Shown here: one piece after another, positions 1 through 64,000 of the stretch
Numbering within the stretch: the stretch's first letter is position 1
Layout: each line of letters begins with the position of its first letter
Assembly: GCA_016788295.1 (NCBI GenBank)
Contig: JAEUSY010000016.1
Coordinates: 1 to 64,000, forward strand
Reading direction: 5' to 3'
DNA: 64,000 nucleotides
From: Flavobacteriales bacterium
GTDB taxonomy: Bacteria; Bacteroidota; Bacteroidia; Flavobacteriales_F; PHOS-HE28
The notes under the pieces: generated by a model
Seen by the model: only the letters and a program-made list of their open reading frames with translations
What the model was told of the DNA's origin: nothing
Database searches by the model: none
Position numbers and translations under genes: made by a program

Positions 1-169
1 CGGGTTCAGCTCCTGCACTCAGGGCCTTTGCGCTCTAGGCGGCAGTTGGTCTGGCGGTTCTCTTCGATGCGCTGGGCGCGCGTGGCCTTGAGGTCTGGTG
101 GTGCGGGGGTGAAGCCGGGGTTGAGGTAGCGCTCCAAGGGAGTGGCACCTTTGAGGGAGCCGTGGGGGT

Positions 170-325
170 ATGCCCCCGCCCGGGATGGAAGCGGCGGCTG
201 GCCGAAGGACCGGCCCTGCGGACGCGTGGAGCGAGGAGGCGACCGAAGGAAGCCACCGCAGCCCCGCGACCGCAGGCCGGGACGAGGACACCACAGCGGA
301 CAGCCCGATAAGGCGGCCAAAACAC
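170..325. repeat. Structured intergenic repeat-like element
   Basis: A GC-rich non-coding stretch. One edge reads CGGGATGGAAGCGGCGG (181-197) and the other AGCGGACAGCCCGATAAGG (295-313), with self-complementary blocks such as GGCC...GGCC between them. From memory, a GGGAT-GAAGCGG ... AGCGGA-AGCCCGA frame with variable hairpins inside is a dispersed intergenic element in many Bacteroidota genomes; this could not be checked here. The reading frames crossing it have Arg/Pro/Gly-rich translations typical of non-coding GC-rich DNA. The rest of 1-446 shows no gene I can support. Confidence 0.5.
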
Positions 326-446
326 CACCCGCATGGTGGTGCATGAGATCTACACCCCGCGCCTGCACAGCATCTGGAGCATCTGCACGCCCCCCTCCGT
401 CCGCTCATTCCTAGCTCCACAGTCCGCGCTGAACGCCCCACAATGA

Positions 447-482
447 AAAAGGCCGCACCGATACCGAGGATCGATGCGGCCC
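447..482 (-). terminator. Rho-independent terminator of fabI
   Basis: On the minus strand a GGCCGCA...TGCGGCC stem is followed by a run of five T. It lies about 20 bases after the fabI stop codon. Confidence 0.75.
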
Positions 483-504
483 ATGACTTGCGTGGTCCGG
501 AGGC

Positions 505-1323
505 TTACTGCTCCTTCATGAAGTTGGCCATCACCTCGGGGGTAACGCCGGTGGTGCTGAAGCCGCCATCGTGAAAGAGGTTCTGCATGGTAACGAAGCG
601 GGTAAGGTCGCTGAACAGCGTGATGCAGTAGTTGGCACAGTCCTCGGCCGGGGCATTGCCCAGGGGGCTCATGGCCTGTGCGAACCCGAAGAAACCATCG
701 AAGCCCTTGACGCCGCTGCCCGCGGTGGTCCAGGTGGGGCTTTGGCTAACGGTGTTCACGCGCACGCGCTTCTCGCGGCCCAGGCGGTAGCCCCAGCTGC
801 GGGTGATGGATTCCAGCAGGGCCTTGGCATCGGCCATGTCGCCGTAATCGGGGAACACGCGTTGTGCGGCGATGTAGCTGAGGGCCACCACCGAGGCGCC
901 CTCGGCCAGGGCATTGCCCTTGTGGGCGGCCTGCAGCATGCGGTGCAGGCTGATGGCGCTGACATCGAGGGTCTGCTTGTACCACTCGTAGTTGAGGTCG
1001 CTGTAGGCGCGGCCTTTGCGCACGTTGGGGCTCATGCCGATGGAGTGCAGCACGAAGTCCACGGGGCCGCCCAATTTGGCCTGGGCCTCGGCGAAGAGCT
1101 TCTCCAGGTCGGCATCGTTGGTGGCATCGGCGGGAATGACGGCACTGCCGGTGGTCTCAGCCAGCTTGTTGATCTCGCCCATGCGCATGGCCACCGGCGC
1201 GTTGGTGAGCACGAAGGAGGCCCCTTCGGCGTGGGCCAGTTCGGCCACTTTCCAAGCGATGCTCTGGTCGTTGAGCGCGCCGGAGATGATGCCTTTCTTC
1301 CCTTTGAGCAGTCCGTGGGCCAT
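505..1323 (-). CDS. fabI: Enoyl-[acyl-carrier-protein] reductase (NADH)
   Basis: Catalyses the last reduction of each fatty-acid elongation cycle, trans-2-enoyl-ACP to acyl-ACP, in the cytoplasm. The 272-residue protein is a normal-length FabI in the short-chain dehydrogenase fold. The N-terminal dinucleotide-binding stretch has GIISGALNDQSIAW (11-24), the FabI-type variant of the glycine-rich loop. The active site is the FabI-type Tyr150...Tyr160-x6-Lys167 (in SYIAAQRVFPDYGDMADAK). The C-terminal FHDGGFSTTG is also typical. It is monocistronic, with its own terminator behind it and a TATCTTCG -7-like box 23 bases upstream. The start Met is followed directly by the conserved LLKGKKGII stretch, so the start is secure. 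Confidence 0.96.
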   Translation of the reverse strand: MAHGLLKGKKGIISGALNDQSIAWKVAELAHAEGASFVLTNAPVAMRMGEINKLAETTGSAVIPADATNDADLEKLFAEAQAKLGGPVDFVLHSIGMSPNVRKGRAYSDLNYEWYKQTLDVSAISLHRMLQAAHKGNALAEGASVVALSYIAAQRVFPDYGDMADAKALLESITRSWGYRLGREKRVRVNTVSQSPTWTTAGSGVKGFDGFFGFAQAMSPLGNAPAEDCANYCITLFSDLTRFVTMQNLFHDGGFSTTGVTPEVMANFMKEQ

Positions 1324-1345
1324 GGTGGTGGTGGTTTGAGGTGGG

Positions 1346-1353
1346 CGAAGATA
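1346..1353 (-). promoter_or_regulatory. -7-like box of fabI
   Basis: TATCTTCG on the minus strand, about 22 bases before the fabI ATG, matches the TAnnTTTG type of Bacteroidota -7 element with one change. No convincing TTG was seen at -33. Confidence 0.45.
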
Positions 1354-1455
1354 GCGGTCGTGCGAAATGCGGTCCGGGATCCCGAAGTCGGGGGTAAGGG
1401 GATTTGGCCGCTACGGTGGGGCCTCGTACTTTCCCGTCCCAACCTGCTCCACGAC

Positions 1456-4400
1456 ATGTTCCGGAACCTTACCCTTTCACTTGCGCTAACGGCATTGGCC
1501 CTGGGTGCCCATGCGCAGTGCGTGACCACCTTCCCGGCCAACGAGGCCTTTACCAGCGGCACTGTGGGCTCGCCCGGCACGCTGCCCACCAACTGGACCA
1601 ACATCACCGGCGACGACCTGGACTGGTGGGTGGACAACAATGGCACGCCCACGGCGAACACCGGCCCCATTACCGACCGCACCTTCAACAACACCACGGC
1701 CAACGGCAAGTACATGTACGTGGAGAGCACCGGTGCGGCCAACACGCCGGGCAAGGTGGCGATCCTGCAATCGCCCTGCTACGACCTTACGGCCTTGGGC
1801 ACGCCCTACCTCACCTTCTGGTACCACATGCGCGGCAGCCAGATGGGCAGCCTGTACGTGGACATCAACGTGAACGGCGTGGTGACCACCAACCTCTGGA
1901 GCATCAGCGGTGAACAGGGGCTGTACTGGAAACAGGGCTGGCTGAGCCTTGCGGCCTATGCGGGCCAAGCCAACGTGCGGGTGCGGTTCCGGGCCGTAAC
2001 CGGAAGCGGCGAACTGAGCGATCTTGCCCTTGACGATGTGTTCGTGGGCAACCTGAGCCCGGTGTTCGGTTGCAACGAGACCACGGCCGCCAACTACAAC
2101 GCATCGGTGAACGTGAACAACGGCACCTGCGACTACTCCTGCCCCACCGGCCAGGCGCGTGTGCGCATCGACATCTTCAACGACAGCTACCCGGGCGAAA
2201 CGACCTGGACGCTGAAGAACGGGGCCACCAACACCACCATAGCCAGCGGCACCACTTCGGGCACCACCTTGTGCGTACCCTCCAACACCTGCCTGGTGTT
2301 CCGGATCAACGACTCGGCGGGCGATGGCATCTACCACAACACCTATGGCTTCGGCGCCTACTACCTGTGGCTGAACGGCCAGTTGGTGCGCCAGGGCGGC
2401 CAGTTCGGCAGCTTCGAGGAGACCACTTTCAACTGCCCGGCGGGCTTCATCTGCACCTCAGCGCTCCCTGTAAACCTTGCACCGCTCTCGGGCAGCTATC
2501 CGCAAACGCTCACCACCTTCACCACCACGGCGGTGGAGCAGTGGTACGACTTTACGCCACCGCAGACCGGCCAATACCAGATCACCACCTGCGGCACCAA
2601 CAACTGCGATACGCGGCTCTGGCTCTACGACATGTCGTGCAGCCAGATCGTGCTGAGCGATGGAGTTGAAGGCGCCACATTCGCCGATGACAACGACGGT
2701 GGTTGCGGCCTGCAGGCCGTAGTGAACGCCAACATGCCCGGCGGCATAGTGCACCACCTGCGTGTAGGTCACAACAGTGCGGCCGGCAGCTGCGGCAGTG
2801 CGGTAACGGTGAGCATCATTTACATGGGCCCGGTAACCGGCTGTATGAACACGCAGAGCTGCAACTACAACCCGCTGGCCACCATTCCATGCGCCAACTG
2901 CTGCCTGCCCTGGGGCAGCCCCGATTGCCCTGCCGGCCCCGACCTGGTAATGAACCAGCAGCGCCTGCGCAGTACGCTCACCATGGCCACGGTGAACATC
3001 ACCGACGCCTGCGCACCTGTTGAGGGCTGCGTGCGTGCCCTGGGCCAGCGTTATGTGATCCGCTTTGCCACGCGGATCGACAACATCGGCACCACCGACT
3101 ACTACATCGGCAGCCCCAGCACCCAGCCCCAGATGTTCAACACGAACAACTGCCACGGCCACGCCCACTATGCCGGATACGCGGACTACCTGCTGTTCGA
3201 CCAGGGCGGCAACGCGATCCCTGTGGGCTTCAAGAACGGCTTCTGCGTGATCGATGTGGGTTGCTTCGGCGGCACGGGTCAGTTCGGTTGCAGCAACATG
3301 GGCATCAGCAAGCAGTGCTACGACGAGTATGGCACCGGCACCACCTGCAACTGGATCGACATCACCGATGTGCCCAACGGCACCTACACCCTGGTACTGC
3401 GCACCAACTGGCAGAACACACCCGATGCCTTGGGCCGATATGAGATGAACCTGGCCAACAACTACGCGCAGGCCTGCATCAACATCACTCGCAACGCGCA
3501 GAACGTACCCTCCTTCACGCAGGTGACCGATTGCCCGGTGTGGACCGACTGCCTTGGCCAGCCCTACGGCGATGCCCGCCTGGACTGCACCGGCAACTGC
3601 GGTGGCACCGTGAAGCGCGGCGACCTGAACACCGACAACAACCAGTCGCAGGCCGATGCACTGGCCTACGTGCAGGGCATCTTGGGCAACGACCTGCCCC
3701 CCACGAGCTGCAACGACCTGAACGCCGACAACCGGATCTCCGTGACGGATGCGGCACTGATGGTGAACGGCTACACGCAGCAGCTAACGCACGACGCCAC
3801 CGGACACATCCTGCACTACCACCCTTGGTTCGATTACCCACGCGGTTGGGTGAGCACCTCCGACCAAGTGGAACTGGGTCTGGCCAACCTGGACCCGATC
3901 GCGAAAACGGTGGATGTGATGATCCGCAACCCGAGCTGCCGCGTGATGGGCTACGAGTTCGAATTGAGCGGACTGATCGTGCAAGGGGCCACCAACCTGG
4001 CGCCGAACCTGATGGGCGACATCAACCTGCACACCACGCTGGGCGGAACCAAGATCGTGGGCATCTCCTACCAGGACAGCTCGCTGGTGAAGAACGACAA
4101 CTTCGTTCCACTGGTGCGGATCAACTACCTGGAGCTCACTGATGCCATGGTGTGCATTGCGAACATCACGGACATCGTGAACAAGGACGCTAACAACGTG
4201 CTCACCAGCATCGTGAACGGATGCCTCTCGGTGCCCAACGCCGTGGCCGTAAGCCCGAAGGTGTGGCTGGAAGGCCCCTACCGTGCGGTGGACCAACTGA
4301 TGCGTGACGACCTGCGCGCTGGCAACTACCTGCCCACCACAGAGCCCTACACCGGACTGGGCTTTACCCATGCCGGTGGCGGCGGTGGCGAAACAGTGGC

Positions 4401-5001
4401 GGCTTCGGTGCTGCAAGTGACCGGCCCCAATGCCATTGTGGACTGGGTACTGGTGGAACTGCGTTCGCCTGTTGCCCCGCACCCGGTGGTGGCCACGCGC
4501 AGCGCCTTGTTGCAGCGTGATGGTGACATTGTGGGGACGAACGGCACATCGGCCGTGGTGCTGAACGCTTCAGCGGGCAACTACATGGTGAGCATCCGCC
4601 ACCGCAACCACCTGGGCATCATGACGCTCGGGGCACAGACCCTGAGCGCCGCCACCACGGTGGTCGACTTCCGCACCGGACCGAGCTCCACCTGGGGCAC
4701 CAACGCCATGAAGAACGACAACAGCGTGTGGATGATGTGGGCCGGCAACGCCTTCCGCGATGTGGCGACCGGTGGACAGCAACTGCTGAAGTACACCAAC
4801 GCGGAGAACGACCGCGATGCCATCCTGGTGGTGGTGGGCGGTGTGGTACCCACGGGCACCGTGGCCGGCTACTACCGCGAGGACACCAACCTGAGCGGCG
4901 TGGTGAAGTACACCGGTCAGGAGAACGACCGCGACCTGATCCTGCTGAACATCGGTGGCGTGGTGCCCACGAACACCCGCGCCGAACAGCTGCCGTACTG
5001 A
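1456..5001 (+). CDS. Secreted lysyl-oxidase-domain protein with dockerin-like and cohesin-like segments
   Basis: The 1181-residue exported protein starts with a clear signal peptide (residues 1-20, ending GAHAQ). A MAM/jelly-roll-like domain follows (about 24-200), then Cys-rich linkers and a pre-peptidase-like beta domain (about 335-450). Residues ~494-680 match the lysyl oxidase fold: Cu-ligand motif CHGHAH (His567, 569, 571), FCVIDV, and CYDEYGTGTTCNWIDITDV. Both residues that form the lysine tyrosylquinone cofactor in animal LOX appear present (Lys593, Tyr625). Residues ~720-775 contain two Asp/Asn-rich loops (DLNTDNNQSQADA, DLNADNRISVTDA) of a type I dockerin-like segment. A cohesin-like beta domain follows (~792-929). 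The C-terminus has two ~39-residue repeats containing KYT..ENDRD and GGVVPT instead of a standard T9SS tail. The frame is open 885 bases further upstream, but that part is antisense to fabI, and the signal peptide fixes the start at 1456. Substrate is unknown; oxidative deamination of lysine side chains is the family reaction. Confidence 0.88.
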   Translation: MFRNLTLSLALTALALGAHAQCVTTFPANEAFTSGTVGSPGTLPTNWTNITGDDLDWWVDNNGTPTANTGPITDRTFNNTTANGKYMYVESTGAANTPGKVAILQSPCYDLTALGTPYLTFWYHMRGSQMGSLYVDINVNGVVTTNLWSISGEQGLYWKQGWLSLAAYAGQANVRVRFRAVTGSGELSDLALDDVFVGNLSPVFGCNETTAANYNASVNVNNGTCDYSCPTGQARVRIDIFNDSYPGETTWTLKNGATNTTIASGTTSGTTLCVPSNTCLVFRINDSAGDGIYHNTYGFGAYYLWLNGQLVRQGGQFGSFEETTFNCPAGFICTSALPVNLAPLSGSYPQTLTTFTTTAVEQWYDFTPPQTGQYQITTCGTNNCDTRLWLYDMSCSQIVLSDGVEGATFADDNDGGCGLQAVVNANMPGGIVHHLRVGHNSAAGSCGSAVTVSIIYMGPVTGCMNTQSCNYNPLATIPCANCCLPWGSPDCPAGPDLVMNQQRLRSTLTMATVNITDACAPVEGCVRALGQRYVIRFATRIDNIGTTDYYIGSPSTQPQMFNTNNCHGHAHYAGYADYLLFDQGGNAIPVGFKNGFCVIDVGCFGGTGQFGCSNMGISKQCYDEYGTGTTCNWIDITDVPNGTYTLVLRTNWQNTPDALGRYEMNLANNYAQACINITRNAQNVPSFTQVTDCPVWTDCLGQPYGDARLDCTGNCGGTVKRGDLNTDNNQSQADALAYVQGILGNDLPPTSCNDLNADNRISVTDAALMVNGYTQQLTHDATGHILHYHPWFDYPRGWVSTSDQVELGLANLDPIAKTVDVMIRNPSCRVMGYEFELSGLIVQGATNLAPNLMGDINLHTTLGGTKIVGISYQDSSLVKNDNFVPLVRINYLELTDAMVCIANITDIVNKDANNVLTSIVNGCLSVPNAVAVSPKVWLEGPYRAVDQLMRDDLRAGNYLPTTEPYTGLGFTHAGGGGGETVAASVLQVTGPNAIVDWVLVELRSPVAPHPVVATRSALLQRDGDIVGTNGTSAVVLNASAGNYMVSIRHRNHLGIMTLGAQTLSAATTVVDFRTGPSSTWGTNAMKNDNSVWMMWAGNAFRDVATGGQQLLKYTNAENDRDAILVVVGGVVPTGTVAGYYREDTNLSGVVKYTGQENDRDLILLNIGGVVPTNTRAEQLPY

Positions 5002-5016
5002 TCACAACGGACCACT

Positions 5017-5057
5017 ACGAAGAAGGCCGCACCTGATTCCGGTGCGGCCTTCTTCGT
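5017..5057. terminator. Bidirectional terminator
   Basis: A 17-bp perfect inverted repeat (ACGAAGAAGGCCGCACC and its complement) with a 7-base loop sits between the convergent lysyl-oxidase gene and recN. A- and T-containing flanks allow termination in both directions. Confidence 0.8.
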
Positions 5058-5070
5058 TCAGGGCGTTCGC

Positions 5071-6726
5071 TTACGCCTTGCCTGCCAGCAGTTCGCGGGC
5101 GTGCTGCACGGCGGTGGCGGTGGTCTTGCGCCCGCTCAGCATCTGTGCCAGGGCATGTACACGCTCCTCGGCCAACAGCGGACGGATGTCGGTGGTGACC
5201 ACCTTGGCATCGTGGTCCTTGCTCACCAGCAGGTGTACATCGGCCTTGCTGGCGATCTGCGGCAGGTGCGTAATGGCGATCACCTGGCGCTTGCGGGCCA
5301 TCTCTCCCATCAGCTCGCCCACGCGGTCGGCCACTTCGCCGCTCACGCCCGTATCGATCTCGTCGAACACGATGGTGGGCAGCCCGAGCCCTTCGGCGCT
5401 CAGTCCGATCAGGGCCAGCATCACACGCCCCAATTCGCCGCCGCTGGCCACTTTGTCCAGGGGTTCAGGCTCGCGGTCCTTGTTGGCGCTGAACAAGGCC
5501 CGTACAGCATCGATGCCGTTGGTGCCGGGCTCGGTAACGTGGTGATCGAACACGAAGCGTGCGTGGGGCATGCCGAGCCGTTTCAACTGACCAACCACTT
5601 CCTTGGACAGCGCGGGAATGGCCTTGCGTCGTGCGGCGCTGATCCGCGCAGCCTCGGTATGCACACGTTCACGCAGCGATGCTTCCGTGCGCTCCAACTC
5701 GCTGATGCGGTCCGTGAGCGAACCCATGCGCATGGAGCGCGAGCGCAGGTCCTCCCGCAAGGCGATCAGCGCCTCGGTGTCCTTTGCCCGGTGCTTCTGC
5801 TGTAGGCGCAGGATCAGGTCGAGACGTTCCTGCAAACGAGCGGCCTCACGTGGGTCCAGGGTCATGGCCGAGGCATTGCGCCCGGCCTCCCCCCCGATGT
5901 CCTGAAGCTCGATGATCGTGCTGTTCAGGCGACCCAGCAGTTCGTTGGCCGTGGCATCGTGCTTGGCCGCGCGGCCCAGTTGCTGGCGGATGATGGTGAG
6001 CATGGGCACCACGCCATCATCGCCCGAAATGCCTTGATCCGCGGCCTGCAGGGCCTGCTGGATCTCGCCGGCATGTTCGGCGCGCTGTAGTTCGGCCTCC
6101 AGTTCCTCCTGTTCACCGGCCTTCAGTTTGGCCTGGTCCAGCTCTTCCAGTTGGAAGGCAATGAAGTCGAACTCCGAGCGGGCACGGGCCTCTTCCTCGC
6201 GCACCTCGCGCAATTGCTCGGCAGCGGCGCGCCAGGCCTTGTGTTCGGTGCGGTAGGCGGTCACTTGTTTGCCATGCCCCACGGCGTGGTCCACCAGCCC
6301 AAGTTGGAAACGCGGGTCGTTCAGCAGCAGCGTGTGGTGCTGGCTGTGCACGTGGATCAGGCGTTCGCCCAGTTCGCGCAGCTGCTCCAGCCGCACAGGG
6401 GTGTCGTTCACGAAGGCCCGCGAGCGACCGTTGGGGTCCAGCTGCCGGCGGATGAGCAGCGGCATTTCGTAGGGCACACCGGCGGCTTCGCACCAGCTCT
6501 CGAGGCCCAAGTGTGGAGCCTCCACCTCCAGCTCGATGATGCAGCGTTGCTCCGGGTCGCGTGCCAGGCCTGCATCGGCGCGGTCGCCCATGGCCAGCCC
6601 CAGCGCACCGATGAGTATGCTCTTGCCACTGCCCGTTTCACCGGTAATGATCGTGAACCCCGTGGAGAGGTCCAGTTCCAGGTGGTCGATAAGCAGGTAA
6701 TTGGAGATCGAAAGCCGCTTGAGCAT
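5071..6726 (-). CDS. recN: DNA repair protein RecN
   Basis: SMC-like ATPase acting in recombinational repair of double-strand breaks. The 551 residues fit the family length. The N-terminal half-ATPase has a Walker A GETGSGKS at 29-36. The middle is a long charged coiled coil (about 160-370). The C-terminal half has Walker B IVFDEIDTGVSG with Asp455/Glu456 and the switch-like ITHLPQIA. It is last in line after bamD-rpoZ-coaBC-porD but is separated from porD by 93 bases with a TAACTTGT box. It may therefore have its own promoter. Confidence 0.96.
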   Translation of the reverse strand: MLKRLSISNYLLIDHLELDLSTGFTIITGETGSGKSILIGALGLAMGDRADAGLARDPEQRCIIELEVEAPHLGLESWCEAAGVPYEMPLLIRRQLDPNGRSRAFVNDTPVRLEQLRELGERLIHVHSQHHTLLLNDPRFQLGLVDHAVGHGKQVTAYRTEHKAWRAAAEQLREVREEEARARSEFDFIAFQLEELDQAKLKAGEQEELEAELQRAEHAGEIQQALQAADQGISGDDGVVPMLTIIRQQLGRAAKHDATANELLGRLNSTIIELQDIGGEAGRNASAMTLDPREAARLQERLDLILRLQQKHRAKDTEALIALREDLRSRSMRMGSLTDRISELERTEASLRERVHTEAARISAARRKAIPALSKEVVGQLKRLGMPHARFVFDHHVTEPGTNGIDAVRALFSANKDREPEPLDKVASGGELGRVMLALIGLSAEGLGLPTIVFDEIDTGVSGEVADRVGELMGEMARKRQVIAITHLPQIASKADVHLLVSKDHDAKVVTTDIRPLLAEERVHALAQMLSGRKTTATAVQHARELLAGKA

Positions 6727-6819
6727 GACGAAAAACCCGGAATTCCGGACGGCGACAAGTTAGGTGCAGCGATGCGCTCGTTCAGCGCGCAAAGGGAGTG
6801 AAGTACGCAGGACGGACGA

Positions 6820-7722
6820 TCAGCTTCCGCGCATGATCCCCTGGTACTGGCTGATGTGCCCTGGGTCGATGATCTGCAAGGTGTTGAAGATCTTGGACTT
6901 CTCCTGGGGCTCACCCATTTTGTAGATCTCCACCAGTTCGTTGTACTTGGCGTTGAAGAACACCTGCAGGTTGTAGCTCGAAGGCTTGGCCTGGTGCACG
7001 GTGCGCAGCTTCTCGATACCGGCAGCGATGGTACGGCGTGCTGCGGCCGCATCCTCGGTCATGGTGTCCATGCCTTCGCGGTGGTAGCTGTACATCAGTT
7101 CGCGCAGTGGGCGGAACACGGCCTGCAGCTGGTTGTCCAGCAACCAATAGCGGTTGGTCTGCTCCTCGAAGGCCTTCCAACCGGGCTCGCTGGTGTTCTG
7201 TGCGTTGTTCACCACCTGCTGGGCCATGGTGTAGTGCGGCGTACCTCCCAAGGGGGCGAACGAATCGCCATCCACGCCAAGGATGAAATAGGCGTAGAAA
7301 CCGAGGATGCTGGAGAGATTGTTCATGAACCGCTCCGGGAAGAACTCGATCTGGGTGTTCTCCAGGAAGTTGAACGACACTTGGTTGTCCACCAGGTCGA
7401 TGACCGGGCTGTTGTAATCGGTGCCGAACACAGGCCGGGCATAGATCACCTGCAACGAACCCTCGAAGCGGTCCGGTGCGGGCTGGCTGGTGATGGTGAG
7501 CAGGAGGTTGATCTCGATCCGCTCGCCGGGCGCATAGTTGGCGTTGGTGAAGCGGCGGTTCTGGTAGAACTCCTTGATGGCCAGCTCAAGGGACTGGAAC
7601 ACACGTGGTTGTGCCTGCGCCACCTGCGGGGCGATCACGCTCACCTGGCAATTGAACTCCTGTGCTTGCGCCGCAACAGCGACCAAGGTGGCGGCGAGCA
7701 GCAACTGGATCCTTCGCATCAT
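6820..7722 (-). CDS. porD: T9SS-associated protein PorD (DUF4835)
   Basis: The 300-residue exported protein has a signal peptide (MMRRIQLLLAATLVAVAAQA) and the DUF4835 body, with features such as FNFLENTQIEFFPE and LGVDGDSFAPLGG. This family is called PorD in Porphyromonas gingivalis, where it is needed for type IX secretion; its exact role is not settled. It overlaps coaBC by one base (TAATG), so it is translated from the same transcript. Its presence fits the many T9SS cargo proteins in this window. Confidence 0.88.
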   Translation of the reverse strand: MMRRIQLLLAATLVAVAAQAQEFNCQVSVIAPQVAQAQPRVFQSLELAIKEFYQNRRFTNANYAPGERIEINLLLTITSQPAPDRFEGSLQVIYARPVFGTDYNSPVIDLVDNQVSFNFLENTQIEFFPERFMNNLSSILGFYAYFILGVDGDSFAPLGGTPHYTMAQQVVNNAQNTSEPGWKAFEEQTNRYWLLDNQLQAVFRPLRELMYSYHREGMDTMTEDAAAARRTIAAGIEKLRTVHQAKPSSYNLQVFFNAKYNELVEIYKMGEPQEKSKIFNTLQIIDPGHISQYQGIMRGS

Positions 7723-8948
7723 TACAACAATGTTTCCAAGCGGTCCAAGATAGCACGGGCCACTTCCTGCTTGCTCATCAACGGCAATTCCGCGGGATCC
7801 GTGCCCGGGGCCAGCAAGGTCACCTTGTTGGTATCCACCCCGAAACCGGCACCGGCCTCGCGCAGGCTGTTCAGCACCAGCAGGTCAAGGTTCTTGCGCT
7901 GCAACTTGGCCGTGGCGTGCTCCAGTTCGTTGTTGGTCTCCAGTGCGAAGCCCACCACCCTCTGCCCCGGCTTGCGGGTGGCCGAGAGCGTGGCCAGGAT
8001 GTCCTCGGTGGGTTCCAGTTGAAGTTCCACCGGCCCCTTCCCTTTCTTCACTTTCTGGGCTGCTGCGTTCACCGGCCTGAAGTCGGCCACGGCGGCGCTC
8101 ATGATCAGGGCATCGCAGGCGGGTGCCAAGGTCTTGCAGGCCTTGGCCATTTCAGCGGCCGATATCACGTTGGTGCGGTTCACGCCCGGCCGATCGAGCT
8201 GAAGGGATACCGGCCCGGCCACCAGTTCCACGTGTGCGCCACGCAGGGCGGCCTCTTCGGCCAGGGCGAAGCCCATTTTGCCACTGGACCGGTTGCCGAT
8301 GTAGCGTACCGGGTCCATGGCCTCCTGCGTAGGGCCTGCGCTGATCAGGATGCGCTTGCCGCTGAGCTTGCTGGCACCGACCAGTCCGGCATGCACGGCG
8401 GCCAGGATATCAACAGGTTCGGTCATGCGCCCTTCGCCCACCAGTCCGCTGGCGAGCTCACCCTGCTCGGGTCCGATGGTGCGTACACCGCGCGAGCGCA
8501 GCAGGTCGAGGTTGGCCCGCGTGGAGGCATCGCGCCACATCTCCAGGTCCATGGCGGGTGCCACGAAAACCGGACAGGTGGCACTGAGGTAACAGGCCAC
8601 CAGCAGGTTGTCGCATTGGCCGTGGGCCAGTTTGGCCAGGGTGTTCGCCGTGGCGGGTGCCACCACCATCACATCGGCCCAGCGTGCCAGGTGCACATGG
8701 TCGTTCCAGCGCCCGCTGCCGTCCTGCACGAACAGGTCGGTGAGCACCGGGCGTTTGCTCAGCGTGGCCAGCGTGAGCGGCGTAACGAAGTCGTGCGCCG
8801 AGCGGGTCATCACCACCTGCACCTCGGCACCTGCCTTCACCAGTTCGCGCACCAGAAGGGCCGCCTTAAAAGCAGCGATGCCGCCCGAAACGCCGAGCAG
8901 CACCTTGCGGTTGAGAGAGTACGGGGAGGGAACGGGGGTACGTTCCAT
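7722..8948 (-). CDS. coaBC: Bifunctional phosphopantothenoylcysteine decarboxylase/phosphopantothenate-cysteine ligase
   Basis: Carries two consecutive steps of coenzyme A synthesis in the cytoplasm. Residues 1-190 form the flavin-dependent decarboxylase: GVSGGIAAFKAA, a catalytic His in WNDHVHLARWAD, APATANTLAKLA and a substrate motif APAMDLEMW. The C-terminal ligase has SAGPTQEAMDPVRYIGNRSS and a lysine-rich KVKKGKG loop. The 408 residues are normal for the fusion. It lies 9 bases after rpoZ and overlaps porD. Confidence 0.95.
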   Translation of the reverse strand: MERTPVPSPYSLNRKVLLGVSGGIAAFKAALLVRELVKAGAEVQVVMTRSAHDFVTPLTLATLSKRPVLTDLFVQDGSGRWNDHVHLARWADVMVVAPATANTLAKLAHGQCDNLLVACYLSATCPVFVAPAMDLEMWRDASTRANLDLLRSRGVRTIGPEQGELASGLVGEGRMTEPVDILAAVHAGLVGASKLSGKRILISAGPTQEAMDPVRYIGNRSSGKMGFALAEEAALRGAHVELVAGPVSLQLDRPGVNRTNVISAAEMAKACKTLAPACDALIMSAAVADFRPVNAAAQKVKKGKGPVELQLEPTEDILATLSATRKPGQRVVGFALETNNELEHATAKLQRKNLDLLVLNSLREAGAGFGVDTNKVTLLAPGTDPAELPLMSKQEVARAILDRLETLL

Positions 8949-8957
8949 CGTAGGTGA

Positions 8958-9302
8958 TCAGCCTTGCTGACCGGTCGGTTCCTGGCCCTCGGTAGCCCGT
9001 CGGAAGTACAGTTTGCCTTCGAGCATTTCCTGAATGGCGAGGGCCGTGGGCTTGGGCATGCGCTCGTAGTGCTTGCTCACCTCGATCTGCTCGCGGTTCT
9101 CGTACACCTCCTCCAGGTTCTCACCACTAACGGCGAACTCCTCGAGCTTGGCGTTCAGTTCCTCCTTTACCTGGACACTGATCTGGTTGGCACGCTTGCC
9201 CATCAAGGCCACGGCCTCGTAAATGTTCCCCGTTTCCTTGTCGAGCAGGGATACATCGCGGGTGATGGTCGTCTTGGCTGCGCCGGTGCTTTTCATGGTC
9301 AT
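8958..9302 (-). CDS. rpoZ: DNA-directed RNA polymerase omega subunit, Bacteroidota type
   Basis: The 114-residue protein resembles the RpoZ/RpoK-like family found between bamD and coaBC in Bacteroidota. The core is the GNIYEAVALMGKRANQIS helix and the late ERMPKPTALAIQEML stretch. It stabilises the beta' subunit of RNA polymerase. The start ATG overlaps the bamD stop (ATGA, 9299-9302), indicating translational coupling. The C-terminal tail is Gln/Gly-rich and probably disordered. Confidence 0.88.
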   Translation of the reverse strand: MTMKSTGAAKTTITRDVSLLDKETGNIYEAVALMGKRANQISVQVKEELNAKLEEFAVSGENLEEVYENREQIEVSKHYERMPKPTALAIQEMLEGKLYFRRATEGQEPTGQQG

Positions 9303-10105
9303 TGTCCTTGTGGTGTGCTGGTCTTTTCGAGAATGGCGTTCAGTTCCTGATGGATCTTCTCGGCATCAGGCATCAGGCCGCTTTGCGGAAAAGCGTCGGC
9401 GAAATTACGGAATGAACGGATCGCTTCGAGCACACGTTCGCGCTTCTTGCTTTCCACGCTGTTCATCGCCAGTTCATGGTCCGAACGCAGGGTGAGCCAG
9501 AGGGCGTCCTCCCTATGCTTGGAATTGGGCCATTCGCGCATGAAACCTTTGAACGTGACGCTGGCCGCCTGGAAGTTGCGCATGTGGTAGTACTGGTAGG
9601 CGCTTTTCCAGCTCTTCAGCTCCAACTTATTGCGCAGCGCATCGATCAGCGTGTTGCAGCTGTCCTTCAGCGAAGTGTTGGGGTAGCGCACCATGAACAG
9701 TTGCAACTGGTCGATGGCGGTACGGGTATCGGCCTGGTCCAGTTCGTACTCGGGCGAGTTGCGGTAGAAACACATCGCCGTAAGGAAGGCGCACTCCTCG
9801 GCGTATTGGCTGCCGGGGAACGTACGAATGAAGTTGCCCAGGTAATACCCCCCGAGCGTGTAATCCTTCATCAGGTAATGCGACTTGGCATGCAGGTAGT
9901 TCACCTTTTCGGCATCGGCAAGGCCGCGCTTCACCATCACCAGTTCCTCGAACAACGGAATGGCACGGTCATAAGCGCCCTTGTTGTAATACGCCTCGGC
10001 CACCTCCATTTTGTAGTTGGCGTCGGTGCTCTTCAGTGCACGGTTGAAATCGCTGCAAGCGACCAGCACAAGTGCGAACAAAAGAAGAGGCAGGAGTTTC
10101 CGCAT
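9299..10105 (-). CDS. bamD: Outer membrane protein assembly factor BamD
   Basis: Lipoprotein of the BAM complex that helps insert beta-barrel proteins in the outer membrane. The chosen start gives MRKLLPLLLFALVLVACSD, a clean lipoprotein signal with the lipobox Cys at residue 16. An upstream ATG at 10216 would bury this signal and was rejected. The mature part is TPR-like (AYYNKGAYDRAIPLFEEL, NFIRTFPGSQYAEE, GFMREWPNSKHREDAL). It has 268 residues, in the normal range. It is first gene of the bamD-rpoZ-coaBC-porD operon, with TATCTTTG 16 bases upstream. Confidence 0.92.
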   Translation of the reverse strand: MRKLLPLLLFALVLVACSDFNRALKSTDANYKMEVAEAYYNKGAYDRAIPLFEELVMVKRGLADAEKVNYLHAKSHYLMKDYTLGGYYLGNFIRTFPGSQYAEECAFLTAMCFYRNSPEYELDQADTRTAIDQLQLFMVRYPNTSLKDSCNTLIDALRNKLELKSWKSAYQYYHMRNFQAASVTFKGFMREWPNSKHREDALWLTLRSDHELAMNSVESKKRERVLEAIRSFRNFADAFPQSGLMPDAEKIHQELNAILEKTSTPQGQ

Positions 10106-10120
10106 CGGACCGAAGGGCGG

Positions 10121-10128
10121 CAAAGATA
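10121..10128 (-). promoter_or_regulatory. -7-like box of the bamD operon
   Basis: TATCTTTG on the minus strand, 16 bases before the bamD ATG, is a perfect TAnnTTTG match. It supports the internal start at 10105. Confidence 0.55.
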
Positions 10129-10291
10129 GCTTCTTGGATATGATGCCTGACCTGTTGACAGCCAACGGACCACCGCCATTCCATGGTATCTCCCCCCGCA
10201 TACATTTGCCCAACATTTCATCCCAAGGCCGCTTGCGTTAGCGCTGGCCACCGGGCAGACAAGAACCAATAGGCGCATTGCCGCACAAGCC

Positions 10292-11536
10292 ATGAACGAC
10301 ATTTTCGACAAGCTCCGCAAGGACCTCGGCCACATCGGTCGCCACGCAAAGGACAGCCACGGTTATTTCAGTTTCCCCAAGCTCGAGGGCGAGCTGGGCG
10401 CGCACATGACCTTCCGTGGAAAGCCCGTGCTGGTGTGGAGCTTGAACAACTACCTGGGGCTGGCCAACCACCCCGAGGTGCGCAAGGTGGACGCCGAGGC
10501 CGCGGCCGCCTGGGGCATGGCCTACCCCATGGGTGCCCGTATGATGAGCGGACAGACCAAGTACCACGAGCAGTTGGAGGATGAGCTGAGCGAGTTCATG
10601 GGCAAGGAGGACACCTTCCTGCTGAACTACGGCTACCAGGGATGCATGAGCGCCATTGAGGCCCTGCTGAGCCGCCACGACGTGCTGGTGTACGATAGCG
10701 AGTGCCACGCCTGCATGATCGACGGGGCCCGCCTGCACATGGGCAAGCGTTTCGTGTTCCAGCACAACGACCTGAACAGCCTGGACAAGCAGCTGGAGAA
10801 CGCCCGCAAGGTGGTGGAGCAGACCGGCGGCGGCATCATGGTGATGACCGAAGGCGTGTTCGGCATGGCCGGCGACCAGGGCAAATTGAAGGAGATCGTG
10901 GAGCGCAAGGCGAAGTACAACTTCCGCCTCTTCGTGGACGATGCGCACGGCTTCGGCATGATGGGCCGCGACGGTCGTGGCACCGCCGACGCCCAGGGCG
11001 TGCAGGATGGCGTGGACGTGTACTTCGGCACCTTCGCCAAGGCCATGGCCACCATTGGCGCGTTCGTGAGCGGCCCCGAGGATGTGATCATGTTCCTGCG
11101 CTACAACATGCGCAGCCAGACCTTCGCCAAGAGCCTGCCCATGCCCATCGTCATCGGCGCCCTCAAGCGCTTGGAGATGATCCGCACACGCCCCGAGTTC
11201 GCCGAGAAGCTCTGGACCATCACCAAGGCCCTGCAGAACGGATTGCGCGAAGCCGGTCTCGATATCGGTGTCACCAACAGCTGCGTGACTCCCGTGATGA
11301 TGAAAGGCAGCATCCCCGAGGCCACCAACGTGGTGCTCGACCTGCGCGAGAACCACGGCATCTTCTGCAGCATTGTGGTATACCCCGTGGTGCCCAAGGA
11401 CACGATCCTACTGCGCCTCATCCCCACCGCGGCGCACAGCCTGGAGGATGTGGAGCGCACCATCAACAGCTTCAAGGAGGTGAAGAAGAAGCTGGAGGCC
11501 GGCGCCTACCGGGCCGACAAAGTGGCCGCGATGTAA
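10292..11536 (+). CDS. Alpha-oxoamine synthase family PLP enzyme, probable serine palmitoyltransferase
   Basis: PLP-dependent enzyme that condenses an amino acid with an acyl-CoA/acyl-ACP. The 414 residues have the family pattern: WSLNNYLGLANHPEV, the FVDDAHGFGMMG cofactor stretch (Asp and His) and the Schiff-base Lys250 in GTFAKAMATIG. GTFxK rather than TLxKA favours the serine palmitoyltransferase branch over biotin (BioF) or threonine (Kbl) enzymes. Bacteroidota commonly make sphingolipids or sulfonolipids with such an enzyme. The substrate (serine or cysteate) cannot be read from the sequence. It stands alone, with a terminator behind it and a TACATTTG box about 90 bases upstream. Confidence 0.8.
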   Translation: MNDIFDKLRKDLGHIGRHAKDSHGYFSFPKLEGELGAHMTFRGKPVLVWSLNNYLGLANHPEVRKVDAEAAAAWGMAYPMGARMMSGQTKYHEQLEDELSEFMGKEDTFLLNYGYQGCMSAIEALLSRHDVLVYDSECHACMIDGARLHMGKRFVFQHNDLNSLDKQLENARKVVEQTGGGIMVMTEGVFGMAGDQGKLKEIVERKAKYNFRLFVDDAHGFGMMGRDGRGTADAQGVQDGVDVYFGTFAKAMATIGAFVSGPEDVIMFLRYNMRSQTFAKSLPMPIVIGALKRLEMIRTRPEFAEKLWTITKALQNGLREAGLDIGVTNSCVTPVMMKGSIPEATNVVLDLRENHGIFCSIVVYPVVPKDTILLRLIPTAAHSLEDVERTINSFKEVKKKLEAGAYRADKVAAM

Positions 11537-11561
11537 GCGTCCGTTCAACGGAAGAACGAAG

Positions 11562-11586
11562 AGCCCTCCCATGCGGAGGGCTTTTT
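11562..11586 (+). terminator. Rho-independent terminator
   Basis: A GCCCTCC/GGAGGGC stem and a run of five T lie 25 bases after the stop of the PLP enzyme gene. Confidence 0.8.
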
Positions 11587-11630
11587 CGTCCCCCATGATC
11601 GCAGGTATCAATAGCCTCGGTGCTTGCCCC

Positions 11631-11638
11631 TACTTTCG
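11631..11638 (+). promoter_or_regulatory. -7-like box of the permease/kef operon
   Basis: TACTTTCG ends 6 bases before the ATG at 11645. The resulting transcript would be nearly leaderless. Confidence 0.45.
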
Positions 11639-11644
11639 TGACCC

Positions 11645-12691
11645 ATGCCCATCGCCGCTTCACCCCTGCTGCGCAACCTGCTCATTGCCCTGTGCATCGG
11701 CCTGCTGATGTACCTGGGGCGGTACATCCTGATCCCCTTGGGATACAGCCTGCTGGTGGCCTTGGTGCTGCACCCCTTGGTAGCGCGGTTGGAACGGCGT
11801 GGCACGCCGCGCTGGGCGGCCATTGGCGTGGGCTTGTTGGTGGTGGGCGCGCTGTTCGGCATACTCGCTGGCCTGCTCTTCTATCAACTGGACACCTTCC
11901 TGGCCAACCTGCCACAGCTCACGGGCGGTTCAAGCACAGGCTTCGGGGCCTTCTGGCAATGGGTGAACGAACAGGTGGCCAAGCTCGGCGAGGACCATCG
12001 CAACGACCTGTGGGGTCCCTTGTTGGACTCCGTACCCAGCCGCATGGCACCCTACATGGGCACCGCGCTCAGCGCCCTGTTCGGCATGCTGTTCAACCTC
12101 TTCATCATCCCGGTTTTCGCAGCGCTGTTGCTGTACAACCGGCGCACCTATGTGCAAGCCCTTACGGCGTTGGTGAGCCCGCAATGGCGACCACGACTGC
12201 CTGGACTGCTGCAGAACGTGGTGGGCAACTATGCGCGCTTCATCGTGGGCATGGTGCAGGTGTACCTCATCGTAGGCACGCTCAACAGCCTGGGCTTCCT
12301 GCTTCTGGGAGTGCCCAATGCCGTGCTCTTCGGCATGCTCACCGCACTCGCCACCATGATCCCTTACGCGGGCATCATCATCAGTTCGCTATTGCCCATC
12401 ACGCTGGCCTACACCACCACGGGAAGCCTGTGGATGCCCGTGGGCGTGATCTCCGTGCTGGCCGTGGTACAATACCTGGAGGCCAACCTCATCTTCCCCA
12501 AGGTGGTGGGCGGCAAGCTGGGGCTGAACACCATGGCCTCGCTGCTCATCATATTCGCGGGCGGACTGCTTTGGGGCGTGGCCGGCATGATCCTCTTCCT
12601 GCCCATGGCCAGCATACTGAAATTGGTAAGCGAGGAAGTGCCCGAGTGGCAGGCCCTGCGTTTGCTGCTGGGTGGCGAAGACAAGAACTGA
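11645..12691 (+). CDS. AI-2E family permease
   Basis: Integral inner-membrane protein of 348 residues with seven or eight hydrophobic segments: a pair near residues 8-42, one at 55-80, one near 140-165 and a C-terminal cluster at 205-330. The late motifs (VYLIVGTLNSLGFLLLGVP, MIPYAGIIISSLLP, LIFPKVVGGKLGLN) are those of the AI-2E/YdiK/PerM family. Family members export various small molecules or act as Na+/H+ antiporters; AI-2 transport itself should not be assumed. It is followed after 2 bases by the kefF-like gene, so it is probably co-transcribed with the kef pair. Confidence 0.9.
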   Translation: MPIAASPLLRNLLIALCIGLLMYLGRYILIPLGYSLLVALVLHPLVARLERRGTPRWAAIGVGLLVVGALFGILAGLLFYQLDTFLANLPQLTGGSSTGFGAFWQWVNEQVAKLGEDHRNDLWGPLLDSVPSRMAPYMGTALSALFGMLFNLFIIPVFAALLLYNRRTYVQALTALVSPQWRPRLPGLLQNVVGNYARFIVGMVQVYLIVGTLNSLGFLLLGVPNAVLFGMLTALATMIPYAGIIISSLLPITLAYTTTGSLWMPVGVISVLAVVQYLEANLIFPKVVGGKLGLNTMASLLIIFAGGLLWGVAGMILFLPMASILKLVSEEVPEWQALRLLLGGEDKN

Positions 12692-12693
12692 TC

Positions 12694-13290
12694 ATGCCAC
12701 GCATCCTCATCCTGTTCGCTCATCCGCGGTTGGAGAAGAGCCGCATCAACAAGGCCATGATCCGCCAGGTGCCCACGCACCGGGACATCACCTTCCGCGA
12801 CCTGTACGAACTGTACCCCGATTTCAACGTGGACATTGCCGCGGAACAGGCCCTGCTCGCTGCGCACGACATCGTGGTGCTGCACCATCCCTTCTATTGG
12901 TACAGTATGCCGCCCCTGCTGAAGCAATACATCGACCTGGTGTACGCCTTCGGTTGGGCCTACGGACCCGGCGGAACAGCGCTGAAGGGCAAGGCCCAGT
13001 TCCACGTGATCTCCACCGGTGGCGCGGAAGTGGCCTACACGCCCGATGGCTTCCATGGCCACACGCTTAAGGAGTTCATGCTCCCGCTGAAGCGCACCGC
13101 TACGCTCTGTGGCATGAGCTGGCTGCCACCCTACGTCGTGCATGGCACCAACCGTGTCAGCGATGCGGAACTGGAACAGGCCGCCCGCCACTACCATGAT
13201 GTCCTGCTGGCCTTGACGGATGGCCGTTTGGGCCTGCAGACCTTGACCGGGCTGGACCGCTTGGACATGATCACCATCCCCACCACCTGA
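12694..13290 (+). CDS. kefF: NAD(P)H-dependent quinone oxidoreductase, KefF-like
   Basis: The 198-residue flavodoxin-fold protein has an N-terminal ILILFAHPRLEKSRINKAM, a FMN-binding HHPFYWYSMPPLLKQYID and FGWAYGPGG, all typical of KefF/YwrO/MdaB-type reductases. It reduces quinones and electrophiles, and in E. coli it is also the ancillary subunit activating KefC. The next gene, 4 bases on, encodes a KefB/C antiporter, which supports the KefF assignment. The frame is open far upstream, but that part is a shadow of the permease; the ATG at 12694 gives the conserved MPRILILFAHP start. Confidence 0.87.
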   Translation: MPRILILFAHPRLEKSRINKAMIRQVPTHRDITFRDLYELYPDFNVDIAAEQALLAAHDIVVLHHPFYWYSMPPLLKQYIDLVYAFGWAYGPGGTALKGKAQFHVISTGGAEVAYTPDGFHGHTLKEFMLPLKRTATLCGMSWLPPYVVHGTNRVSDAELEQAARHYHDVLLALTDGRLGLQTLTGLDRLDMITIPTT

Positions 13291-13294
13291 GCAC

Positions 13295-15154
13295 ATGGCC
13301 AGTTTCCTCGCCGATGCTGTTGTTTACCTCGGTGCCGCCGTGGTATGCGTGCCCGTGGCCAAGCGGCTTGGTCTGGGCAGTGTGCTCGGCTACCTGCTCG
13401 CGGGCATAGTGATCGGTCCGTTCCTGCTGGGCTTCATTGGCGAAGAAGGCAAGGACATCATGCACTTCGCGGAGTTCGGGGTGGTGATGATGCTCTTCCT
13501 CGTGGGCCTTGAGTTGGAGCCCGCCCTGTTCTGGAAGATGCGCAAGCAGGTGCTCGGCCTGGGCAGTTCGCAACTGGTGCCCACGGCATTGGTGCTCGCC
13601 GCACTGGCGCTCTTGTTGGGCTTCACGTGGCAGGGCGCGGTGGCCGCGGGTCTCGCCTTCGCCATGAGCTCCACCGCCATTGCCCTGCAAAGCCTCAAGG
13701 AAAAAGGCCTCATGCACACCAGCGCCGGACAAGGCAGCTTCGCCGTGCTGCTGTTCCAGGACATTGCCGTGATCCCCATCCTGGCCCTGCTGCCCTTGCT
13801 GGCCACCACCAACGTGATCGCTGCGGATGGCGGGCATTGGATAGACACCCTGCCGGGCTGGCAACGCACACTGGCCGTGCTGGTGGCCGTGGGCGCGGTG
13901 GTGGCGCTGGGCCGCTACGTGGTGGTGCCCCTGCTGCGCGTGGTGGCCCGCACACGGCTGCGCGAACTGTTCGTGGCCTCGTCGCTGCTGCTGGTGGTGG
14001 GCATTGCATTGATGATGGAGACCGTGGGACTGAGCCCCGCCCTGGGCACCTTCCTTGCCGGTGTGGTGCTGGCCAACAGCGAATACAAGCACGAACTGGA
14101 GAGCGACCTTGATCCCTTCAAGGGCCTTTTGCTCGGGCTCTTCTTCATGGCCGTGGGCGCCTCCATCAACTTCGACCTCATCGCCGGCGCACCGGGCACC
14201 ATCATCGGCATCACGCTGCTGGTGATGCTGGTGAAGATGGTCCTGCTCCTGCTAATCGGTCGCCGCAGCGGCTTCGGCTTCGACCAGAACGTGCTCTTTG
14301 CCGTGGGGCTCGGGCAAGTGGGCGAGTTCGCCTTCGTGCTGCTCGCTTTCATTGCACAACTGGCCATACTGGATGCCCATTGGACCGACACCCTGATGGC
14401 CATCACGGCGCTGAGCATGACACTGACGCCATTGTTCATGCTGGTGAGTGAGAAGCTGATCCTGCCGCGCTTCGGCACGGTGCAGGCAGAGGAACGTCCC
14501 GCCGACGAAGTGGAAGTGCGGCACAAGGTGATCATCGCCGGCTTTGGGCATTTCGGCAGTACGCTCGGTCGCCTGTTGCGCGCCAACGGCGTGGAGGCCA
14601 CCATTCTGGACAACGACAGCGACCAGGTGGACCTGCTCCGGAAACTGGGCTTCAAAGTGTACTACGGCGATGCCACGCGCCACGACCTGCTGGAGGCCGC
14701 CGGGGCCCACGAGGCCGAGCTGCTGGTCTGCGCCATCGCGCCGGAGGCCGCACCGGCACTGGTGGAGACCGTGCACAAACACTTCCCCCACCTGAAGCTG
14801 CACGTGCGCAGTCGCAATCGAATGGACGCCTACGAGCTGATGGACCAGGGCGTGCTGCACATCCACCGCGAAACGCTCGACACCGCCATCCACATGGGCG
14901 TCTCCGTGCTGCAGGACCTGGGGATGCGCCACTACACCGCGCACCGCGCCGGACAGAACTTCCGCCGGTACGATGAAGCCGCGCTGAAGGAACTCGCGGC
15001 CAAACGCGGCGACAAGGTGGATTACATCACGAGCGTCCGCGAGAAGATCGCCGAGCAGGAGGAACTGCTTCGCAAGGACCTGCACCACGACCCCTCGCAC
15101 AGCGACCACGCCTGGGACAGCGAGGAGATGCGCGACGCGGCCAAGGGGCGGTGA
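13295..15154 (+). CDS. kefC: Monovalent cation:proton antiporter KefB/KefC type (CPA2)
   Basis: Potassium efflux antiporter of the inner membrane. The 619 residues contain about twelve membrane segments (1-385) with FGVVMMLFLVGLELEP and FAMSSTAIALQSL. A cytoplasmic TrkA-N/RCK domain follows from about 410, with the Rossmann motif IIAGFGHFG (Gly416) and acidic LDNDSDQ. In Gram-negative bacteria this family lowers cytoplasmic pH when electrophiles arrive, gated by glutathione or its adducts. Whether glutathione, bacillithiol or neither is the gate here cannot be told. The tail is His/Asp-rich. Confidence 0.93.
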   Translation: MASFLADAVVYLGAAVVCVPVAKRLGLGSVLGYLLAGIVIGPFLLGFIGEEGKDIMHFAEFGVVMMLFLVGLELEPALFWKMRKQVLGLGSSQLVPTALVLAALALLLGFTWQGAVAAGLAFAMSSTAIALQSLKEKGLMHTSAGQGSFAVLLFQDIAVIPILALLPLLATTNVIAADGGHWIDTLPGWQRTLAVLVAVGAVVALGRYVVVPLLRVVARTRLRELFVASSLLLVVGIALMMETVGLSPALGTFLAGVVLANSEYKHELESDLDPFKGLLLGLFFMAVGASINFDLIAGAPGTIIGITLLVMLVKMVLLLLIGRRSGFGFDQNVLFAVGLGQVGEFAFVLLAFIAQLAILDAHWTDTLMAITALSMTLTPLFMLVSEKLILPRFGTVQAEERPADEVEVRHKVIIAGFGHFGSTLGRLLRANGVEATILDNDSDQVDLLRKLGFKVYYGDATRHDLLEAAGAHEAELLVCAIAPEAAPALVETVHKHFPHLKLHVRSRNRMDAYELMDQGVLHIHRETLDTAIHMGVSVLQDLGMRHYTAHRAGQNFRRYDEAALKELAAKRGDKVDYITSVREKIAEQEELLRKDLHHDPSHSDHAWDSEEMRDAAKGR

Positions 15155-15209
15155 AGCAGCCGCTTGGTGTGAAAGGGTGTTGTTTATTTTCCATGGAAAC
15201 AAATTAACC

Positions 15210-15217
15210 TACCTTCG
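15210..15217 (+). promoter_or_regulatory. -7-like box of ygiD
   Basis: TACCTTCG lies 9 bases before the ygiD ATG, inside a locally AT-rich 40-base stretch after the KefC stop. Confidence 0.4.
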
Positions 15218-15226
15218 TGGTCGCAC

Positions 15227-16099
15227 ATGGACCGCCGCAAAGCCCTTCAACTCATGAGCATCGCCCCACTGGGAGCCGCATTCGGCCTGCGCGAACTGGG
15301 CCGTGCGGTGGCCGACCTGCCTTCCACCCCGCCCCTGCCGGTGCTCTTCCTGGGCCACGGCAGTCCCATGAACGCCATCGAGGACAACGAGTTCTCCCGC
15401 GGCTGGCAGGGCATCGGCAAAGACCTCCCCCGCCCCCACGCCATCCTGTGCATCAGCGCGCACTGGGAGACCCGCGGCACTTTCGTCACGGGCATGGAGA
15501 AGCCGCGCACCATCCACGACTTCGGCGGTTTCCCGCAGGCCCTGTTCGATGTGCAGTACCCCGCGCCCGGGAGCCCGACGCTGGCCGAACGGACGCAGCA
15601 GGCCGTCACCAGCACCCACATCGGCATCGACCACCAGTGGGGCCTGGACCATGGTGCGTGGAGCGTGATCATCCACCTCTTCCCGAAGGCCGATGTGCCC
15701 GTGGTGCAACTGAGCCTGGACCGCAGCCTGTCGCCGCAGCAACACTACGAGCTGGCGCGCGAGCTCGCCGTCCTGCGCCGCAAGGGCGTGCTCATCATCG
15801 GCAGCGGCAACATGGTGCACAACCTGGGCGTGATCGACTGGCGCAACCCCGAGGGCGGCTACGACTGGGCCATCGAGGCCAACAGCCGGATGAAGGAGCT
15901 GATCATGAACGAGGGCCACGCGCAACTGGCCGACTACACCCGGCAGGGCAAGGCCTTCCAACTGAGCATTCCCACGCCCGAACACTACCTGCCCCTGCTC
16001 TACGTGCTGGGCCTCAAGGACCGCAAAGAGCCCGTGTGCCTCTTCAACGACCGCACCGTGATGGGCAGCATCGCCATGACCAGCGTGAAGGTCGGTTAG
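15227..16099 (+). CDS. ygiD: 4,5-DOPA dioxygenase extradiol-like protein
   Basis: LigB-fold extradiol dioxygenase of 290 residues. Metal-ligand candidates are His in LFLGHGSPMNAI, His in CISAHWETRG and the late IIGSGNMVHNLG. E. coli YgiD opens the aromatic ring of L-DOPA in vitro, but its physiological substrate is unclear. The N-terminus, MDRRKALQLMSIAPLGAAF, has a twin-arginine followed by a hydrophobic stretch, so Tat export is possible. It follows the KefC gene after 72 bases and precedes a flavin reductase, suggesting a broader redox/electrophile neighbourhood. Confidence 0.87.
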   Translation: MDRRKALQLMSIAPLGAAFGLRELGRAVADLPSTPPLPVLFLGHGSPMNAIEDNEFSRGWQGIGKDLPRPHAILCISAHWETRGTFVTGMEKPRTIHDFGGFPQALFDVQYPAPGSPTLAERTQQAVTSTHIGIDHQWGLDHGAWSVIIHLFPKADVPVVQLSLDRSLSPQQHYELARELAVLRRKGVLIIGSGNMVHNLGVIDWRNPEGGYDWAIEANSRMKELIMNEGHAQLADYTRQGKAFQLSIPTPEHYLPLLYVLGLKDRKEPVCLFNDRTVMGSIAMTSVKVG

Positions 16100-16129
16100 G
16101 CCCGCACGCCACTTGAACACACCGAACCC

Positions 16130-16690
16130 ATGTCCCACATCGTCATCCTCTCCGCCAGCGTCCGCGACGGCCGCATGAGCCACCACGTAGCGCTGCACCT
16201 GCACCGCCACATCACCAGCAGCCCCGCCCATACTGCGGACCTGATCGACCTGGCCCAGCTGGACTTCCCGCTCTTCCACGAACGGCTCAAGTTCATGACC
16301 GCACCGCCGCCGGAGGTGGTGGCCTTTGCCGAACGCATCCGCAAGGCCGAGGGCGTCATCATCGTTTCGCCGGAATACAACGCCAGCTTCCCGGCGAGCC
16401 TGAAGAACGTGATCGACCTGCTCACCGAGGAGTGGAAGCGCAAGCCCGTGGCCCTGGTACCCGTGAGCGGCGGGGCCTTTGGTGGCGCGCAGGTCACCCT
16501 GCAACTGCTGGCCACGCTGTGGAAGATCCGGGCCTGGGTGATGACCGGCGCCATGCAGGTGCCCACGGTGAAGAACGCCTTCGATGAGCAGGGCGTGGCC
16601 GTGGAGGCCGAGGCCTGGGCCAAGCGCTGCGATGCCCTGCTGGCCGAGCTGGAGTGGGCCATGGAGGCCACCCGGCGGATGCAGGGGTGA
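16130..16690 (+). CDS. NADPH-dependent FMN reductase family protein
   Basis: The 186-residue flavodoxin-like reductase has an N-terminal SHIVILSASVRDGRMS FMN loop and a central VIIVSPEYNASFPASLKNVID. These are the classic signatures of the NADPH:FMN reductase/azoreductase family. The last 20 or so bases are duplicated exactly 939 bases downstream, and a rearranged second copy of its 3' region follows the stop. The gene end has therefore been a recombination point. The electron acceptor is unknown. Confidence 0.88.
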   Translation: MSHIVILSASVRDGRMSHHVALHLHRHITSSPAHTADLIDLAQLDFPLFHERLKFMTAPPPEVVAFAERIRKAEGVIIVSPEYNASFPASLKNVIDLLTEEWKRKPVALVPVSGGAFGGAQVTLQLLATLWKIRAWVMTGAMQVPTVKNAFDEQGVAVEAEAWAKRCDALLAELEWAMEATRRMQG

Positions 16691-16693
16691 GCG
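16668..16693 (+). repeat. Left copy of 26-bp direct repeat bounding an AT-rich island
   Basis: A 26-base sequence beginning CCACCCGGCGGATGCAGGGG covers the last codons and stop of the flavin reductase gene and three further bases. It occurs again without mismatch at 17607-17632. The flanking bases differ on both sides. Confidence 0.9.
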
Positions 16694-16743
16694 GGGCCAT
16701 GCAGGTCGGCCTGGGCCAAGCGCCGTGATGCGTGCTGAAGCTG
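16694..16743 (+). pseudogene. Collapsed second copy of flavin-reductase 3' region
   Basis: After the stop codon, GCCATGCAGGT and then GGCCTGGGCCAAGCGC, CGTGATGC and GCTGGA follow in the same order as in the reductase gene (at about 16550 and 16610-16650). The bases between are deleted and there are several substitutions. This looks like the remnant of a tandem paralogue. It has no coding capacity of its own. Confidence 0.55.
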
Positions 16744-16767
16744 GATGTCCCGTTATCTTGGCGGGAG

Positions 16768-16863
16768 ATGAGCGCAATAGGGTGCTTTGGGATTGCGGCT
16801 TTGGGTGCAGGCCTGTCTGCCTCAGCAGGGACTCCTGCGGAAGACCCTGCTGCTGGGCACTAG
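16768..16863 (+). CDS. Possible 31-residue signal-peptide-like ORF
   Basis: ATG at 16768 is preceded by a GGGAG ribosome-binding-like sequence and, 8 bases upstream, by TATCTTGG, close to a -7 box. The translation is hydrophobic and Ala/Gly-rich (SAIGCFGIAALGAGLSASAG), then PAEDPAAGH and a stop. It could be the 5' stub of a secreted protein whose remainder was lost when the island formed, or chance. It ends 6 bases before the next gene. Confidence 0.25.
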   Translation: MSAIGCFGIAALGAGLSASAGTPAEDPAAGH

Positions 16864-16869
16864 TTTCAA

Positions 16870-17529
16870 ATGAACAGACGAATGAACGAAGCATGGTACT
16901 CCTTAAGTCCTGATCTTTCTGGTCCATGGCACTTTCCATTCATCCATGAACCAAAATCCACTAAAGTCGATTCAGATCAGCTGCCTTTTACGCTTCCCAG
17001 GCATGCGTTTATGCGATTGAATGCAGATCCAAATATCCATTCCCTCGTATTGCCCAATTGCGCTATTCTTCCCGACGTGCTAAGTCTTGCATACATACAG
17101 TTATCTCATGGAATGCTGTGCACACACAAAGCAGCCATGATACTTGACGGTATGAGGTTATCGTTTCCTGTAGAAATATATTCCTGGAAAACTGGACGTA
17201 ATGATGAGCCAACACTATTCTATTATCACTATTGCAAATCAAGCTTTTTACACTTAAACAGTATTGATTCACAGTTTACAGCATTCAATACCTTTTTCAG
17301 AACGAGACGTTCTCTGACCACCGTCGAAGCCGAAACAGGTCGATTCGAAATGGGTGAAATACTCTTAGCGGAGCATCTTGTTTTCAATGATTGCTCTTTT
17401 GACCTATACAGCTTTGGCATACAGAATGCCCCATTGATTGCATCGCAGCGATTAGTTGCAGCTTTCAATAAAGCAGGTATAACAGGGGTTGTGCCGGTAG
17501 AGACAGGCATTGTAGAGTGCCCGAGCTAG
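16870..17529 (+). CDS. AT-rich orphan gene, Imm11/Imm43-like immunity protein candidate
   Basis: The 219-residue soluble protein has no signal peptide or membrane segment. Base composition is obviously lower in GC than its neighbours (many TTT, ATT, AAA codons), which points to horizontal transfer. Its closing stretch NAPLIASQRLVAAFNKAGIT, followed by GV, resembles the end of polymorphic-toxin immunity families such as Imm11/DUF1629 and Imm43 (pattern: hydrophobic-S-xx-L-xx-A-hydrophobic-xx-A-G-I-T-G). This is a by-eye match only. No toxin gene is adjacent. The gene lies inside a segment bounded by perfect direct repeats. A second Met four codons on (16882) is an alternative start. Confidence 0.6.
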   Translation: MNRRMNEAWYSLSPDLSGPWHFPFIHEPKSTKVDSDQLPFTLPRHAFMRLNADPNIHSLVLPNCAILPDVLSLAYIQLSHGMLCTHKAAMILDGMRLSFPVEIYSWKTGRNDEPTLFYYHYCKSSFLHLNSIDSQFTAFNTFFRTRRSLTTVEAETGRFEMGEILLAEHLVFNDCSFDLYSFGIQNAPLIASQRLVAAFNKAGITGVVPVETGIVECPS

Positions 17530-17606
17530 AGCCAGTGTTCCCCTCCCTCGCTGCCGCTTATCTGTGATGAACGGCCTTCCCCCCTCCACCAGCACCACGT
17601 GTAGCT

Positions 17607-17632
17607 CCACCCGGCGGATGCAGGGGTGAGCG
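17607..17632 (+). repeat. Right copy of 26-bp direct repeat
   Basis: Identical to 16668-16693, the 3' end of the flavin reductase gene, but here outside any gene and about 80 bases after the immunity-like gene. The GC-rich native composition resumes around this point. Confidence 0.9.
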
Positions 17633-17728
17633 AGGATGGTGGGCCACTAAGCACGTACTCCTGTCTACCGCCCTTTCTTTGTGCATCGGAGGTACTACCC
17701 TCGCCCTCCTCACGTTCCTCTCCACAAC

Positions 17729-18943
17729 ATGCACCGCCTGCTCCGCTGGTCGCCCCTGCTCGTTCTCCCGGTGATCGCGCTGGGCTTCTTCCAGACCCCG
17801 GCAAAGGACCCTGTGGTAATACCCTCGACCTTCCGCTGGAAGAACAACTATTGGCTGGAAAGCGGCGAGCAGCAGGCCATTACGCGCAACGGCATCCAGC
17901 GCGTATACCACAAGCTGCTGGACATCGACTGGAACCCGGCCAACGGCGCGCATCCGGTGTCGGTGGTGCGCATCCCCTACCAATGGCGCAGTTACAATGA
18001 TCACGATGGGTACTGGTCCGACAAGGTGGAGCTGGTGCCGTGCATCTACATCACGAACAACACCTTCTTGCGGATCGGCGACAAGGAGGTGGACCAACTG
18101 GCCCGCAACCTGCTGCGCAAACTGCGCCTGGAGCTACCGGACAAGGTGCACGGCGTGCTGCTGGACTGCGACTGGACCGCGAAGACCAAGGACCGCTTCT
18201 TCCGCCTGACGCGGATCATGAACGACAGCCTGGACGTGCCGCTATCGGCCACCATCCGCCTTCATCAGTACGCAAATCCGAAGGGTACCGGGGTGCCACC
18301 CGCCGACCGTGGCATGCTGATGCCTTACAACGTGGGCCAGATCACCGCACCGGGCGATGGCAATTCCATCTTCGACCTCTCTGTCGCGGAGCCCTACTTC
18401 ACGAGTACCAAGCCCTATCCCCTGCCGCTGGACATCGGTCTGCCCGCCTTTGCGTGGGGCGTGCAGTTCCGCAACGGGGCCTTCGTGGGTGTGCTACAGG
18501 ACCAGCAGGTGCAGGACGCGCTTTCCCTGGGCCTGTTGAGCGGCGAAGCCAACGGCACCCTGCAGGTGACCCAGGAGAACAACGAGCACATGCCCGAGCT
18601 GCACTTGGGCGATGTGGTGCGCGTGGAACGCATGACGCCCGAGGTGATCGCCCAAGTGGCCCAACTGGCGCGAACTGCGGTGAACAGCGATACCCTGGCC
18701 GTGGCCTACTTCGAACTGGGCACCGGCACCTTCCAGAAGATGACCAAGGCAGAAGTGAATGCAGGTTTCCAACTCTTCGGTCCGCTGCGGAAAGGCAGCT
18801 ATTCCTTCGACGATGAGGGCGATGGAATTGCCCATCCGGTGCGGACGGACACAGCAGCAGCCGTTCCAGCGAACAGTGCCCTCTGGGAACCTGTGGACAC
18901 CGCCGTGCCCGTGATCGAACCCCACCACATCAAGCGTCCATGA
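17729..18943 (+). CDS. Exported protein of unknown function, TIM-barrel-like
   Basis: The 404 residues begin with a signal-like segment (MHRLLRWSPLLVLPVIALGF). I recognise no catalytic domain. The middle (VHGVLLDCDWTAKTKDRFF, then LSATIRLHQYANPKGTGVPP and MLMPYNVGQI) alternates strands and helices like a glycosidase-type barrel, with an Asp-Cys-Asp at a strand end. Similar unannotated proteins occur in Bacteroidota (memory only). The stop overlaps the next gene's start (ATGA), so the two are coupled. An upstream in-frame ATG at 17681 would place Arg/Pro-rich residues before the signal; the start at 17729 was preferred. Confidence 0.7.
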   Translation: MHRLLRWSPLLVLPVIALGFFQTPAKDPVVIPSTFRWKNNYWLESGEQQAITRNGIQRVYHKLLDIDWNPANGAHPVSVVRIPYQWRSYNDHDGYWSDKVELVPCIYITNNTFLRIGDKEVDQLARNLLRKLRLELPDKVHGVLLDCDWTAKTKDRFFRLTRIMNDSLDVPLSATIRLHQYANPKGTGVPPADRGMLMPYNVGQITAPGDGNSIFDLSVAEPYFTSTKPYPLPLDIGLPAFAWGVQFRNGAFVGVLQDQQVQDALSLGLLSGEANGTLQVTQENNEHMPELHLGDVVRVERMTPEVIAQVAQLARTAVNSDTLAVAYFELGTGTFQKMTKAEVNAGFQLFGPLRKGSYSFDDEGDGIAHPVRTDTAAAVPANSALWEPVDTAVPVIEPHHIKRP

Positions 18944-21273
18944 AACGCCTCCTTCCCTACCTGGCGGCATTGGTGCTGGTCGTGCACCCGACCACCCTCA
19001 ACAGTTGCGGCCCCGACTACACCACCGGCGAGGACTACCGCTTCTGGCTGCTGCAACCCGAGATCGCGGGATCGCGGCAATTGCACGCGTACTACTTCAC
19101 CTCTGACCTGCTCTACGGCGTGGACTACGACCAGATAACGTCCATGACCTACGACGCGAACATTGCGGAATGGCAGGCTGTGGTAGGCAATGGCGTGTCG
19201 GCGGACGATATCGCGACCATCCTCTACGGCACGGAGCCGGTGGACTATTTCAAGCACGAGGACGCGCTTTTCCGCACCAACCCGTTCATGCAGGCGCTTG
19301 CCCGGCTGAAGAACGGCTGGCCCGCCTACATCAATTACGCCAAGCGGTGCGAACAATTGGTGAACAGCGAGGACCCTTGGGGCTTCATTCCACACGATGG
19401 CGAAGGCATCCGCAAGGCCTTCAGGATCGGGCAGGCCCAATTGAACAGTGCCAAGCACCCCATGCTCCGCGCGCGGCTCGCCTTCCAATTGGTGCGCCTG
19501 GCACACCACGGCTACGACCCCGAACGCGCCGATCTTGATGCACGTCCTTATTACGAGAAGTACCTCATGCCCTTGCGTGGCCGCTCGTGGATGGAAGCCT
19601 CTGCCGCCTTCTACCTGGCCTGTTCACAAGCCAACCCACAGCGCGACCTGGACTTCGCTGAGATCTTCGACCGGGTGACCGACAAGCAGTTCCGCATGGT
19701 GCAACTCTTCGTGAGCCGCGAGGTGGAGAACTACCTTGCCCTGGCCAAGGACGACCAGCACCGCGCCACGTTGCTGGTGATGCGGGACCTGCAACACCCC
19801 GGCCGGGCGCTGGAAGATCTGGAACGCATCGCTGCGTGGGACCCCGGCAACCGCCACCTGCCGCTGCTCCTTACCCGCGAGGTGAACAAGCTGGAGGACT
19901 GGCTGCTCACCCCCACCTTGACCGAGTACGATGCGGCCATTCGGCAATGGCAGGAACGGGAGGAAGGTTTGGCACGCGAGGATGTGCTGCGCGCGGACCT
20001 GCTCTACTTGCGGCAGGTGCAGGCCTTCATTGCACGTATTACGCCGGAGTTCGGCTACAGGGAGGGCGCCCTGCTGACCCTGCTGAACGGCCACCTGAGC
20101 TTCGTGGCCGGCGATCTGAGCGATTGTTACGCCAACATGGTGAAGGTGGAAAAGGACCCGAACGCTGCGGGCGTGGTGCGTGCACAAGCCCGTCTGGACC
20201 GCATTCTCTGTGGCACCTTGATGAACAAGGCGCTGAGCAATGGCACGCGCGAGGATATACTGGCCTTGGTGCGCCTGCTGAACACCGAACCCGACCTGGA
20301 ACAACACCGGTCAGAGCTGCTTGGGCAACTGCACCTCTACCTGGGCATGAAGCTCATCGAACGCGGTGAAGCGGCCGAAGGCCTGTTCCTACTGGCCCGC
20401 AGCGAACGGCACTTTGGAAATACGATGGTCTGGAACGGGAAGAACGCGCGGCACGTCGCCTTCGAGCGCGCCACCCCGGAGGTTTACGACCGCATGATCG
20501 CCCTGCTGGACAAGCCAGACAAGACCTCATTTGAGCGCTACCTTACCGCCACGGATGAGCGACCTGACGGATGGGAACGCACAGAAGACCATTTCCGAGA
20601 GACCGAACTGACGCGGGAAAAACTGCTGGACTACAAGGCCACCTGGTTCCTGAACCGCGACCGCTTGGAAGAGGCTGCTGCTGCCTTCGCACAGATCCCC
20701 GACGACTTCTGGAACGGCTACCCCTATTCCATGTTCGCCGAGGACGACCCCTTTGTGGTGAACGTGGAGGACGCGCACAACTACGGCAAAAGCGACGTGA
20801 ACCGCTACAACAAGCGGACGATCGTTGAGCGCATGATCGCGCTGAGGAAAGAGGCCGAGCTAAACCCAAAGAGACGCGCCGTGAACAACTACCTGCTGGG
20901 CAACGCCTACTTCAGCATGACCTGGCACGGCAAGTACTGGATCATGAGCCGCATTGCGTGGAGCATGTGGGAGGACGGCGACTGGAACGAGCCCACGCAG
21001 GAGAAACGCTTTGATGATGCGGACTACTTTGGTTGCCAGCGGGCCAAACGACACTATGAGCAGGCGTTCCGAACGGCCAAGGACCCCGTACTGAAGGCCA
21101 TGGCCTGCCGCATGCTGGTGGAATGCGACCGCAACTGGAGATCGTTCAGCGGCCAACCGGATACGGATGAGAGCCCTTGGGTGGACCTGCTCAAGGACAA
21201 GAAGAGCCGCGAAGCCTACCGGGCCATTGAGGAATGTGTGAGCTACTCGGTTTTCGTGCAGCGCTTCAAGTGA
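18940..21273 (+). CDS. Large envelope protein of unknown function, partner of the preceding gene
   Basis: The 777-residue protein has an N-terminal signal (MKRLLPYLAALVLVVHPTTL) followed by NSCGPDYTTGEDYRFWLLQP; the Cys could be lipidated, although the lipobox is imperfect. The rest is mainly helical, with TPR-like stretches (ASAAFYLACSQANPQRDLDF, LEEAAAAFAQIPDDFW, NNYLLGNAYFSMTWHGKYW). Start and previous stop overlap by 4 bases. The role is unknown; the coupling suggests the two proteins work as a pair in the periplasm or at the outer membrane. Confidence 0.72.
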   Translation: MKRLLPYLAALVLVVHPTTLNSCGPDYTTGEDYRFWLLQPEIAGSRQLHAYYFTSDLLYGVDYDQITSMTYDANIAEWQAVVGNGVSADDIATILYGTEPVDYFKHEDALFRTNPFMQALARLKNGWPAYINYAKRCEQLVNSEDPWGFIPHDGEGIRKAFRIGQAQLNSAKHPMLRARLAFQLVRLAHHGYDPERADLDARPYYEKYLMPLRGRSWMEASAAFYLACSQANPQRDLDFAEIFDRVTDKQFRMVQLFVSREVENYLALAKDDQHRATLLVMRDLQHPGRALEDLERIAAWDPGNRHLPLLLTREVNKLEDWLLTPTLTEYDAAIRQWQEREEGLAREDVLRADLLYLRQVQAFIARITPEFGYREGALLTLLNGHLSFVAGDLSDCYANMVKVEKDPNAAGVVRAQARLDRILCGTLMNKALSNGTREDILALVRLLNTEPDLEQHRSELLGQLHLYLGMKLIERGEAAEGLFLLARSERHFGNTMVWNGKNARHVAFERATPEVYDRMIALLDKPDKTSFERYLTATDERPDGWERTEDHFRETELTREKLLDYKATWFLNRDRLEEAAAAFAQIPDDFWNGYPYSMFAEDDPFVVNVEDAHNYGKSDVNRYNKRTIVERMIALRKEAELNPKRRAVNNYLLGNAYFSMTWHGKYWIMSRIAWSMWEDGDWNEPTQEKRFDDADYFGCQRAKRHYEQAFRTAKDPVLKAMACRMLVECDRNWRSFSGQPDTDESPWVDLLKDKKSREAYRAIEECVSYSVFVQRFK

Positions 21274-21281
21274 GCCGCGCG

Positions 21282-21289
21282 TAGTTTCG
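21282..21289 (+). promoter_or_regulatory. -7-like box
   Basis: TAGTTTCG lies 5 bases before the ATG at 21295. Confidence 0.4.
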
Positions 21290-21294
21290 CGGCC

Positions 21295-21831
21295 ATGAAG
21301 CTCAGCAGCAGCACAAAGGCCCTGCTCATTGCCGCAGGTGTGTTGGTCCTGCTGTTCGTGATCGGCGATCGGTTCGGTTTCCGCACCACCAGCAAGGACC
21401 CGTTGCAATACGTGATCGAACTGGACACCAGTGCCGTGGTCGCCATCCGCTTCGAGGACCGAGCCGATGCGCGCAACGACTTCCACCTGATGCGCAGTGG
21501 CTCCAATTGGCAACGAACGAACGCTCCGCACGACTCGCTGGCCGCAAGCGCACAGGCGGCCTTGCTGCTCCAGGTCTTTCAGCGCATTCCCGTGAAACGC
21601 GACATGGGCATGATCCGCCTGCTCGCCGACCGGTACCAGCTTACGGACAGCACGCTCTGCCGCATCACCTTCACCGATCTTGACGGAGGTGAACGCGCAC
21701 TGAACCTGGGCAGTTCCACCTTCGCACCCGGCAAGGTGGGCAGCTGGACCTACGTGAACCTGCCCGGCGAACGCGAAGTGTATTCCGTGGAAGGCCTGCT
21801 GACCTCCACCTTGCGCGTGGCGCAGCCCTGA
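21295..21831 (+). CDS. Membrane-anchored DUF4340-like protein
   Basis: The 178 residues start with one membrane helix (about 7-27, ALLIAAGVLVLLFVIGDRFGF). A soluble beta-rich domain follows (SAVVAIRFEDRADARNDFHL, GSWTYVNLPGEREVYSVEG) of the kind seen in DUF4340 and the C-terminal part of some gliding/ABC-associated proteins. The domain assignment is tentative. Monocistronic by its spacing and -7-like box. Confidence 0.6.
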   Translation: MKLSSSTKALLIAAGVLVLLFVIGDRFGFRTTSKDPLQYVIELDTSAVVAIRFEDRADARNDFHLMRSGSNWQRTNAPHDSLAASAQAALLLQVFQRIPVKRDMGMIRLLADRYQLTDSTLCRITFTDLDGGERALNLGSSTFAPGKVGSWTYVNLPGEREVYSVEGLLTSTLRVAQP

Positions 21832-21854
21832 TCAGGGTGCCCCGGGGTTGTGCG

Positions 21855-21862
21855 TACTTTGC
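21855..21862 (+). promoter_or_regulatory. -7-like box of the GCS2-type ligase gene
   Basis: TACTTTGC, 23 bases before the ATG at 21886. Its position inside the longer open frame starting at 21850 supports the downstream start. Confidence 0.45.
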
Positions 21863-21885
21863 GACCGAGCGCTGTGACCATTGCC

Positions 21886-23112
21886 ATGAACGCCCGGAAA
21901 CGCCCCTACCACCTGCTTGAGGCCCACCACCTCTCCATCGGGTATTCGGTAGTGGAGCGTGAAAGCCTGCGCGTACTGCCCTTGGCGAACGAACTGTTCA
22001 AGGAGCCCCGGGGCTGGCACAAGAGCGGTGTAATGGAATGGCAACCCGGCGTGGCCGCCCACCAACTGCTGCTGCGCAATGCACGTCCGGCGCGGAAATG
22101 GGCAGCCCTGCACGAGCGCTTTGCCACCCAGGTGCGTTCGGTGGATGCCCTGCTGGCCAAGCACAACGCCATGTTGTTGCCCACAGGGACCAGTCCGTTC
22201 ATGCACCCGGCGCAGGAGACCGTGCTGGTGACCGGTATTGACGCTGAACGCAATGCCCTCAACCATCGCCTCTTCAACTGCGCACAACATGGTTGGAGCA
22301 ACAGCAACGGCGCCGACCTGTCGCTGACCTTCTCGGGCGATGGCGAATTCAGCAAACTGCACGCTGCTGCGCGCCTGTTGTTGCCCATCATCCCCGGGCT
22401 TGCCGCATCATCGCCCCTGCTGGAAGGTGCCTTCCAAGGCTTCCACGATGCACGTTTGGAAGCAGGGTTGCACGCCCGCGAGAAACACCCGGAACTGATG
22501 GGCTCCCTGATCCCTGAGCCTGTCTTCACACAGGAGGACCATGACCGCGAGATATTGGCGCCCATTGCGCAGGTACTTGGCGAACTGGGAGCCATCCCCG
22601 GCCTCGATCCGGAGCAGGCCAATGCACGCGGCGTGGTGGCCCGTTTCGATCGGCAATTGATGGTGATGCAGGTAGCGGACACACAGGAATGTGTGGCCGC
22701 CGACCTGGCCGTGGCCGAGTTGATCAACGCCGTGCTGCGTGCCCTGGCCAGTGGTCGTTGGGTGAGCACCTACCTGCAACGCGCATGGTCCGAGAGCGAC
22801 CTGTTGCCGATCTTCCTGCAGACCATCAAGGACGCGGGCAATACGCTGGTGACCAACCGCGACTACCTGTTGATGTTCGGGCTGATGAAACAGGAACAGT
22901 TGTCGGTGCAGAAGCTCTGGCAGCACCTCTTCGTGGACCTGTACGGCGAGATCAGTCCCGAAGCGCGGCAGCCCATCGCGCACATCCTGGAGCACGGCTG
23001 TCTGGCCTCACGCATTCTTCGCCACACCGGCCGCACACCAACGCCGGACAAACTGCGCGCGGTGTACAGCGAACTTGCGGAATGCAACCGCACCGGCCGC
23101 TTGTTCACCTAG
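21886..23112 (+). CDS. Glutamate-cysteine ligase family 2 (YbdK-like carboxylate-amine ligase)
   Basis: The 408-residue ATP-dependent ligase of the GCS2 family has LLPTGTSPFMHPAQETVLVT, the RLFNCAQHGWSNSNGADLSL substrate-loop region and VVARFDRQLMVMQVADTQEC in the expected order. The family joins amino groups to the gamma-carboxyl of glutamate or to related substrates; YbdK itself has only weak glutamate-cysteine activity. Low-molecular-weight thiol synthesis would fit the KefC/KefF pair 6 kb upstream, but this is inference. The N-terminus HLSIGYSVVERESLRVLP departs from the usual GxExE start of the family, so the substrate may differ. Confidence 0.72.
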   Translation: MNARKRPYHLLEAHHLSIGYSVVERESLRVLPLANELFKEPRGWHKSGVMEWQPGVAAHQLLLRNARPARKWAALHERFATQVRSVDALLAKHNAMLLPTGTSPFMHPAQETVLVTGIDAERNALNHRLFNCAQHGWSNSNGADLSLTFSGDGEFSKLHAAARLLLPIIPGLAASSPLLEGAFQGFHDARLEAGLHAREKHPELMGSLIPEPVFTQEDHDREILAPIAQVLGELGAIPGLDPEQANARGVVARFDRQLMVMQVADTQECVAADLAVAELINAVLRALASGRWVSTYLQRAWSESDLLPIFLQTIKDAGNTLVTNRDYLLMFGLMKQEQLSVQKLWQHLFVDLYGEISPEARQPIAHILEHGCLASRILRHTGRTPTPDKLRAVYSELAECNRTGRLFT

Positions 23113-23223
23113 CCGCTCCGACGAAGAGCACACCGGCTTCGTGGTGCGCACGGCCTCGTTCCGTCGAAACCCTGGAACCGCTGACATGGCGGCGCGTAAG
23201 TGCAGGCACCAACCTGGACGCCC

Positions 23224-24159
23224 ATGCTCCGCTCCTCCACCTCCACTGCTGCCCTGCTGCTGTTCCGTTTGGCCTGCGCACAAGCCGGGCCGGTGTTCCA
23301 TTGGCCATTGGACGAGAGCAGTGGCACCGTGGCCCAGCCGGTGGCCGGCAACTCGCCCGGCATCCTGAGCGGCGGTGTGCTCTGGGACCCGCTGGGTGGG
23401 CACCACCAGGGCGCCGCGCGGTTCGATGGCGTGGATGACCGCATCCTGCTCGGCCCCTGCGACCTCACCAACGGCGGCGGTGCACTTACACTGTCCGTTT
23501 GGGTGAAGCCCGACTTCGTGACCGCCATGGAGCGCACACTGATCGCCAAGACCACTGGCCCGCAACCGGCCGATCACCATTGGTCGTTGAGCTTCGTGAA
23601 CGCCAGCGCGGTGCGGTTCCGGTTGAACGCGGGCGGCACCACCACCGAACTGAGCACCTCGCCCTCGTCCATCTTCTCGGGCACGTGGTACCACATTGTG
23701 GCGAGCTACGACGGCGCCCAAATGCGCATCCACGTGAACGGAGCGCTGATGGCGGCTACCCCGAAGACCGGCGCCATCGGCATGGCACCGCAATCACCGG
23801 CCTCGTTGGGGGCAAGGAGCACAGGAGCCGCACCGTTCTCCGGCTGGCTCGACGATGCGCGGATCTATGCGCGGGCCTTGTCAGATCAGGAGATCATCGG
23901 GCTTCTCTTCGAGACATTGACCACTGGCATACCGAACGCCGCGCGCTCAACGCTCTCCATCAACAACGGAGCGTTGTCATTACCAACAGGCATTTGGGAA
24001 CACCTCCGTTTGTACAGTATTTCCGGCGCATTGCTGGCGGAACAACGCCTGCAGTCCGGATCCAACGCCGTGTACCTGGACACACCGTCCGCAGGGCTTT
24101 TCCTGGTCTGCCTGACAGGGCGCGGCACTACATGGTCCGGCAAACTGTGGGCACCCTGA
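23224..24159 (+). CDS. LamG-domain secreted protein with T9SS tail
   Basis: The 311 residues have a signal peptide (MLRSSTSTAALLLFRLACAQA). A concanavalin-like LamG domain follows (about 25-225): HWPLDESSGTVA, ARFDGVDDRILL, LTLSVWVKPDF, TWYHIVASYDGAQMRIHVNG and GWLDDARIYARALSDQEI. The tail of about 75 residues ends in strands of T9SS type (LRLYSISGALLAEQRL, NAVYLDTPSAGLFLVCL), although the last motif is degenerate. Probably a surface carbohydrate-binding or adhesion protein. The start follows the signal peptide rather than the ATG eight codons upstream. Confidence 0.8.
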   Translation: MLRSSTSTAALLLFRLACAQAGPVFHWPLDESSGTVAQPVAGNSPGILSGGVLWDPLGGHHQGAARFDGVDDRILLGPCDLTNGGGALTLSVWVKPDFVTAMERTLIAKTTGPQPADHHWSLSFVNASAVRFRLNAGGTTTELSTSPSSIFSGTWYHIVASYDGAQMRIHVNGALMAATPKTGAIGMAPQSPASLGARSTGAAPFSGWLDDARIYARALSDQEIIGLLFETLTTGIPNAARSTLSINNGALSLPTGIWEHLRLYSISGALLAEQRLQSGSNAVYLDTPSAGLFLVCLTGRGTTWSGKLWAP

Positions 24160-24161
24160 AC

Positions 24162-24196
24162 GCGAAAGCCCCGGGCCGTTGGTTCGGGGCTTTCGC
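24162..24196. terminator. Bidirectional terminator
   Basis: GCGAAAGCCCCG and its exact complement, with an 11-base loop, sit between the convergent LamG and MBL-fold genes. Confidence 0.8.
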
Positions 24197-24219
24197 GGAA
24201 CGGCCAGGTGCGGCAACGA

Positions 24220-24996
24220 TCAGCTTTCGACCCTGATCACCTGGCCATCGTAGGCGAGCTCCACATTGGCGGGAAGCAGTTGGGCGGCGTCAGCTGTGGT
24301 GCCCATCAAGTGGCTGATGTGTGTGAGGTAGGCCTTGCGTGGCGCCACTTCCGCGATGACCGCGAGCGCTTCCGAAAGGTTGAAGTGCGTGGGGTGTTCC
24401 TTGATCCGCAGGGCGTTGACCACCAACACATCGAGGCCACGCAGGCGGTCAAGCTCCGAGGCGGTGATGTACTTCGCATCGGTGATGTAGGCCACCGCGC
24501 CATGCCTGAAGCCCAACACGGGCATTTCGCCATGCAGCACGGTGATCACTTCCAGGTCGATGCCACCGGCATTCACCCGATCACCCACGATCTCGTGCAG
24601 ACGCAGGTCGGGAACGCCGGGATAACGCTGTTCGGCGAACGCGTAGTGATACATGCGCCGCACCGATGAGATGGTGGCCGCATTGCCGAAGATGTCCATG
24701 TGCCGCTGCAGATGGAAGTTCAGCGCACGCAGGTCGTCGATGCCCGAGACATGGTCCATGTGCTCGTGGGTTAGCACCACCGCATCAATGGAATCGGTGC
24801 CCGCACGCAAGAGCTGCTGCCGCAGATCGGGCCCGGCATCGATCAGCACGGTGGCGCCGTCGACAGAGAGCAGCGCCGAGCTCCGCAGCCGTGCATCACG
24901 CGGATCGGAACTGCGGCACACCGAGCATGTGCAAGCCACCACCGGCACACCCTGACTGGTGCCCGTACCGAGGAATCGCAGTTCGATGGAGGCCAT
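24220..24996 (-). CDS. MBL-fold metal-dependent hydrolase, PhnP-like
   Basis: The 258-residue cytoplasmic metallo-beta-lactamase fold has [14 protein letters not shown] at the N-terminus and the metal motif [19 protein letters not shown] short Cys-rich segment ACTCSVC (at about 22-28) resembles the extra zinc site of PhnP-type phosphodiesterases. Such proteins hydrolyse cyclic phosphodiesters; the substrate here is unknown. The start at 24996 gives [12 protein letters not shown]; an ATG 33 bases upstream adds a non-conserved extension. Confidence 0.87.
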
Positions 24997-25033
24997 CGTG
25001 GCAAAGATCGCGGTACGCTGTTGAACCACGCCT

Positions 25034-25041
25034 TACTTTCG
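25034..25041 (+). promoter_or_regulatory. -7-like box of tRNA-Ser
   Basis: TACTTTCG ends 12 bases before the mature 5' end of the tRNA. The same motif type appears before protein genes, which supports it as a genuine promoter element. Confidence 0.5.
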
Positions 25042-25053
25042 CGCCGCCTACCC

Positions 25054-25141
25054 GGAGAGGTGGCAGAGTGGTCGATCGCGGCGGTCTTGAAAACCGCTTT
25101 ACCGCAAGGTAACGGGGGTTCGAATCCCTCCCTCTCCGCCA
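25054..25141 (+). tRNA. tRNA-Ser (anticodon UGA)
   Basis: The acceptor GGAGAGG pairs with CCTCTCC. The anticodon arm is GCGGT-CTTGAAA-ACCGC, with anticodon TGA at 25088-25090. There is a long variable arm (TTTACCGCAAGGTAA), a T arm with GGTTCGAATCC, discriminator G and an encoded CCA (25139-25141). The long variable arm is diagnostic of class II tRNA, in agreement with serine. Confidence 0.97.
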
Positions 25142-25146
25142 AGAGA

Positions 25147-25176
25147 AGCCCGTGCCACGGAGTGGCCGGGCTTTTT
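25147..25176 (+). terminator. Terminator of tRNA-Ser
   Basis: An AGCCCG-TGCCAC / GTGGC-CGGGCT hairpin with a run of five T starts 6 bases after the CCA end. Confidence 0.75.
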
Positions 25177-25190
25177 CGCTCTCTGACCGA

Positions 25191-25585
25191 CCCAAGCTCG
25201 CTTGGGTGAGGGAAGAGAGCGAAAAAGCCTCCGAAAGCGAAGCTTGAGCAGGGCTTTTCTTGAAGCTTCTCCCCAAAACGGGAAAGACCGACCGAAGGGA
25301 GGTCGATCCCTCTCCTCCCTCACCCAAGCTCGCTTGGGTGAGGGAAGAGAGCGAAAAAGCCCCCGAAAGCGAAGCTTGAGCAGGGCTTTTCTTGAAGCTT
25401 CTCCCCAAAACGGGAAAGACCGACCGAAGGGAGGTCGATCCCTCTATGACCGACCCTAGCTCGCTTAGGTGAGGAAAAAGAGCGCTCCCACGAAAGCGAA
25501 GGTTGAGCAGGGATTTTCTTGAAGCCTTGCCACCATCCGGCGGAAAAGACCGACCAGTGGGATATCGAACTCCGAACACTGCCCC
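25191..25585. repeat. Tandem repeat, ~131-bp unit, three copies
   Basis: Units begin at 25191, 25323 and 25454. Copies 1 and 2 differ at only a few positions; copy 3 is diverged but keeps CCTAGCTCGCTTAGG, GAAGGTTGAGCAGGG and AAAGACCGACC. Each unit opens with a palindrome (CCCAAG-CTCG-CTTGGG, compensatory change to CCTAAG-type in copy 3) and contains GAAAGCGAAGCTTGAGCAGG. The region between tRNA-Ser and the next gene holds no supported coding sequence. Open frames through it simply translate the repeat. Confidence 0.85.
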
Positions 25586-25707
25586 CCTATTCCCTGATCT
25601 CGCTATCCTTCCCTCCAAGCCTGCCAAAAGTCAAAAATGCTTCCTGTTCGGCCGGCCATCGGCCCTCATTACGCAGGGAACGGAAGTCAAGGCGCCTTGT
25701 ACGACCG

Positions 25708-25715
25708 TAACTTTG
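25708..25715 (+). promoter_or_regulatory. -7 box of the GWxTD gene
   Basis: TAACTTTG, a perfect TAnnTTTG match, ends 5 bases before the ATG at 25721. Confidence 0.55.
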
Positions 25716-25720
25716 TATTG

Positions 25721-27181
25721 ATGAGCAAATCGATGCGCTTCTTCTCTCTCTTCGCCACAACGCTCCTTTCCTTATCCCTCACAGCCCAAGTGGGGCTGGT
25801 GGTGGAGACCAAGGTGTATCAGCGTCCCGGCGTTGGTCCTTACGTGGACGTGAACATGGCCCTGCTGGGCGGCACGGCCGTGATGAAGCCCAACGAGCGC
25901 GGTTTCAACCAGGCCCGCGTGGAGGTGATCACCATTGTTGAACAGGAAGGCACCATCAAGGCCTTTTCAAAAACGCTCGTGCTTGGTCAGGAGCGTACTG
26001 ACAGTTTAGCCACCGATATCATTCACCAGGAAGCCTTCGACCTGGCGCCCGGGGCCTACACGCTTGCCATTGAACTGCGCGACCAGAACAGCACCGACAC
26101 CACGGCCACACGGTTCAATAAACCACTGGCCGTTGGTGAACTCCCGGCCGGGCTTGATATCTCGGAGATCCTGCTTGCTGAGCGCATCGAAAAAGCCGAC
26201 AATGGCGAGCGGAGCAAATACGGTTACGCGCCAGTACCGCTGCTCACCGATTACCTGCCTTCCAGCATCGGTTCGCTGGAGTTCTATGCGGAGGTGTACA
26301 ACAGCGACCGCTACTTCGGTACGGACAGCGCTTACCTGCTCACCTACCAGTTGGAGAGCTTCGAGAAACGCACGGTGGTGGGTGCCTTCAAGCGCAATAT
26401 CCGAAGTAAGGGCCGTCCAGTGGAACCAGTGATCGCCGCGTTCGACATCGGTTCGCTGCCATCGGGCAACTATGTGGTCGCCATTGAGGTGCGTGACCGC
26501 ACAGGCATTCTATTGGCCCGTCGCGAGCAAATGGTGCAGCGCAACAACCCGGTATCCTTTGCTTACGACATGCAGGCCATGCAGAAGATGGACCTGAGCC
26601 ACACATTCGCCGGGGCCTTCAACGACCGCGACTCACTGGCGCAGCATATCCACAGCATGCGTCCCATTGCCGACCCGCTGGAGCGGAAGATCATAGACGA
26701 CCGCTGGAAAGACCGTGACATGGACCAGATGCGCCGCTTCTTCTACAGCTTCTGGGCCAACCGGAGCGCCGATCCCGAAAAGGCCTGGCTGGAATACCGT
26801 GCACAGGTGATCAAGGTGAACAAACTCTTTGGTTGCCGTAACAAACAAGGCTATGAGACCGACCGAGGCTACGTGTACCTGAAATACGGCGCACCGAACA
26901 CCATGATGGACCGCTTCAACGAAATGGGCACCATTCCTTATTCCATCTGGCATTACTACCGCGTTGGCCCGTATAGCGACCGTCGTTTCGTATTCTATCT
27001 GCCCGATCTGGTGACCAATTGCTTCGACATGCTTCACAGCGACATGCCTGGTGAAGTGCAGAATCCACAGTGGAACCAGATCCTCCACTCGCGCACCACA
27101 CCAGTGATGGGCGTGCAGACCAAGGACCCCAACACCATAGAGAGCGACCGGGTGCGCGACTTCTACAACAACCCACGCTGA
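25721..27181 (+). CDS. GWxTD domain-containing exported protein
   Basis: The 486 residues have a signal peptide (residues 1-22, MSKSMRFFSLFATTLLSLSL), an Ig-like beta region (about 25-280) and the C-terminal GWxTD-type domain. Recognisable pieces are DPLERKIIDDRWKDRDMDQM, FFYSFWANRSADPEKAWLEY and the late RGYVYLKYGAPNTMMDRF and WHYYR. The domain is frequent in Bacteroidota and Acidobacteria; its function is unknown. The start was placed after the -7 box and at the signal peptide, not at the ATG 84 bases upstream. Confidence 0.85.
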   Translation: MSKSMRFFSLFATTLLSLSLTAQVGLVVETKVYQRPGVGPYVDVNMALLGGTAVMKPNERGFNQARVEVITIVEQEGTIKAFSKTLVLGQERTDSLATDIIHQEAFDLAPGAYTLAIELRDQNSTDTTATRFNKPLAVGELPAGLDISEILLAERIEKADNGERSKYGYAPVPLLTDYLPSSIGSLEFYAEVYNSDRYFGTDSAYLLTYQLESFEKRTVVGAFKRNIRSKGRPVEPVIAAFDIGSLPSGNYVVAIEVRDRTGILLARREQMVQRNNPVSFAYDMQAMQKMDLSHTFAGAFNDRDSLAQHIHSMRPIADPLERKIIDDRWKDRDMDQMRRFFYSFWANRSADPEKAWLEYRAQVIKVNKLFGCRNKQGYETDRGYVYLKYGAPNTMMDRFNEMGTIPYSIWHYYRVGPYSDRRFVFYLPDLVTNCFDMLHSDMPGEVQNPQWNQILHSRTTPVMGVQTKDPNTIESDRVRDFYNNPR

Positions 27182-27215
27182 TCGGAACCGTGCATCTTTG
27201 CGCCTTCCCGAAGGC

Positions 27216-28259
27216 ATGCGCACGGCGGTGGTCATACTCAACTGGAACGGCAGACATTGGCTGCAGCGTTTCCTGCCCGATGTGCTGGCCCATTCGGCAG
27301 GTGCCGAGATCGTGGTGGCCGACAATGGCAGCACCGATGGCTCGCTGACGTGGCTTGCGGAACACTACCCGACCGTAACGCCGCTAGACCTGGGCCGCAA
27401 CCACGGCTTCGCGGGCGGCTACAACGAAGCCCTGAAACAGGTGAACGCGGAACGCTACCTGCTGCTCAATTCCGATGTGGCGGTCTCAGCGGGATGGCTT
27501 GATCACCTGAACGCCTACCTGGACCAACACCCGGAGATGGCCGCCTGCCAACCGAAGGTACTGGACCACGCGCGCCCCGATCACTTCGAGCATGCCGGTG
27601 CCGCCGGGGGGTACATCGATCGCAACGGCTACCCGTTCTGCCGTGGACGCATCTTTGAGATCACCGAAACGGATTCAGGACAGTACGACGATGCACGCGA
27701 GGTCTTCTGGGCCACGGGGGCCTGCATGTTGATCAGGTCGGAAGCATTCCACAGCGCAGGCGGTTTCGATGCCGACCTGTTCGCGCACATGGAAGAGATC
27801 GACCTGTGCTGGCGCTTGCGCAGACAGGGCTGGACCATTGGCTACACACCGACCGCTGTGGTACACCACGTGGGTGGCGGCTCGCTGGGCTACGGCAGTC
27901 CGCGCAAGACCTACCTCAACTTCCGCAACAGCCTGATCGTGCTTACGCGCAACCTCAACGTGCCTTTCTGGTGGGTGCAGGTGCTACGCCGCCTGGTGCT
28001 TGATGGTGCCGCTGCGGCCAAGTTCCTACTGGAAGGACATGGCCGCCACACCTGGCAGGTGGCCCGGGCGCATTGGCACTTCTTCGCCATGCTTCCCAAA
28101 GTGATCAGGCAACGGCGCGAGCTCATGCGCACCGAGCGCACACCAACGCTCACCGGCCTCTACCACCGCAGCGTGGCCTACGACCGGTTCATTCTGGGCT
28201 GGAAACAGTTCGGTCAGTTGGACTCCGAGGCCTTCGAGCCCGCCAAGGCGAGCAAGTGA
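27216..28259 (+). CDS. Glycosyltransferase family 2 protein
   Basis: The 347-residue GT-A enzyme of the rhamnosyltransferase-like GT2 group has TAVVILNWNGRHWLQRFLP, ADNGSTDGSLTWL, NHGFAGGYNEAL and a DxD-type LLLNSDVAV. ATGACMLIRSEAF and HMEEIDLCWRLRRQG follow, the ED-x-W acceptor loop. It adds sugars to cell-surface glycans; the specific glycan is unknown. Two hydrophobic/amphipathic helices near the C-terminus may hold it at the membrane. Its 3' end overlaps the 3' end of aroQ on the other strand by 46 bases. CATCTTTG lies upstream. Confidence 0.92.
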   Translation: MRTAVVILNWNGRHWLQRFLPDVLAHSAGAEIVVADNGSTDGSLTWLAEHYPTVTPLDLGRNHGFAGGYNEALKQVNAERYLLLNSDVAVSAGWLDHLNAYLDQHPEMAACQPKVLDHARPDHFEHAGAAGGYIDRNGYPFCRGRIFEITETDSGQYDDAREVFWATGACMLIRSEAFHSAGGFDADLFAHMEEIDLCWRLRRQGWTIGYTPTAVVHHVGGGSLGYGSPRKTYLNFRNSLIVLTRNLNVPFWWVQVLRRLVLDGAAAAKFLLEGHGRHTWQVARAHWHFFAMLPKVIRQRRELMRTERTPTLTGLYHRSVAYDRFILGWKQFGQLDSEAFEPAKASK

Positions 28260-28663
28260 AGGATGGCCAGCCGGTAGCCATCGGCCCCCAGGCCCATAAT
28301 GGAACCTTTGCACACACTGCCGGTCAATGAGACATGCCGGAACGGTTCCCGCGCCAGCAGGTTGGTGATGTGCACCTCCACCACCGGCACCTTGATGGCC
28401 GCAATGGCATCGCGCACCGCCACCGAGGTGTGCGTGTAGCCACCAGCGTTCAGCACCACGCCATCGTACTGCCCTTCGGCCTGTTGCAAGGCCTCCACCA
28501 GTTCACCTTCGAGGTTGCTCTGCAGATGGTGGAGTTCCACTTCTGGTATGGCCTGCCGCCAATCCTCCAGGTGCTCCTCCATGGTGTGTTCGCCGTACAG
28601 AGCCCGTTCCCGCGTGCCCAAAAGGTTCAGGTTCGGACCGTTGAGAATGAGGATGCGTGGCAT
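28214..28663 (-). CDS. aroQ: 3-dehydroquinate dehydratase, type II
   Basis: Third step of the shikimate pathway, dehydrating 3-dehydroquinate in the cytoplasm. The 149 residues are full length for the dodecameric type II enzyme. Signatures are ILNGPNLNLLGTRERALYG (catalytic Tyr in LYG, Arg in the flexible loop), LQSNLEGELV, NAGGYTHTSVAVRDA and VEVHITN with the catalytic His. The upstream extension to 28771 lacks conservation; the chosen start gives the typical MPRILILNGPN. Confidence 0.96.
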   Translation of the reverse strand: MPRILILNGPNLNLLGTRERALYGEHTMEEHLEDWRQAIPEVELHHLQSNLEGELVEALQQAEGQYDGVVLNAGGYTHTSVAVRDAIAAIKVPVVEVHITNLLAREPFRHVSLTGSVCKGSIMGLGADGYRLAILHLLALAGSKASESN

Positions 28664-28791
28664 GGTTGGTAGGGATGGGAATGCGAAGGTCGGAACAATG
28701 CACCGCCCGTTATACCGATTCACGATCCACCGTGCAGAACAAGCGCCAGCAGCGGCCTGTTGGCGCGGCACCGGTGGGCAACCTTCGTGGC

Positions 28792-29703
28792 ATGACCTGG
28801 AACGCGGCCCTGGCAGACCTGCGCATACACCTGAAGCTGGAGCGCTCGCTGAGCCCGCGTTCCGTGGAGGCGTACCTGCGCGATCTCAGCAAGCTGCAGG
28901 CCTATGCCGAAGGGCTCACCCCCCCCCTGGGCCCGGTGGACCTGGGACTTGAGGACCTGCAGGCCTTTGTGACGGCTACGGCGAAACAAGGCCTCGCCCC
29001 CACCAGCCAGGCACGGTTGCTCAGTGCCGTACGAGGCTTTTACCGCCACCTGCTGCGTGAGAAAGTGGTGCGCGAAGACCCGAGCGAACTGATCGAAAGC
29101 CCGCGCACCGGCCGCTACCTGCCCACTTTCCTTACCGTGGAAGAGATCGACAACATGGTGCGCGCCATCGACATGAGCAAGCCCATGGCCCACCGCGACC
29201 GCGCCATGATCGAAACGCTGTACGGTTGCGGATTGCGGGTGAGCGAGCTATGCTCCCTGCGGCGCAGTTGGCTGCATTTCTCAGAAGGCTATATCCGCGT
29301 GGTGGGCAAGGGCGATAAGGAACGCCTGGTACCCATCGGCCCCGAGGCCATGCGGCAGATGGACCGTTACATGAGCGACGAACGTGTGCATCTACCCTTG
29401 AGACAGAAGGCCGAGGACATCGTGTTCCTTAATCAGCGCGGTGGACCATTGTCGCGCGTCAGTGTGTTCAACCTGGTGAAGGAACTGGCCGTGCGCGCAG
29501 GCATCCACAAGACCATCAGTCCGCACACCTTCAGGCATTCGTTCGCCACGCACCTGGTGGAGGGCGGCGCCGATCTGCGTGCAGTGCAGGAAATGCTCGG
29601 TCACGCCAGCATCACCACCACCGAGATCTACACGCATTTGGACCGCGAGTACCTGCGGAGCAATATCCTACAGTTCCATCCGCGGGCAAAGGCCAGGGCC
29701 TGA
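28792..29703 (+). CDS. xerD: Tyrosine recombinase XerD-like
   Basis: Site-specific recombinase of the chromosome-dimer resolution system. The 303 residues have a SAM-like N-terminal core-binding domain (about 1-90). The catalytic domain has Arg149 (CGLRVSEL), a Lys in GKGDKERLVP, His245-xx-Arg248 (SPHTFRHSF), His271 (LGHASITTTEIY) and the nucleophile Tyr280. The set is complete. The setting next to aroQ on the opposite strand is housekeeping-like, with no integron or phage context, so XerD rather than a mobile integrase. Confidence 0.92.
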   Translation: MTWNAALADLRIHLKLERSLSPRSVEAYLRDLSKLQAYAEGLTPPLGPVDLGLEDLQAFVTATAKQGLAPTSQARLLSAVRGFYRHLLREKVVREDPSELIESPRTGRYLPTFLTVEEIDNMVRAIDMSKPMAHRDRAMIETLYGCGLRVSELCSLRRSWLHFSEGYIRVVGKGDKERLVPIGPEAMRQMDRYMSDERVHLPLRQKAEDIVFLNQRGGPLSRVSVFNLVKELAVRAGIHKTISPHTFRHSFATHLVEGGADLRAVQEMLGHASITTTEIYTHLDREYLRSNILQFHPRAKARA

Positions 29704-29708
29704 TCGGC

Positions 29709-31343
29709 TCAGCGCACTACCGGCAGTAACTGGCGCGAAATGGCACGGCCGCGCACATCCGTGACCAGCACCACATACATGCCACCGGGCATGCGGTCCA
29801 GATCAAGGGAGAGGCTGGTGGATGTCCATGGTGAAATGCTCAGCCTACGACCGTCCATGTCCAGCAACTGCACCGTCCACAGGCCTTGTTCGCTCTGCGC
29901 GCGCACCAGCGTGAGCTGTTCGCGGGCCGGCACCGGCATCATGTGCACAGCCTCCGCGGCTAGTTCAGATAACCCAGTGGTGAGATAGAGGTAGGGCTCC
30001 GAGGTGCCGGTGCAGCCACTGCCGTAGGTTGTTTGCACGGTGTAGAAGCCCGATGCGAAGGCCGAGATGGTGGCACTGTTCGCATTGGGGATGGGATCAC
30101 CATTGAAGAACCACTCATAGGAATCGGCCGCAGTGCTGGTGAGGTCTGCGCCATCGGCAGTGATCACCGGCGGAGGTAGTGGACAGCGGTCCTTCAGTTT
30201 GTAAACCCGCTGATTGGACCGACTTACCAGAAAGATCTCGCCTTCGTGGTTCACCGAGATGTCTGAAATGCTGATGAGGCCGCTGACCAACACGAGCGAA
30301 TCCACCCAGCCACCGAGCCCATCGGGTTCAATGGTACGGATGTCGCCATTGCAGAAATCGGAGTAGAAGAGCTTTCCCACCATGCGCGGGTAGCGTGTTC
30401 CGCGGTAGACCTCGCCGGCCATGATCGCGCACGAGTTGCCTCCGTTCACGAAGTGGGCGTAGGCGCGCAGCGGGTCCACAAGTACATCCTCCGGGGCGCA
30501 GCGATCCGGCAGGAAGGGAGCGAAGCCTTCGTAGCAGCTCCAGCCAAAGTTGGGCGCCGTGTTCATGTTGCCCGGCCAGAAGTCCAGCTCTTCCCAGAAC
30601 TCCTGCCCCACATCACCGATCCACAGGTCGTTGTTCTGCGGGTCCAGTGCAATGCGGTACGGGTTGCGCAGGCCGTAGGCCCAGATCTCGGGGCGCCGTC
30701 CTTCGGTGTCGTTCACGAAAGGGTTGTCCGGTGGAATGGAATAGGTACTGTCCGGCTCTGGCTTGATGCGAAGGATAGTGCCGAACAAGTTGGTGGCGTC
30801 CTGACCGTAGTCGTTCGGATCGCTGGCATCGCCGCCGTCGCCCAGTGCTATGTAGAGGTAACCATCGGTGCCGAACTCCAGGTCGCCGCCCTTATGGATG
30901 GTGCCCGGTTGTGGCAGCTCCAGCAGGATCTCTTCGCTGTTGTTAACGGCAACATTGGGATCGGCCGATACACTGAACCGCGAAATACGCGTAGTGCCAT
31001 TGGCACCTACATTGGCCGTGTAGTTCAAGTAGAAGTAGCCATTGTTGGCATAATCGGGATCGAAGGCCATGCCGATCAGGCCTCGCTCGCCGCTAAAAAT
31101 GACCCGGTTCCCAATGTTCAGGAAGGGGGTGGGCAGCACGGTCATGCTGTCCGTAATAATGCTGATGATCCCTCCCTGCCGTGCCACGAACAGGCGCTGG
31201 TCGCCACAGCTGGCAATGGTGGTGGCGTGTTGCATGCCAGTGGCCCACTGCACCAGCTCCAACTGGAGCGGCGCCTGGGCCTTGGCGTTGAATGCGTAAG
31301 AAAGCGGGAAAACGAGCAGGAAGGCTGAAAGCGAACGGTACAC
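29709..31343 (-). CDS. PQQ-dependent sugar dehydrogenase-like secreted protein with T9SS tail
   Basis: The 544 residues have a signal peptide (1-23) and a six-bladed GSDH propeller (about 27-400) with SGERGLIGMAFDPDYANNG, GGDLEFGTDGYLYIALGDGG, EIWAYGLRNPYRIALDP, IGDVGQEFWEELDF and PNFGWSCYEG. The family oxidises aldose sugars using PQQ and calcium. An Ig/PKD-like module and a T9SS type A tail (about 465-544, SLDLDRMPGGMYVVLVTD) follow, so the protein should be secreted by T9SS. It is the last of three secreted-protein genes on this strand; TACCTTTG precedes it. Confidence 0.9.
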   Translation of the reverse strand: MYRSLSAFLLVFPLSYAFNAKAQAPLQLELVQWATGMQHATTIASCGDQRLFVARQGGIISIITDSMTVLPTPFLNIGNRVIFSGERGLIGMAFDPDYANNGYFYLNYTANVGANGTTRISRFSVSADPNVAVNNSEEILLELPQPGTIHKGGDLEFGTDGYLYIALGDGGDASDPNDYGQDATNLFGTILRIKPEPDSTYSIPPDNPFVNDTEGRRPEIWAYGLRNPYRIALDPQNNDLWIGDVGQEFWEELDFWPGNMNTAPNFGWSCYEGFAPFLPDRCAPEDVLVDPLRAYAHFVNGGNSCAIMAGEVYRGTRYPRMVGKLFYSDFCNGDIRTIEPDGLGGWVDSLVLVSGLISISDISVNHEGEIFLVSRSNQRVYKLKDRCPLPPPVITADGADLTSTAADSYEWFFNGDPIPNANSATISAFASGFYTVQTTYGSGCTGTSEPYLYLTTGLSELAAEAVHMMPVPAREQLTLVRAQSEQGLWTVQLLDMDGRRLSISPWTSTSLSLDLDRMPGGMYVVLVTDVRGRAISRQLLPVVR

Positions 31344-31361
31344 AGCGGACTTTTAATGGGA

Positions 31362-31369
31362 CAAAGGTA
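31362..31369 (-). promoter_or_regulatory. -7 box of the PQQ-type dehydrogenase gene
   Basis: TACCTTTG on the minus strand, 18 bases before the ATG at 31343; a perfect TAnnTTTG match. Confidence 0.5.
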
Positions 31370-31392
31370 AGTCCGTGGCAGGCGAACAAGCC

Positions 31393-32139
31393 TTATTGCA
31401 CCACCACCCGGCGTACGGCGCCCGAGTAGGTTCCGGCTGCCTGCAGGGTACCCGTTACCGGTCGGCCCAGCACATCGTAGGTAATGCCCTGTGCATCGGT
31501 GGCCACAGGGCCGCGCTCAATAATGCCCACGGCACTGCCACCTGTTGCCGGAGAGGCCACCACGCGCACATCATCCAGCACCCAACTTCCGGTGAGGTCA
31601 CCGCCGTAGGGGATCAGTTCCAGTTGGAACGTGGCGAATTGCATTCCTGCGGGAATGGTGATCGTCCCCACATTGGTCAAGATGGTCTCGCCCAGGTCAT
31701 ACGTGATCGCCACATCAGCTAGGTCCATCATTGGAGCGCTCACATCATTGGTCCAGCGGATCTGAAGGCGCACAGGACCGCTGTACGATGCATGCCGGAT
31801 GACGATACTGTCTATACGCATGTCGGTCGTACCAATGCCACTAACGAGCACGCGTTTAGAGGCATCGGGTTGCAGCCCCCAACCACTGGCGAAAACAGCA
31901 TTATTGCCCAGCGACAGGGGGTACGGACATACATCCACGCCCAACCAGGCCACATTGGTACCAAAGAAACCTGGTTGTACCTGATCCGGAACGTTGCACG
32001 CCGAACAGCCATCAATGCAATTAAGCATGCTGGCACAAACCGCATTGGGCCACGAGTAGTGGATCACCTGGGTCTGTGCTGCTGCGGGGAACAGGGCACT
32101 GAGTGCGAACAGGATGGAAAGTGAGTGCTTGAACATCAT
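31393..32139 (-). CDS. Secreted protein of unknown function with T9SS-like tail
   Basis: The 248 residues have a signal peptide (MMFKHSLSILFALSALFPAA). The mature protein begins with a Cys-rich stretch (VCASMLNCIDGCSACNVPDQ) that could form disulfides. A beta-sandwich follows, ending TGSWVLDDVRVVASPA, like the choice-of-anchor/MAM folds of secreted Bacteroidota proteins. The last ~45 residues (ITYDVLGRPVTGTLQAAGTY) are a short T9SS-type C-terminal domain. No enzymatic motif was seen. Confidence 0.72.
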   Translation of the reverse strand: MMFKHSLSILFALSALFPAAAQTQVIHYSWPNAVCASMLNCIDGCSACNVPDQVQPGFFGTNVAWLGVDVCPYPLSLGNNAVFASGWGLQPDASKRVLVSGIGTTDMRIDSIVIRHASYSGPVRLQIRWTNDVSAPMMDLADVAITYDLGETILTNVGTITIPAGMQFATFQLELIPYGGDLTGSWVLDDVRVVASPATGGSAVGIIERGPVATDAQGITYDVLGRPVTGTLQAAGTYSGAVRRVVVQ

Positions 32140-32359
32140 GACCTGGCATTGCTGAACTGGCGGTTTTGCCCGTTCGCGGCCTTGTTACGATCATTCAGCC
32201 CTCAGGTTGCATTTCATCCAGAAAAAGTGCCGGTTCCACTTCAGGTCACGTCCATTCATCGAAAGGAACGGATCGTTCCACCCAGTCTCCAGCCGGATGT
32301 CATCGCCCATTATCTGCCTATGGACCTGGCCCATGATATGGAAGACCATCCCCCCTCGC

Positions 32360-34801
32360 TCAGCGCACCAGCTCGAACCGCTCGGTGCCCAACAGATCAC
32401 CTGTGGTGGTGGTGGCACGCAGCAGGTAGCTGCCCGCACGCAATTGACCCAGGTCCACTGAGGTGGTAAAGGCACCTGTACCTGCACGCACTTCTCGCTG
32501 CACCACCCGGCCATCCACGGTCACCACGTCGAAGATCACGTTGGTGGATGAGGGTACTTCGGCACTGATGTTCAACAGGCCGCTGGTGGGCACTGGATGC
32601 AGGCGCATCGGTGCGGGAGCATCATCACCCAGGTCCGAAATGCCCACTTGGGCCGTGCTCTTCGCAAAGGCATACTGCCCCTTGCGCAGGTTGTTCATGG
32701 TGATGTAGCCCGTTCCATTGGTGAGTATGCCCGCGTTCACCACTTGATCGGCGTACACGCTCCACGTGCTGTCCGGATGTGGGCGATACACCACGAGCAG
32801 GCCGGCCTCGTTACCGGCGATCAACGCGTTGTCCAATTGGTTGGCGCCATTGCCGTAGTAATACAGGCGGCCACGCAGCACGGTGCCTTCGGGCCACAGG
32901 CCGTCCACGTTCCAGTAGTGCGTGTTGCTCATGGTGATGATATCCGCCGCAACAGGCTCCTGGTCCGGTGCCGACCACATATGGTCCACACGCACGAAAG
33001 TGCTGTCCACCAGCACATCACCATAGAGGCGGAAGTCCACATAGGGCAGAATGTTGTCGAAGTTCACGTTCGGCACAATGGTGATCTCGTGGTCCATGCG
33101 GCTCTGGTTGAGACGGGCATAGCGGTTCAGCGCGGCCATCACCGGTTGGAAGGGGGCGGTCACCGTGGCGGTGCTCACCTCCCCGCCCACCATAATGCGC
33201 TCATCGTGCGTGGAGCCATCGGCAGCGAACAACGTTAGGTCAATGGGCACGGTCTGATGATACTGTTCGGTGCCGTAAAGCTTCTGGCCAATGGTCAGGT
33301 CAACGGTCCAGGTGGCGCCCTGCTGAGTGCTCGCCATGTTGCGCACCTCGAAGGCCGCATAGCCGGGGGCGAACACCCAGGCATCGAAGAACGGGTCCAG
33401 GTCCTGGCCGCTCACCGCCTCGAGAGCATCCTTGAAGCCCACCGCCGTTATGGCCGTTTCAGCATACTGCACCTGCACATCGCGCATGGCCTGACGGAAG
33501 GCCTCATCGCCCATGTAACCGCGCAGGTTGTGCATCACTGCAGCGCCCTTGTAGTAGGTGTGCGTACCGTAAATGTGCGGGTCGGGCATGGGCGAAAGCG
33601 GCTGGAACCCATCGTCGTTCACGTGCGCTTGTTTCAGGATGTAGAGCGTGTTGTCCTTCACGGTGCGCATCATGGCCGCAGCTCCGCCGATCCACTCTTC
33701 CACCAAGTGTCCGCTGTACTCCGCCGGACCCTCCTTCAACCACATATCGTTGTGCACGAAGGGCGAAATGTGGTCGCCCCACCAGTGATGGCCCAGTTCG
33801 TGGGCAAGCAGTCCGCGGTTGCTGCCCACGCTCTGCCCCGTCATGAACTGCGGGTAGGCGATGTTCGTAGCGATCTCCAGCGCGCCATCAGTGGTGAGCA
33901 CATAGCCCACCCGGTCGTAGGGGTACGGACCGTACCAATGCTCGCAGGCATCAATGGTGGCGGGTAGGTCCACAAAACGGGTCACCATCGCGTTCAGATT
34001 GGCGGGCTTGGCGTTCAACTTCACCGGAATATCGCCGTTCGCACCCGTGTGCGTGTATTCCTCCTGGGCATAGTCCGCCACGGCCACAGCACTGATGTAT
34101 GTGGGTATGGGTTGCGGAAGGTGGTAACTGCGCACCACCGTATCGCCATCCAGCTGAACCTCGCCCAGGAAATCACCTTGTCCGTGGAAGCGATAGGTGC
34201 CGGCGCTCTTCACATGGTAGGTGTAGGTGGCCCGTTCCACAAAGCTGTCAAAGCAGGGGTACCACACTTTCCCGAAGTTGGGCGGTATGGTACTGATGCC
34301 GATGCCAAGGTTGTACATATAGTTGCTCGCGAAATAGAATCCGCCCCATTCGGGATCGCGGTGCGGCACCCCTTGGTAGTACACCGCCAGGCTGTCCTCT
34401 TCCCCTTCGCCCATGACCGCGGGAAGTTGCACGCGCAGGAACGCACCGTCATAGGCAAAGTCCACCGGACTGCCCTGGTGCAGCACGGAATCAACCGTGA
34501 GGTCGAACAGGTCGAAGGTGATACCAGCGAGGTCGGGCATTAATGCACGGAAGTGCACCGTGGTGGCACCCTTCAGAAGCTGTGCGTTGTAGTTCGTCAG
34601 GTCCAGGCTGATGTCGTAATGGAGAATATCGAAGGTGTCGCTGCGGGCTATGGTCTCTTCGATCTGCGTGCGATCGGCCGCAGTGGCCACCGGGTGCGGG
34701 TGGTATCCCTGGCGGAAGTAGTGGCAACCATACGGATTGGGCTGGGCCATTGCGGTGCAGACCGCGACGAGGGCCACAAGGGATACGGAAGTGCGCGACA
34801 T
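32360..34801 (-). CDS. M1-family metallopeptidase with T9SS tail
   Basis: The 813-residue exported zinc aminopeptidase-like protein has a signal peptide at 1-19 and an N-terminal beta domain. The catalytic domain has HELGHHWWGDH (His334, Glu335, His338) and Glu357 in WLKEGPAEY, exactly the HExxH-x18-E zinc site. The substrate-anchoring GAMEN motif is replaced by DGALEIATN, so specificity may be altered. A T9SS type A tail (about 735-813, MRLHPVPTSGLLNISAE ... GSYLLRATT) directs secretion. 220 bases separate it from the downstream gene on the same strand. Confidence 0.93.
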   Translation of the reverse strand: MSRTSVSLVALVAVCTAMAQPNPYGCHYFRQGYHPHPVATAADRTQIEETIARSDTFDILHYDISLDLTNYNAQLLKGATTVHFRALMPDLAGITFDLFDLTVDSVLHQGSPVDFAYDGAFLRVQLPAVMGEGEEDSLAVYYQGVPHRDPEWGGFYFASNYMYNLGIGISTIPPNFGKVWYPCFDSFVERATYTYHVKSAGTYRFHGQGDFLGEVQLDGDTVVRSYHLPQPIPTYISAVAVADYAQEEYTHTGANGDIPVKLNAKPANLNAMVTRFVDLPATIDACEHWYGPYPYDRVGYVLTTDGALEIATNIAYPQFMTGQSVGSNRGLLAHELGHHWWGDHISPFVHNDMWLKEGPAEYSGHLVEEWIGGAAAMMRTVKDNTLYILKQAHVNDDGFQPLSPMPDPHIYGTHTYYKGAAVMHNLRGYMGDEAFRQAMRDVQVQYAETAITAVGFKDALEAVSGQDLDPFFDAWVFAPGYAAFEVRNMASTQQGATWTVDLTIGQKLYGTEQYHQTVPIDLTLFAADGSTHDERIMVGGEVSTATVTAPFQPVMAALNRYARLNQSRMDHEITIVPNVNFDNILPYVDFRLYGDVLVDSTFVRVDHMWSAPDQEPVAADIITMSNTHYWNVDGLWPEGTVLRGRLYYYGNGANQLDNALIAGNEAGLLVVYRPHPDSTWSVYADQVVNAGILTNGTGYITMNNLRKGQYAFAKSTAQVGISDLGDDAPAPMRLHPVPTSGLLNISAEVPSSTNVIFDVVTVDGRVVQREVRAGTGAFTTSVDLGQLRAGSYLLRATTTTGDLLGTERFELVR

Positions 34802-34827
34802 GCCGGAGAGTAATGCTTGTGAGGTGG

Positions 34828-34835
34828 TGAAGTTA
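34828..34835 (-). promoter_or_regulatory. -7-like box of the M1 peptidase gene
   Basis: TAACTTCA on the minus strand, 26 bases before the ATG at 34801. A weaker member of the TAnnTTYG set. Confidence 0.35.
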
Positions 34836-34991
34836 GTGCGGCGAGGTGACGCTTAGCTGCGGGATCTGGTCACGGCACTGAATTGGGGCCGTTGGAACTG
34901 GACTGAATGGAAGATCGTTCCACAGGGTAAGGGATCATCATGGGCCATTATGGATATCGAGGGTTCCTGCCTTCGCCCGAACTTCGCCGTT

Positions 34992-35345
34992 ATGCCCCTC
35001 GAAACGATCGCTCACAACTGGTTCGCCGCATTCAACGCCCACGACCTGGAAGCCCTGCTGGCCCTCTATGCCGAAAACGCCGAACACTACAGTCCCAAGT
35101 TGAAACTGCGCCATCCCGAGACCGATGGCCTTGTAAGTGGCAAAGCAGCCCTACGCGCTTGGTGGGCAGACTCCTTCGAGCGCCTTCCGAGCCTGCGTTA
35201 TAAGGTGTGGAACTTGGTATCCGGGACGGACACGGTGTTCATGGAATACACGCGCCATGTGGATGGCGAGGACGACCTGCGCGTGGGCGAAGTGCTGGTG
35301 GTCCGCGATGGGCAGATCGTGGCAAGTCGCGTGTACCACGGGTAG
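34992..35345 (+). CDS. SnoaL/NTF2-like small protein
   Basis: The 117-residue cone-shaped fold protein has WFAAFNAHDLEALLALYAEN at the N-terminus, then GKAALRAWWADSFERLPSLR and closing strands DTVFMEYTRHVDG and GEVLVVRDGQIVASRVYHG. This is the pattern of the nuclear-transport-factor-2-like superfamily, which includes isomerases, hydrolases and ligand carriers. The function is not predictable. The start at 34992 is chosen because the conserved helix follows directly. Confidence 0.82.
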   Translation: MPLETIAHNWFAAFNAHDLEALLALYAENAEHYSPKLKLRHPETDGLVSGKAALRAWWADSFERLPSLRYKVWNLVSGTDTVFMEYTRHVDGEDDLRVGEVLVVRDGQIVASRVYHG

Positions 35346-35355
35346 GTGCTTGGGT

Positions 35356-35363
35356 TATCTTCG
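35356..35363 (+). promoter_or_regulatory. -7-like box
   Basis: TATCTTCG, 20 bases before the ATG at 35384. Confidence 0.4.
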
Positions 35364-35383
35364 GAACCCATTGTCTTTTGCCC

Positions 35384-36805
35384 ATGATCTACGCCCCACC
35401 CTCGCTGCGCTTGGTTTTGGCCACCGCCTTACTGTGCGCACTGCACACCCACGCGCAACCACGCCTCTGGGGCATGACCACCATGGGCGGCTCCAACGAC
35501 AAAGGCACCCTTTTCCGCGTGGACGCCGACGGTACCGACTTCACGGTGGAATACCATTTCAGCGAAGCGAGCGGCTATGCGCCCGAGGGCACCCTGTGCC
35601 TGGCCGGCAACGGAAAGCTCTATGGTACTACAAACCTGGGCGGCACCGGCAGTCCGGCCGCGGGCACACTGTTCAGCTTCGATCCCGCCACCGGCGTATA
35701 CACCAAGCTGGTGGACTTCAACATCACCAACGGTGGCTATGGCTGGAGCGGTCTGATCGCCACACCCAGTGGTGCGCTTTACGGGGCCACCTATGGCGGC
35801 GGCGGCTCGGGAGGCAGCATTTTCCGCGTGGATCCTGCCACGGACACCTACACCATCCTTTACGCGCTGAACCAGACCACTGATGGCGGCGCCATTACCA
35901 GCTTGCTCTACCGCGCCACCGATGGCCAACTCTACGGCTGCGCGGCCTATGGCGGCGCCAACAATGCGGGCACGCTTTTCCGCTTCAACCCCGCCACCAA
36001 CACCTACACCAAAATGCACGACCTGGGCGGCGGGGCGAACGGTAAAACACCCTACGGCGGCCTTACCGAAGGAGGCAACGGCTGGTATTACGGCACCACC
36101 TTCGAAGGTGGCACGGACAACAAGGGCATTCTTTTCAAGTATGCACCGGGCAGCAACACCTTCGTGAAGCTGCTGGACTTCACTGGTCCCAACGGGCAAT
36201 CGCCATGGACCGCGCCGATCCCCTTCGCAGCTGATGAGCTATGGGGCACCACGGCCAATGGCGGCAGCAACGGTAACGGCATGATCTACCGTCTGACGCC
36301 GAGCACCGACACCTTCGAGCAGCGCTACAGTTTCTCGGCTCTGGCCGGAGGTCTGCTCTTCAGCAACGTTACGCCCGGGGGTGATGGCTACCTCTACGGC
36401 ATCGGGGCCTTCGGTGGCGCCAACTTCCAGGGCACCGTTTATCGCTTCGACCCGCAGACCAACGCAGTGACCACCCTGCACGATATGAACGGCCCCACTG
36501 ATGGCTACAGCGCGCGCGGCGACCTGATCGTGGCCGGTGTAGCCACGAGCGTTGGCGGGCGTGATGCACTGCCGGGCTTCAGCCTGTTGCCCAACCCTAC
36601 CAACGGCAACTTCCGCGTGGCCCTGCACCAGCGCATCACTGCGCCCTTCGCCATCTGGGTGACCAACAGTACGGGCCAGGTGGTGCTGCGCGAGACAGCA
36701 GCGAACACCGACCGTTCGCTGACCCTTAACGTGTCCCCAGGTCTCTACATGGTTACGATGGAATTGGACGGCATGCGACAAACGCAGCGGTTGGTGGTGG
36801 AGTGA
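35384..36805 (+). CDS. GloVer-repeat secreted protein with T9SS tail
   Basis: The 473 residues have a signal peptide (MIYAPPSLRLVLATALLCAL) and about seven ~50-residue propeller-like repeats of the pattern G.LYG.T..GG.N..GTLFRF.P.T..Y (for example LYGATYGGGGSGGSIFRVDP and LYGCAAYGGANNAGTLFRFN). This is the choice-of-anchor GloVer tandem repeat type. The last ~85 residues are a T9SS type A domain (LLPNPTNGNFRVALHQ ... LNVSPGLYMVTMELDG). Such proteins are probably surface-exposed; the ligand is unknown. The 42-base-spaced T9SS gene downstream is on the same strand. Confidence 0.88.
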   Translation: MIYAPPSLRLVLATALLCALHTHAQPRLWGMTTMGGSNDKGTLFRVDADGTDFTVEYHFSEASGYAPEGTLCLAGNGKLYGTTNLGGTGSPAAGTLFSFDPATGVYTKLVDFNITNGGYGWSGLIATPSGALYGATYGGGGSGGSIFRVDPATDTYTILYALNQTTDGGAITSLLYRATDGQLYGCAAYGGANNAGTLFRFNPATNTYTKMHDLGGGANGKTPYGGLTEGGNGWYYGTTFEGGTDNKGILFKYAPGSNTFVKLLDFTGPNGQSPWTAPIPFAADELWGTTANGGSNGNGMIYRLTPSTDTFEQRYSFSALAGGLLFSNVTPGGDGYLYGIGAFGGANFQGTVYRFDPQTNAVTTLHDMNGPTDGYSARGDLIVAGVATSVGGRDALPGFSLLPNPTNGNFRVALHQRITAPFAIWVTNSTGQVVLRETAANTDRSLTLNVSPGLYMVTMELDGMRQTQRLVVE

Positions 36806-36847
36806 AGGTGAACAACACGATACCCGCCCGTCGCTAGCTTGCACGCC

Positions 36848-37321
36848 ATGTGCACCCTCTACACCCTGCTGCCTGCAGTACTGCTTTGCTGCGTACTGCC
36901 TGCATATGCCCAACAGTCAGCGACAACCAGTGGCGGGGATGCCACGGGTACGGGCGGCACGGTGAGCTGGACCTTGGGCCAGCCCGCCTACGAGCCTACC
37001 ACCACAAGTACCGGTAGCGTGTATCGCGGCGTGCAACAACCCTACGAGTGGTTGGTAACAGCAGCACCTGGGCACACCGCACCCACCGTGGCCCTGTGGC
37101 CCAACCCCACGGCCGATGGCATTACCCTGCAATGGAGCGATGCCGCCCATGGCCCCGCACGCTACACCATACATGCCGCCAATGGTGCTTTGGTGGCCAA
37201 AGGTCGCTTTGCAGACCACACTGCGAACCTTACCCTCGGGCATTTGTCCACCGGCACATACACTGTGCAGGTTTACCAGGCCGAACAACACACAACCACG
37301 CTTACAGTGATCAAGCAATAG
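36848..37321 (+). CDS. Small T9SS-secreted protein
   Basis: The 157 residues have a signal peptide (MCTLYTLLPAVLLCCVLPAY). A short beta domain of a kind common at the head of T9SS proteins follows (GGDATGTGGTVSWTLGQPAY, GVQQPYEW). The T9SS type A tail begins VALWPNPTADGITLQW and ends GTYTVQVYQ. It has nothing else, so it may itself be a structural surface component. Only 3 bases separate it from the collagen-like gene. The possible TTG start at 36839 is weaker than this ATG. Confidence 0.8.
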   Translation: MCTLYTLLPAVLLCCVLPAYAQQSATTSGGDATGTGGTVSWTLGQPAYEPTTTSTGSVYRGVQQPYEWLVTAAPGHTAPTVALWPNPTADGITLQWSDAAHGPARYTIHAANGALVAKGRFADHTANLTLGHLSTGTYTVQVYQAEQHTTTLTVIKQ

Positions 37322-37324
37322 CCT

Positions 37325-38284
37325 ATGTTCCGCACGCTCACCCTTCCCTTCGCCCTGTTGCTCAGCCTTGCGCTGCATGCACAGGCCCCACAGCGCATGA
37401 GCTACCAGGCCGTGGTGCGTGACGATGCCAATGCGCTGGTCACGAACACCACGGTAGGCATGCGCGTAAGCATTCTGCAAGGCAGCGTCAACGGCACAGC
37501 GGTGTATGTGGAAACGCATGCCCCCACCACCAATACCAACGGACTGGCCACCGTACAGGTGGGCATGGGCACGGTACAGAGCGGCACCATGGCAAGCATT
37601 GATTGGAGCAATGGCCCCTACTTCATGCGCACCGAGACCGACCCCAACGGCGGCAGTGCCTACAGCATTACCGGCACCAGCGAACTCCTAAGCGTACCCT
37701 ACGCCCTGTACGCTGCCAACAGCGAGCCGGGGCCACAGGGTCCGCAGGGACCCCAAGGACCGCAGGGACCCGGCCCGTGCGAAGTGATCCGCACTGGTGA
37801 TGGACGCGTTGTGCTGTACAACGGAAGCAATGCCTATGGCTTCGGCAGGAACCTGACCAGTGGAAGCAACTGGTACCCGCGCACGCTGGACGGTCCGGTG
37901 GTGGCCGCGCTGGCCTCGGACAGTTGTGTTGTGTTGTACACGGCCACTGCGGCCTATGGTTTCGGATGGAACAGCACGAGCGGCAGTGGCTGGTACGTGC
38001 AGACCTTGAACGGACCGGTGCAGGGCAGTGCACAGTCCAGCGGGCGGATCGTTCTGTATACCACAGTGGCGGCGTATGGATTCGGATACAACAGCACAAG
38101 CGGCAGCGGGTGGTACACCGCCACCCTTGCTGCCACGCCCCTTGCGCATGTGGTGGCCGGCAACCGCATTGTGGTGTACACCGCCACAACGGCACATGGC
38201 TTCGGTTTCCAAAGCACCAGTGGCAGTGCATGGTACAACACCACCCTGAGCGCCGAGCCCGTGGGTGGCGTCGGTACCCGTTGA
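37325..38284 (+). CDS. Collagen-like protein with four ~40-residue aromatic repeats
   Basis: The 319 residues have a signal peptide (1-19) and an N-terminal domain frequent in Bacteroidota fibre-like proteins (MSYQAVVRDDANALVTNTTV ... LLSVPYALYAANS, about 24-133). A short Gly-Pro-Gln collagen-like run (PGPQGPQGPQGPQGPGP) follows, then four tandem repeats to the end (about 157-316). The repeat core is VVLYTATxAYGFGxNSTSGS.WY..TL. The repeats do not match a family I know. There is no T9SS tail. It is tightly placed between the small T9SS protein and the GreA/B-type gene. Confidence 0.82.
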   Translation: MFRTLTLPFALLLSLALHAQAPQRMSYQAVVRDDANALVTNTTVGMRVSILQGSVNGTAVYVETHAPTTNTNGLATVQVGMGTVQSGTMASIDWSNGPYFMRTETDPNGGSAYSITGTSELLSVPYALYAANSEPGPQGPQGPQGPQGPGPCEVIRTGDGRVVLYNGSNAYGFGRNLTSGSNWYPRTLDGPVVAALASDSCVVLYTATAAYGFGWNSTSGSGWYVQTLNGPVQGSAQSSGRIVLYTTVAAYGFGYNSTSGSGWYTATLAATPLAHVVAGNRIVVYTATTAHGFGFQSTSGSAWYNTTLSAEPVGGVGTR

Positions 38285-38294
38285 ACAACGAAGC

Positions 38295-38798
38295 ATGAGC
38301 CGGGGTTTTGTCAAAGAGGACGACCAGGAAGAGGCGCCCTTCATACCTCCACGGGCCGCACTGCCCGATGGCGTTGCCAACCACGTGACCCCGCGTGGAC
38401 TTCAACTACTGCTGGACGAACGTACCACACTGGAGACGGAACGTGCGGCCGCAACGGGCAGCGATGATGAGCGTCGTCGCCAGCATGCCGAACTGGATGG
38501 TCGACTTGCTCTGCTGAACGAACGCATCGTAACAGCGCATGTGGTGGAGCCCTTACCTGGCAAAGCCGCCGAAGTGCGTTTCGGCAACACGGTCACTTTC
38601 GAGCACACCGTCGGCCGTTTGAAAGGCAAGCAGCTCACCTTCACCATCGTGGGGGTGGATGAGGCGAACATCAAGGAAGGACGTATCGCCTTTACGGCAC
38701 CCTTGGCACGTGCGCTTATTGGCAAACGCAAGGGCGGTGTGGCCGAACTGCGCCTGGGCGCCGAACTGCAGAAGCTGAAGGTACTGGCGATCGCGTAG
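38295..38798 (+). CDS. GreA/GreB-family elongation factor
   Basis: The 167-residue protein starts MSRGFVKEDDQEEAPFIPPR, a start typical of GreB-like proteins of Bacteroidota. It has an N-terminal coiled coil (LQLLLDERTTLETERAAATG ... ELDGRLALLNERIVTAHVVE) and a C-terminal FKBP-like domain (VRFGNTVTFEH, FTIVGVDEANIKEGRIAFT, APLARALIGKRKGG). It would enter the RNA polymerase secondary channel to rescue stalled complexes. The start at 38295 is 10 bases after the previous stop; an earlier Met is not conserved. Confidence 0.9.
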   Translation: MSRGFVKEDDQEEAPFIPPRAALPDGVANHVTPRGLQLLLDERTTLETERAAATGSDDERRRQHAELDGRLALLNERIVTAHVVEPLPGKAAEVRFGNTVTFEHTVGRLKGKQLTFTIVGVDEANIKEGRIAFTAPLARALIGKRKGGVAELRLGAELQKLKVLAIA

Positions 38799-38803
38799 AG
38801 CGA

Positions 38804-39007
38804 TCAGTTGTCGCCGCCGTTGTCGTCGCCGGGAGGATCGTCGTTGCCGTTCCCATGGCCGCCATGATCATCCACCTGACCGTTGCCGGAGGTGTTGGGT
38901 GCCACCACCTCATCGCGCTGGCAGGCCGTGAGCGAAACAAGGACGACGAACAGCATAACAAGCTTGAGCAGCAGGCGTGCAGGACGGAGGGTGTGCGCGG
39001 TGTTCAT
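38804..39007 (-). CDS. Small lipoprotein with Asp/Gly/Asn-rich tail
   Basis: The 67 residues have a convincing lipoprotein signal (LLLKLVMLFVVLVSLTACQ, lipidated Cys at about 29). The mature part is disordered and low-complexity (GNGQVDDHGGHGNGNDDPPG). The gene end lies 5 bases from the convergent elongation-factor gene. No family was recognised; the acidic/His tail could bind metal, which is speculation. Confidence 0.6.
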   Translation of the reverse strand: MNTAHTLRPARLLLKLVMLFVVLVSLTACQRDEVVAPNTSGNGQVDDHGGHGNGNDDPPGDDNGGDN

Positions 39008-39164
39008 GGTTCGAACGAGATCGATGTTGCGAACCTATCCTCTCATACCAAGGCCCAGCGAACGCATACGGACGGAACGGGCAATAAGGGTGATAGAACG
39101 GGTTGGTACCGCCATGGCCTGAACACCAAGGATAGCGGAACCGCCCAAGTAGTTCCTTTGCGGC

Positions 39165-39383
39165 ATGGAACGCACCACCTTCGACCTGCGCGGCGAGTAC
39201 ATTGAACTGAACCAATTGCTGAAACTGGCTGGCGTATGCGAAAGCGGTGGCCAAGGCAAACAACTGGTGGCCGAAGGACTGGTGCAGGTGGACGGCCAAG
39301 TGGAGCTGCGAAAGACCTGCAAGATCAGGCCCGGCCAAGTGGTGCGATTCCAGGACCTGGAGATCGAGGTGGTGGCACCGTGA
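39165..39383 (+). CDS. S4-domain RNA-binding protein, YbcJ-like
   Basis: The 72-residue protein is essentially one S4 RNA-binding domain: YIELNQLLKLAGVCESGGQG, KQLVAEGLVQVDGQVELRK and IRPGQVVRFQDLEIEV. Members include YbcJ and YaaA-type proteins and bind structured RNA, possibly rRNA. CCTTTGC lies just before the ATG. Confidence 0.88.
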   Translation: MERTTFDLRGEYIELNQLLKLAGVCESGGQGKQLVAEGLVQVDGQVELRKTCKIRPGQVVRFQDLEIEVVAP

Positions 39384-39403
39384 GCGAAGGCGATCGCCTA
39401 CGC

Positions 39404-40333
39404 CTAAAGCAATTGCTTCCGATAGGTACCATCGAGCAACACCACCAGCGCCACCAGCGTACCAATGGCCACGATGCCACCCATGCCGGCCACGGAGCCG
39501 AACAGCGGGTGCCCGCCCTTGGCGAAGAGCATGAAGGCACCGGCACTTCCATTGATAATGCCGTGCAGGATGCAGCTGCTCCACACCGTACCACTGCGCG
39601 AACGCGTCCAGTCGAACAGGAAGCCGACCGCGTAGCAGAAGGCGGTCATCATGAGGATGCCCTGTACAGGATGGCCGGGATAGTTGTGACCAACGGCGAT
39701 GAGCGGTGCATGCCATAAGCCCCACACAATACCGGTGAAACTGGCACGCTTGACGCCGCTCCAATGCTGCGTGCGTTGCCACAGGTAGCCGCGCCAGCCC
39801 AATTCCTCGCCCAGCATGAAAGGCAGGTTCACCGTGAATGAACCACCCACGGAACCCAGCGCAACGAACACGAGCACCAAGACAGGTGATATTCGCGAGA
39901 GCTTTTCCACGGCCTCGGCATCGAGCGGTGCGCCGCGGTAATTCATGCTCAACTCATTTGCTGTGGCCAGCATGTGATCGGTGGTAAGGGCCACTTCACC
40001 AAAGCCCACCAGCGGGAAGGCCTGTGCGAGCAGGTGGCAGGCCAGCAGGCTCAGCGGCACAATGCACACGCCCACCAGCACAGTGAACGCGAGCACACCC
40101 CAGCGCGTGTTCTTCACGGAAATGCCGAGGCCGGTCCATGCTTCCTTATCGAACACGTGTTGCTGTACCGCGGCTGCAATGGCCGGTGCGAGCATGCACA
40201 GCGCGGCCATGATAATGTAGCTGGTGCCCGAAGCAGTGGTGATGCCCAGCCCCAGGATACCGACACCAGTGATGACCCACACAATGCCGAATGACATGAG
40301 CAGGAAAGAAAGGATGCGCTTGTCCATCTTCAT
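39404..40333 (-). CDS. CPBP-family intramembrane metalloprotease
   Basis: The 309-residue membrane protein has about eight hydrophobic helices. The CAAX/Abi (CPBP) motifs are present: EELGWRGYLWQR (EExxxR), FTGIVWGLWHAPL (FxxxH) and SCILHGIINGSAG for the third, His-containing motif. It cleaves inside or near the membrane; the substrate is unknown. The start is uncertain: GTG at 40381 would overlap the preceding stop (GTGA), ATG at 40369 is also possible. ATG at 40333 gives a short MKMDKR before the first helix. Confidence 0.88.
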   Translation of the reverse strand: MKMDKRILSFLLMSFGIVWVITGVGILGLGITTASGTSYIIMAALCMLAPAIAAAVQQHVFDKEAWTGLGISVKNTRWGVLAFTVLVGVCIVPLSLLACHLLAQAFPLVGFGEVALTTDHMLATANELSMNYRGAPLDAEAVEKLSRISPVLVLVFVALGSVGGSFTVNLPFMLGEELGWRGYLWQRTQHWSGVKRASFTGIVWGLWHAPLIAVGHNYPGHPVQGILMMTAFCYAVGFLFDWTRSRSGTVWSSCILHGIINGSAGAFMLFAKGGHPLFGSVAGMGGIVAIGTLVALVVLLDGTYRKQLL

Positions 40334-40377
40334 GAGGTTGAAGTTCGGCAACGGCAAGAGAGCGGCCATACCGCTCG

Positions 40378-41478
40378 TCACATTGACGGCCGTTGCACGC
40401 GGACGTGCTCGAGCTTGAGCGTGGTCTGTCCCAGAAGCGGTTGCCGAATTTCCAGCACACCGGAACGAGTGGCAGCACCGCCAACCTTGGCATCAATGGA
40501 AAGGCCATTGTGGCAACGGTCCACATTGATGCGCGGTGCACTTACCCGCGTGGCAATGACGTATCCCTTGTCCCACCAGCCGATATCGGAGAGGTTGAGC
40601 TGTCCGCTCATGTAAAGGATCACCGGCGCTGTCTGTGGTCCGTTCCAATACACGTTCTGCAGGTCCACAACGGCCTTCACGGGCATGTTCACATGGATGG
40701 ATGCGAGGCGTGCCTTGTGCTCGATATGGAAATTGGAGAGATGGAACGACTTCACCACAGGGTTGCGCGCTAGCGACTCCTCGTTGCCATCCATGGTGGC
40801 GCTGAGGAAGAGATCATGCTCCGGCCCGGCGCCCTCGCTGATGCAATCGGTCATGCGCACACCGCCGGTGTTCAATATGGTGAAGGCCTGGGTGGTGGTT
40901 TTGCTGCAGAACACGCGGCATTGGTCAAGCACCGTGCTGTTGCTCTGGCTGTTCGTGCCATTGGCGCCGGGCCAATCGCCCTGCCGTACCACGATCCCGC
41001 GTTTGGCGGGGTTGGTCACCAGCACGTTCTGCACACGCGCCATGAGGCAGAAGCGGAGGTCGATGGCGGCCTCGGCCTGTCCGGTGAAGCGGCAGTTGCT
41101 GATGGTGCTACCCAGCGTGGCCTTGAGGTCGATGGCCTTGCGCCCACCCTCGATCGCGGCGAAGTCGCGGATCGTGTAGCGTGAAGTGGTGCGTTTGTTG
41201 GCCTCCTGTTGGTCAGCGATGCGCACAGTGAAGCCGTTGCTGTTCGCCCCTAGTATCAGCTTGGCACCTGCCCCATCAATGATCAAGAGCTGGCGCGCAG
41301 GCAGGACGATGTCGCCGTTGGCCCGGTACTCTGCCGCTGCACTGAAGCGTACGGTGGTGGCATCGGCAGGCAGCTTAGCGAAGAAGGCGGAGACATCGCC
41401 GGCGGGAACGACATACTCCTTGCCGCTGACGGATAACGACAGGCAAACAGACACAATGGTGAGAAGTTGGCTGCGCAT
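40378..41478 (-). CDS. Exported parallel beta-helix protein
   Basis: The 366 residues have a signal peptide (MRSQLLTIVSVCLSLSVSG). Short repeating strands with Asn/Asp/Gly turns follow (RQLLIIDGAGAKLILGANSN, GSTISNCRFTGQAEAAIDLR, GGVRMTDCISEGAGPEHDLF), the pattern of pectate-lyase-like right-handed beta-helices. No catalytic set could be assigned, so it may be a glycan-binding, lyase or structural protein. Its stop overlaps the first possible start of the CPBP protease gene. The start was chosen at the signal peptide, 54 bases inside the open frame. Confidence 0.75.
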   Translation of the reverse strand: MRSQLLTIVSVCLSLSVSGKEYVVPAGDVSAFFAKLPADATTVRFSAAAEYRANGDIVLPARQLLIIDGAGAKLILGANSNGFTVRIADQQEANKRTTSRYTIRDFAAIEGGRKAIDLKATLGSTISNCRFTGQAEAAIDLRFCLMARVQNVLVTNPAKRGIVVRQGDWPGANGTNSQSNSTVLDQCRVFCSKTTTQAFTILNTGGVRMTDCISEGAGPEHDLFLSATMDGNEESLARNPVVKSFHLSNFHIEHKARLASIHVNMPVKAVVDLQNVYWNGPQTAPVILYMSGQLNLSDIGWWDKGYVIATRVSAPRINVDRCHNGLSIDAKVGGAATRSGVLEIRQPLLGQTTLKLEHVRVQRPSM

Positions 41479-41628
41479 GGAAGGTGTGAAGCTACTGTGA
41501 TGGAAGTAAGCAACAAGCAGAGTAACGAACACTTGCGACGATCGAATGCCCGAAGGACATGAACGCGCTTTATACCCACAAATGGGGGATCTTCAACAGA
41601 TCACTTGTAGACCACTTTACCAGGCCCC

Positions 41629-41636
41629 TACATTCG
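41629..41636 (+). promoter_or_regulatory. -7-like box
   Basis: TACATTCG, 16 bases before the ATG at 41653. Confidence 0.4.
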
Positions 41637-41652
41637 TTGGAACACCTGCCCC

Positions 41653-43224
41653 ATGCGCGCCACCTTTCTCACCATTGCCTTCTTCTGCTCGTTGGGCAGC
41701 ATAAAGGCCCAGAGCCTCGACCCCACCTTTGGTGCGGGTGGAACACAGCAATATGACCTCAGCGGCAGTGATCGCTTGTTCGGTGTGGCGGTGCGCCCCG
41801 ATGGGAAGATCGTGGCATGCGGACTGCGTGATTCCGTTGGTATCGCACACTTCATGGTCTGCAGGTTCGATGTCAACGGCAACTTGGACCCCACTTTCGG
41901 TAGTGGTGGCCACGTAATGTTGCCCACGGGCACCAATGGTTCCGAGGCCACCAGGATCATTCTCATGCCCGATGGCAGAATGGTCGTGGCCGGCAGGACG
42001 TTCGGTACGGTAGACCGCGCTTTCATCGTACGCAGGTTGTTGCCGGATGGCGCCGTAGACGCCAGTTTTGGAGTGAATGGGCTGTGGATGGACCCCATCG
42101 GGGCGAACGGTGCATACATCACGGATATGGCCATGGACACACAAGGCCGTGTGGTAGTGGCCGGCGTGGCCGTAGCCACCAACTTGTTCGCCACCATGGC
42201 GGTAGTGCGCTTGGGAACGAACGGTATACCCGACCCCACTTTCGGCAACAATGGATATTTCAGGCTCGATCAGAGCGACCAGGTCCGTTTCCATTTCCTG
42301 AATGACCTACAATTACTTTCTGATGGACGCATGCTGATCGCGGGTAATGTGGGCGACATGACCACCGGCCCCGCATGGAATACGGATGTGCTCTGTATCC
42401 GCCTGCTCGCCAATGGCCAGTACGATACCACGTTCGGCAACAACGGTGTGGTGGTGAGCGATATACAGGGCCTGAACGACGGGGCTGACCGTATTATACT
42501 GCATGCCAACAATGAAGTGGAGCTCATTGGCACATCGGGCAACAACAGCATTGGCAATTGGGTTTGCCGCAACAAGCTATCGGCCACCGGCGCAGTGCTT
42601 TCCTCCGATCTGGTACCCGTGGGCGCTTGGGCGCCGGCCACACAGACCAAAGAGATCGCCGATATCGTGGCAATGCCCAATGGTGGGGTATCATACATCG
42701 GCACGGTACCCAATGGGGGCACGGGCGATGGCTTCCTGGGCATGCTGGACGCCACGGCCATGGTAGGCATTCCCTATGTCGCGGGTTACAGCACCACCGT
42801 TGATGCCGGCGATTGGACCTCGTTCGCAGGTGGTGTGTTCGATGCGAATGGTAGGTTGTTGTTGGTCGGCCAAACGACTAATCCCGACTGGATCGGTCAA
42901 TTCCCCGACCAATGCGGGGTGTTCACCGACATCTTCTTGGCACGCTTCAACATGCCATTTACCACACATGTGGCCACAGCAACGAGCAACGAAACCCGCG
43001 TCTGGCCCATACCTGCCACGGACCGTCTTCTTGTGAGCAGCGCGTTACCCATTTTGCGCATCCAGCTCACTGATAATGCTGGTCGCTCGGTATATACAGG
43101 CGAACGACCAAGTGTCACTAATAGCCATTCCTTGGATGTGTTCGCACTACCTGCGGGCACCTATCAGCTGCGGGTGGAGACCATTGAAGCCGTTACTATA
43201 CACAAAGTGATGGTGCAACATTGA
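41653..43224 (+). CDS. Delta-60 repeat secreted protein with T9SS tail
   Basis: The 523 residues have a signal peptide (MRATFLTIAFFCSLGSIKAQ) and then repeats of about 55-60 residues: LDPTFGAGGTQQYDLSG, LDPTFGSGGHVMLPTG, DASFGVNGLWMDPIG, PDPTFGNNGYFRLD and DTTFGNNGVVVSD, each followed by PDGKIVACG-type strands. This is the delta-60 propeller repeat. The T9SS type A tail (about 443-523, RVWPIPATDRLLVSSALPI ... LPAGTYQLRVETIE) marks it as T9SS cargo. Its ligand is unknown. Confidence 0.9.
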   Translation: MRATFLTIAFFCSLGSIKAQSLDPTFGAGGTQQYDLSGSDRLFGVAVRPDGKIVACGLRDSVGIAHFMVCRFDVNGNLDPTFGSGGHVMLPTGTNGSEATRIILMPDGRMVVAGRTFGTVDRAFIVRRLLPDGAVDASFGVNGLWMDPIGANGAYITDMAMDTQGRVVVAGVAVATNLFATMAVVRLGTNGIPDPTFGNNGYFRLDQSDQVRFHFLNDLQLLSDGRMLIAGNVGDMTTGPAWNTDVLCIRLLANGQYDTTFGNNGVVVSDIQGLNDGADRIILHANNEVELIGTSGNNSIGNWVCRNKLSATGAVLSSDLVPVGAWAPATQTKEIADIVAMPNGGVSYIGTVPNGGTGDGFLGMLDATAMVGIPYVAGYSTTVDAGDWTSFAGGVFDANGRLLLVGQTTNPDWIGQFPDQCGVFTDIFLARFNMPFTTHVATATSNETRVWPIPATDRLLVSSALPILRIQLTDNAGRSVYTGERPSVTNSHSLDVFALPAGTYQLRVETIEAVTIHKVMVQH

Positions 43225-43235
43225 TATTCGCGGCC

Positions 43236-43991
43236 ATGGCATCCGCGCGCCCCACCCTGCTCTTTATCCATGGCTTTCCACTGGACCACACCCTTTGGGA
43301 CCCGCAGACGACAAGCCTCGCCGATGTGGCCGATGTGCTGGCGCCCGACCTGCGCGGCTTCGGCAACGACCGCTGTGCATTACCCGTCGCCATGACCATG
43401 GAGGCCTATGCCGCCGACCTGAAGGCACTGTTGGATGAACGTGGCGTGGACCGCGTGGTGCTCTGCGGACTGAGCATGGGCGGCTACATTGCCATGGCAT
43501 TTCTGGAGCAATGGCCCGAACGCGTGGGGGGCCTGATCCTTTGCAACACCCGCGCAAGTGCGGACACACTCGAAGGCCAGGCCGCGCGCAAGGCCACCGC
43601 ACAGAACGCGTTCGCGAAAGGTGTGGACGTGATCGCTCGGGCCATGGCACCCACACTGCTCAGTGATCTCACCAAGCGCACGCACCCGGAACTGATGGCA
43701 CACATGGAGGCCATGATCGCGCGGCAACGACCTGAGGCCGTGGCCGCCGCCGCCCTGGGCATGAGCGAACGTCCCGATCGGCACCATGTGTTGCGCGCAT
43801 GCACTGTACCTGCACTCGTGATCACCGGAAGCAACGATGCATTGATGCCCCTTCCCACCAGTCGATCCATGGCCGAAGCACTACCCCATGGACGGTTGGT
43901 GGTATTGGAGCATGCAGCTCACCTGACCAACTTGGAAGCGACCGATGATTTCAACAGCACAGTACGAGCTTTCTTGAAGGAGGTGAATTGA
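43236..43991 (+). CDS. Alpha/beta-hydrolase
   Basis: The 251-residue cytoplasmic hydrolase has LLFIHGFPLDHTLWDPQ with the oxyanion segment, the nucleophile elbow LCGLSMGGY (Ser80), the acid in ITGSNDALMP and His in EHAAHLTNLE. Its overall shape is that of esterases, carboxylesterase BioH-like or enol-lactone hydrolases; the substrate is not readable. ATATTCGC lies directly upstream. Confidence 0.9.
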   Translation: MASARPTLLFIHGFPLDHTLWDPQTTSLADVADVLAPDLRGFGNDRCALPVAMTMEAYAADLKALLDERGVDRVVLCGLSMGGYIAMAFLEQWPERVGGLILCNTRASADTLEGQAARKATAQNAFAKGVDVIARAMAPTLLSDLTKRTHPELMAHMEAMIARQRPEAVAAAALGMSERPDRHHVLRACTVPALVITGSNDALMPLPTSRSMAEALPHGRLVVLEHAAHLTNLEATDDFNSTVRAFLKEVN

Positions 43992-44053
43992 ACTTTGTAC
44001 CGCAGGCCTTGTTGCTGCATGCGCTGTTGCGTTCATTATGCGTGAACGGAATT

Positions 44054-44107
44054 ACTGACTAAACCGTCAGTTTCTCATGGGTAACAAGCTGATCCAATAC
44101 GGATCAG
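44054..44107. promoter_or_regulatory. Two palindromes in a long intergenic region
   Basis: ACTGAC-TAAACC-GTCAGT (44054-44071) and a perfect 7-5-7 CTGATCC-AATAC-GGATCAG (44089-44107) lie 130-185 bases upstream of the next gene. The 247-base gap (43992-44238) has no supported gene. The sites may be operators or RNA hairpins; no regulator gene is adjacent. Confidence 0.4.
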
Positions 44108-44238
44108 GAACACGCCCACTTGATCGGGGGTGTTGTTCGTGCAATGCGACATGGAACATGTGCTTGAAGCTGCCTGATGGTCCATGACCAGGGTCACCTT
44201 TGGCTGAGCGCACCATAAAGGGAACAAGACACAGACCC

Positions 44239-45612
44239 ATGAACACACGAACACGTTCCCTGACCATTGCCGCTGCACTTTTTATAGCCGCTGGTTGCTG
44301 GTTGACCTATTCCACCGGAAAAAGCACTGATACTACATCACATACCGGCAACCATACACCGTCCCAAAACGTCGCTGAGGCCAGTGCTGAAACAGTGGTG
44401 TCGGAAACACAACAACCTCCACGATCTGAACAAACGCAAACTGCGACCGCGCCCCGTATCGCTCGCCCCCCTATCGGTGAACAACCGGTCCAGGGAACTC
44501 ACCGCCTGCCTGTCCAGCACTTCAGCGTGAACGCAATGCGCGACACCCTGCTGCGGACCGATGGCGGCTGCAGTGTACGTGTGCCCGCGAACTGCTTTGT
44601 GGATGCCAGCGGCAGATCCGTGAAAGGCCCGGTAACCGTGCACGTACAAGAGGCCCTTACCCCAACCGATCTACTGTTGGGCGGCCTGGCCACCGTGTAC
44701 AACGGCAAGGCGCTGGAGAGCGGCGGCAGCTTCTGCATCATGGCCAGTTCCATGGGCCAGGTGCTGCAACTGGCCAACGATATGGCGCTCGACATGGCCG
44801 TACCCTCGCGGATGAAGAAGGCCGGCATGCAGTTCTTCCCGGGCGAGGTGGAACAAGGCCAGGTGGTATGGCAACAACCCGAGCCGCTGGAGGCACCGGT
44901 GGCGCAACAAGAGGCCAAGGTTTTCTGGTTGGAGGACGTGAGCGATAGCCTCACCACCAATGTCACTTACCGCGTAGAAGGATTCGAAAAGCCCATGGAT
45001 GCGCCCATTGAGGTGACCGACCGTGTCAGCGAAGTGGCTTGGGCCAACGGAGGCCTCATGCTCAAGCGTGATAGCAGCTTTATGGTGGGTGATCACCACG
45101 TGCACTTCTACGCCAATGCAACACCGACCAATACAGCCGTGGTGCCCTTCTGGCAGGTCGCAACCAGCGGTTCAGGCGTAGCAGTGATCGGCACCAACAC
45201 ATTCCAAGAGGACCCCGCCGTTAATTACGTGTTCCGCGTGAAGCGTCTGGGCTGGGCCAACATTGATCGCCTGCTGAACGACAAGCGCACCCGCACTGTT
45301 GACCTGCGCACCACCATAGCCGACACCACCGGCTTGCAGGATGTACGCATCTCGCTGGTGATGAAGAGCCACAACCTCTACGTGCCCGGTTACCAGCGCA
45401 GTGATGGCGGCTACGGTTTCTCGCACGGCGACTTCGAACCCATGCAGTTGCCAATTGGGGCCAACGCGTTGGTGGTGGCCACCGCACAGCGCAACGGCAA
45501 GCCCTATTATGCCATGCAACCCATGGTCATAGCGCCCACCGCCCATGTGCAACTGCACTTGGAGCCCTCAACCGATGCGGAAATGAAAGCGGCGTTGATG
45601 GCGGCGTTGTGA
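44239..45612 (+). CDS. Membrane-anchored envelope protein of unknown function
   Basis: The 457 residues have an N-terminal hydrophobic segment (SLTIAAALFIAAGCWL), possibly a lipoprotein or anchor since a Cys follows AAG. A Thr/Ser/Gln-rich linker comes next (about 35-85). From about 95 there is a beta domain with RDTLLRTDGGCSVRVPANCF, SVKGPVTVHVQEALTPTDLL and ALESGGSFCIMAS. From memory, this is a ZU5-like arrangement found in Bacteroidota surface proteins. The C-terminal part is beta-rich. No catalytic motif. The chosen start follows the signal; the open frame extends 39 bases upstream. Confidence 0.65.
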   Translation: MNTRTRSLTIAAALFIAAGCWLTYSTGKSTDTTSHTGNHTPSQNVAEASAETVVSETQQPPRSEQTQTATAPRIARPPIGEQPVQGTHRLPVQHFSVNAMRDTLLRTDGGCSVRVPANCFVDASGRSVKGPVTVHVQEALTPTDLLLGGLATVYNGKALESGGSFCIMASSMGQVLQLANDMALDMAVPSRMKKAGMQFFPGEVEQGQVVWQQPEPLEAPVAQQEAKVFWLEDVSDSLTTNVTYRVEGFEKPMDAPIEVTDRVSEVAWANGGLMLKRDSSFMVGDHHVHFYANATPTNTAVVPFWQVATSGSGVAVIGTNTFQEDPAVNYVFRVKRLGWANIDRLLNDKRTRTVDLRTTIADTTGLQDVRISLVMKSHNLYVPGYQRSDGGYGFSHGDFEPMQLPIGANALVVATAQRNGKPYYAMQPMVIAPTAHVQLHLEPSTDAEMKAALMAAL

Positions 45613-45632
45613 GCGTCCGCAGACCGCGGGCC

Positions 45633-45998
45633 TCAGGTCCGCAGGTTCTGCCAACCCACGAATGCCATCCCGGCTCCGCTAAGAACCGGACCATAGGCGA
45701 CGATATAATAGCCCTTCATGTCCATCATGCCAAAGAAGGTGCCCAGTGTGATCAACAAGCCGGATCCGCATAGTGCCAGTCCGCCGTACATCATGTTGCG
45801 GTTACGGCTGTTCGCGGCATCCTTCAGCATGTGCCGCATCAATTGGTCATCCACGGCGATGAAGATCTCACGGATCACTTTATCTGGCATACCGTCCTGC
45901 TCCAAGCGTCGGCGTATATCGCTCAGTTCCATACGCCCGGCACGGATCTCGTCCACAAAGTGGGCTATGGTGTGGGCGTGGTCGGTGGACATGAACAT
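45633..45998 (-). CDS. Small membrane protein of unknown function
   Basis: The 121 residues have an amphipathic N-terminal half (AHFVDEIRAGRMELSDIRRR, LEQDGMPDKVIREIF) followed by two membrane helices (NMMYGGLALCGSGLLITLGT and YYIVAYGPVLSGAGMAFVGW). The first part resembles short regulatory helical domains that bind a partner. Starts at 45998 and 45992 are both possible. No family was recognised. Confidence 0.6.
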   Translation of the reverse strand: MFMSTDHAHTIAHFVDEIRAGRMELSDIRRRLEQDGMPDKVIREIFIAVDDQLMRHMLKDAANSRNRNMMYGGLALCGSGLLITLGTFFGMMDMKGYYIVAYGPVLSGAGMAFVGWQNLRT

Positions 45999-46094
45999 TG
46001 AACCGACACGAAACTACACGCCTGCAGCGTAACGAACGAAAGGGCCTTACCATTTACCAATGACCACAGAACCTTGACGAGTTCAGCACCTCCG

Positions 46095-46102
46095 TAACTT
46101 GC
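46095..46102 (+). promoter_or_regulatory. -7-like box
   Basis: TAACTTGC, 4 bases before the ATG at 46107. Confidence 0.4.
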
Positions 46103-46106
46103 CTGC

Positions 46107-46493
46107 ATGCTGCGATCCTGCCTGCTGCTTGTGGTATTGGCACTCCTTTTCGGGGGGGTATGCCACGCGCAGGACCAACTACCGTTCGGTAGTGTGGAGG
46201 AGTGTTTCAATGGTGGAAGGAAAGAGTACCACCATGCGTTCAAGTCAAAGATCCGCTGGCCACACGACAGCTTGATGACCAACAAGAACCTGGGGCGCGT
46301 CTACTTCGACGTTGAACTGGACACCTTGGGCCGCATCGTGAACTTCACCGTCATCCACTCACCGAACCCTCTATTGGAACAGGAAGTGCGCACAAAGCTT
46401 CTCGCGACCCAAGGCTTGTGGAAGCCGTTGGTCGTGGATGGTCAGGTGAGCCCGTGCCAGGTGCGGGATCATGTCTACTTCGAGTTCAGGTAA
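46107..46493 (+). CDS. TonB C-terminal-domain-like exported protein
   Basis: The 128 residues have a signal peptide (MLRSCLLLVVLALLFGGVCH). One small domain resembles the TonB C-terminal fold: LGRVYFDVELDTLGRIVNFT, then VIHSPNPLLEQEVRTKLLAT and GLWKPLVVDGQ. It lacks the Pro-rich spacer and N-terminal membrane anchor of a true energy transducer. It may therefore be a soluble periplasmic adaptor rather than TonB itself. Confidence 0.7.
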   Translation: MLRSCLLLVVLALLFGGVCHAQDQLPFGSVEECFNGGRKEYHHAFKSKIRWPHDSLMTNKNLGRVYFDVELDTLGRIVNFTVIHSPNPLLEQEVRTKLLATQGLWKPLVVDGQVSPCQVRDHVYFEFR

Positions 46494-46636
46494 TACGCTT
46501 CGCACGCATCGCCCTTCTGTTTTGTTCCATCTAACATCGGTGGCGGTCCGTCGGATCATGCCTTGTTCAATGTGCCACGCTTCTATCCTTGTGCGCAGCC
46601 GACCATCCACCCTAATTTTATCCGCAGCACACGCCC

Positions 46637-47401
46637 ATGTCCGTCAACCCAGCCGCCATCCGCATTCTGATCGTAGAGGATGAACCGATCATCAGCCGCG
46701 ATATTGAAAGACGGCTGAAGGACATGGGCTATGAGGTGACCGGGATCATTCGCGATGGGCTGGGCGCCGTGGACCGGGCCAAGGACGATGCGCCGGATGT
46801 GGTGCTGATGGACATCAAGTTGAAGGATGGGCCGAGCGGTATCATGGCAGCGCGCACCATCCGGCAGGACCTTGGCATACCAGTGATCTTCCTGACGGCG
46901 AACAGTGACGAGGCGACCGTGAGCAAGGCGCGTTTGGCCGAGCCCTACGGCTTTGTAGTGAAGCCCTTCAGCGATCCGGCACTTCGCACGGCCATTGAGA
47001 TCGCATTGGCGCACTTTGAGGAAGAAATGCGGGTACTGCGCGAGCGCGACCGGCTTTATAGTTTGATGGAGGACGGCACCGACCAGGAGTACTTGTTCGT
47101 GAAGAGCAAAGGGCGCCAGATCCGTTTGCGCATGCGCGACATCACCTTTCTGGAAGCACTAAAGGACTATGTGGGCATCCACGTGGGTGGCCAGCGCTAT
47201 GTGATACACAGCACCTTGCAGGACCTGGAGGCTCGAATACCTGCGCGGCAGTTCATGCGCGTACACCGGTCTTTTATAGTGCGGCTGGACAAGATCCAGA
47301 GCGTGGAAGAGGGCCAGGTGACCTTGGAACACGAAGCCAAGCCCGTGCCGATCGGCGGGTCGTACCTGGGTAAGGTACGCGAGCGCTTGGACCCCTTGTA
47401 G
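46637..47401 (+). CDS. LytTR-type response regulator
   Basis: The 254-residue cytoplasmic transcription factor has a receiver domain (about 8-122) with acidic pocket VEDEP, phospho-acceptor Asp59 (VVLMDIKLKDG), FLTAN and VVKPF. A LytTR DNA-binding domain occupies 150-250 (EYLFVKSKGRQIRLRMRDIT, FLEALKDYVGIHV, MRVHRSFIVRLDKIQSV). LytTR regulators are usually paired with a 5TM or 7TM histidine kinase; none lies next to it, so the kinase must be encoded elsewhere. Targets are unknown. Confidence 0.93.
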   Translation: MSVNPAAIRILIVEDEPIISRDIERRLKDMGYEVTGIIRDGLGAVDRAKDDAPDVVLMDIKLKDGPSGIMAARTIRQDLGIPVIFLTANSDEATVSKARLAEPYGFVVKPFSDPALRTAIEIALAHFEEEMRVLRERDRLYSLMEDGTDQEYLFVKSKGRQIRLRMRDITFLEALKDYVGIHVGGQRYVIHSTLQDLEARIPARQFMRVHRSFIVRLDKIQSVEEGQVTLEHEAKPVPIGGSYLGKVRERLDPL

Positions 47402-47554
47402 GGTGGGATCAGGCGCTCGGTTCGGGCCGCGGATCAGGGACCTTGGAGAGTAACGGAAAGTGATCTCCAAAATGGTCCGAATGGAATGAAGATAGGGCGA
47501 CAGGTCCTATTTTGCACTCCAGAAACACGGCCCCAACCCTACAACGTCCTCCCC

Positions 47555-50500
47555 ATGTCCCAAGGCCCCCTACGCCATCTGAACGTATTGCCCGCCCTAT
47601 TCGCTCTTTCCTTGATGGGGCAGGCTCAGGATAAGCTTCCCGAGCTTCGGGTGTTCCCAACTGGAGCTGAACTGCTCGATGAGGGCCACCGCCTGAACCG
47701 CGAAGAGAAATACAGCGCCTCAATTGCCAAGTATGAGGCCATCAACGAGAACGATACCACCTACGAGTCCGCATTGCTCGAGATAGGTGTTATTCACTAC
47801 AAACAGAAGGATTACGCCAAGAGCGAGGTCGCCTTCAGAAAAGGGTACGACCTCAACGGCTCCATGGTCCACGTGTTCGCCAAGAACATGGGCCTGCTTT
47901 ATAGCGAGATGAAGGAGTTCGACAAGGCGCTGGCCTGGATGGACAAGGTGATCGCGGAATTTCCCCGCAACAGCGACCTGCTGTACACCAAGGGAGGGAT
48001 CTATGAGAACAAGGGCGACCACAAGGCCGCCATGGAGACCTACATGGCCTGCGCACGCAGCAACCCCTACCACACGCGCACCCATCTGCGATTGAGCGCA
48101 TTGGCCGTTAACGAAGGCGCCTTGGCACAGGCGGCCATGTCGCAGTTCTATTTCCTCTACATCTGCGATGGTGGCGATGAAGCGACCAATGCGCTGGCCT
48201 GGCTGAACGAGTTCCTGCGCGGCAGTATCAAGGCAGAACCAAAGAACGTCGCCATTCCTGGCCGCGATAACTACTCCGAGATCGACCTGTTGATCGAGAA
48301 CCGCATTGCATTGAGCAATTCGTACAAGGCATACAAGGGGCTGATGCTCCCCTTCGCTCGTCAGTACCACCTTTTGGTGGACCAACTGGCCAAGGACCCA
48401 CCCTCTGGCGATTTCTGGAGCGACTACTACCTGCCCATTTTCCTTCAGTTCCGCAAAGAAGGCTTGGAAGAAGGTTGGCTGTACCACTGCCTCGGCTACA
48501 GTGGCAATTCGGACCACCTGAAAGAGGTTAAAAAGAACGAAGCGAAGCGCACCAAGTTCTATGGGCGTGCTGCGGACATCCTACGCGAGAACCGTTGCAC
48601 CTTCACCGAGCAGCTCTCGAGTGGTCCGCAGGAGGTATACCACGCCTACAAGAACGCAGCGCTCATGGCCTATGGTCCCTATGACAAGTCCACAGGGAAT
48701 CTGGTGGGCGAGAGCTATTTCTATCACCCGAACGGACGCTTGGCCAGTTTCGGCAAGTTCGATAATGAGGGCGACCGTCAAGGCCCATGGGTGTACTACC
48801 ATGCCAACGGTCGTGTACGTTCAAAAGACATGTACAAGGACAATGAGCTCAACGGACCGTACATGGACTACTATGCATCCGGCGTTCGCGAGGACTCCAC
48901 CACCTTCAAGGAAGGCAAAGTGGACGGCCCCTACTTCGAGCACAGCCTATCAGGCGGGCTGCGTCGCATGCGCACCTTCAACGCCGACGGCGCCAATGGT
49001 CCTAGCGAGCTGTTCTATCAATGTGGTACCAAGGAGTACGACATGAACCTGAAGGACGGAAAAGTGGAAGGTGATGTGAAAGGCTACTGGGCCGATGGTC
49101 GCAAAGAGTTCGAAGGTGTGTTCAAGGATGATAAGCGTAATGGCATTAACCGCAACTTCGACCATGAGGGTCGAGTGATCAGTGAAGTGAGCTATCTGGA
49201 CGGCAAGTTCGATGGGCCGTTCAAGTACTATCACCCCAATGGCCAACTGCGTGTGGAAGGCACGTCCAAGGCCGGATCGACCGTAGGCGAACGCCGCACA
49301 TACCACCCCAACGGCAAGCCGAACGTAGTGGAACGGTACAACGACAAGGGCAAGCTGCAAGGGCAGGCCCAGGAGCACGACGCCGATGGGAAGCTCACCT
49401 ATGAGAGCACCTACGAGAACGGCAAGATGATGAGCTACAAGTACTATGACAAGTCGGGCGCTGTCATAAAAGAGGCCAAACGCCAGAAAGGGGCATTCGA
49501 CTTCGTAGGCTATTTCCCCAATGGCAGCAAGGCCAGCGAGGGCCGCTATCGCGATGCAGAAGGCAAGGAAGGCGAATGGACATACTTCTGGGAAGACGGC
49601 AGCCTGCGTGCCAAAGAGCGCTTCGTTGATGGTGCACTGGAAGGACGGGTGGACAATTACCACCGCAATGGCGCATTGAAGTCGTCGGCCACGTATGTAT
49701 CCGGCGAAGAAAGCGGACCCTACTGCATCTACTACCCCAATGGCACCAAACAAGAGGAAGGCACCAAGCTGGATGGCGACCTCCACGGGGAGCGCATCAC
49801 GTACCGCGCTGATGGCACCGTGGATCGCAAGGAGTTCTACCAGAATGGCAATTCCGTGGGCATCCAATACGCACATGACCCGGAAGGACGCGTGGTGGAC
49901 AAGACCTGGTACGAAGCGGACATCTTCACACGGATCGTTACACTGGATAGCACCGGAAAGGTGATCGACAGCATTGATGTTCCGGCCTCACGCGAATTCC
50001 TATTGAAGGGCCGACAATTGGATGGCAGGGTGCGCCGTGAGCACATGTATGTGAACCGGATAGGCCACGGTACTTACAAGGCCTACCACCCCAACGGGAA
50101 GGTATCCGTTGAAGGCCGCTTCGTGAACGGCGATCGACATGGCGAATGGAAATTCTATTACCACAACGGCAAACTTTCGGGCACTGCGGTCTACGACCTG
50201 GGCACGCTCCATGGCCCGGATGTGGATTACTACGAGAACGGCAACAAGAAGAGCGAGGTGAACTTTGTACATGGCAATCGCGAGGGTGACCTGGTGCGGT
50301 ACCACGAAAATGGTCAGGTGAGCAGTCGTGTACCACAATTCTTCGATATGGACCATGGCACAGCAACCTACTACACCGAAAAAGGTGAAGTTGAGATGGT
50401 CCGATATTATGAGATGGACCGCCTGATCGGCTACAGCTACGAAGGACCGGATGGCCAGCTGGTGCCCATGATCCCCGTTGTGAACGAGACCGGGCGCATC

Positions 50501-50872
50501 GAGACCAAGTTCCGTAACGGCAAGACCGCACGCATCATGGACCTGAAGAACGGCTATGTGAACGGCGACCTGACCCAGTACAGCTCCGAAGGCAAACTGA
50601 TCAGCAAACGCACCTACTTGAACGGCGACGAGCACGGCACCACCGAGTTCTACCATGCAAACGGCCAACTGCGTTACAAAGGCAACTACATATGCGGGCA
50701 GGCCGATGGAGAGCATCTCTCCTATTACGACAACGGCAAGCTGCGCCAACGGTCCCTCTACAAAAGCGGTGACCAGAACGGCATTACGCTCAGGTATGAC
50801 CGCACCACTGGAAAGGTTACCGAGCAACTGTATTACAGGAACGACAACCTGATCGCCATCACGCCCAAATAG
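47555..50872 (+). CDS. Large exported TPR and MORN_2-repeat protein
   Basis: The 1105 residues have an N-terminal signal (LPALFALSLMGQAQ) and TPR-like helices (about 30-250, EKYSASIAKYEAINENDTTY, QKDYAKSEVAFRKGYDL). A helical link follows, then about 25 repeats of 22-24 residues from ~390 to the end, each with a YY.NG core (YFYHPNGRL, YYHANGRVRS, YHPNGQLRVEG). These are MORN_2-type repeats as in YwqK-family proteins. The name 'antitoxin' attached to YwqK homologues is a family label and no toxin is seen here. The repeat array should form a long beta-sheet surface. It is directly followed by the DUF3857-transglutaminase gene (stop TAG then ATG, no gap). Confidence 0.85.
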   Translation: MSQGPLRHLNVLPALFALSLMGQAQDKLPELRVFPTGAELLDEGHRLNREEKYSASIAKYEAINENDTTYESALLEIGVIHYKQKDYAKSEVAFRKGYDLNGSMVHVFAKNMGLLYSEMKEFDKALAWMDKVIAEFPRNSDLLYTKGGIYENKGDHKAAMETYMACARSNPYHTRTHLRLSALAVNEGALAQAAMSQFYFLYICDGGDEATNALAWLNEFLRGSIKAEPKNVAIPGRDNYSEIDLLIENRIALSNSYKAYKGLMLPFARQYHLLVDQLAKDPPSGDFWSDYYLPIFLQFRKEGLEEGWLYHCLGYSGNSDHLKEVKKNEAKRTKFYGRAADILRENRCTFTEQLSSGPQEVYHAYKNAALMAYGPYDKSTGNLVGESYFYHPNGRLASFGKFDNEGDRQGPWVYYHANGRVRSKDMYKDNELNGPYMDYYASGVREDSTTFKEGKVDGPYFEHSLSGGLRRMRTFNADGANGPSELFYQCGTKEYDMNLKDGKVEGDVKGYWADGRKEFEGVFKDDKRNGINRNFDHEGRVISEVSYLDGKFDGPFKYYHPNGQLRVEGTSKAGSTVGERRTYHPNGKPNVVERYNDKGKLQGQAQEHDADGKLTYESTYENGKMMSYKYYDKSGAVIKEAKRQKGAFDFVGYFPNGSKASEGRYRDAEGKEGEWTYFWEDGSLRAKERFVDGALEGRVDNYHRNGALKSSATYVSGEESGPYCIYYPNGTKQEEGTKLDGDLHGERITYRADGTVDRKEFYQNGNSVGIQYAHDPEGRVVDKTWYEADIFTRIVTLDSTGKVIDSIDVPASREFLLKGRQLDGRVRREHMYVNRIGHGTYKAYHPNGKVSVEGRFVNGDRHGEWKFYYHNGKLSGTAVYDLGTLHGPDVDYYENGNKKSEVNFVHGNREGDLVRYHENGQVSSRVPQFFDMDHGTATYYTEKGEVEMVRYYEMDRLIGYSYEGPDGQLVPMIPVVNETGRIETKFRNGKTARIMDLKNGYVNGDLTQYSSEGKLISKRTYLNGDEHGTTEFYHANGQLRYKGNYICGQADGEHLSYYDNGKLRQRSLYKSGDQNGITLRYDRTTGKVTEQLYYRNDNLIAITPK

Positions 50873-52792
50873 ATGCGTTCACTTCTTTCCATTCCCGCTC
50901 TTTGTTTCGCTGTGCTGCACTGCGCGGCACAAGGCCCCAGTGAAGTGGACAGGCTGAAAGGCCTATACAAGGATGCGCCCAGTGCACTGATCAAGAACCA
51001 CACCACCTATACGTTCACCATGGCAAAGGGCCAGGTGAAAGCCGTGCGCGTGGTGGAGCGAGAGCGTATGATGCTCACAAAGTATCCGGGCATGGAGAGC
51101 GAGGACGTGTACTATGCCAAGTCCTTGGTCACATTGAACGGTCTAAACGCATGGTCGATGGTGCCCGGCGAAAAAGGCTATCGCAAAGTGCCGGTGGACC
51201 GCATCACCCATAAGGACGATCTGGATGATCAGATCTTCCATAACGACAACAGGGTGGCCAGCTTTGTGTTCCCTTCGGTCGATGTGGGCACGGTAACCCA
51301 CTTGGACTATGGATTGGACTACAGCGATGCGCGCATGCTGACAGGCCATTTCTTCGGCAGCGGTGAGCCTGTGGAACTAAGCACGCTGACCATCATCACC
51401 GACCCTGGTATTGAGATCGATGTACGCACCTTCCATGTGGACCCTGCGCAACTGCGAAAAGAGGTCACCACCAAAGGCAAGAAGACCATCACCACCTACA
51501 CGATGACAGGGCTCCAGCCCTTTCGATCGGACGATGATGCGCCCAATTTCCGCTACTTCGTTCCGCATGCGTATGTGCTGGTGAAGAACTACAGTACAGG
51601 GAAGAGATCCGAACCGATGCTCGGTGATGTAAGCCTGTTGTACAAGATGTACTACGAGAACATCGTGAACACCGAGGGCCCTCCGACCGCGGACATCAAG
51701 GCGTTGGTGGACAGCATTACCGACCCCTCGCTCCCTGAGGAGGAGAACGTGCGACGCATTTTCAACTGGGTGCAGGACCATGTGAAGTACATCGCCTTCG
51801 AGGACGGCATGAACGGACTGGTGCCCCTTCCCGCCGAACAGGTACTGACCAGCCGTTATGGTGATTGCAAGGGCATGGCCTGCCTGCTCACCACGATGAA
51901 CCGCTGCATTGGTGCCGATGTGCACCTGGCCTGGACCGGATCGCGCAACATCCCTTACCACTATTCCGAGCTGCCCACACCTGCCGCCGATGACCATATG
52001 ATCGCCGTGTACCGGCCGGAGAACGATCCCATTTTCCTGGACGCCACAGGTGCCGATGTGCCCTTCGGTATGCCCACCGCCTTCATACAGGGCAAGGACG
52101 TGCTGGTATCCATGGGTCCCGACCGCTTCGTGGTGCTGAACGTGCCCGTGGTACCCGCCAAGGACAATCTGCGGGCCGATACCAATAGAGCGGTGATCGA
52201 TGGCGACAAGTTCGTCGGCTACACGGATTCATGGTCCACTGGCTTCCACCGTAGCACCATTGCTGGAGCGTTCCGCCGGGTGAAGGCCGAGGACCACAAG
52301 GAGATGGTGCGCCGCATGCTGTCCAAGGGCAACAACAAGTTCAAGGTTGACAGCTTCACCGTGGCCGGGCGCGAGGACCGAAATGCCCCCTTCCACCTGA
52401 AGGCCTGGTGGTCCATCGGCGACATTGTGCGCAGCGGGAATGGCGAACAATACGTGAACCTTCATCTCGACCGTCCCTTCCTTGACCGCCTTTACCGTGA
52501 AAGTCGTAAGGTGGGCGTGGAGAACGACCACACGAGTGCGTTCACCAGCGTCACCATCCTACAGATCCCCAAGGGGGCGAAAGTGACCCACGTACCCGAA
52601 CCCAGCTCCTACAAGGACGAACGCTTCAGCTACACCATCACCTACGAGGTATTGCCCACCGAAGTGCGTTGCATCGGCCAGTTCGATGAGGAGCGTATCT
52701 ACCTCAGTGTCGAGGACCTGGCCGTTTGGCGCACCATGCTCAAGAAACTGCGTTCCGACATGGACCGCTCTGTTGTACTCCGTATCCCCTGA
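50873..52792 (+). CDS. DUF3857 and transglutaminase-like exported protein
   Basis: The 639 residues have a signal peptide (MRSLLSIPALCFAVLHCAAQ), an N-terminal DUF3857 beta domain (about 25-250) and a transglutaminase-like core. The catalytic triad is Cys332 (SRYGDCKGMACLL), His375 (DDHMIAV) and Asp390 (PIFLDATGADVPFGM), all in the expected order. A C-terminal beta domain follows. Members are common in Bacteroidota; the substrate is unknown. It begins immediately after the MORN_2 protein and ends 2 bases before the next DUF3857 gene. Confidence 0.9.
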   Translation: MRSLLSIPALCFAVLHCAAQGPSEVDRLKGLYKDAPSALIKNHTTYTFTMAKGQVKAVRVVERERMMLTKYPGMESEDVYYAKSLVTLNGLNAWSMVPGEKGYRKVPVDRITHKDDLDDQIFHNDNRVASFVFPSVDVGTVTHLDYGLDYSDARMLTGHFFGSGEPVELSTLTIITDPGIEIDVRTFHVDPAQLRKEVTTKGKKTITTYTMTGLQPFRSDDDAPNFRYFVPHAYVLVKNYSTGKRSEPMLGDVSLLYKMYYENIVNTEGPPTADIKALVDSITDPSLPEEENVRRIFNWVQDHVKYIAFEDGMNGLVPLPAEQVLTSRYGDCKGMACLLTTMNRCIGADVHLAWTGSRNIPYHYSELPTPAADDHMIAVYRPENDPIFLDATGADVPFGMPTAFIQGKDVLVSMGPDRFVVLNVPVVPAKDNLRADTNRAVIDGDKFVGYTDSWSTGFHRSTIAGAFRRVKAEDHKEMVRRMLSKGNNKFKVDSFTVAGREDRNAPFHLKAWWSIGDIVRSGNGEQYVNLHLDRPFLDRLYRESRKVGVENDHTSAFTSVTILQIPKGAKVTHVPEPSSYKDERFSYTITYEVLPTEVRCIGQFDEERIYLSVEDLAVWRTMLKKLRSDMDRSVVLRIP

Positions 52793-52794
52793 CC

Positions 52795-54762
52795 ATGAAG
52801 ACGAATTTCGCCCTTGCCTGCTTTTTTGCCTTAGCGCTAACCACGACCAGTGCCGCACAGGACAAACTGGTTCGCGACTATGATTGGGCCGTTACTCCTA
52901 CGCTACACAGTGACGTGCATGTAAAGGATGCGCCCACCACCATCATCCGATCGGTCAGCATGATCGATTGGGAGGAGGAAGGCAATGCATTGAACGAATA
53001 CTACTTGATGCACCAGATACGGCATATCGGTGCCGAAAGCGCTGTTGAGGACAATAACAAGATCTACATCCCCCTTAGCGATGTCATCGGCGTGGTCTCC
53101 AAGAAGGCCCGGGTGATCGACCCCACAGGCAAGGTGGTGACCCTTGTGGAAGATGATTTCAAGGTGGCCGAGGATGAGGAGGACCACCAGCGCTATCTCT
53201 ATTTCGCCTTCAGCGGAGTGCAGGTGGGTAGCGAGATCGAATACCTGATCGTGCTGAAAAAGGAACCGACCATCCGTGGCGACCGCGAGATGTTACAGTA
53301 CTCCAGCCCTACGGTCATGCGCGAACTACACCTGATCACACCCAAACACCTGGTACTCGGCACCAAAGGGTACAACGGTGCGCCCGAGGCCGTATTCGAT
53401 TCGAGCCGGACCGATGTGCGCCACCTCTCTGTCACCGCCAAGGACATGAAAGGTCTTAAAAAGGAACACAGCGCTTATTATGCCACCAACGCCATGCAGA
53501 CGGCCTACAAGTTGGATGCGAACATCGCCCGGCAAACACGCGACTTCAGTTCATACGTGAACGCCACCAAGATGTACCACAGTGTGCTCTATCCGGCGGT
53601 GGACCCCAAGCTGCAGAAGGAATTGCGCAAATTGATCAAGGCAGCCGGTGTGGAGAAGGGCACCAATGACGAGGAAAAGGTGCGCTATATGGAGGACTAC
53701 CTGAAGACCAACTACAACTTGGTGACCTCGGGTGCCGGTGAACTGCGTGAACCCGCGTACATCATGAAGAAGAAAGTGATGAACAACGTGGGCGCCATGA
53801 TCATGACCGCCAGCCTGCTTACTGAAATGGGGATCGATCACCAAGTGGTGGTCACCAGCGATCGCCAGAGCTACAAGTTCGACAAGGACTTTGAATCATA
53901 CCTGAGCCTGCAACGCGAGTTCATCTACTTCCCATCATTCAAGAAGTACATGGCCCCCACCGAATCGCAGTTGCGCGTGGGCTACATCCCGGCGGAGTAC
54001 ATGGACAACCAGGGCCTCTTCATTCGCACGGTGGATGTGGGTGGAACCCGCACAGGCATTGGCAAGGTGAACTACATAGAACCCCTGACGGACGACAAGT
54101 GCATACACGACATCAAGGCCCGTGTCGACCTGGCCAGTGAACCTGGCAGTGCGGTGATCGAACTGGAGAACAGCCTCAGCGGCTACTACGCTCAGTTCCT
54201 GCAGCCATATTGGAGCCTGCTGGATGATGAGAACAAGGAGAAGCTCATGGACAGCATGGTGGGCTATGTCACTGACGACAGTGAATCGCATAAAGTGGAC
54301 GTGGAGGACTACGGCAGCATGAACTTCGGTGTAAAACCCGTGGTGATCAAGGTGAATGCCACCTCCACGCGCTTCCTGGAGAACGCAGGCGACAAGACCC
54401 TGTTCAAGATCGGGGAACTGATCGGCCCCCAGATGGAACTGTACGCCGACAAGGAACGCACCATGCCTGTTGACGACGATCATGCGCGCCGCTACATGCG
54501 AGTGATCACTGTTGTGCTGCCTGCGGGCACCAAGGTGGAGAACCTGGCATCACTGAAAATGGACCGCGATCTGGTACGTGATGGCAAGGAACTACTGCGT
54601 TTCCATTCGGACTACACGCTCGAGGGCAACACGCTTACGGTAACCGTGGAAGAGTTCTACAAGGTCTGCCAGATGCCGTTGAGCGAGTTCGAAGCCTACC
54701 GTTCCGTGGTGAACGCGGCTGCCGACTTCAACAAGGTGACCTTGGTGCTCGCGAAGAACTGA
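52795..54762 (+). CDS. DUF3857 exported protein with degenerate transglutaminase core
   Basis: The 655 residues have a signal peptide (MKTNFALACFFALALTTTSA), a DUF3857 domain and a core that aligns with the previous protein. Where the neighbour has YGDCKGMACLL this one has MNNVGAMIMTASLL, and FLDATG is replaced by YMAPTE. The catalytic Cys and Asp are therefore gone and the His is not evident. It probably acts as a non-catalytic partner or binding protein for its neighbour. Separated by 2 bases from the active paralogue. Confidence 0.82.
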   Translation: MKTNFALACFFALALTTTSAAQDKLVRDYDWAVTPTLHSDVHVKDAPTTIIRSVSMIDWEEEGNALNEYYLMHQIRHIGAESAVEDNNKIYIPLSDVIGVVSKKARVIDPTGKVVTLVEDDFKVAEDEEDHQRYLYFAFSGVQVGSEIEYLIVLKKEPTIRGDREMLQYSSPTVMRELHLITPKHLVLGTKGYNGAPEAVFDSSRTDVRHLSVTAKDMKGLKKEHSAYYATNAMQTAYKLDANIARQTRDFSSYVNATKMYHSVLYPAVDPKLQKELRKLIKAAGVEKGTNDEEKVRYMEDYLKTNYNLVTSGAGELREPAYIMKKKVMNNVGAMIMTASLLTEMGIDHQVVVTSDRQSYKFDKDFESYLSLQREFIYFPSFKKYMAPTESQLRVGYIPAEYMDNQGLFIRTVDVGGTRTGIGKVNYIEPLTDDKCIHDIKARVDLASEPGSAVIELENSLSGYYAQFLQPYWSLLDDENKEKLMDSMVGYVTDDSESHKVDVEDYGSMNFGVKPVVIKVNATSTRFLENAGDKTLFKIGELIGPQMELYADKERTMPVDDDHARRYMRVITVVLPAGTKVENLASLKMDRDLVRDGKELLRFHSDYTLEGNTLTVTVEEFYKVCQMPLSEFEAYRSVVNAAADFNKVTLVLAKN

Positions 54763-54777
54763 CCGGCCGCCCCATCC

Positions 54778-55812
54778 ATGATCGTTCCGCTGACCAGCGA
54801 GGCATTCCTGAATGCCAATGGTCCGATCATCGATGTCCGATCGCCGGGTGAATTCGCGCACGGCCATATCCCGGGCGCGTTCAACTTGCCACTGTTCGAC
54901 AATGCTGAACGCGCCATTATCGGCACCCTTTACAAGCAACAGGGCCGTGATGCGGCCATGCTCGAAGGCCTTCGGATCGTGGGTCCCAAACTGGCCGCTA
55001 TCGTGGAGCAATGCAGGGCGTGGGCACCGGAAGGGCGCGTAAGGCTGCACTGCTGGCGCGGTGGTGAGCGCAGTGGCAGTGTGGCCTGGCTACTGGATAA
55101 GACAGGGTTCACGCAAGTGCACGTGCTACGCGGTGGTTACAAGGATTTCAGGAACCACGTACGCATGAGTTTCGAGGCCGCTCGGGCGCTCTTTGTCCTG
55201 GGCGGATACACAGGTACTGGCAAGACCGAGACCTTGAGCCACCTGCGTGCGCTGGGCGCGCAGACCATCGACCTTGAAGGCATGGCACATCACAAGGGAT
55301 CATCGTACGGCGCCATTGGTGAGCAGCCACAACCCAGCACCGAGCACTTCGAGAACATGCTCTGGCAGGCGCTGGCCACCATGGACCCCGGTACGCCGAT
55401 CTGGCTGGAGGATGAGAGCCCGATGATCGGCCGAGTGCGCATACCCGATGCCTTGTTCGCACAGATGCGACAGGCGGTGCTCTATTTCGCCGATATGCCG
55501 TTGGAAGAGCGTGCTGCCCGCCTGGTGGTGGACTACGGGCGATATCCGAAGAACGAGCTCGAGGCCGCCACCAAGCGGATCGAAAAGCGATTGGGCCCAC
55601 AGCATTGCAAAGCGGCCTTGGAAGCCCTGGCCAATGACGACCTGCTGACCGTGGCCACCATTACACTGCGCTACTACGACAAGGCCTATTTGCGCGGTGC
55701 CGCTGAACGCCCCAAGGAAAAAGTGGTCCACATCCCCGCGACAGCGAGCGATCTTCGCGGACTGGCCACACGCCTTTTGCAACATGCCGCTGCCTCCTCC
55801 CCCCTCCTCTGA
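54778..55812 (+). CDS. selU: tRNA 2-selenouridine synthase
   Basis: Uses selenophosphate to convert 2-thiouridine to 2-selenouridine at the wobble position of some tRNAs (also called MnmH). The 344 residues start with a rhodanese domain containing VDVRSPGEFAHGHIPGA-like sequence (seen here as IDVRSPGEFAHGHIPGA) and catalytic Cys92 in HCWRGGERSGS. A P-loop domain follows with GGYTGTGKTE (Walker A at 142-150). The next gene, selD, makes the selenophosphate donor and overlaps this gene by 29 bases. It is 15 bases after the DUF3857 gene, so part of the same transcript is possible. Confidence 0.93.
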   Translation: MIVPLTSEAFLNANGPIIDVRSPGEFAHGHIPGAFNLPLFDNAERAIIGTLYKQQGRDAAMLEGLRIVGPKLAAIVEQCRAWAPEGRVRLHCWRGGERSGSVAWLLDKTGFTQVHVLRGGYKDFRNHVRMSFEAARALFVLGGYTGTGKTETLSHLRALGAQTIDLEGMAHHKGSSYGAIGEQPQPSTEHFENMLWQALATMDPGTPIWLEDESPMIGRVRIPDALFAQMRQAVLYFADMPLEERAARLVVDYGRYPKNELEAATKRIEKRLGPQHCKAALEALANDDLLTVATITLRYYDKAYLRGAAERPKEKVVHIPATASDLRGLATRLLQHAAASSPLL

Positions 55813-56845
55813 GCCCGTTCGACTAACGCAATACAGTCATGGTGCGGGCTGCGGTTGCAAGATCGCGCCGGCCGTGCTGGAGACCATTCTCCAGAGCGAT
55901 CTGGGCACATTCCCCGATCCGCGCTTGTTGGTGGGCTATGGCACACGCGATGATGCGGCCGTGTATGACATTGGCAATGGTCGCGCGCTGATCAGTACCA
56001 CCGACTTCTTCAGCCCCATTGTGGATGATGCCTTCGACTTCGGACGCATCGCCGCCACCAATGCTTTGAGCGATGTGTACGCCATGGGCGGTACCCCCCT
56101 GCTGGCGGTCGCCATTCTGGGCTGGCCTGTGGAGAAGCTCCCTGCGGAACTGGCCGCCCGCGTGATCGAAGGAGGCCGCGCGGCCTGCCATGCAGCGGGG
56201 ATCGCTCTGGCGGGTGGGCACAGCATAGATGCACCTGAGCCGTTCTTCGGACTGGCCGTAACTGGCGAAGTGAAGGTGGAACACCTCAAGCGCAACGACG
56301 GCGCCAAAGAGGGCGACGTGCTGGTGCTCACCAAACCCATTGGGGTGGGCATTCTGGCAACCGCACAGAAGCGGGGCGTGTTAATGCCCGAGCACGCCAC
56401 GATCGGCCGCGATCTGATGTGCCGATCGAACCGGATAGGCAGCCTGCTCGGCACGCAACGCGGCGTTCACGCGTTGACCGATGTAACTGGTTTCGGGCTG
56501 GGCGGTCATTTGCTCGAGCTCTGTCAGGGCGCGGGGTTGAATGCCATAGTGAACATGGACCAGTTGCCTGTGATCCCCGAGGCACGCACCTATCTGCAGA
56601 AGGGTTGCTATCCGGACGGGTCCTTCCGAAATTGGAAGAGCCTGAACACGCGGATCTCCGGTGCTTCGGACATGGAGCGCATGATGCTCCTGAGCGACCC
56701 ACAGACCAGTGGAGGCTTGCTCGTGGCCGTTGCTCCTGGCGAACTGAAGAACGTGCTCGAACTTATCCAGAAGGAAAACCTCGAGGCAGCAGTGATCGGC
56801 ACCATGACCGGGCCAGCGGAAGCGCCGACCATTACAGTTGTTTGA
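55784..56845 (+). CDS. selD: Selenide, water dikinase (selenophosphate synthetase)
   Basis: Makes selenophosphate from selenide and ATP. The 353 residues have the active-site GAGCGCKIAP with Cys23 (the position that is selenocysteine in some organisms) and Lys26, the ATP/Mg sites in DDAAVYDIGNGRALISTTDF, and LAGGHSIDAPEPFFGLAVTG. Late DVTGFGLGGH and LLSDPQTSGGLLVAV follow. The start at 55784 leaves a Pro-rich 12-residue lead before the conserved region. The 29-base overlap with selU and the shared pathway make this a dedicated selenouridine unit. No selA or selB is in the window. Confidence 0.94.
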   Translation: MPLPPPPSSEPVRLTQYSHGAGCGCKIAPAVLETILQSDLGTFPDPRLLVGYGTRDDAAVYDIGNGRALISTTDFFSPIVDDAFDFGRIAATNALSDVYAMGGTPLLAVAILGWPVEKLPAELAARVIEGGRAACHAAGIALAGGHSIDAPEPFFGLAVTGEVKVEHLKRNDGAKEGDVLVLTKPIGVGILATAQKRGVLMPEHATIGRDLMCRSNRIGSLLGTQRGVHALTDVTGFGLGGHLLELCQGAGLNAIVNMDQLPVIPEARTYLQKGCYPDGSFRNWKSLNTRISGASDMERMMLLSDPQTSGGLLVAVAPGELKNVLELIQKENLEAAVIGTMTGPAEAPTITVV

Positions 56846-56994
56846 TCGTCGAATTTCCAGTTTTTACGAACCAACGGATATCGACATCCGGCGTGTTGAT
56901 CAAGCCTTCTGATAGCGGCTACCATACTTCATTCGTATCCTAGATTTGCGCTTGAAATCCACCTTGCTCCGGTGCATGAAAAACAGCGATCATC

Positions 56995-57570
56995 ATGGCA
57001 AAAAGACGATTGAACGATAAGGACCTCAACGAATTGCTCGCGCAGTACCGCAGTGAACGACGTAGGCTCATCTTCCAACTGGATCGCGTACGGGAAGCGA
57101 TCGCAGATCTGAAAGGCCAACGCAGTGAGCCGGAAACAGACGATGAAGAGGCCCCGGTAAAAAGAGGGCCCGGCCGGCCGCGGAAGAACCCTGAAGAAAA
57201 GGCAACGCGCCGCAAGAAACCCGGTCGTCGCAAGAAGCGCACCATCAAGGACGGAGGTTATCGCCTGAGCGATTGGGACCAGATGGTGGTGAACGCCATC
57301 ACCAAGGCCAACCGGCTGCTGCCCAGAGAAGACCTGAAGTTGCAGGCCATGGCATGGGCACGCAAGAACGAGCCTCTGATGAAAGAACCCGAGATCGAGA
57401 TCAAGCTTACCCGCGTGCTCCAGAAGCTGAGCGGCAAGCGCGGCATTCTTGGCGCACATCGTTCGGGCCTGCGCCGCGGCTACCACTATGGCCTGAAGGA
57501 TTGGTTCTTTGCCTCCAGCGGCGCTCTGCGTAAGCAGCACTACGACAAGTTGGTCCTTTCCAAGGATTAG
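56995..57570 (+). CDS. AT-hook DNA-binding protein of unknown role
   Basis: The 191-residue basic protein has an N-terminal coiled coil (LLAQYRSERRRLIFQLDRVR) and an AT-hook KRGPGRPRKNP (about 57-67). A second basic cluster KKPGRRKKR follows (about 74-82). The C-terminal ~110 residues form a compact helical domain (YRLSDWDQMVVNAITKAN, LKLQAMAWARKNEPLM, GLRRGYHYGLKDWFF). AT-hooks bind the minor groove of AT-rich DNA, notable in a GC-rich genome. Related small proteins occur in Bacteroidota without assigned function (memory). Candidate nucleoid or chromatin-organising protein. Confidence 0.7.
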   Translation: MAKRRLNDKDLNELLAQYRSERRRLIFQLDRVREAIADLKGQRSEPETDDEEAPVKRGPGRPRKNPEEKATRRKKPGRRKKRTIKDGGYRLSDWDQMVVNAITKANRLLPREDLKLQAMAWARKNEPLMKEPEIEIKLTRVLQKLSGKRGILGAHRSGLRRGYHYGLKDWFFASSGALRKQHYDKLVLSKD

Positions 57571-57594
57571 GCCGACACAGATCCAGAACGATGA

Positions 57595-57622
57595 AAAGGG
57601 AGCGCTGCGGCGCTCCCTTTTT
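57595..57622 (+). terminator. Rho-independent terminator
   Basis: AAAGGGAGCGC / GCGCTCCCTTT with a 4-base TGCG loop and trailing T run, 25 bases after the AT-hook gene stop. Confidence 0.85.
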
Positions 57623-57660
57623 GCTGCCATCGGTCATAGCTTGTTCGCTCGCGATGCGTG

Positions 57661-57668
57661 TAACTTGC
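57661..57668 (+). promoter_or_regulatory. -7-like box of the universal stress protein gene
   Basis: TAACTTGC, 17 bases before the ATG at 57686, in the 63-base gap after a strong terminator. Confidence 0.45.
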
Positions 57669-57685
57669 CGACAACTCATTCGCCC

Positions 57686-58129
57686 ATGAACAACATCCTG
57701 GTCCCGATGGACTTCTCCGCTCCTGCAAAGGATGCGCTCACTTTGGCCATCTACTTCAGTACTACGCTGAAGGCCAAGATCTGGTTGGTGCATGTGGCCG
57801 CGCCCGATCCGGATTTCGTTGGCTTCAAGACCGGTCCGACATACATCCGCGAGCATCGTGCGGACATCCTGAAGCAGGAGCACGCCGACCTTCAAGCCAT
57901 GGCAAGGGATGCGGTCGAAAAAGGGGGCGACGCCGAAGCGTTGATGGTACAGGGCCCCACCACCGAGACCCTATTGGAAGAAGTGGAGCGGCTACAGATC
58001 GATATGATCGTGATGGGGTCGCATGGCCGAAGTGGCCTTTACAAGGCCTTCGTTGGCAGCGTTAGCGAACAGGTTTTGGAAAAGAGCCCTGTACCGGTGC
58101 TCATCGTCCCATCAAAGGAACGTCCGTAA
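57686..58129 (+). CDS. Universal stress protein family (UspA-like)
   Basis: A single-domain 147-residue cytoplasmic protein: NNILVPMDFSAPAKDALTLA at the N-terminus, WLVHVAAPDP and the ATP-binding loop MGSHGRSGLYKAFVGSVSEQ (G-2x-G-9x-G-S type), then PVPVLIVPS. ATP-binding members act in stress survival; the exact role is unknown. 3 bases before the sorbosone-dehydrogenase-like gene, so the two are probably co-transcribed. Confidence 0.9.
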   Translation: MNNILVPMDFSAPAKDALTLAIYFSTTLKAKIWLVHVAAPDPDFVGFKTGPTYIREHRADILKQEHADLQAMARDAVEKGGDAEALMVQGPTTETLLEEVERLQIDMIVMGSHGRSGLYKAFVGSVSEQVLEKSPVPVLIVPSKERP

Positions 58130-58132
58130 CGC

Positions 58133-59257
58133 ATGGCCCATCGTTCCTCACCATGGCTGGCACTGGTCCTGCTGGCATGTAGTGGTGCCGTATGTGTGCC
58201 CACCATCCGCGGAGGTGATCCCGCACTGAAGGACATAAAGCTCCCGGAAGGGTTCGTGATCGAGGTGTACGCGGAAGGCGTGACCAACGCGCGGGCCATG
58301 TGCTGGGGCGATAAGGGCACCTTGTTCGTGGGCAGCCGAAGTGAAGGTGTGGTGCATGCCTTGCGTGATAAGGATGGTGATGGCCGTGCCGAAGAGCATC
58401 ACATCATTGCCAGGGGCCTGAACATGCCCGTGGGCGTGGCGTTCCGCAACGGCGACCTGTACATCAGTGCGGTGAACAGCATCCTGAAGCTCCCGGCCAT
58501 CGAGGACCACCTCTCAGAACCTCCAGCACCGGTTACGGTCACCGAACAATATCCGAGCGAGACCCACCACGGTTGGAAGTTCATCGCCTTTGGCCCGGAT
58601 GGTAAGCTGTATGTGCCTGTTGGTGCACCATGCAACATCTGCCTGAGCAAGGACAGCATCTACGCTTCCATCACACGGATCAACCCTGATGGCACAGGCC
58701 GCGAGGTGCTTGCCCATGGCGTGCGTAATACCGTCGGTTTCGACTGGCACCCCACCACCGGCGAATTGTGGTTCACGGACAATGGTCGCGATTGGCTGGG
58801 TGATGACAGCCCGGATTGTGAGCTCAACCGCTTGGCCACGAACGGTGCGCACTTCGGCTATCCCTTCTGCCATGCAGGTACGGTGAGCGACCCAGAGTTC
58901 GGCAAGCAACGATCGTGTTCAGAGTTCGTGCCACCCGCCGCTTTGCTCGGACCGCACACCGCCCCCTTGGGCATGCGCTTCTACACCGGTCAGCAGTTCC
59001 CGGCCAAATACAGTAACGCCATCTTCATTGCGCAACACGGCAGTTGGAACCGCAGCACGCCTGTGGGCTACAAATTGATGGTGGCCTTCCCGAACGCGGA
59101 TGGCACGACCACAACCGAGGAGTTCGCAACGGGCTGGCTGAACGGATCGAAGGCCTGGGGAAGACCCGTGGATGTGCTGGTGGCACCGGATGGCAGCCTG
59201 CTGGTGAGCGACGATGCAGCGGACATGATCTACCGCATCCGCTTCTTGGGTAAATGA
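58133..59257 (+). CDS. L-sorbosone dehydrogenase-like PQQ-type lipoprotein
   Basis: The 374 residues have a lipoprotein-like signal (WLALVLLACSGAV, Cys at about 16). The beta-propeller has LPEGFVIEVYAEGVTNARAM, LFVGSRSEGVVHAL, IAFGPDGKLYVPVGAPCNIC, GVRNTVGFDWHPTTGELWFT and AQHGSWNRSTPVGYKL. This is the sorbosone dehydrogenase/GSDH-related propeller that uses PQQ in characterised members. Whether PQQ is made or acquired cannot be seen here. A second, distinct GSDH-type protein is encoded at 29.7-31.3 kb. Confidence 0.88.
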   Translation: MAHRSSPWLALVLLACSGAVCVPTIRGGDPALKDIKLPEGFVIEVYAEGVTNARAMCWGDKGTLFVGSRSEGVVHALRDKDGDGRAEEHHIIARGLNMPVGVAFRNGDLYISAVNSILKLPAIEDHLSEPPAPVTVTEQYPSETHHGWKFIAFGPDGKLYVPVGAPCNICLSKDSIYASITRINPDGTGREVLAHGVRNTVGFDWHPTTGELWFTDNGRDWLGDDSPDCELNRLATNGAHFGYPFCHAGTVSDPEFGKQRSCSEFVPPAALLGPHTAPLGMRFYTGQQFPAKYSNAIFIAQHGSWNRSTPVGYKLMVAFPNADGTTTTEEFATGWLNGSKAWGRPVDVLVAPDGSLLVSDDAADMIYRIRFLGK

Positions 59258-59311
59258 GCGTTCAGTCGGTCCCCGAATTCTTCTCGATGAACTCTAGTGC
59301 CCAGTGTCAAT

Positions 59312-59686
59312 TCAATGGGCGTCCACGGTATCGCAGCAAAGGGCCTCCTCGCTTCGACGCCTGCGCAGGTTGAGCACATGCCCGATAATGAGCCCGAGCG
59401 AGGCCGACATGCCCAGGTATCCGGCCCACTCGATCTCGTGCTCCAGGAACATGCTCAGCGCGAACACGGCCCAGACGGACCACAGAATGACCTCAAAGGT
59501 GCCAAGCGAACGGCCGGCCAACGCCGAGCGCAACGCCCATGCAGCCCAAGCCACGAACACCAGTTCCAACAAGGGGTGTGAGGCGAACGATGCACCCAAT
59601 GAAATGAACAAGGGCATGGCCAGGCAATGCACCAGGCACAGTCCTGAGTTCAGAATGCCCAAGTGGTCCTGGGTCAAAAAGCGCAT
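59312..59686 (-). CDS. MerC-domain membrane protein
   Basis: The 124 residues contain four membrane helices (about 8-30, 35-55, 63-80, 86-105) with Cys in the first (ILNSGLCLVHCLAMPLFISL) and a Cys-Cys near the end (EEALCCDTVDAH). This matches MerC-type transporters. In Bacteroidota, MerC proteins often sit with Fur/Zur regulators and are thought to relate to zinc or other metals rather than mercury. The lipoprotein and the Fur-type gene lie upstream. The start at 59686 was chosen because earlier Met residues lack the helix spacing. Confidence 0.8.
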   Translation of the reverse strand: MRFLTQDHLGILNSGLCLVHCLAMPLFISLGASFASHPLLELVFVAWAAWALRSALAGRSLGTFEVILWSVWAVFALSMFLEHEIEWAGYLGMSASLGLIIGHVLNLRRRRSEEALCCDTVDAH

Positions 59687-59763
59687 TTGAACAGGCTGGG
59701 TTGATCGGGCAAGGAAAAGTCCATCATGGACCGTTCCAAGTGCGGAGGATGCTCGCGCATGGA

Positions 59764-60342
59764 TCAATCAACGATCACCGGGAAAGTGACCTCGATGTCG
59801 GTCTCCCCACCAGCGTTCGTGATATCGCCGTTGATCACACCAGCAGCGGTCTTGTTGGGCTCATGGCGCAGTGTAACGGTGATCGTGCCTTCACCGGGAG
59901 CAGCCGTTGTCGCAAGATTGGCGAGACCAATGGGCTGTCCGTTGGCATCGGCATCAGCGTAGGTCACCAACAAGGTGGTTGCCACTGGCTGGAAGAAGAA
60001 CTGATGAGCGGTCCCTTCTTCCTCGATCTCGTTCGTTATCTCCTCCGGCGTTGAACCACTTTCGTTCAAGACCCGCAAGGACAGGTTGTAAGCACGGTTC
60101 GCAGGCAGTGTATCTCCGGTTATCACTGGAGCATTACCGCCATCGCCATCCAAGTCGGTAAAGCGCAGCTCGAAGATCTCGGTAGGCGTCTCTTGGTCCG
60201 TGAACGTGAGTATGAGCGTGGTGATGAGCTCCTCTTCGTTTGGCGGGGTCGGTGTTGGACTGGAGGTCTCGTCCTTCTTGCAGGCCATCAACAGGGATCC
60301 GAAGACAGCGATCATCAATAGGTTCTTGCGGGCGCTAAGCAT
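59764..60342 (-). CDS. Lipoprotein of the Zur-associated type
   Basis: The 192 residues have a lipoprotein signal (NLLMIAVFGSLLMACKKDE, Cys about 21). An acidic Thr/Pro-rich linker with TPPNEEELITTLILTF follows, then a beta domain with FELRFTDLDGDGGNAPVITG and EITNEIEEEGTAHQFFFQP. From memory, similar lipoproteins beginning NEEE(V/L)ITT sit next to Zur/Fur regulators and TonB-dependent receptors in Flavobacteriia. Here the divergent Fur-type gene and the MerC protein support a metal-uptake link. No receptor is present in this window. Confidence 0.75.
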   Translation of the reverse strand: MLSARKNLLMIAVFGSLLMACKKDETSSPTPTPPNEEELITTLILTFTDQETPTEIFELRFTDLDGDGGNAPVITGDTLPANRAYNLSLRVLNESGSTPEEITNEIEEEGTAHQFFFQPVATTLLVTYADADANGQPIGLANLATTAAPGEGTITVTLRHEPNKTAAGVINGDITNAGGETDIEVTFPVIVD

Positions 60343-60374
60343 GGTCGTGGATGGTGTTTCTCTGGTTGTGCAAA

Positions 60375-60389
60375 TGCAACGACGTTGCA
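60375..60389. promoter_or_regulatory. Palindromic operator 1 (Fur/Zur-like)
   Basis: TGCAAC-GAC-GTTGCA, a perfect 15-bp palindrome, 33 bases upstream of the lipoprotein start and inside the divergent 102-base intergenic region. It shares the TGCAA/TTGCA half-site with the second palindrome. Confidence 0.6.
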
Positions 60390-60408
60390 AATATGGGACA
60401 CTTTTCTC

Positions 60409-60431
60409 TTCATGCAACACAATTGCATGAA
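60409..60431. promoter_or_regulatory. Palindromic operator 2 (Fur/Zur-like)
   Basis: TTCATGCAA-CACAA-TTGCATGAA, a perfect 9-5-9 palindrome that abuts the -7 box of the Fur-type gene. This position suits autorepression. Confidence 0.65.
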
Positions 60432-60432
60432 T

Positions 60433-60440
60433 TAAGTTTG
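60433..60440 (+). promoter_or_regulatory. -7 box of the Fur-family gene
   Basis: TAAGTTTG, a perfect TAnnTTTG match, 4 bases before the ATG at 60445, immediately after operator 2. Confidence 0.6.
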
Positions 60441-60444
60441 CTGC

Positions 60445-60855
60445 ATGTCACTGGACGAACAATTGCGCTCTCACGGTCTTCGCGTGACCGGCATCCGTAG
60501 GGACGTGCTGGATCTACTGCAACGCAGCGATCGGGCATTGTCCCACGCCGATGTGGAAAGGGCCTTACCTGAACGTGCCGACCGGGTGACCTTGTTCCGT
60601 GTGCTCCAGTCGTTCGAAGATGCCGGCCTTGCCCATCGTGTGTTGGATGTGCAAGGCACTTCGCGCTATGCCTCCTGTTCAACTGAATGCGATGCACATG
60701 CGCACCATGATGTACATGCACATTTCCGATGCACGGCCTGCAGCGGAGTGTTCTGCCTTGAACGTGTGGCCTTGCCCGAAGTGAACGTTCCGAAGGGCTT
60801 CACTGTGACCGCAAGCCGTTTAGAGTTGGAAGGGCGCTGCAGTAGTTGCGCCTGA
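60445..60855 (+). CDS. Fur-family metal-responsive regulator, probably Zur-like
   Basis: The 136-residue repressor has an N-terminal winged helix (residues 1-75, RVTGIRRDVLDLLQ, VTLFRVLQSFEDAGLAHRVL). The C-terminal dimer/metal domain has ECDAHAHHDVHAHFRCTAC: two Cys pairs (Cys96/Cys99 and Cys132/Cys135) for the structural zinc and a His cluster (His85, 87, 88, 91, 93) for sensing. The neighbouring MerC protein and the lipoprotein suggest zinc. The two palindromes upstream are likely its sites. Confidence 0.88.
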   Translation: MSLDEQLRSHGLRVTGIRRDVLDLLQRSDRALSHADVERALPERADRVTLFRVLQSFEDAGLAHRVLDVQGTSRYASCSTECDAHAHHDVHAHFRCTACSGVFCLERVALPEVNVPKGFTVTASRLELEGRCSSCA

Positions 60856-60917
60856 ACATGATGGCGAGCCCTCATGGGGCCATCAACAAAAAGAGCCGAC
60901 GAACATGGGTCTTTGGA

Positions 60918-61574
60918 TCAACCAGCACGGTTGAACCCGACCCGTCGCTCCAGGAAGGCTCGCTTGCTGAACATGCTATCATACAACCAGCGGTACACGA
61001 GCAATGCTGTTACGGTCCCCAACGCTGCTCCGGCAAGAATATCTTCCGTGAAGTGCTGTGATAGATAGACACGCGAAAAAGCCATAAGCGAAGCAGCGAT
61101 GGATAGGACGACCGCCAACCTTGGCCTTGCCCAGATAACGGCCAATGCAAGGCACATGCTGAAGGCCGCTGTGGAATGGCCGCTCGGGAAACTGAAGTGA
61201 TGGTGCATTTCGATGCCTTGCACCCAATGCATATCGCTAAGCTGTTCGCGGAACATGAACGGACGGTCCACATGATCGAACACCTGACGCTTGAGCAATT
61301 GGGCAACGATGGCGCTCAACCCACAGCTGAGCCCGATCATCATGAAGGAGCGCAATGTGCCAAAGAACAGGAAGAGAAGCGCCAATACAGTTGGCACGAG
61401 ACCATCGGCCCAGTGCGTAATGAAACGGAAGAAGAGATCGGCCAAGTCGGCATGGTGCCGATTGATGGCGCTATGCAGTTCCAATTGGTCCGTGAGCAGC
61501 GTGGCGATCAGTGCCGGAACGGCGAACACCAAGGCCACCATCAGGAATAGCAATACGCTGCGACCACGGGACAT
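60918..61574 (-). CDS. PAP2-family membrane phosphatase
   Basis: The 218-residue membrane protein has five or six helices and the three acid-phosphatase motifs: KRQVFDHVDRP (KxxxxxxRP), HFSFPSGHSTAAF (PSGH) and SRVYLSQHFTEDILAG (SRxxxxxHxxxD). It dephosphorylates phosphatidic acid, isoprenoid diphosphates or other lipid phosphates. TAGCTTCG lies 5 bases upstream on the minus strand. Confidence 0.93.
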   Translation of the reverse strand: MSRGRSVLLFLMVALVFAVPALIATLLTDQLELHSAINRHHADLADLFFRFITHWADGLVPTVLALLFLFFGTLRSFMMIGLSCGLSAIVAQLLKRQVFDHVDRPFMFREQLSDMHWVQGIEMHHHFSFPSGHSTAAFSMCLALAVIWARPRLAVVLSIAASLMAFSRVYLSQHFTEDILAGAALGTVTALLVYRWLYDSMFSKRAFLERRVGFNRAG

Positions 61575-61748
61575 GCGGCGAAGCTAAGCGCTAACACTTC
61601 GCACACATGGTGACCTGAGCGATGTCACCCTTCACCACTTGTTCGCGAACGATCGATCGTGGAGCATTTCGCATGCACATACCACGATCCCGGTATTGGG
61701 TCCGGTGTTGGGAGCGTGGAGCTTTGGCATGCATCAAAACGAACGAAC

Positions 61749-61928
61749 ATGACCACCATCGGCAAACGTTTCCTGCAGCGCACCAACCATCCTGAACAAC
61801 AAGGCCGCATCCTCGATTCGCGCACGCGCACCATCCTCAACTCGGTGCTACAAGCCGAACGGGGCCACAGTCTCGACGCTTATCTGCGGGCCATGCAGTT
61901 GGATAAGAAGGGAATGTCGGGGCGTTGA
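61749..61928 (+). CDS. Small protein of unknown function
   Basis: The 59-residue soluble protein is rich in Arg and Gln (GKRFLQRTNHPEQQGRILDS, RTRTILNSVLQAERGHSLDA). No domain was recognised. It is supported mainly by a plausible start, codon use like the surroundings and its position before thpR (27-base gap). A longer open frame to 61659 shows no signal or conserved start. Confidence 0.4.
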   Translation: MTTIGKRFLQRTNHPEQQGRILDSRTRTILNSVLQAERGHSLDAYLRAMQLDKKGMSGR

Positions 61929-61955
61929 ACCCTGCCTGTGCGAACTTCGCGGCAC

Positions 61956-62528
61956 ATGTCCGCAATGGAACGTTTCCGCTTGTTCATTGGCACGCGTGTG
62001 CCAGAGGACGTGGTGCCTCTGATCCGCTCTAATGCCTACCAGCAGCTCGCGCGCCCCGTGTGGCGTGTGGCCCCGGAACAACAATGGCATGTCACCGCCT
62101 TGTTCGTGGGGGAACGTCCTGCAAAGGATCTGCCCGGGATCAAGGATGCAGTGGAACGCATCGCTACGGAAACCCCACCGATCCATCTGCTGAAAGGACA
62201 GCTATTGACCATGCCCGAGCAGGGGCCTACGATGCTCTGGGTTCGTTTCGATCCGCATACCGATCTGACACGCCTTCACCACCGGCTGGCGCAGGCACTG
62301 GCCATGCGACCCAGCCACCACGTGCCCTACTGGCCGCACATCACGCTGGCCCGTTCGCGCGGCAAAACCGATGTTCTGCAGGACAACCCTCTGGTACTGC
62401 CGGAGCTATTCCTCACCGACCTGACCTTGTTCCGTTCGGAGCCGGGACCAACAGGTACCATACACACCCCCTTGATCACCTGGCCGCTGGGCCGAAAAGG
62501 TCCAACTGCCCCTGTGGCGGCGGACTGA
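61956..62528 (+). CDS. thpR: RNA 2',3'-cyclic phosphodiesterase (LigT/ThpR)
   Basis: The 190-residue 2H phosphoesterase has two catalytic HxTx motifs: WHVTALFVG (His-Val-Thr-Ala) and the second, WPHITLARSRG (His-Ile-Thr-Leu). The N-terminal FRLFIGTRVPEDVVP is also typical. The family hydrolyses 2',3'-cyclic phosphates on RNA ends. Its 3' end overlaps the 3' end of the radical-SAM gene by 53 bases on the other strand. Starts at 61956 and 61965 are both possible. Confidence 0.88.
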   Translation: MSAMERFRLFIGTRVPEDVVPLIRSNAYQQLARPVWRVAPEQQWHVTALFVGERPAKDLPGIKDAVERIATETPPIHLLKGQLLTMPEQGPTMLWVRFDPHTDLTRLHHRLAQALAMRPSHHVPYWPHITLARSRGKTDVLQDNPLVLPELFLTDLTLFRSEPGPTGTIHTPLITWPLGRKGPTAPVAAD

Positions 62529-63555
62529 AGGCCGTGCGGTCCAGTTCGGGGACCGCACGCCCCGCGAAATAGCGGCGCTTCATCACATTAAAAAGCCTGG
62601 CGATGTTGGTGGCGAACACACCTTCGCCACGCATCCTTCTACCCGCCTCGTGATCGCTCATGCGTCCACCGTGCAGTTCCTTGGTCTGCGCCATGATCTT
62701 GGCCGCACGGTCCGGATAGTGGGTATGCAGCCAGCCCTCGAACACCTCGCCCACAGCGCCATTGGTACGCAATACCGTATAGCCGGCACCAAGTGCACCA
62801 GCATCCGCCGCCGAGCGCAACAGCAACGGTACTTCGGGTTCGTTCAACGCAGGAATGATGGGAGCGATCATCACGATGACCGGAATGCCGGCATTGCGCA
62901 AAACCTCTATGGCCTTTAGCCGGTTGATGCCGCTGCTGGTGCGCGGTTCCAACCGACGGCGCAGGTCCTCGTTGAGCGTTGTGAGGCTGATGGCGACGGA
63001 GACCAAACGTTCTGCCGCCATGTCGCGAAGGAGGTCTATATCCCGCAGCACCAATCCGTTCTTCGTGATCAGTCCAGCGGGATGTTTGTACCGCCACAGC
63101 ACTTCGAGCAGGGCCCGTGTCAGCCGCTCCTTCCGTTCGATGGGTTGGTAGGGGTCGGTAGCGCCAGATAGCACAATGGGGTCCACTTGCCACTTGGGAC
63201 CGCGGAGGGTTTTCTCCAACAGCTCAGGTGCGTTGCGCTTCACCAGCACCACCCGCTCAAAATCGAGGCCCGCTCCGTAGCCCCAATACTCATGGGTAGG
63301 TCGGGCATAACAATAGCTGCAGCCATGTTCGCAGCCTTGGTACGGATTGAGGCTCCATCGGAACGGAAGGTCAGGCGAATCCACCCGGTTCACGATGGTA
63401 CGCGCATGGGTCTCGATGTATTTCGTGGCCTGCCCTTGTTCATCGATCGGCTCGTCGATGGCCTCCCAGTGCATATCGGCATAGTGGCGCTCCGCGAACC
63501 GGTTCCGCACCTGGCCACCTGCGCCCCTGCCCTTGATGGGATTTCCATCGATCAT
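62476..63555 (-). CDS. PA0069-family radical SAM protein (SplB-like)
   Basis: The 359-residue iron-sulfur enzyme has the cluster motif CEHGCSYCYA (Cys75, Cys79, Cys82) and a glycine-rich SAM region. LSGATDPYQPIERKERLTRA and the VSVAISLTTLNEDLRRRLEP repair-photolyase-like segment follow, then PIIPALNEPE. It belongs to the PA0069/Rv2578c group related to spore photoproduct lyase; the substrate is not known. The N-terminus (IKGRGAGGQVRNRFAERHYA) is also conserved in the group. Confidence 0.9.
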   Translation of the reverse strand: MIDGNPIKGRGAGGQVRNRFAERHYADMHWEAIDEPIDEQGQATKYIETHARTIVNRVDSPDLPFRWSLNPYQGCEHGCSYCYARPTHEYWGYGAGLDFERVVLVKRNAPELLEKTLRGPKWQVDPIVLSGATDPYQPIERKERLTRALLEVLWRYKHPAGLITKNGLVLRDIDLLRDMAAERLVSVAISLTTLNEDLRRRLEPRTSSGINRLKAIEVLRNAGIPVIVMIAPIIPALNEPEVPLLLRSAADAGALGAGYTVLRTNGAVGEVFEGWLHTHYPDRAAKIMAQTKELHGGRMSDHEAGRRMRGEGVFATNIARLFNVMKRRYFAGRAVPELDRTAFSPPPQGQLDLFGPAAR

Positions 63556-63625
63556 GCAGCGAACAAGATAACCGACTCCTCATCCCTATGGCCATGCGAT
63601 GACATTCCGACCGAAAGCGTTGGTG

Positions 63626-63633
63626 TAGTTTCG
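63626..63633 (+). promoter_or_regulatory. -7-like box
   Basis: TAGTTTCG, 18 bases before the ATG at 63652. Confidence 0.4.
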
Positions 63634-63651
63634 CGGCCCTCAACAACGACC

Positions 63652-64000
63652 ATGTACCGACTGCTTCCCGTACTGCCGCTCGCGATCCTGCTCACTACCG
63701 GCTGCCAGGAGAACCCAGCCCCCGCTGACACCACCGCCACCACCGTGGACAGTGTTGCGGTGAAGGACTCCCTTATCCATCCCGATGAGAAGCACTTCAA
63801 GAGCCTGAAGCAGCTCACCTTCGGCGGGGACAATGCCGAAGCGTACTGGAGCTTCGACGGCAGCAAGCTCGTGTTCCAGTCCACGAACCCGGCCTGGGAA
63901 GAACATTGCGACCAGATCCACGTGTTCAACCCCTTCACCGACGATCTCCGCACTGGGAAACCGGCGCAGATCAGCATCAAGGGTGGCCGCACCACGTGCA
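63652..64000 (+). CDS. PD40/TolB-like propeller lipoprotein, truncated by window end
   Basis: The first 116 residues are visible. They start with a lipoprotein signal (LLPVLPLAILLTTGCQENP, Cys about 18), then an Ala/Thr-rich linker. A PD40-type strand pattern follows (LKQLTFGGDNAEAYWSFDGS, KLVFQSTNPAWEEHCDQIHV). The frame is open at position 64000. Complete homologues have WD40-like propellers; the rest of this protein cannot be seen. Confidence 0.8.
   Translation, partial: MYRLLPVLPLAILLTTGCQENPAPADTTATTVDSVAVKDSLIHPDEKHFKSLKQLTFGGDNAEAYWSFDGSKLVFQSTNPAWEEHCDQIHVFNPFTDDLRTGKPAQISIKGGRTTC

Follow-up and report, generated by a model that had tools for sequence, protein, structure and literature searches.

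We analyzed a stretch of 64,000 nucleotides (here, the window) from a 3.78-Mb Flavobacteriales genome, G000, the window contig appearing as C10 in the site labels used below. At the locus of interest, an intact gene for a flavin reductase is followed by a single AT-rich orphan gene, here called the cargo gene, and then by a conserved gene that closes the right flank, the cargo gene lying between two repeat blocks which we refer to as the left block (LB) and the right block (RB) (Table 1). The 219 codons of the cargo gene have a GC content of 0.429 and a GC3 of 0.397, compared to GC3 values of 0.79 to 0.92 in the seven other window genes measured, and elsewhere in the 64-kb window no 660-bp stretch has a GC content below 0.518. 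The compositional difference reported in the initial annotation was thus confirmed by calculation. However, the low-GC segment of 939 bp that it described between two direct repeats is AT-rich over only ∼680 bp, since both margins are GC-rich.

Table 1. Features of the cargo locus (window positions)
Feature	Position	Strand	Remarks
NADPH-dependent FMN (flavin) reductase gene, intact	16130..16690	+	Pfam FMN_red, 2e-33; 97% amino acid identity to G009
26-bp direct repeat, copy 1 (last codons and stop of the FMN reductase gene)	16668..16693	+	
Degenerate second copy of the FMN reductase gene 3′ end, left half (gene positions 467-524)	16694..16745	+	Local alignment
LB, dispersed repeat of ∼110 bp	16746..16862	+	Covariance-model match, 97.7 bits; 93% identical in G009, same site
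Swapped segment	16863..17540	+	Without similarity (DNA or protein) to its G009 counterpart, L054 745-1166
Cargo gene, 219 aa, AT-rich orphan	16870..17529	+	Predicted orphan immunity protein (putative)
RB, degenerate palindromic repeat CTCGCTGCCGCTTATCTGTGATGA	17541..17593	+	Present two to three times in the G009 counterpart
Broken second gene-end copy, right half (gene positions 529-567)	17594..17635	+	Includes 26-bp repeat copy 2, 17607-17632
Conserved downstream gene, closing the right flank	17681..18943	+	Same place in G009

A C-terminal resemblance of the 219-aa protein to polymorphic-toxin immunity proteins had been suggested but found no support in the searches. Pfam gave no match at an E value of ≤10 for the whole protein, its N-terminal part, or its C-terminal part, the Imm11/DUF1629 model included, and nothing significant was found in NCBIfam, PHROGs, PADLOC, or the PDB sequences. 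No relatives were detected in 58 close genomes, plasmids, and viral contigs, while the matches obtained in 395 genomes of the phylum (E values of 0.002 to 0.008) were at chance level for that number of genomes, the longest of them lying antisense to other open reading frames (ORFs). Single-sequence structure prediction returned a mean pLDDT of 31, of no use for a fold search, and there was no Rfam match over window positions 16000 to 18000.

The perfect 26-bp direct repeat noted at the ends of the segment, which includes the end of the reductase gene, is real. Positions 16668 to 16696 and 17607 to 17635 agree in 28 of 29 bases, the first 26 being identical, at a spacing of 939, and the 21-base core of the repeat has two occurrences in the whole 3.78-Mb genome (allowing ≤3 mismatches), both of them at the window site. 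Its interpretation as the signature of an insertion, in contrast, did not hold. The stretch between the intact reductase gene and LB aligns with the 3′ end of that gene with a score of 29.5, against 18.5 for the best of 300 shuffles, and, read together with the remnant to the right of RB, it gives a second, collinear gene-end copy that the insert interrupts. As judged from these alignments, one copy of the 26-bp repeat belongs to the intact gene end and the other to the right half of the broken duplicate. The closest relative, G009, also has both halves of the broken copy, the right one imperfect, and therefore the repeat predates the cargo now in place and did not result from its insertion. 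It would be an older by-product rather than a recombination site. Its reading as an att site or a target-site duplication was rejected, the repeat being part of an older, split tandem copy of the gene end.

G009, the closest relative available, carries the locus on contig CAUJFM010000392.1 (sequence L054), its FMN reductase gene being 96% identical to that of G000 at the nucleotide level. It was the only one of the relatives searched in which the window gene order was recovered; because this order exists there only in G000 and G009, the search for an empty site with a single repeat copy yielded none at the window locus. Window positions 16130 to 16862 align with L054 positions 9 to 744 (94.7% identity), at which point the common block stops, to resume at window position 17541 (through 17800, aligned with L054 positions 1167 to 1438 at 85.7%). 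The segment in between runs from 7 bases ahead of the cargo start codon to 11 bases past the stop codon. At the same site, between the same LB and RB, G009 has a cargo that is also AT-rich and unrelated to that of the window. We infer from this one pair of sequences that the cargo was swapped at the window site, the comparison involving a single pair because only G009 shares the exact locus. Among the records consulted, CAMCAZ010000068.1 (L055), titled Chryseobacterium gleum, groups by its reductase and GC content with the high-GC genus of the window and is probably mislabeled.

The G009 cargo consists of a short frame with a toxin-tail-like peptide, VDFHGNELWPNGPKNKNK, whose stop codon overlaps (ATGA) the start of a 72-aa ORF. 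Structure prediction for the 72-aa protein was uninformative (pLDDT of 63, two helices). In the 395 phylum genomes it has one clear relative (48% identity, E value of 3.3e-18), in the distant genome G089, where the corresponding gene lies directly behind a 57-residue Rhs-core fragment (TIGR03696, 22 bits, which is below the family cutoff of 32.5) and downstream of a gene with an Rhs core (65.5 bits) and a GH-E nuclease domain, an ankyrin-repeat gene being present there too. An immunity-like gene behind an Rhs fragment is the usual picture for displaced toxin-immunity modules. Since the G089 neighborhood is typical of such modules, we take the G009 cargo to be an orphan Rhs immunity gene, a prediction that draws on gene context. 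The tiny mobile immunity-gene cassette envisaged in the initial annotation hence survives in part: there is a small exchangeable slot, occupied in G009 by another, orphan Rhs-type cargo, but its boundaries are LB and RB and not the 26-bp repeat. Because of its location, size, and composition, we likewise infer that the 219-aa protein of the window is an immunity protein, which would neutralize a toxin delivered by competitors and be kept only while that toxin is around.

LB has a TTATCTTGGCGGGA core and, at its end, a hairpin that reads GCAGGGACTCC..GGAAGACCCTGC in the window copy and GCAGGGTCTCC..GGAAGACCCTGC in the alignment of copies. Eight copies are present in G000: the window copy (C10), two on C15, one on C29, two on C30, plus weaker copies on C43 and C52. 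Two strong copies and a decayed one (C30a) occur in G009, and G025 has two, 495 bp apart, which belong to a 494-bp tandem duplication with 100% identity. At all six strong G000 copies, AT-rich DNA lies on the right (hairpin) side: the 300 bp to the right of LB have a GC content of 0.43 to 0.52 and the left side one of 0.62 to 0.70, against a background, taken from the 64 kb of the window only, in which 1% of the 300-bp stretches fall below 0.52. At most sites the cargo starts within a few to ∼60 bases of the LB end, in either orientation; the C43 copy has no clearly AT-rich neighbor. The weak matches obtained elsewhere in the genus mostly cover the hairpin alone, which many of its genomes carry next to genes and without cargo. 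At the Rhs loci themselves LB was not found, except for a hairpin-like piece in an array of Rhs modules in G025.

Two candidate roles for LB were discarded. That of a dedicated cargo promoter was rejected as a general role, as the cargo is oriented toward LB at two sites, and that of an integron attC was rejected as the R′/R″ core boxes (RYYYAAC/GTTRRRY) were not seen in the LB alignment. Two further observations concern the surroundings of individual copies. Next to the weak LB on C43 of G000 (L160, ∼7640 to 7860) there is a pair of 90-bp repeats, 80% alike and with GCACATGCCCGGCRGAGGAACAGGCCGAACGGT, which represents another dispersed repeat family. In G025, the LB-bearing duplication (C1:3309173-3309775; L162/L241) adjoins an IS-type transposase-like ORF and a low-GC ORF of 231 aa.

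The RB motif, searched as ATCNGCGNNAGCGRGG plus its complement, has five exact copies in the 3.78 Mb of G000, four of them within 1 kb of LB on C15 or C30. There are seven copies in G009, two of them at the counterpart of the window site and one beside an Rhs orphan, and 11 in G025, of which four fall within the array of Rhs orphan modules and one at the LB site; a control with the reversed pattern gave 0 occurrences. The RB pattern was drawn in part from loci that were later counted, the copies in the Rhs array being the independent part of the evidence. That array (G025 C1:164000-180000, L213) contains three Rhs-core modules that are interspersed with genes of lower GC content and separated by many RB-type palindromes.

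The cargo at LB sites is mixed and comprises not only immunity genes. It includes small ORFans, an OmpA-like protein (weak match), a DUF3592 protein, a PKD/FISUMP protein, a SIR2-like protein, and an MmeI restriction-modification protein. At C15a (C136 in G009) and C30a (C391 in G009), LB is present in both G000 and G009 and the cargo differs; at C30a, both LB and cargo are absent from G016 and G025. The C15b position corresponds to a 304-bp gap in G016 and to other content in G009, in both cases lacking LB; at C29, the island of G009 is a different one and lacks LB, and G016 and G025 have no island. LB is therefore not always kept, as C29 and C15b in G009 illustrate. In G000, C29 (L135, 5167 to 11523) has LB followed by a PKD/FISUMP surface gene, behind it a SIR2-like gene (PADLOC Aga_SIR2, 2.9e-7), and an MmeI-type restriction-modification gene, all directed toward LB, and on its gene content this locus would be a defense-island hotspot. 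Behind the decayed LB of G009 C391 (L187, 1254 to 5045) lies an ORF of 1263 aa without Pfam or PADLOC match, possibly an undescribed defense protein.

Taken as a whole, we lean, with restrained confidence, toward a reading of the window site as a single-gene cargo slot framed by repeats and swapped by RecA-type recombination, with a cargo consisting partly of orphan immunity or defense genes. Cargo modules, some of them orphan immunity or defense genes shed by Rhs-type polymorphic toxin loci, would arrive as foreign DNA by lateral transfer and would displace the resident cargo through homologous recombination of the RecA type, acting on the repeats or on flanks that the two DNAs have in common. 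Homologous recombination in shared repeats or flanks is the simplest reading of the cargo exchange, in which LB may take part. As the initial annotation had stated for integrases, no recombinase is encoded at the window site, the nearest tyrosine recombinase being XerD, 12 kb away. The latter (XerD type, 28657 to 29703) adjoins aroQ and is an ordinary chromosomal gene that forms no part of the finding.

Distinctly less probable, although to be taken seriously, is that LB and RB are ordinary intergenic repeats, i.e., leader or terminator hairpins in places where foreign AT-rich DNA is tolerated, and that illegitimate insertions and deletions, each independent of the others, changed the cargo with no part played by the repeats. 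The frequent occurrence in the genus of the LB hairpin by itself, beside genes and without cargo, would be expected of such repeats, as would the lack of LB at C29 and C15b in G009 and the lack of a linked enzyme. Independent events, however, would not readily account for the one-sided position of the AT-rich cargo at all six strong LB copies, nor for a cargo that at most sites begins a few to ∼60 bases past the LB end in any orientation, nor for a swap that at the window site begins exactly where LB ends.

We regard as improbable that a site-specific recombinase or single-strand transposase acting in trans reads the LB hairpin and the RB palindromes and moves the cargo in the manner of cassettes, as an integron integrase does. 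A dedicated trans-acting enzyme is possible, and the sharp, recurrent left boundary just beyond the hairpin and the one-gene, cassette-like size of the cargo are what it would produce. However, although Phage_integrase matches identify five tyrosine recombinases in G000, XerD, at its distance of 12 kb, is the only one on an LB contig, and integron-type core boxes are missing from the LB alignment. The tandem LB copies in G025, suggestive at first sight of cassette-like behavior, form part of a perfectly identical duplication. A shade less probable again is the more far-reaching version according to which LB and RB are the ends of an undescribed single-gene cassette system of this high-GC Flavobacteriales lineage, installing and replacing orphan immunity and defense genes at scattered slots and moved in trans by an enzyme that reads the LB hairpin. 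Finally, foreign DNA beside a gene end and bracketed by direct repeats recalls an integrative element that inserted at the gene 3′ end, restored it, and left the 26-bp repeats as att sites, a scenario that we consider very improbable given that the remnants form a collinear second gene-end copy split by the insert, that this layout recurs in G009 around a different cargo, the right copy there being imperfect, and that the site has no integrase.

The usual setting in which orphan immunity genes are studied is an array or a position behind their parent toxin gene. Under the favored reading of a repeat-framed slot swapped by homologous recombination, the window site, a single slot with dispersed repeats and no recombinase whose cargo differs between two related species, is a simple system in which to follow the gain and loss of antidotes. 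LB and RB also provide a sequence handle for finding more defense genes in an environmental lineage about which little is known. Should the repeats alone suffice for exchange, a dedicated enzyme would be unneeded to keep an immunity repertoire current.

Several known systems invite comparison. Recombination yielding orphan immunity genes has been described for T6SS loci (PMC8546570). With orphan Rhs/CDI modules, the slot shares the toxin-tail-like peptide overlapping an immunity-like gene in the G009 cargo, the relative of which lies behind an orphan Rhs-core fragment; the slot module, in contrast, has no Rhs gene next to it and stands by itself, enclosed by LB and RB, at a distant site. Integron cassettes resemble it in their one-gene cargo, sharp constant left boundary, and variable contents, but the slot lacks an array and attC core boxes, and no integrase is encoded there. 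Polyimmunity loci are tandem arrays of immunity genes, sometimes beside XerC/D and usually one per genome (PMC3482391); they likewise hold immunity genes without their toxins and are highly variable between relatives, yet as tandem arrays they differ from the single-gene slot described here. The defining features of rAID systems are a tyrosine recombinase, short orphan immunity genes arrayed in a common orientation, and conserved motifs in the intergenic regions (PMC12247911). The likeness to these extends to short, low-GC genes of the immunity type in Bacteroidota, conserved intergenic motifs, and a cargo that varies between relatives. As regards the motifs, it consists in the recurrence of LB and RB at several cargo sites. 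The window site differs from rAID in having no tyrosine recombinase and in that LB and RB enclose a single cargo gene rather than an array of genes in the same orientation, the LB sites being scattered over the chromosome. Although it falls short of rAID in the recombinase and the array, the slot resembles rAID and polyimmunity systems in its type of cargo and in the idea of a recurrent motif.
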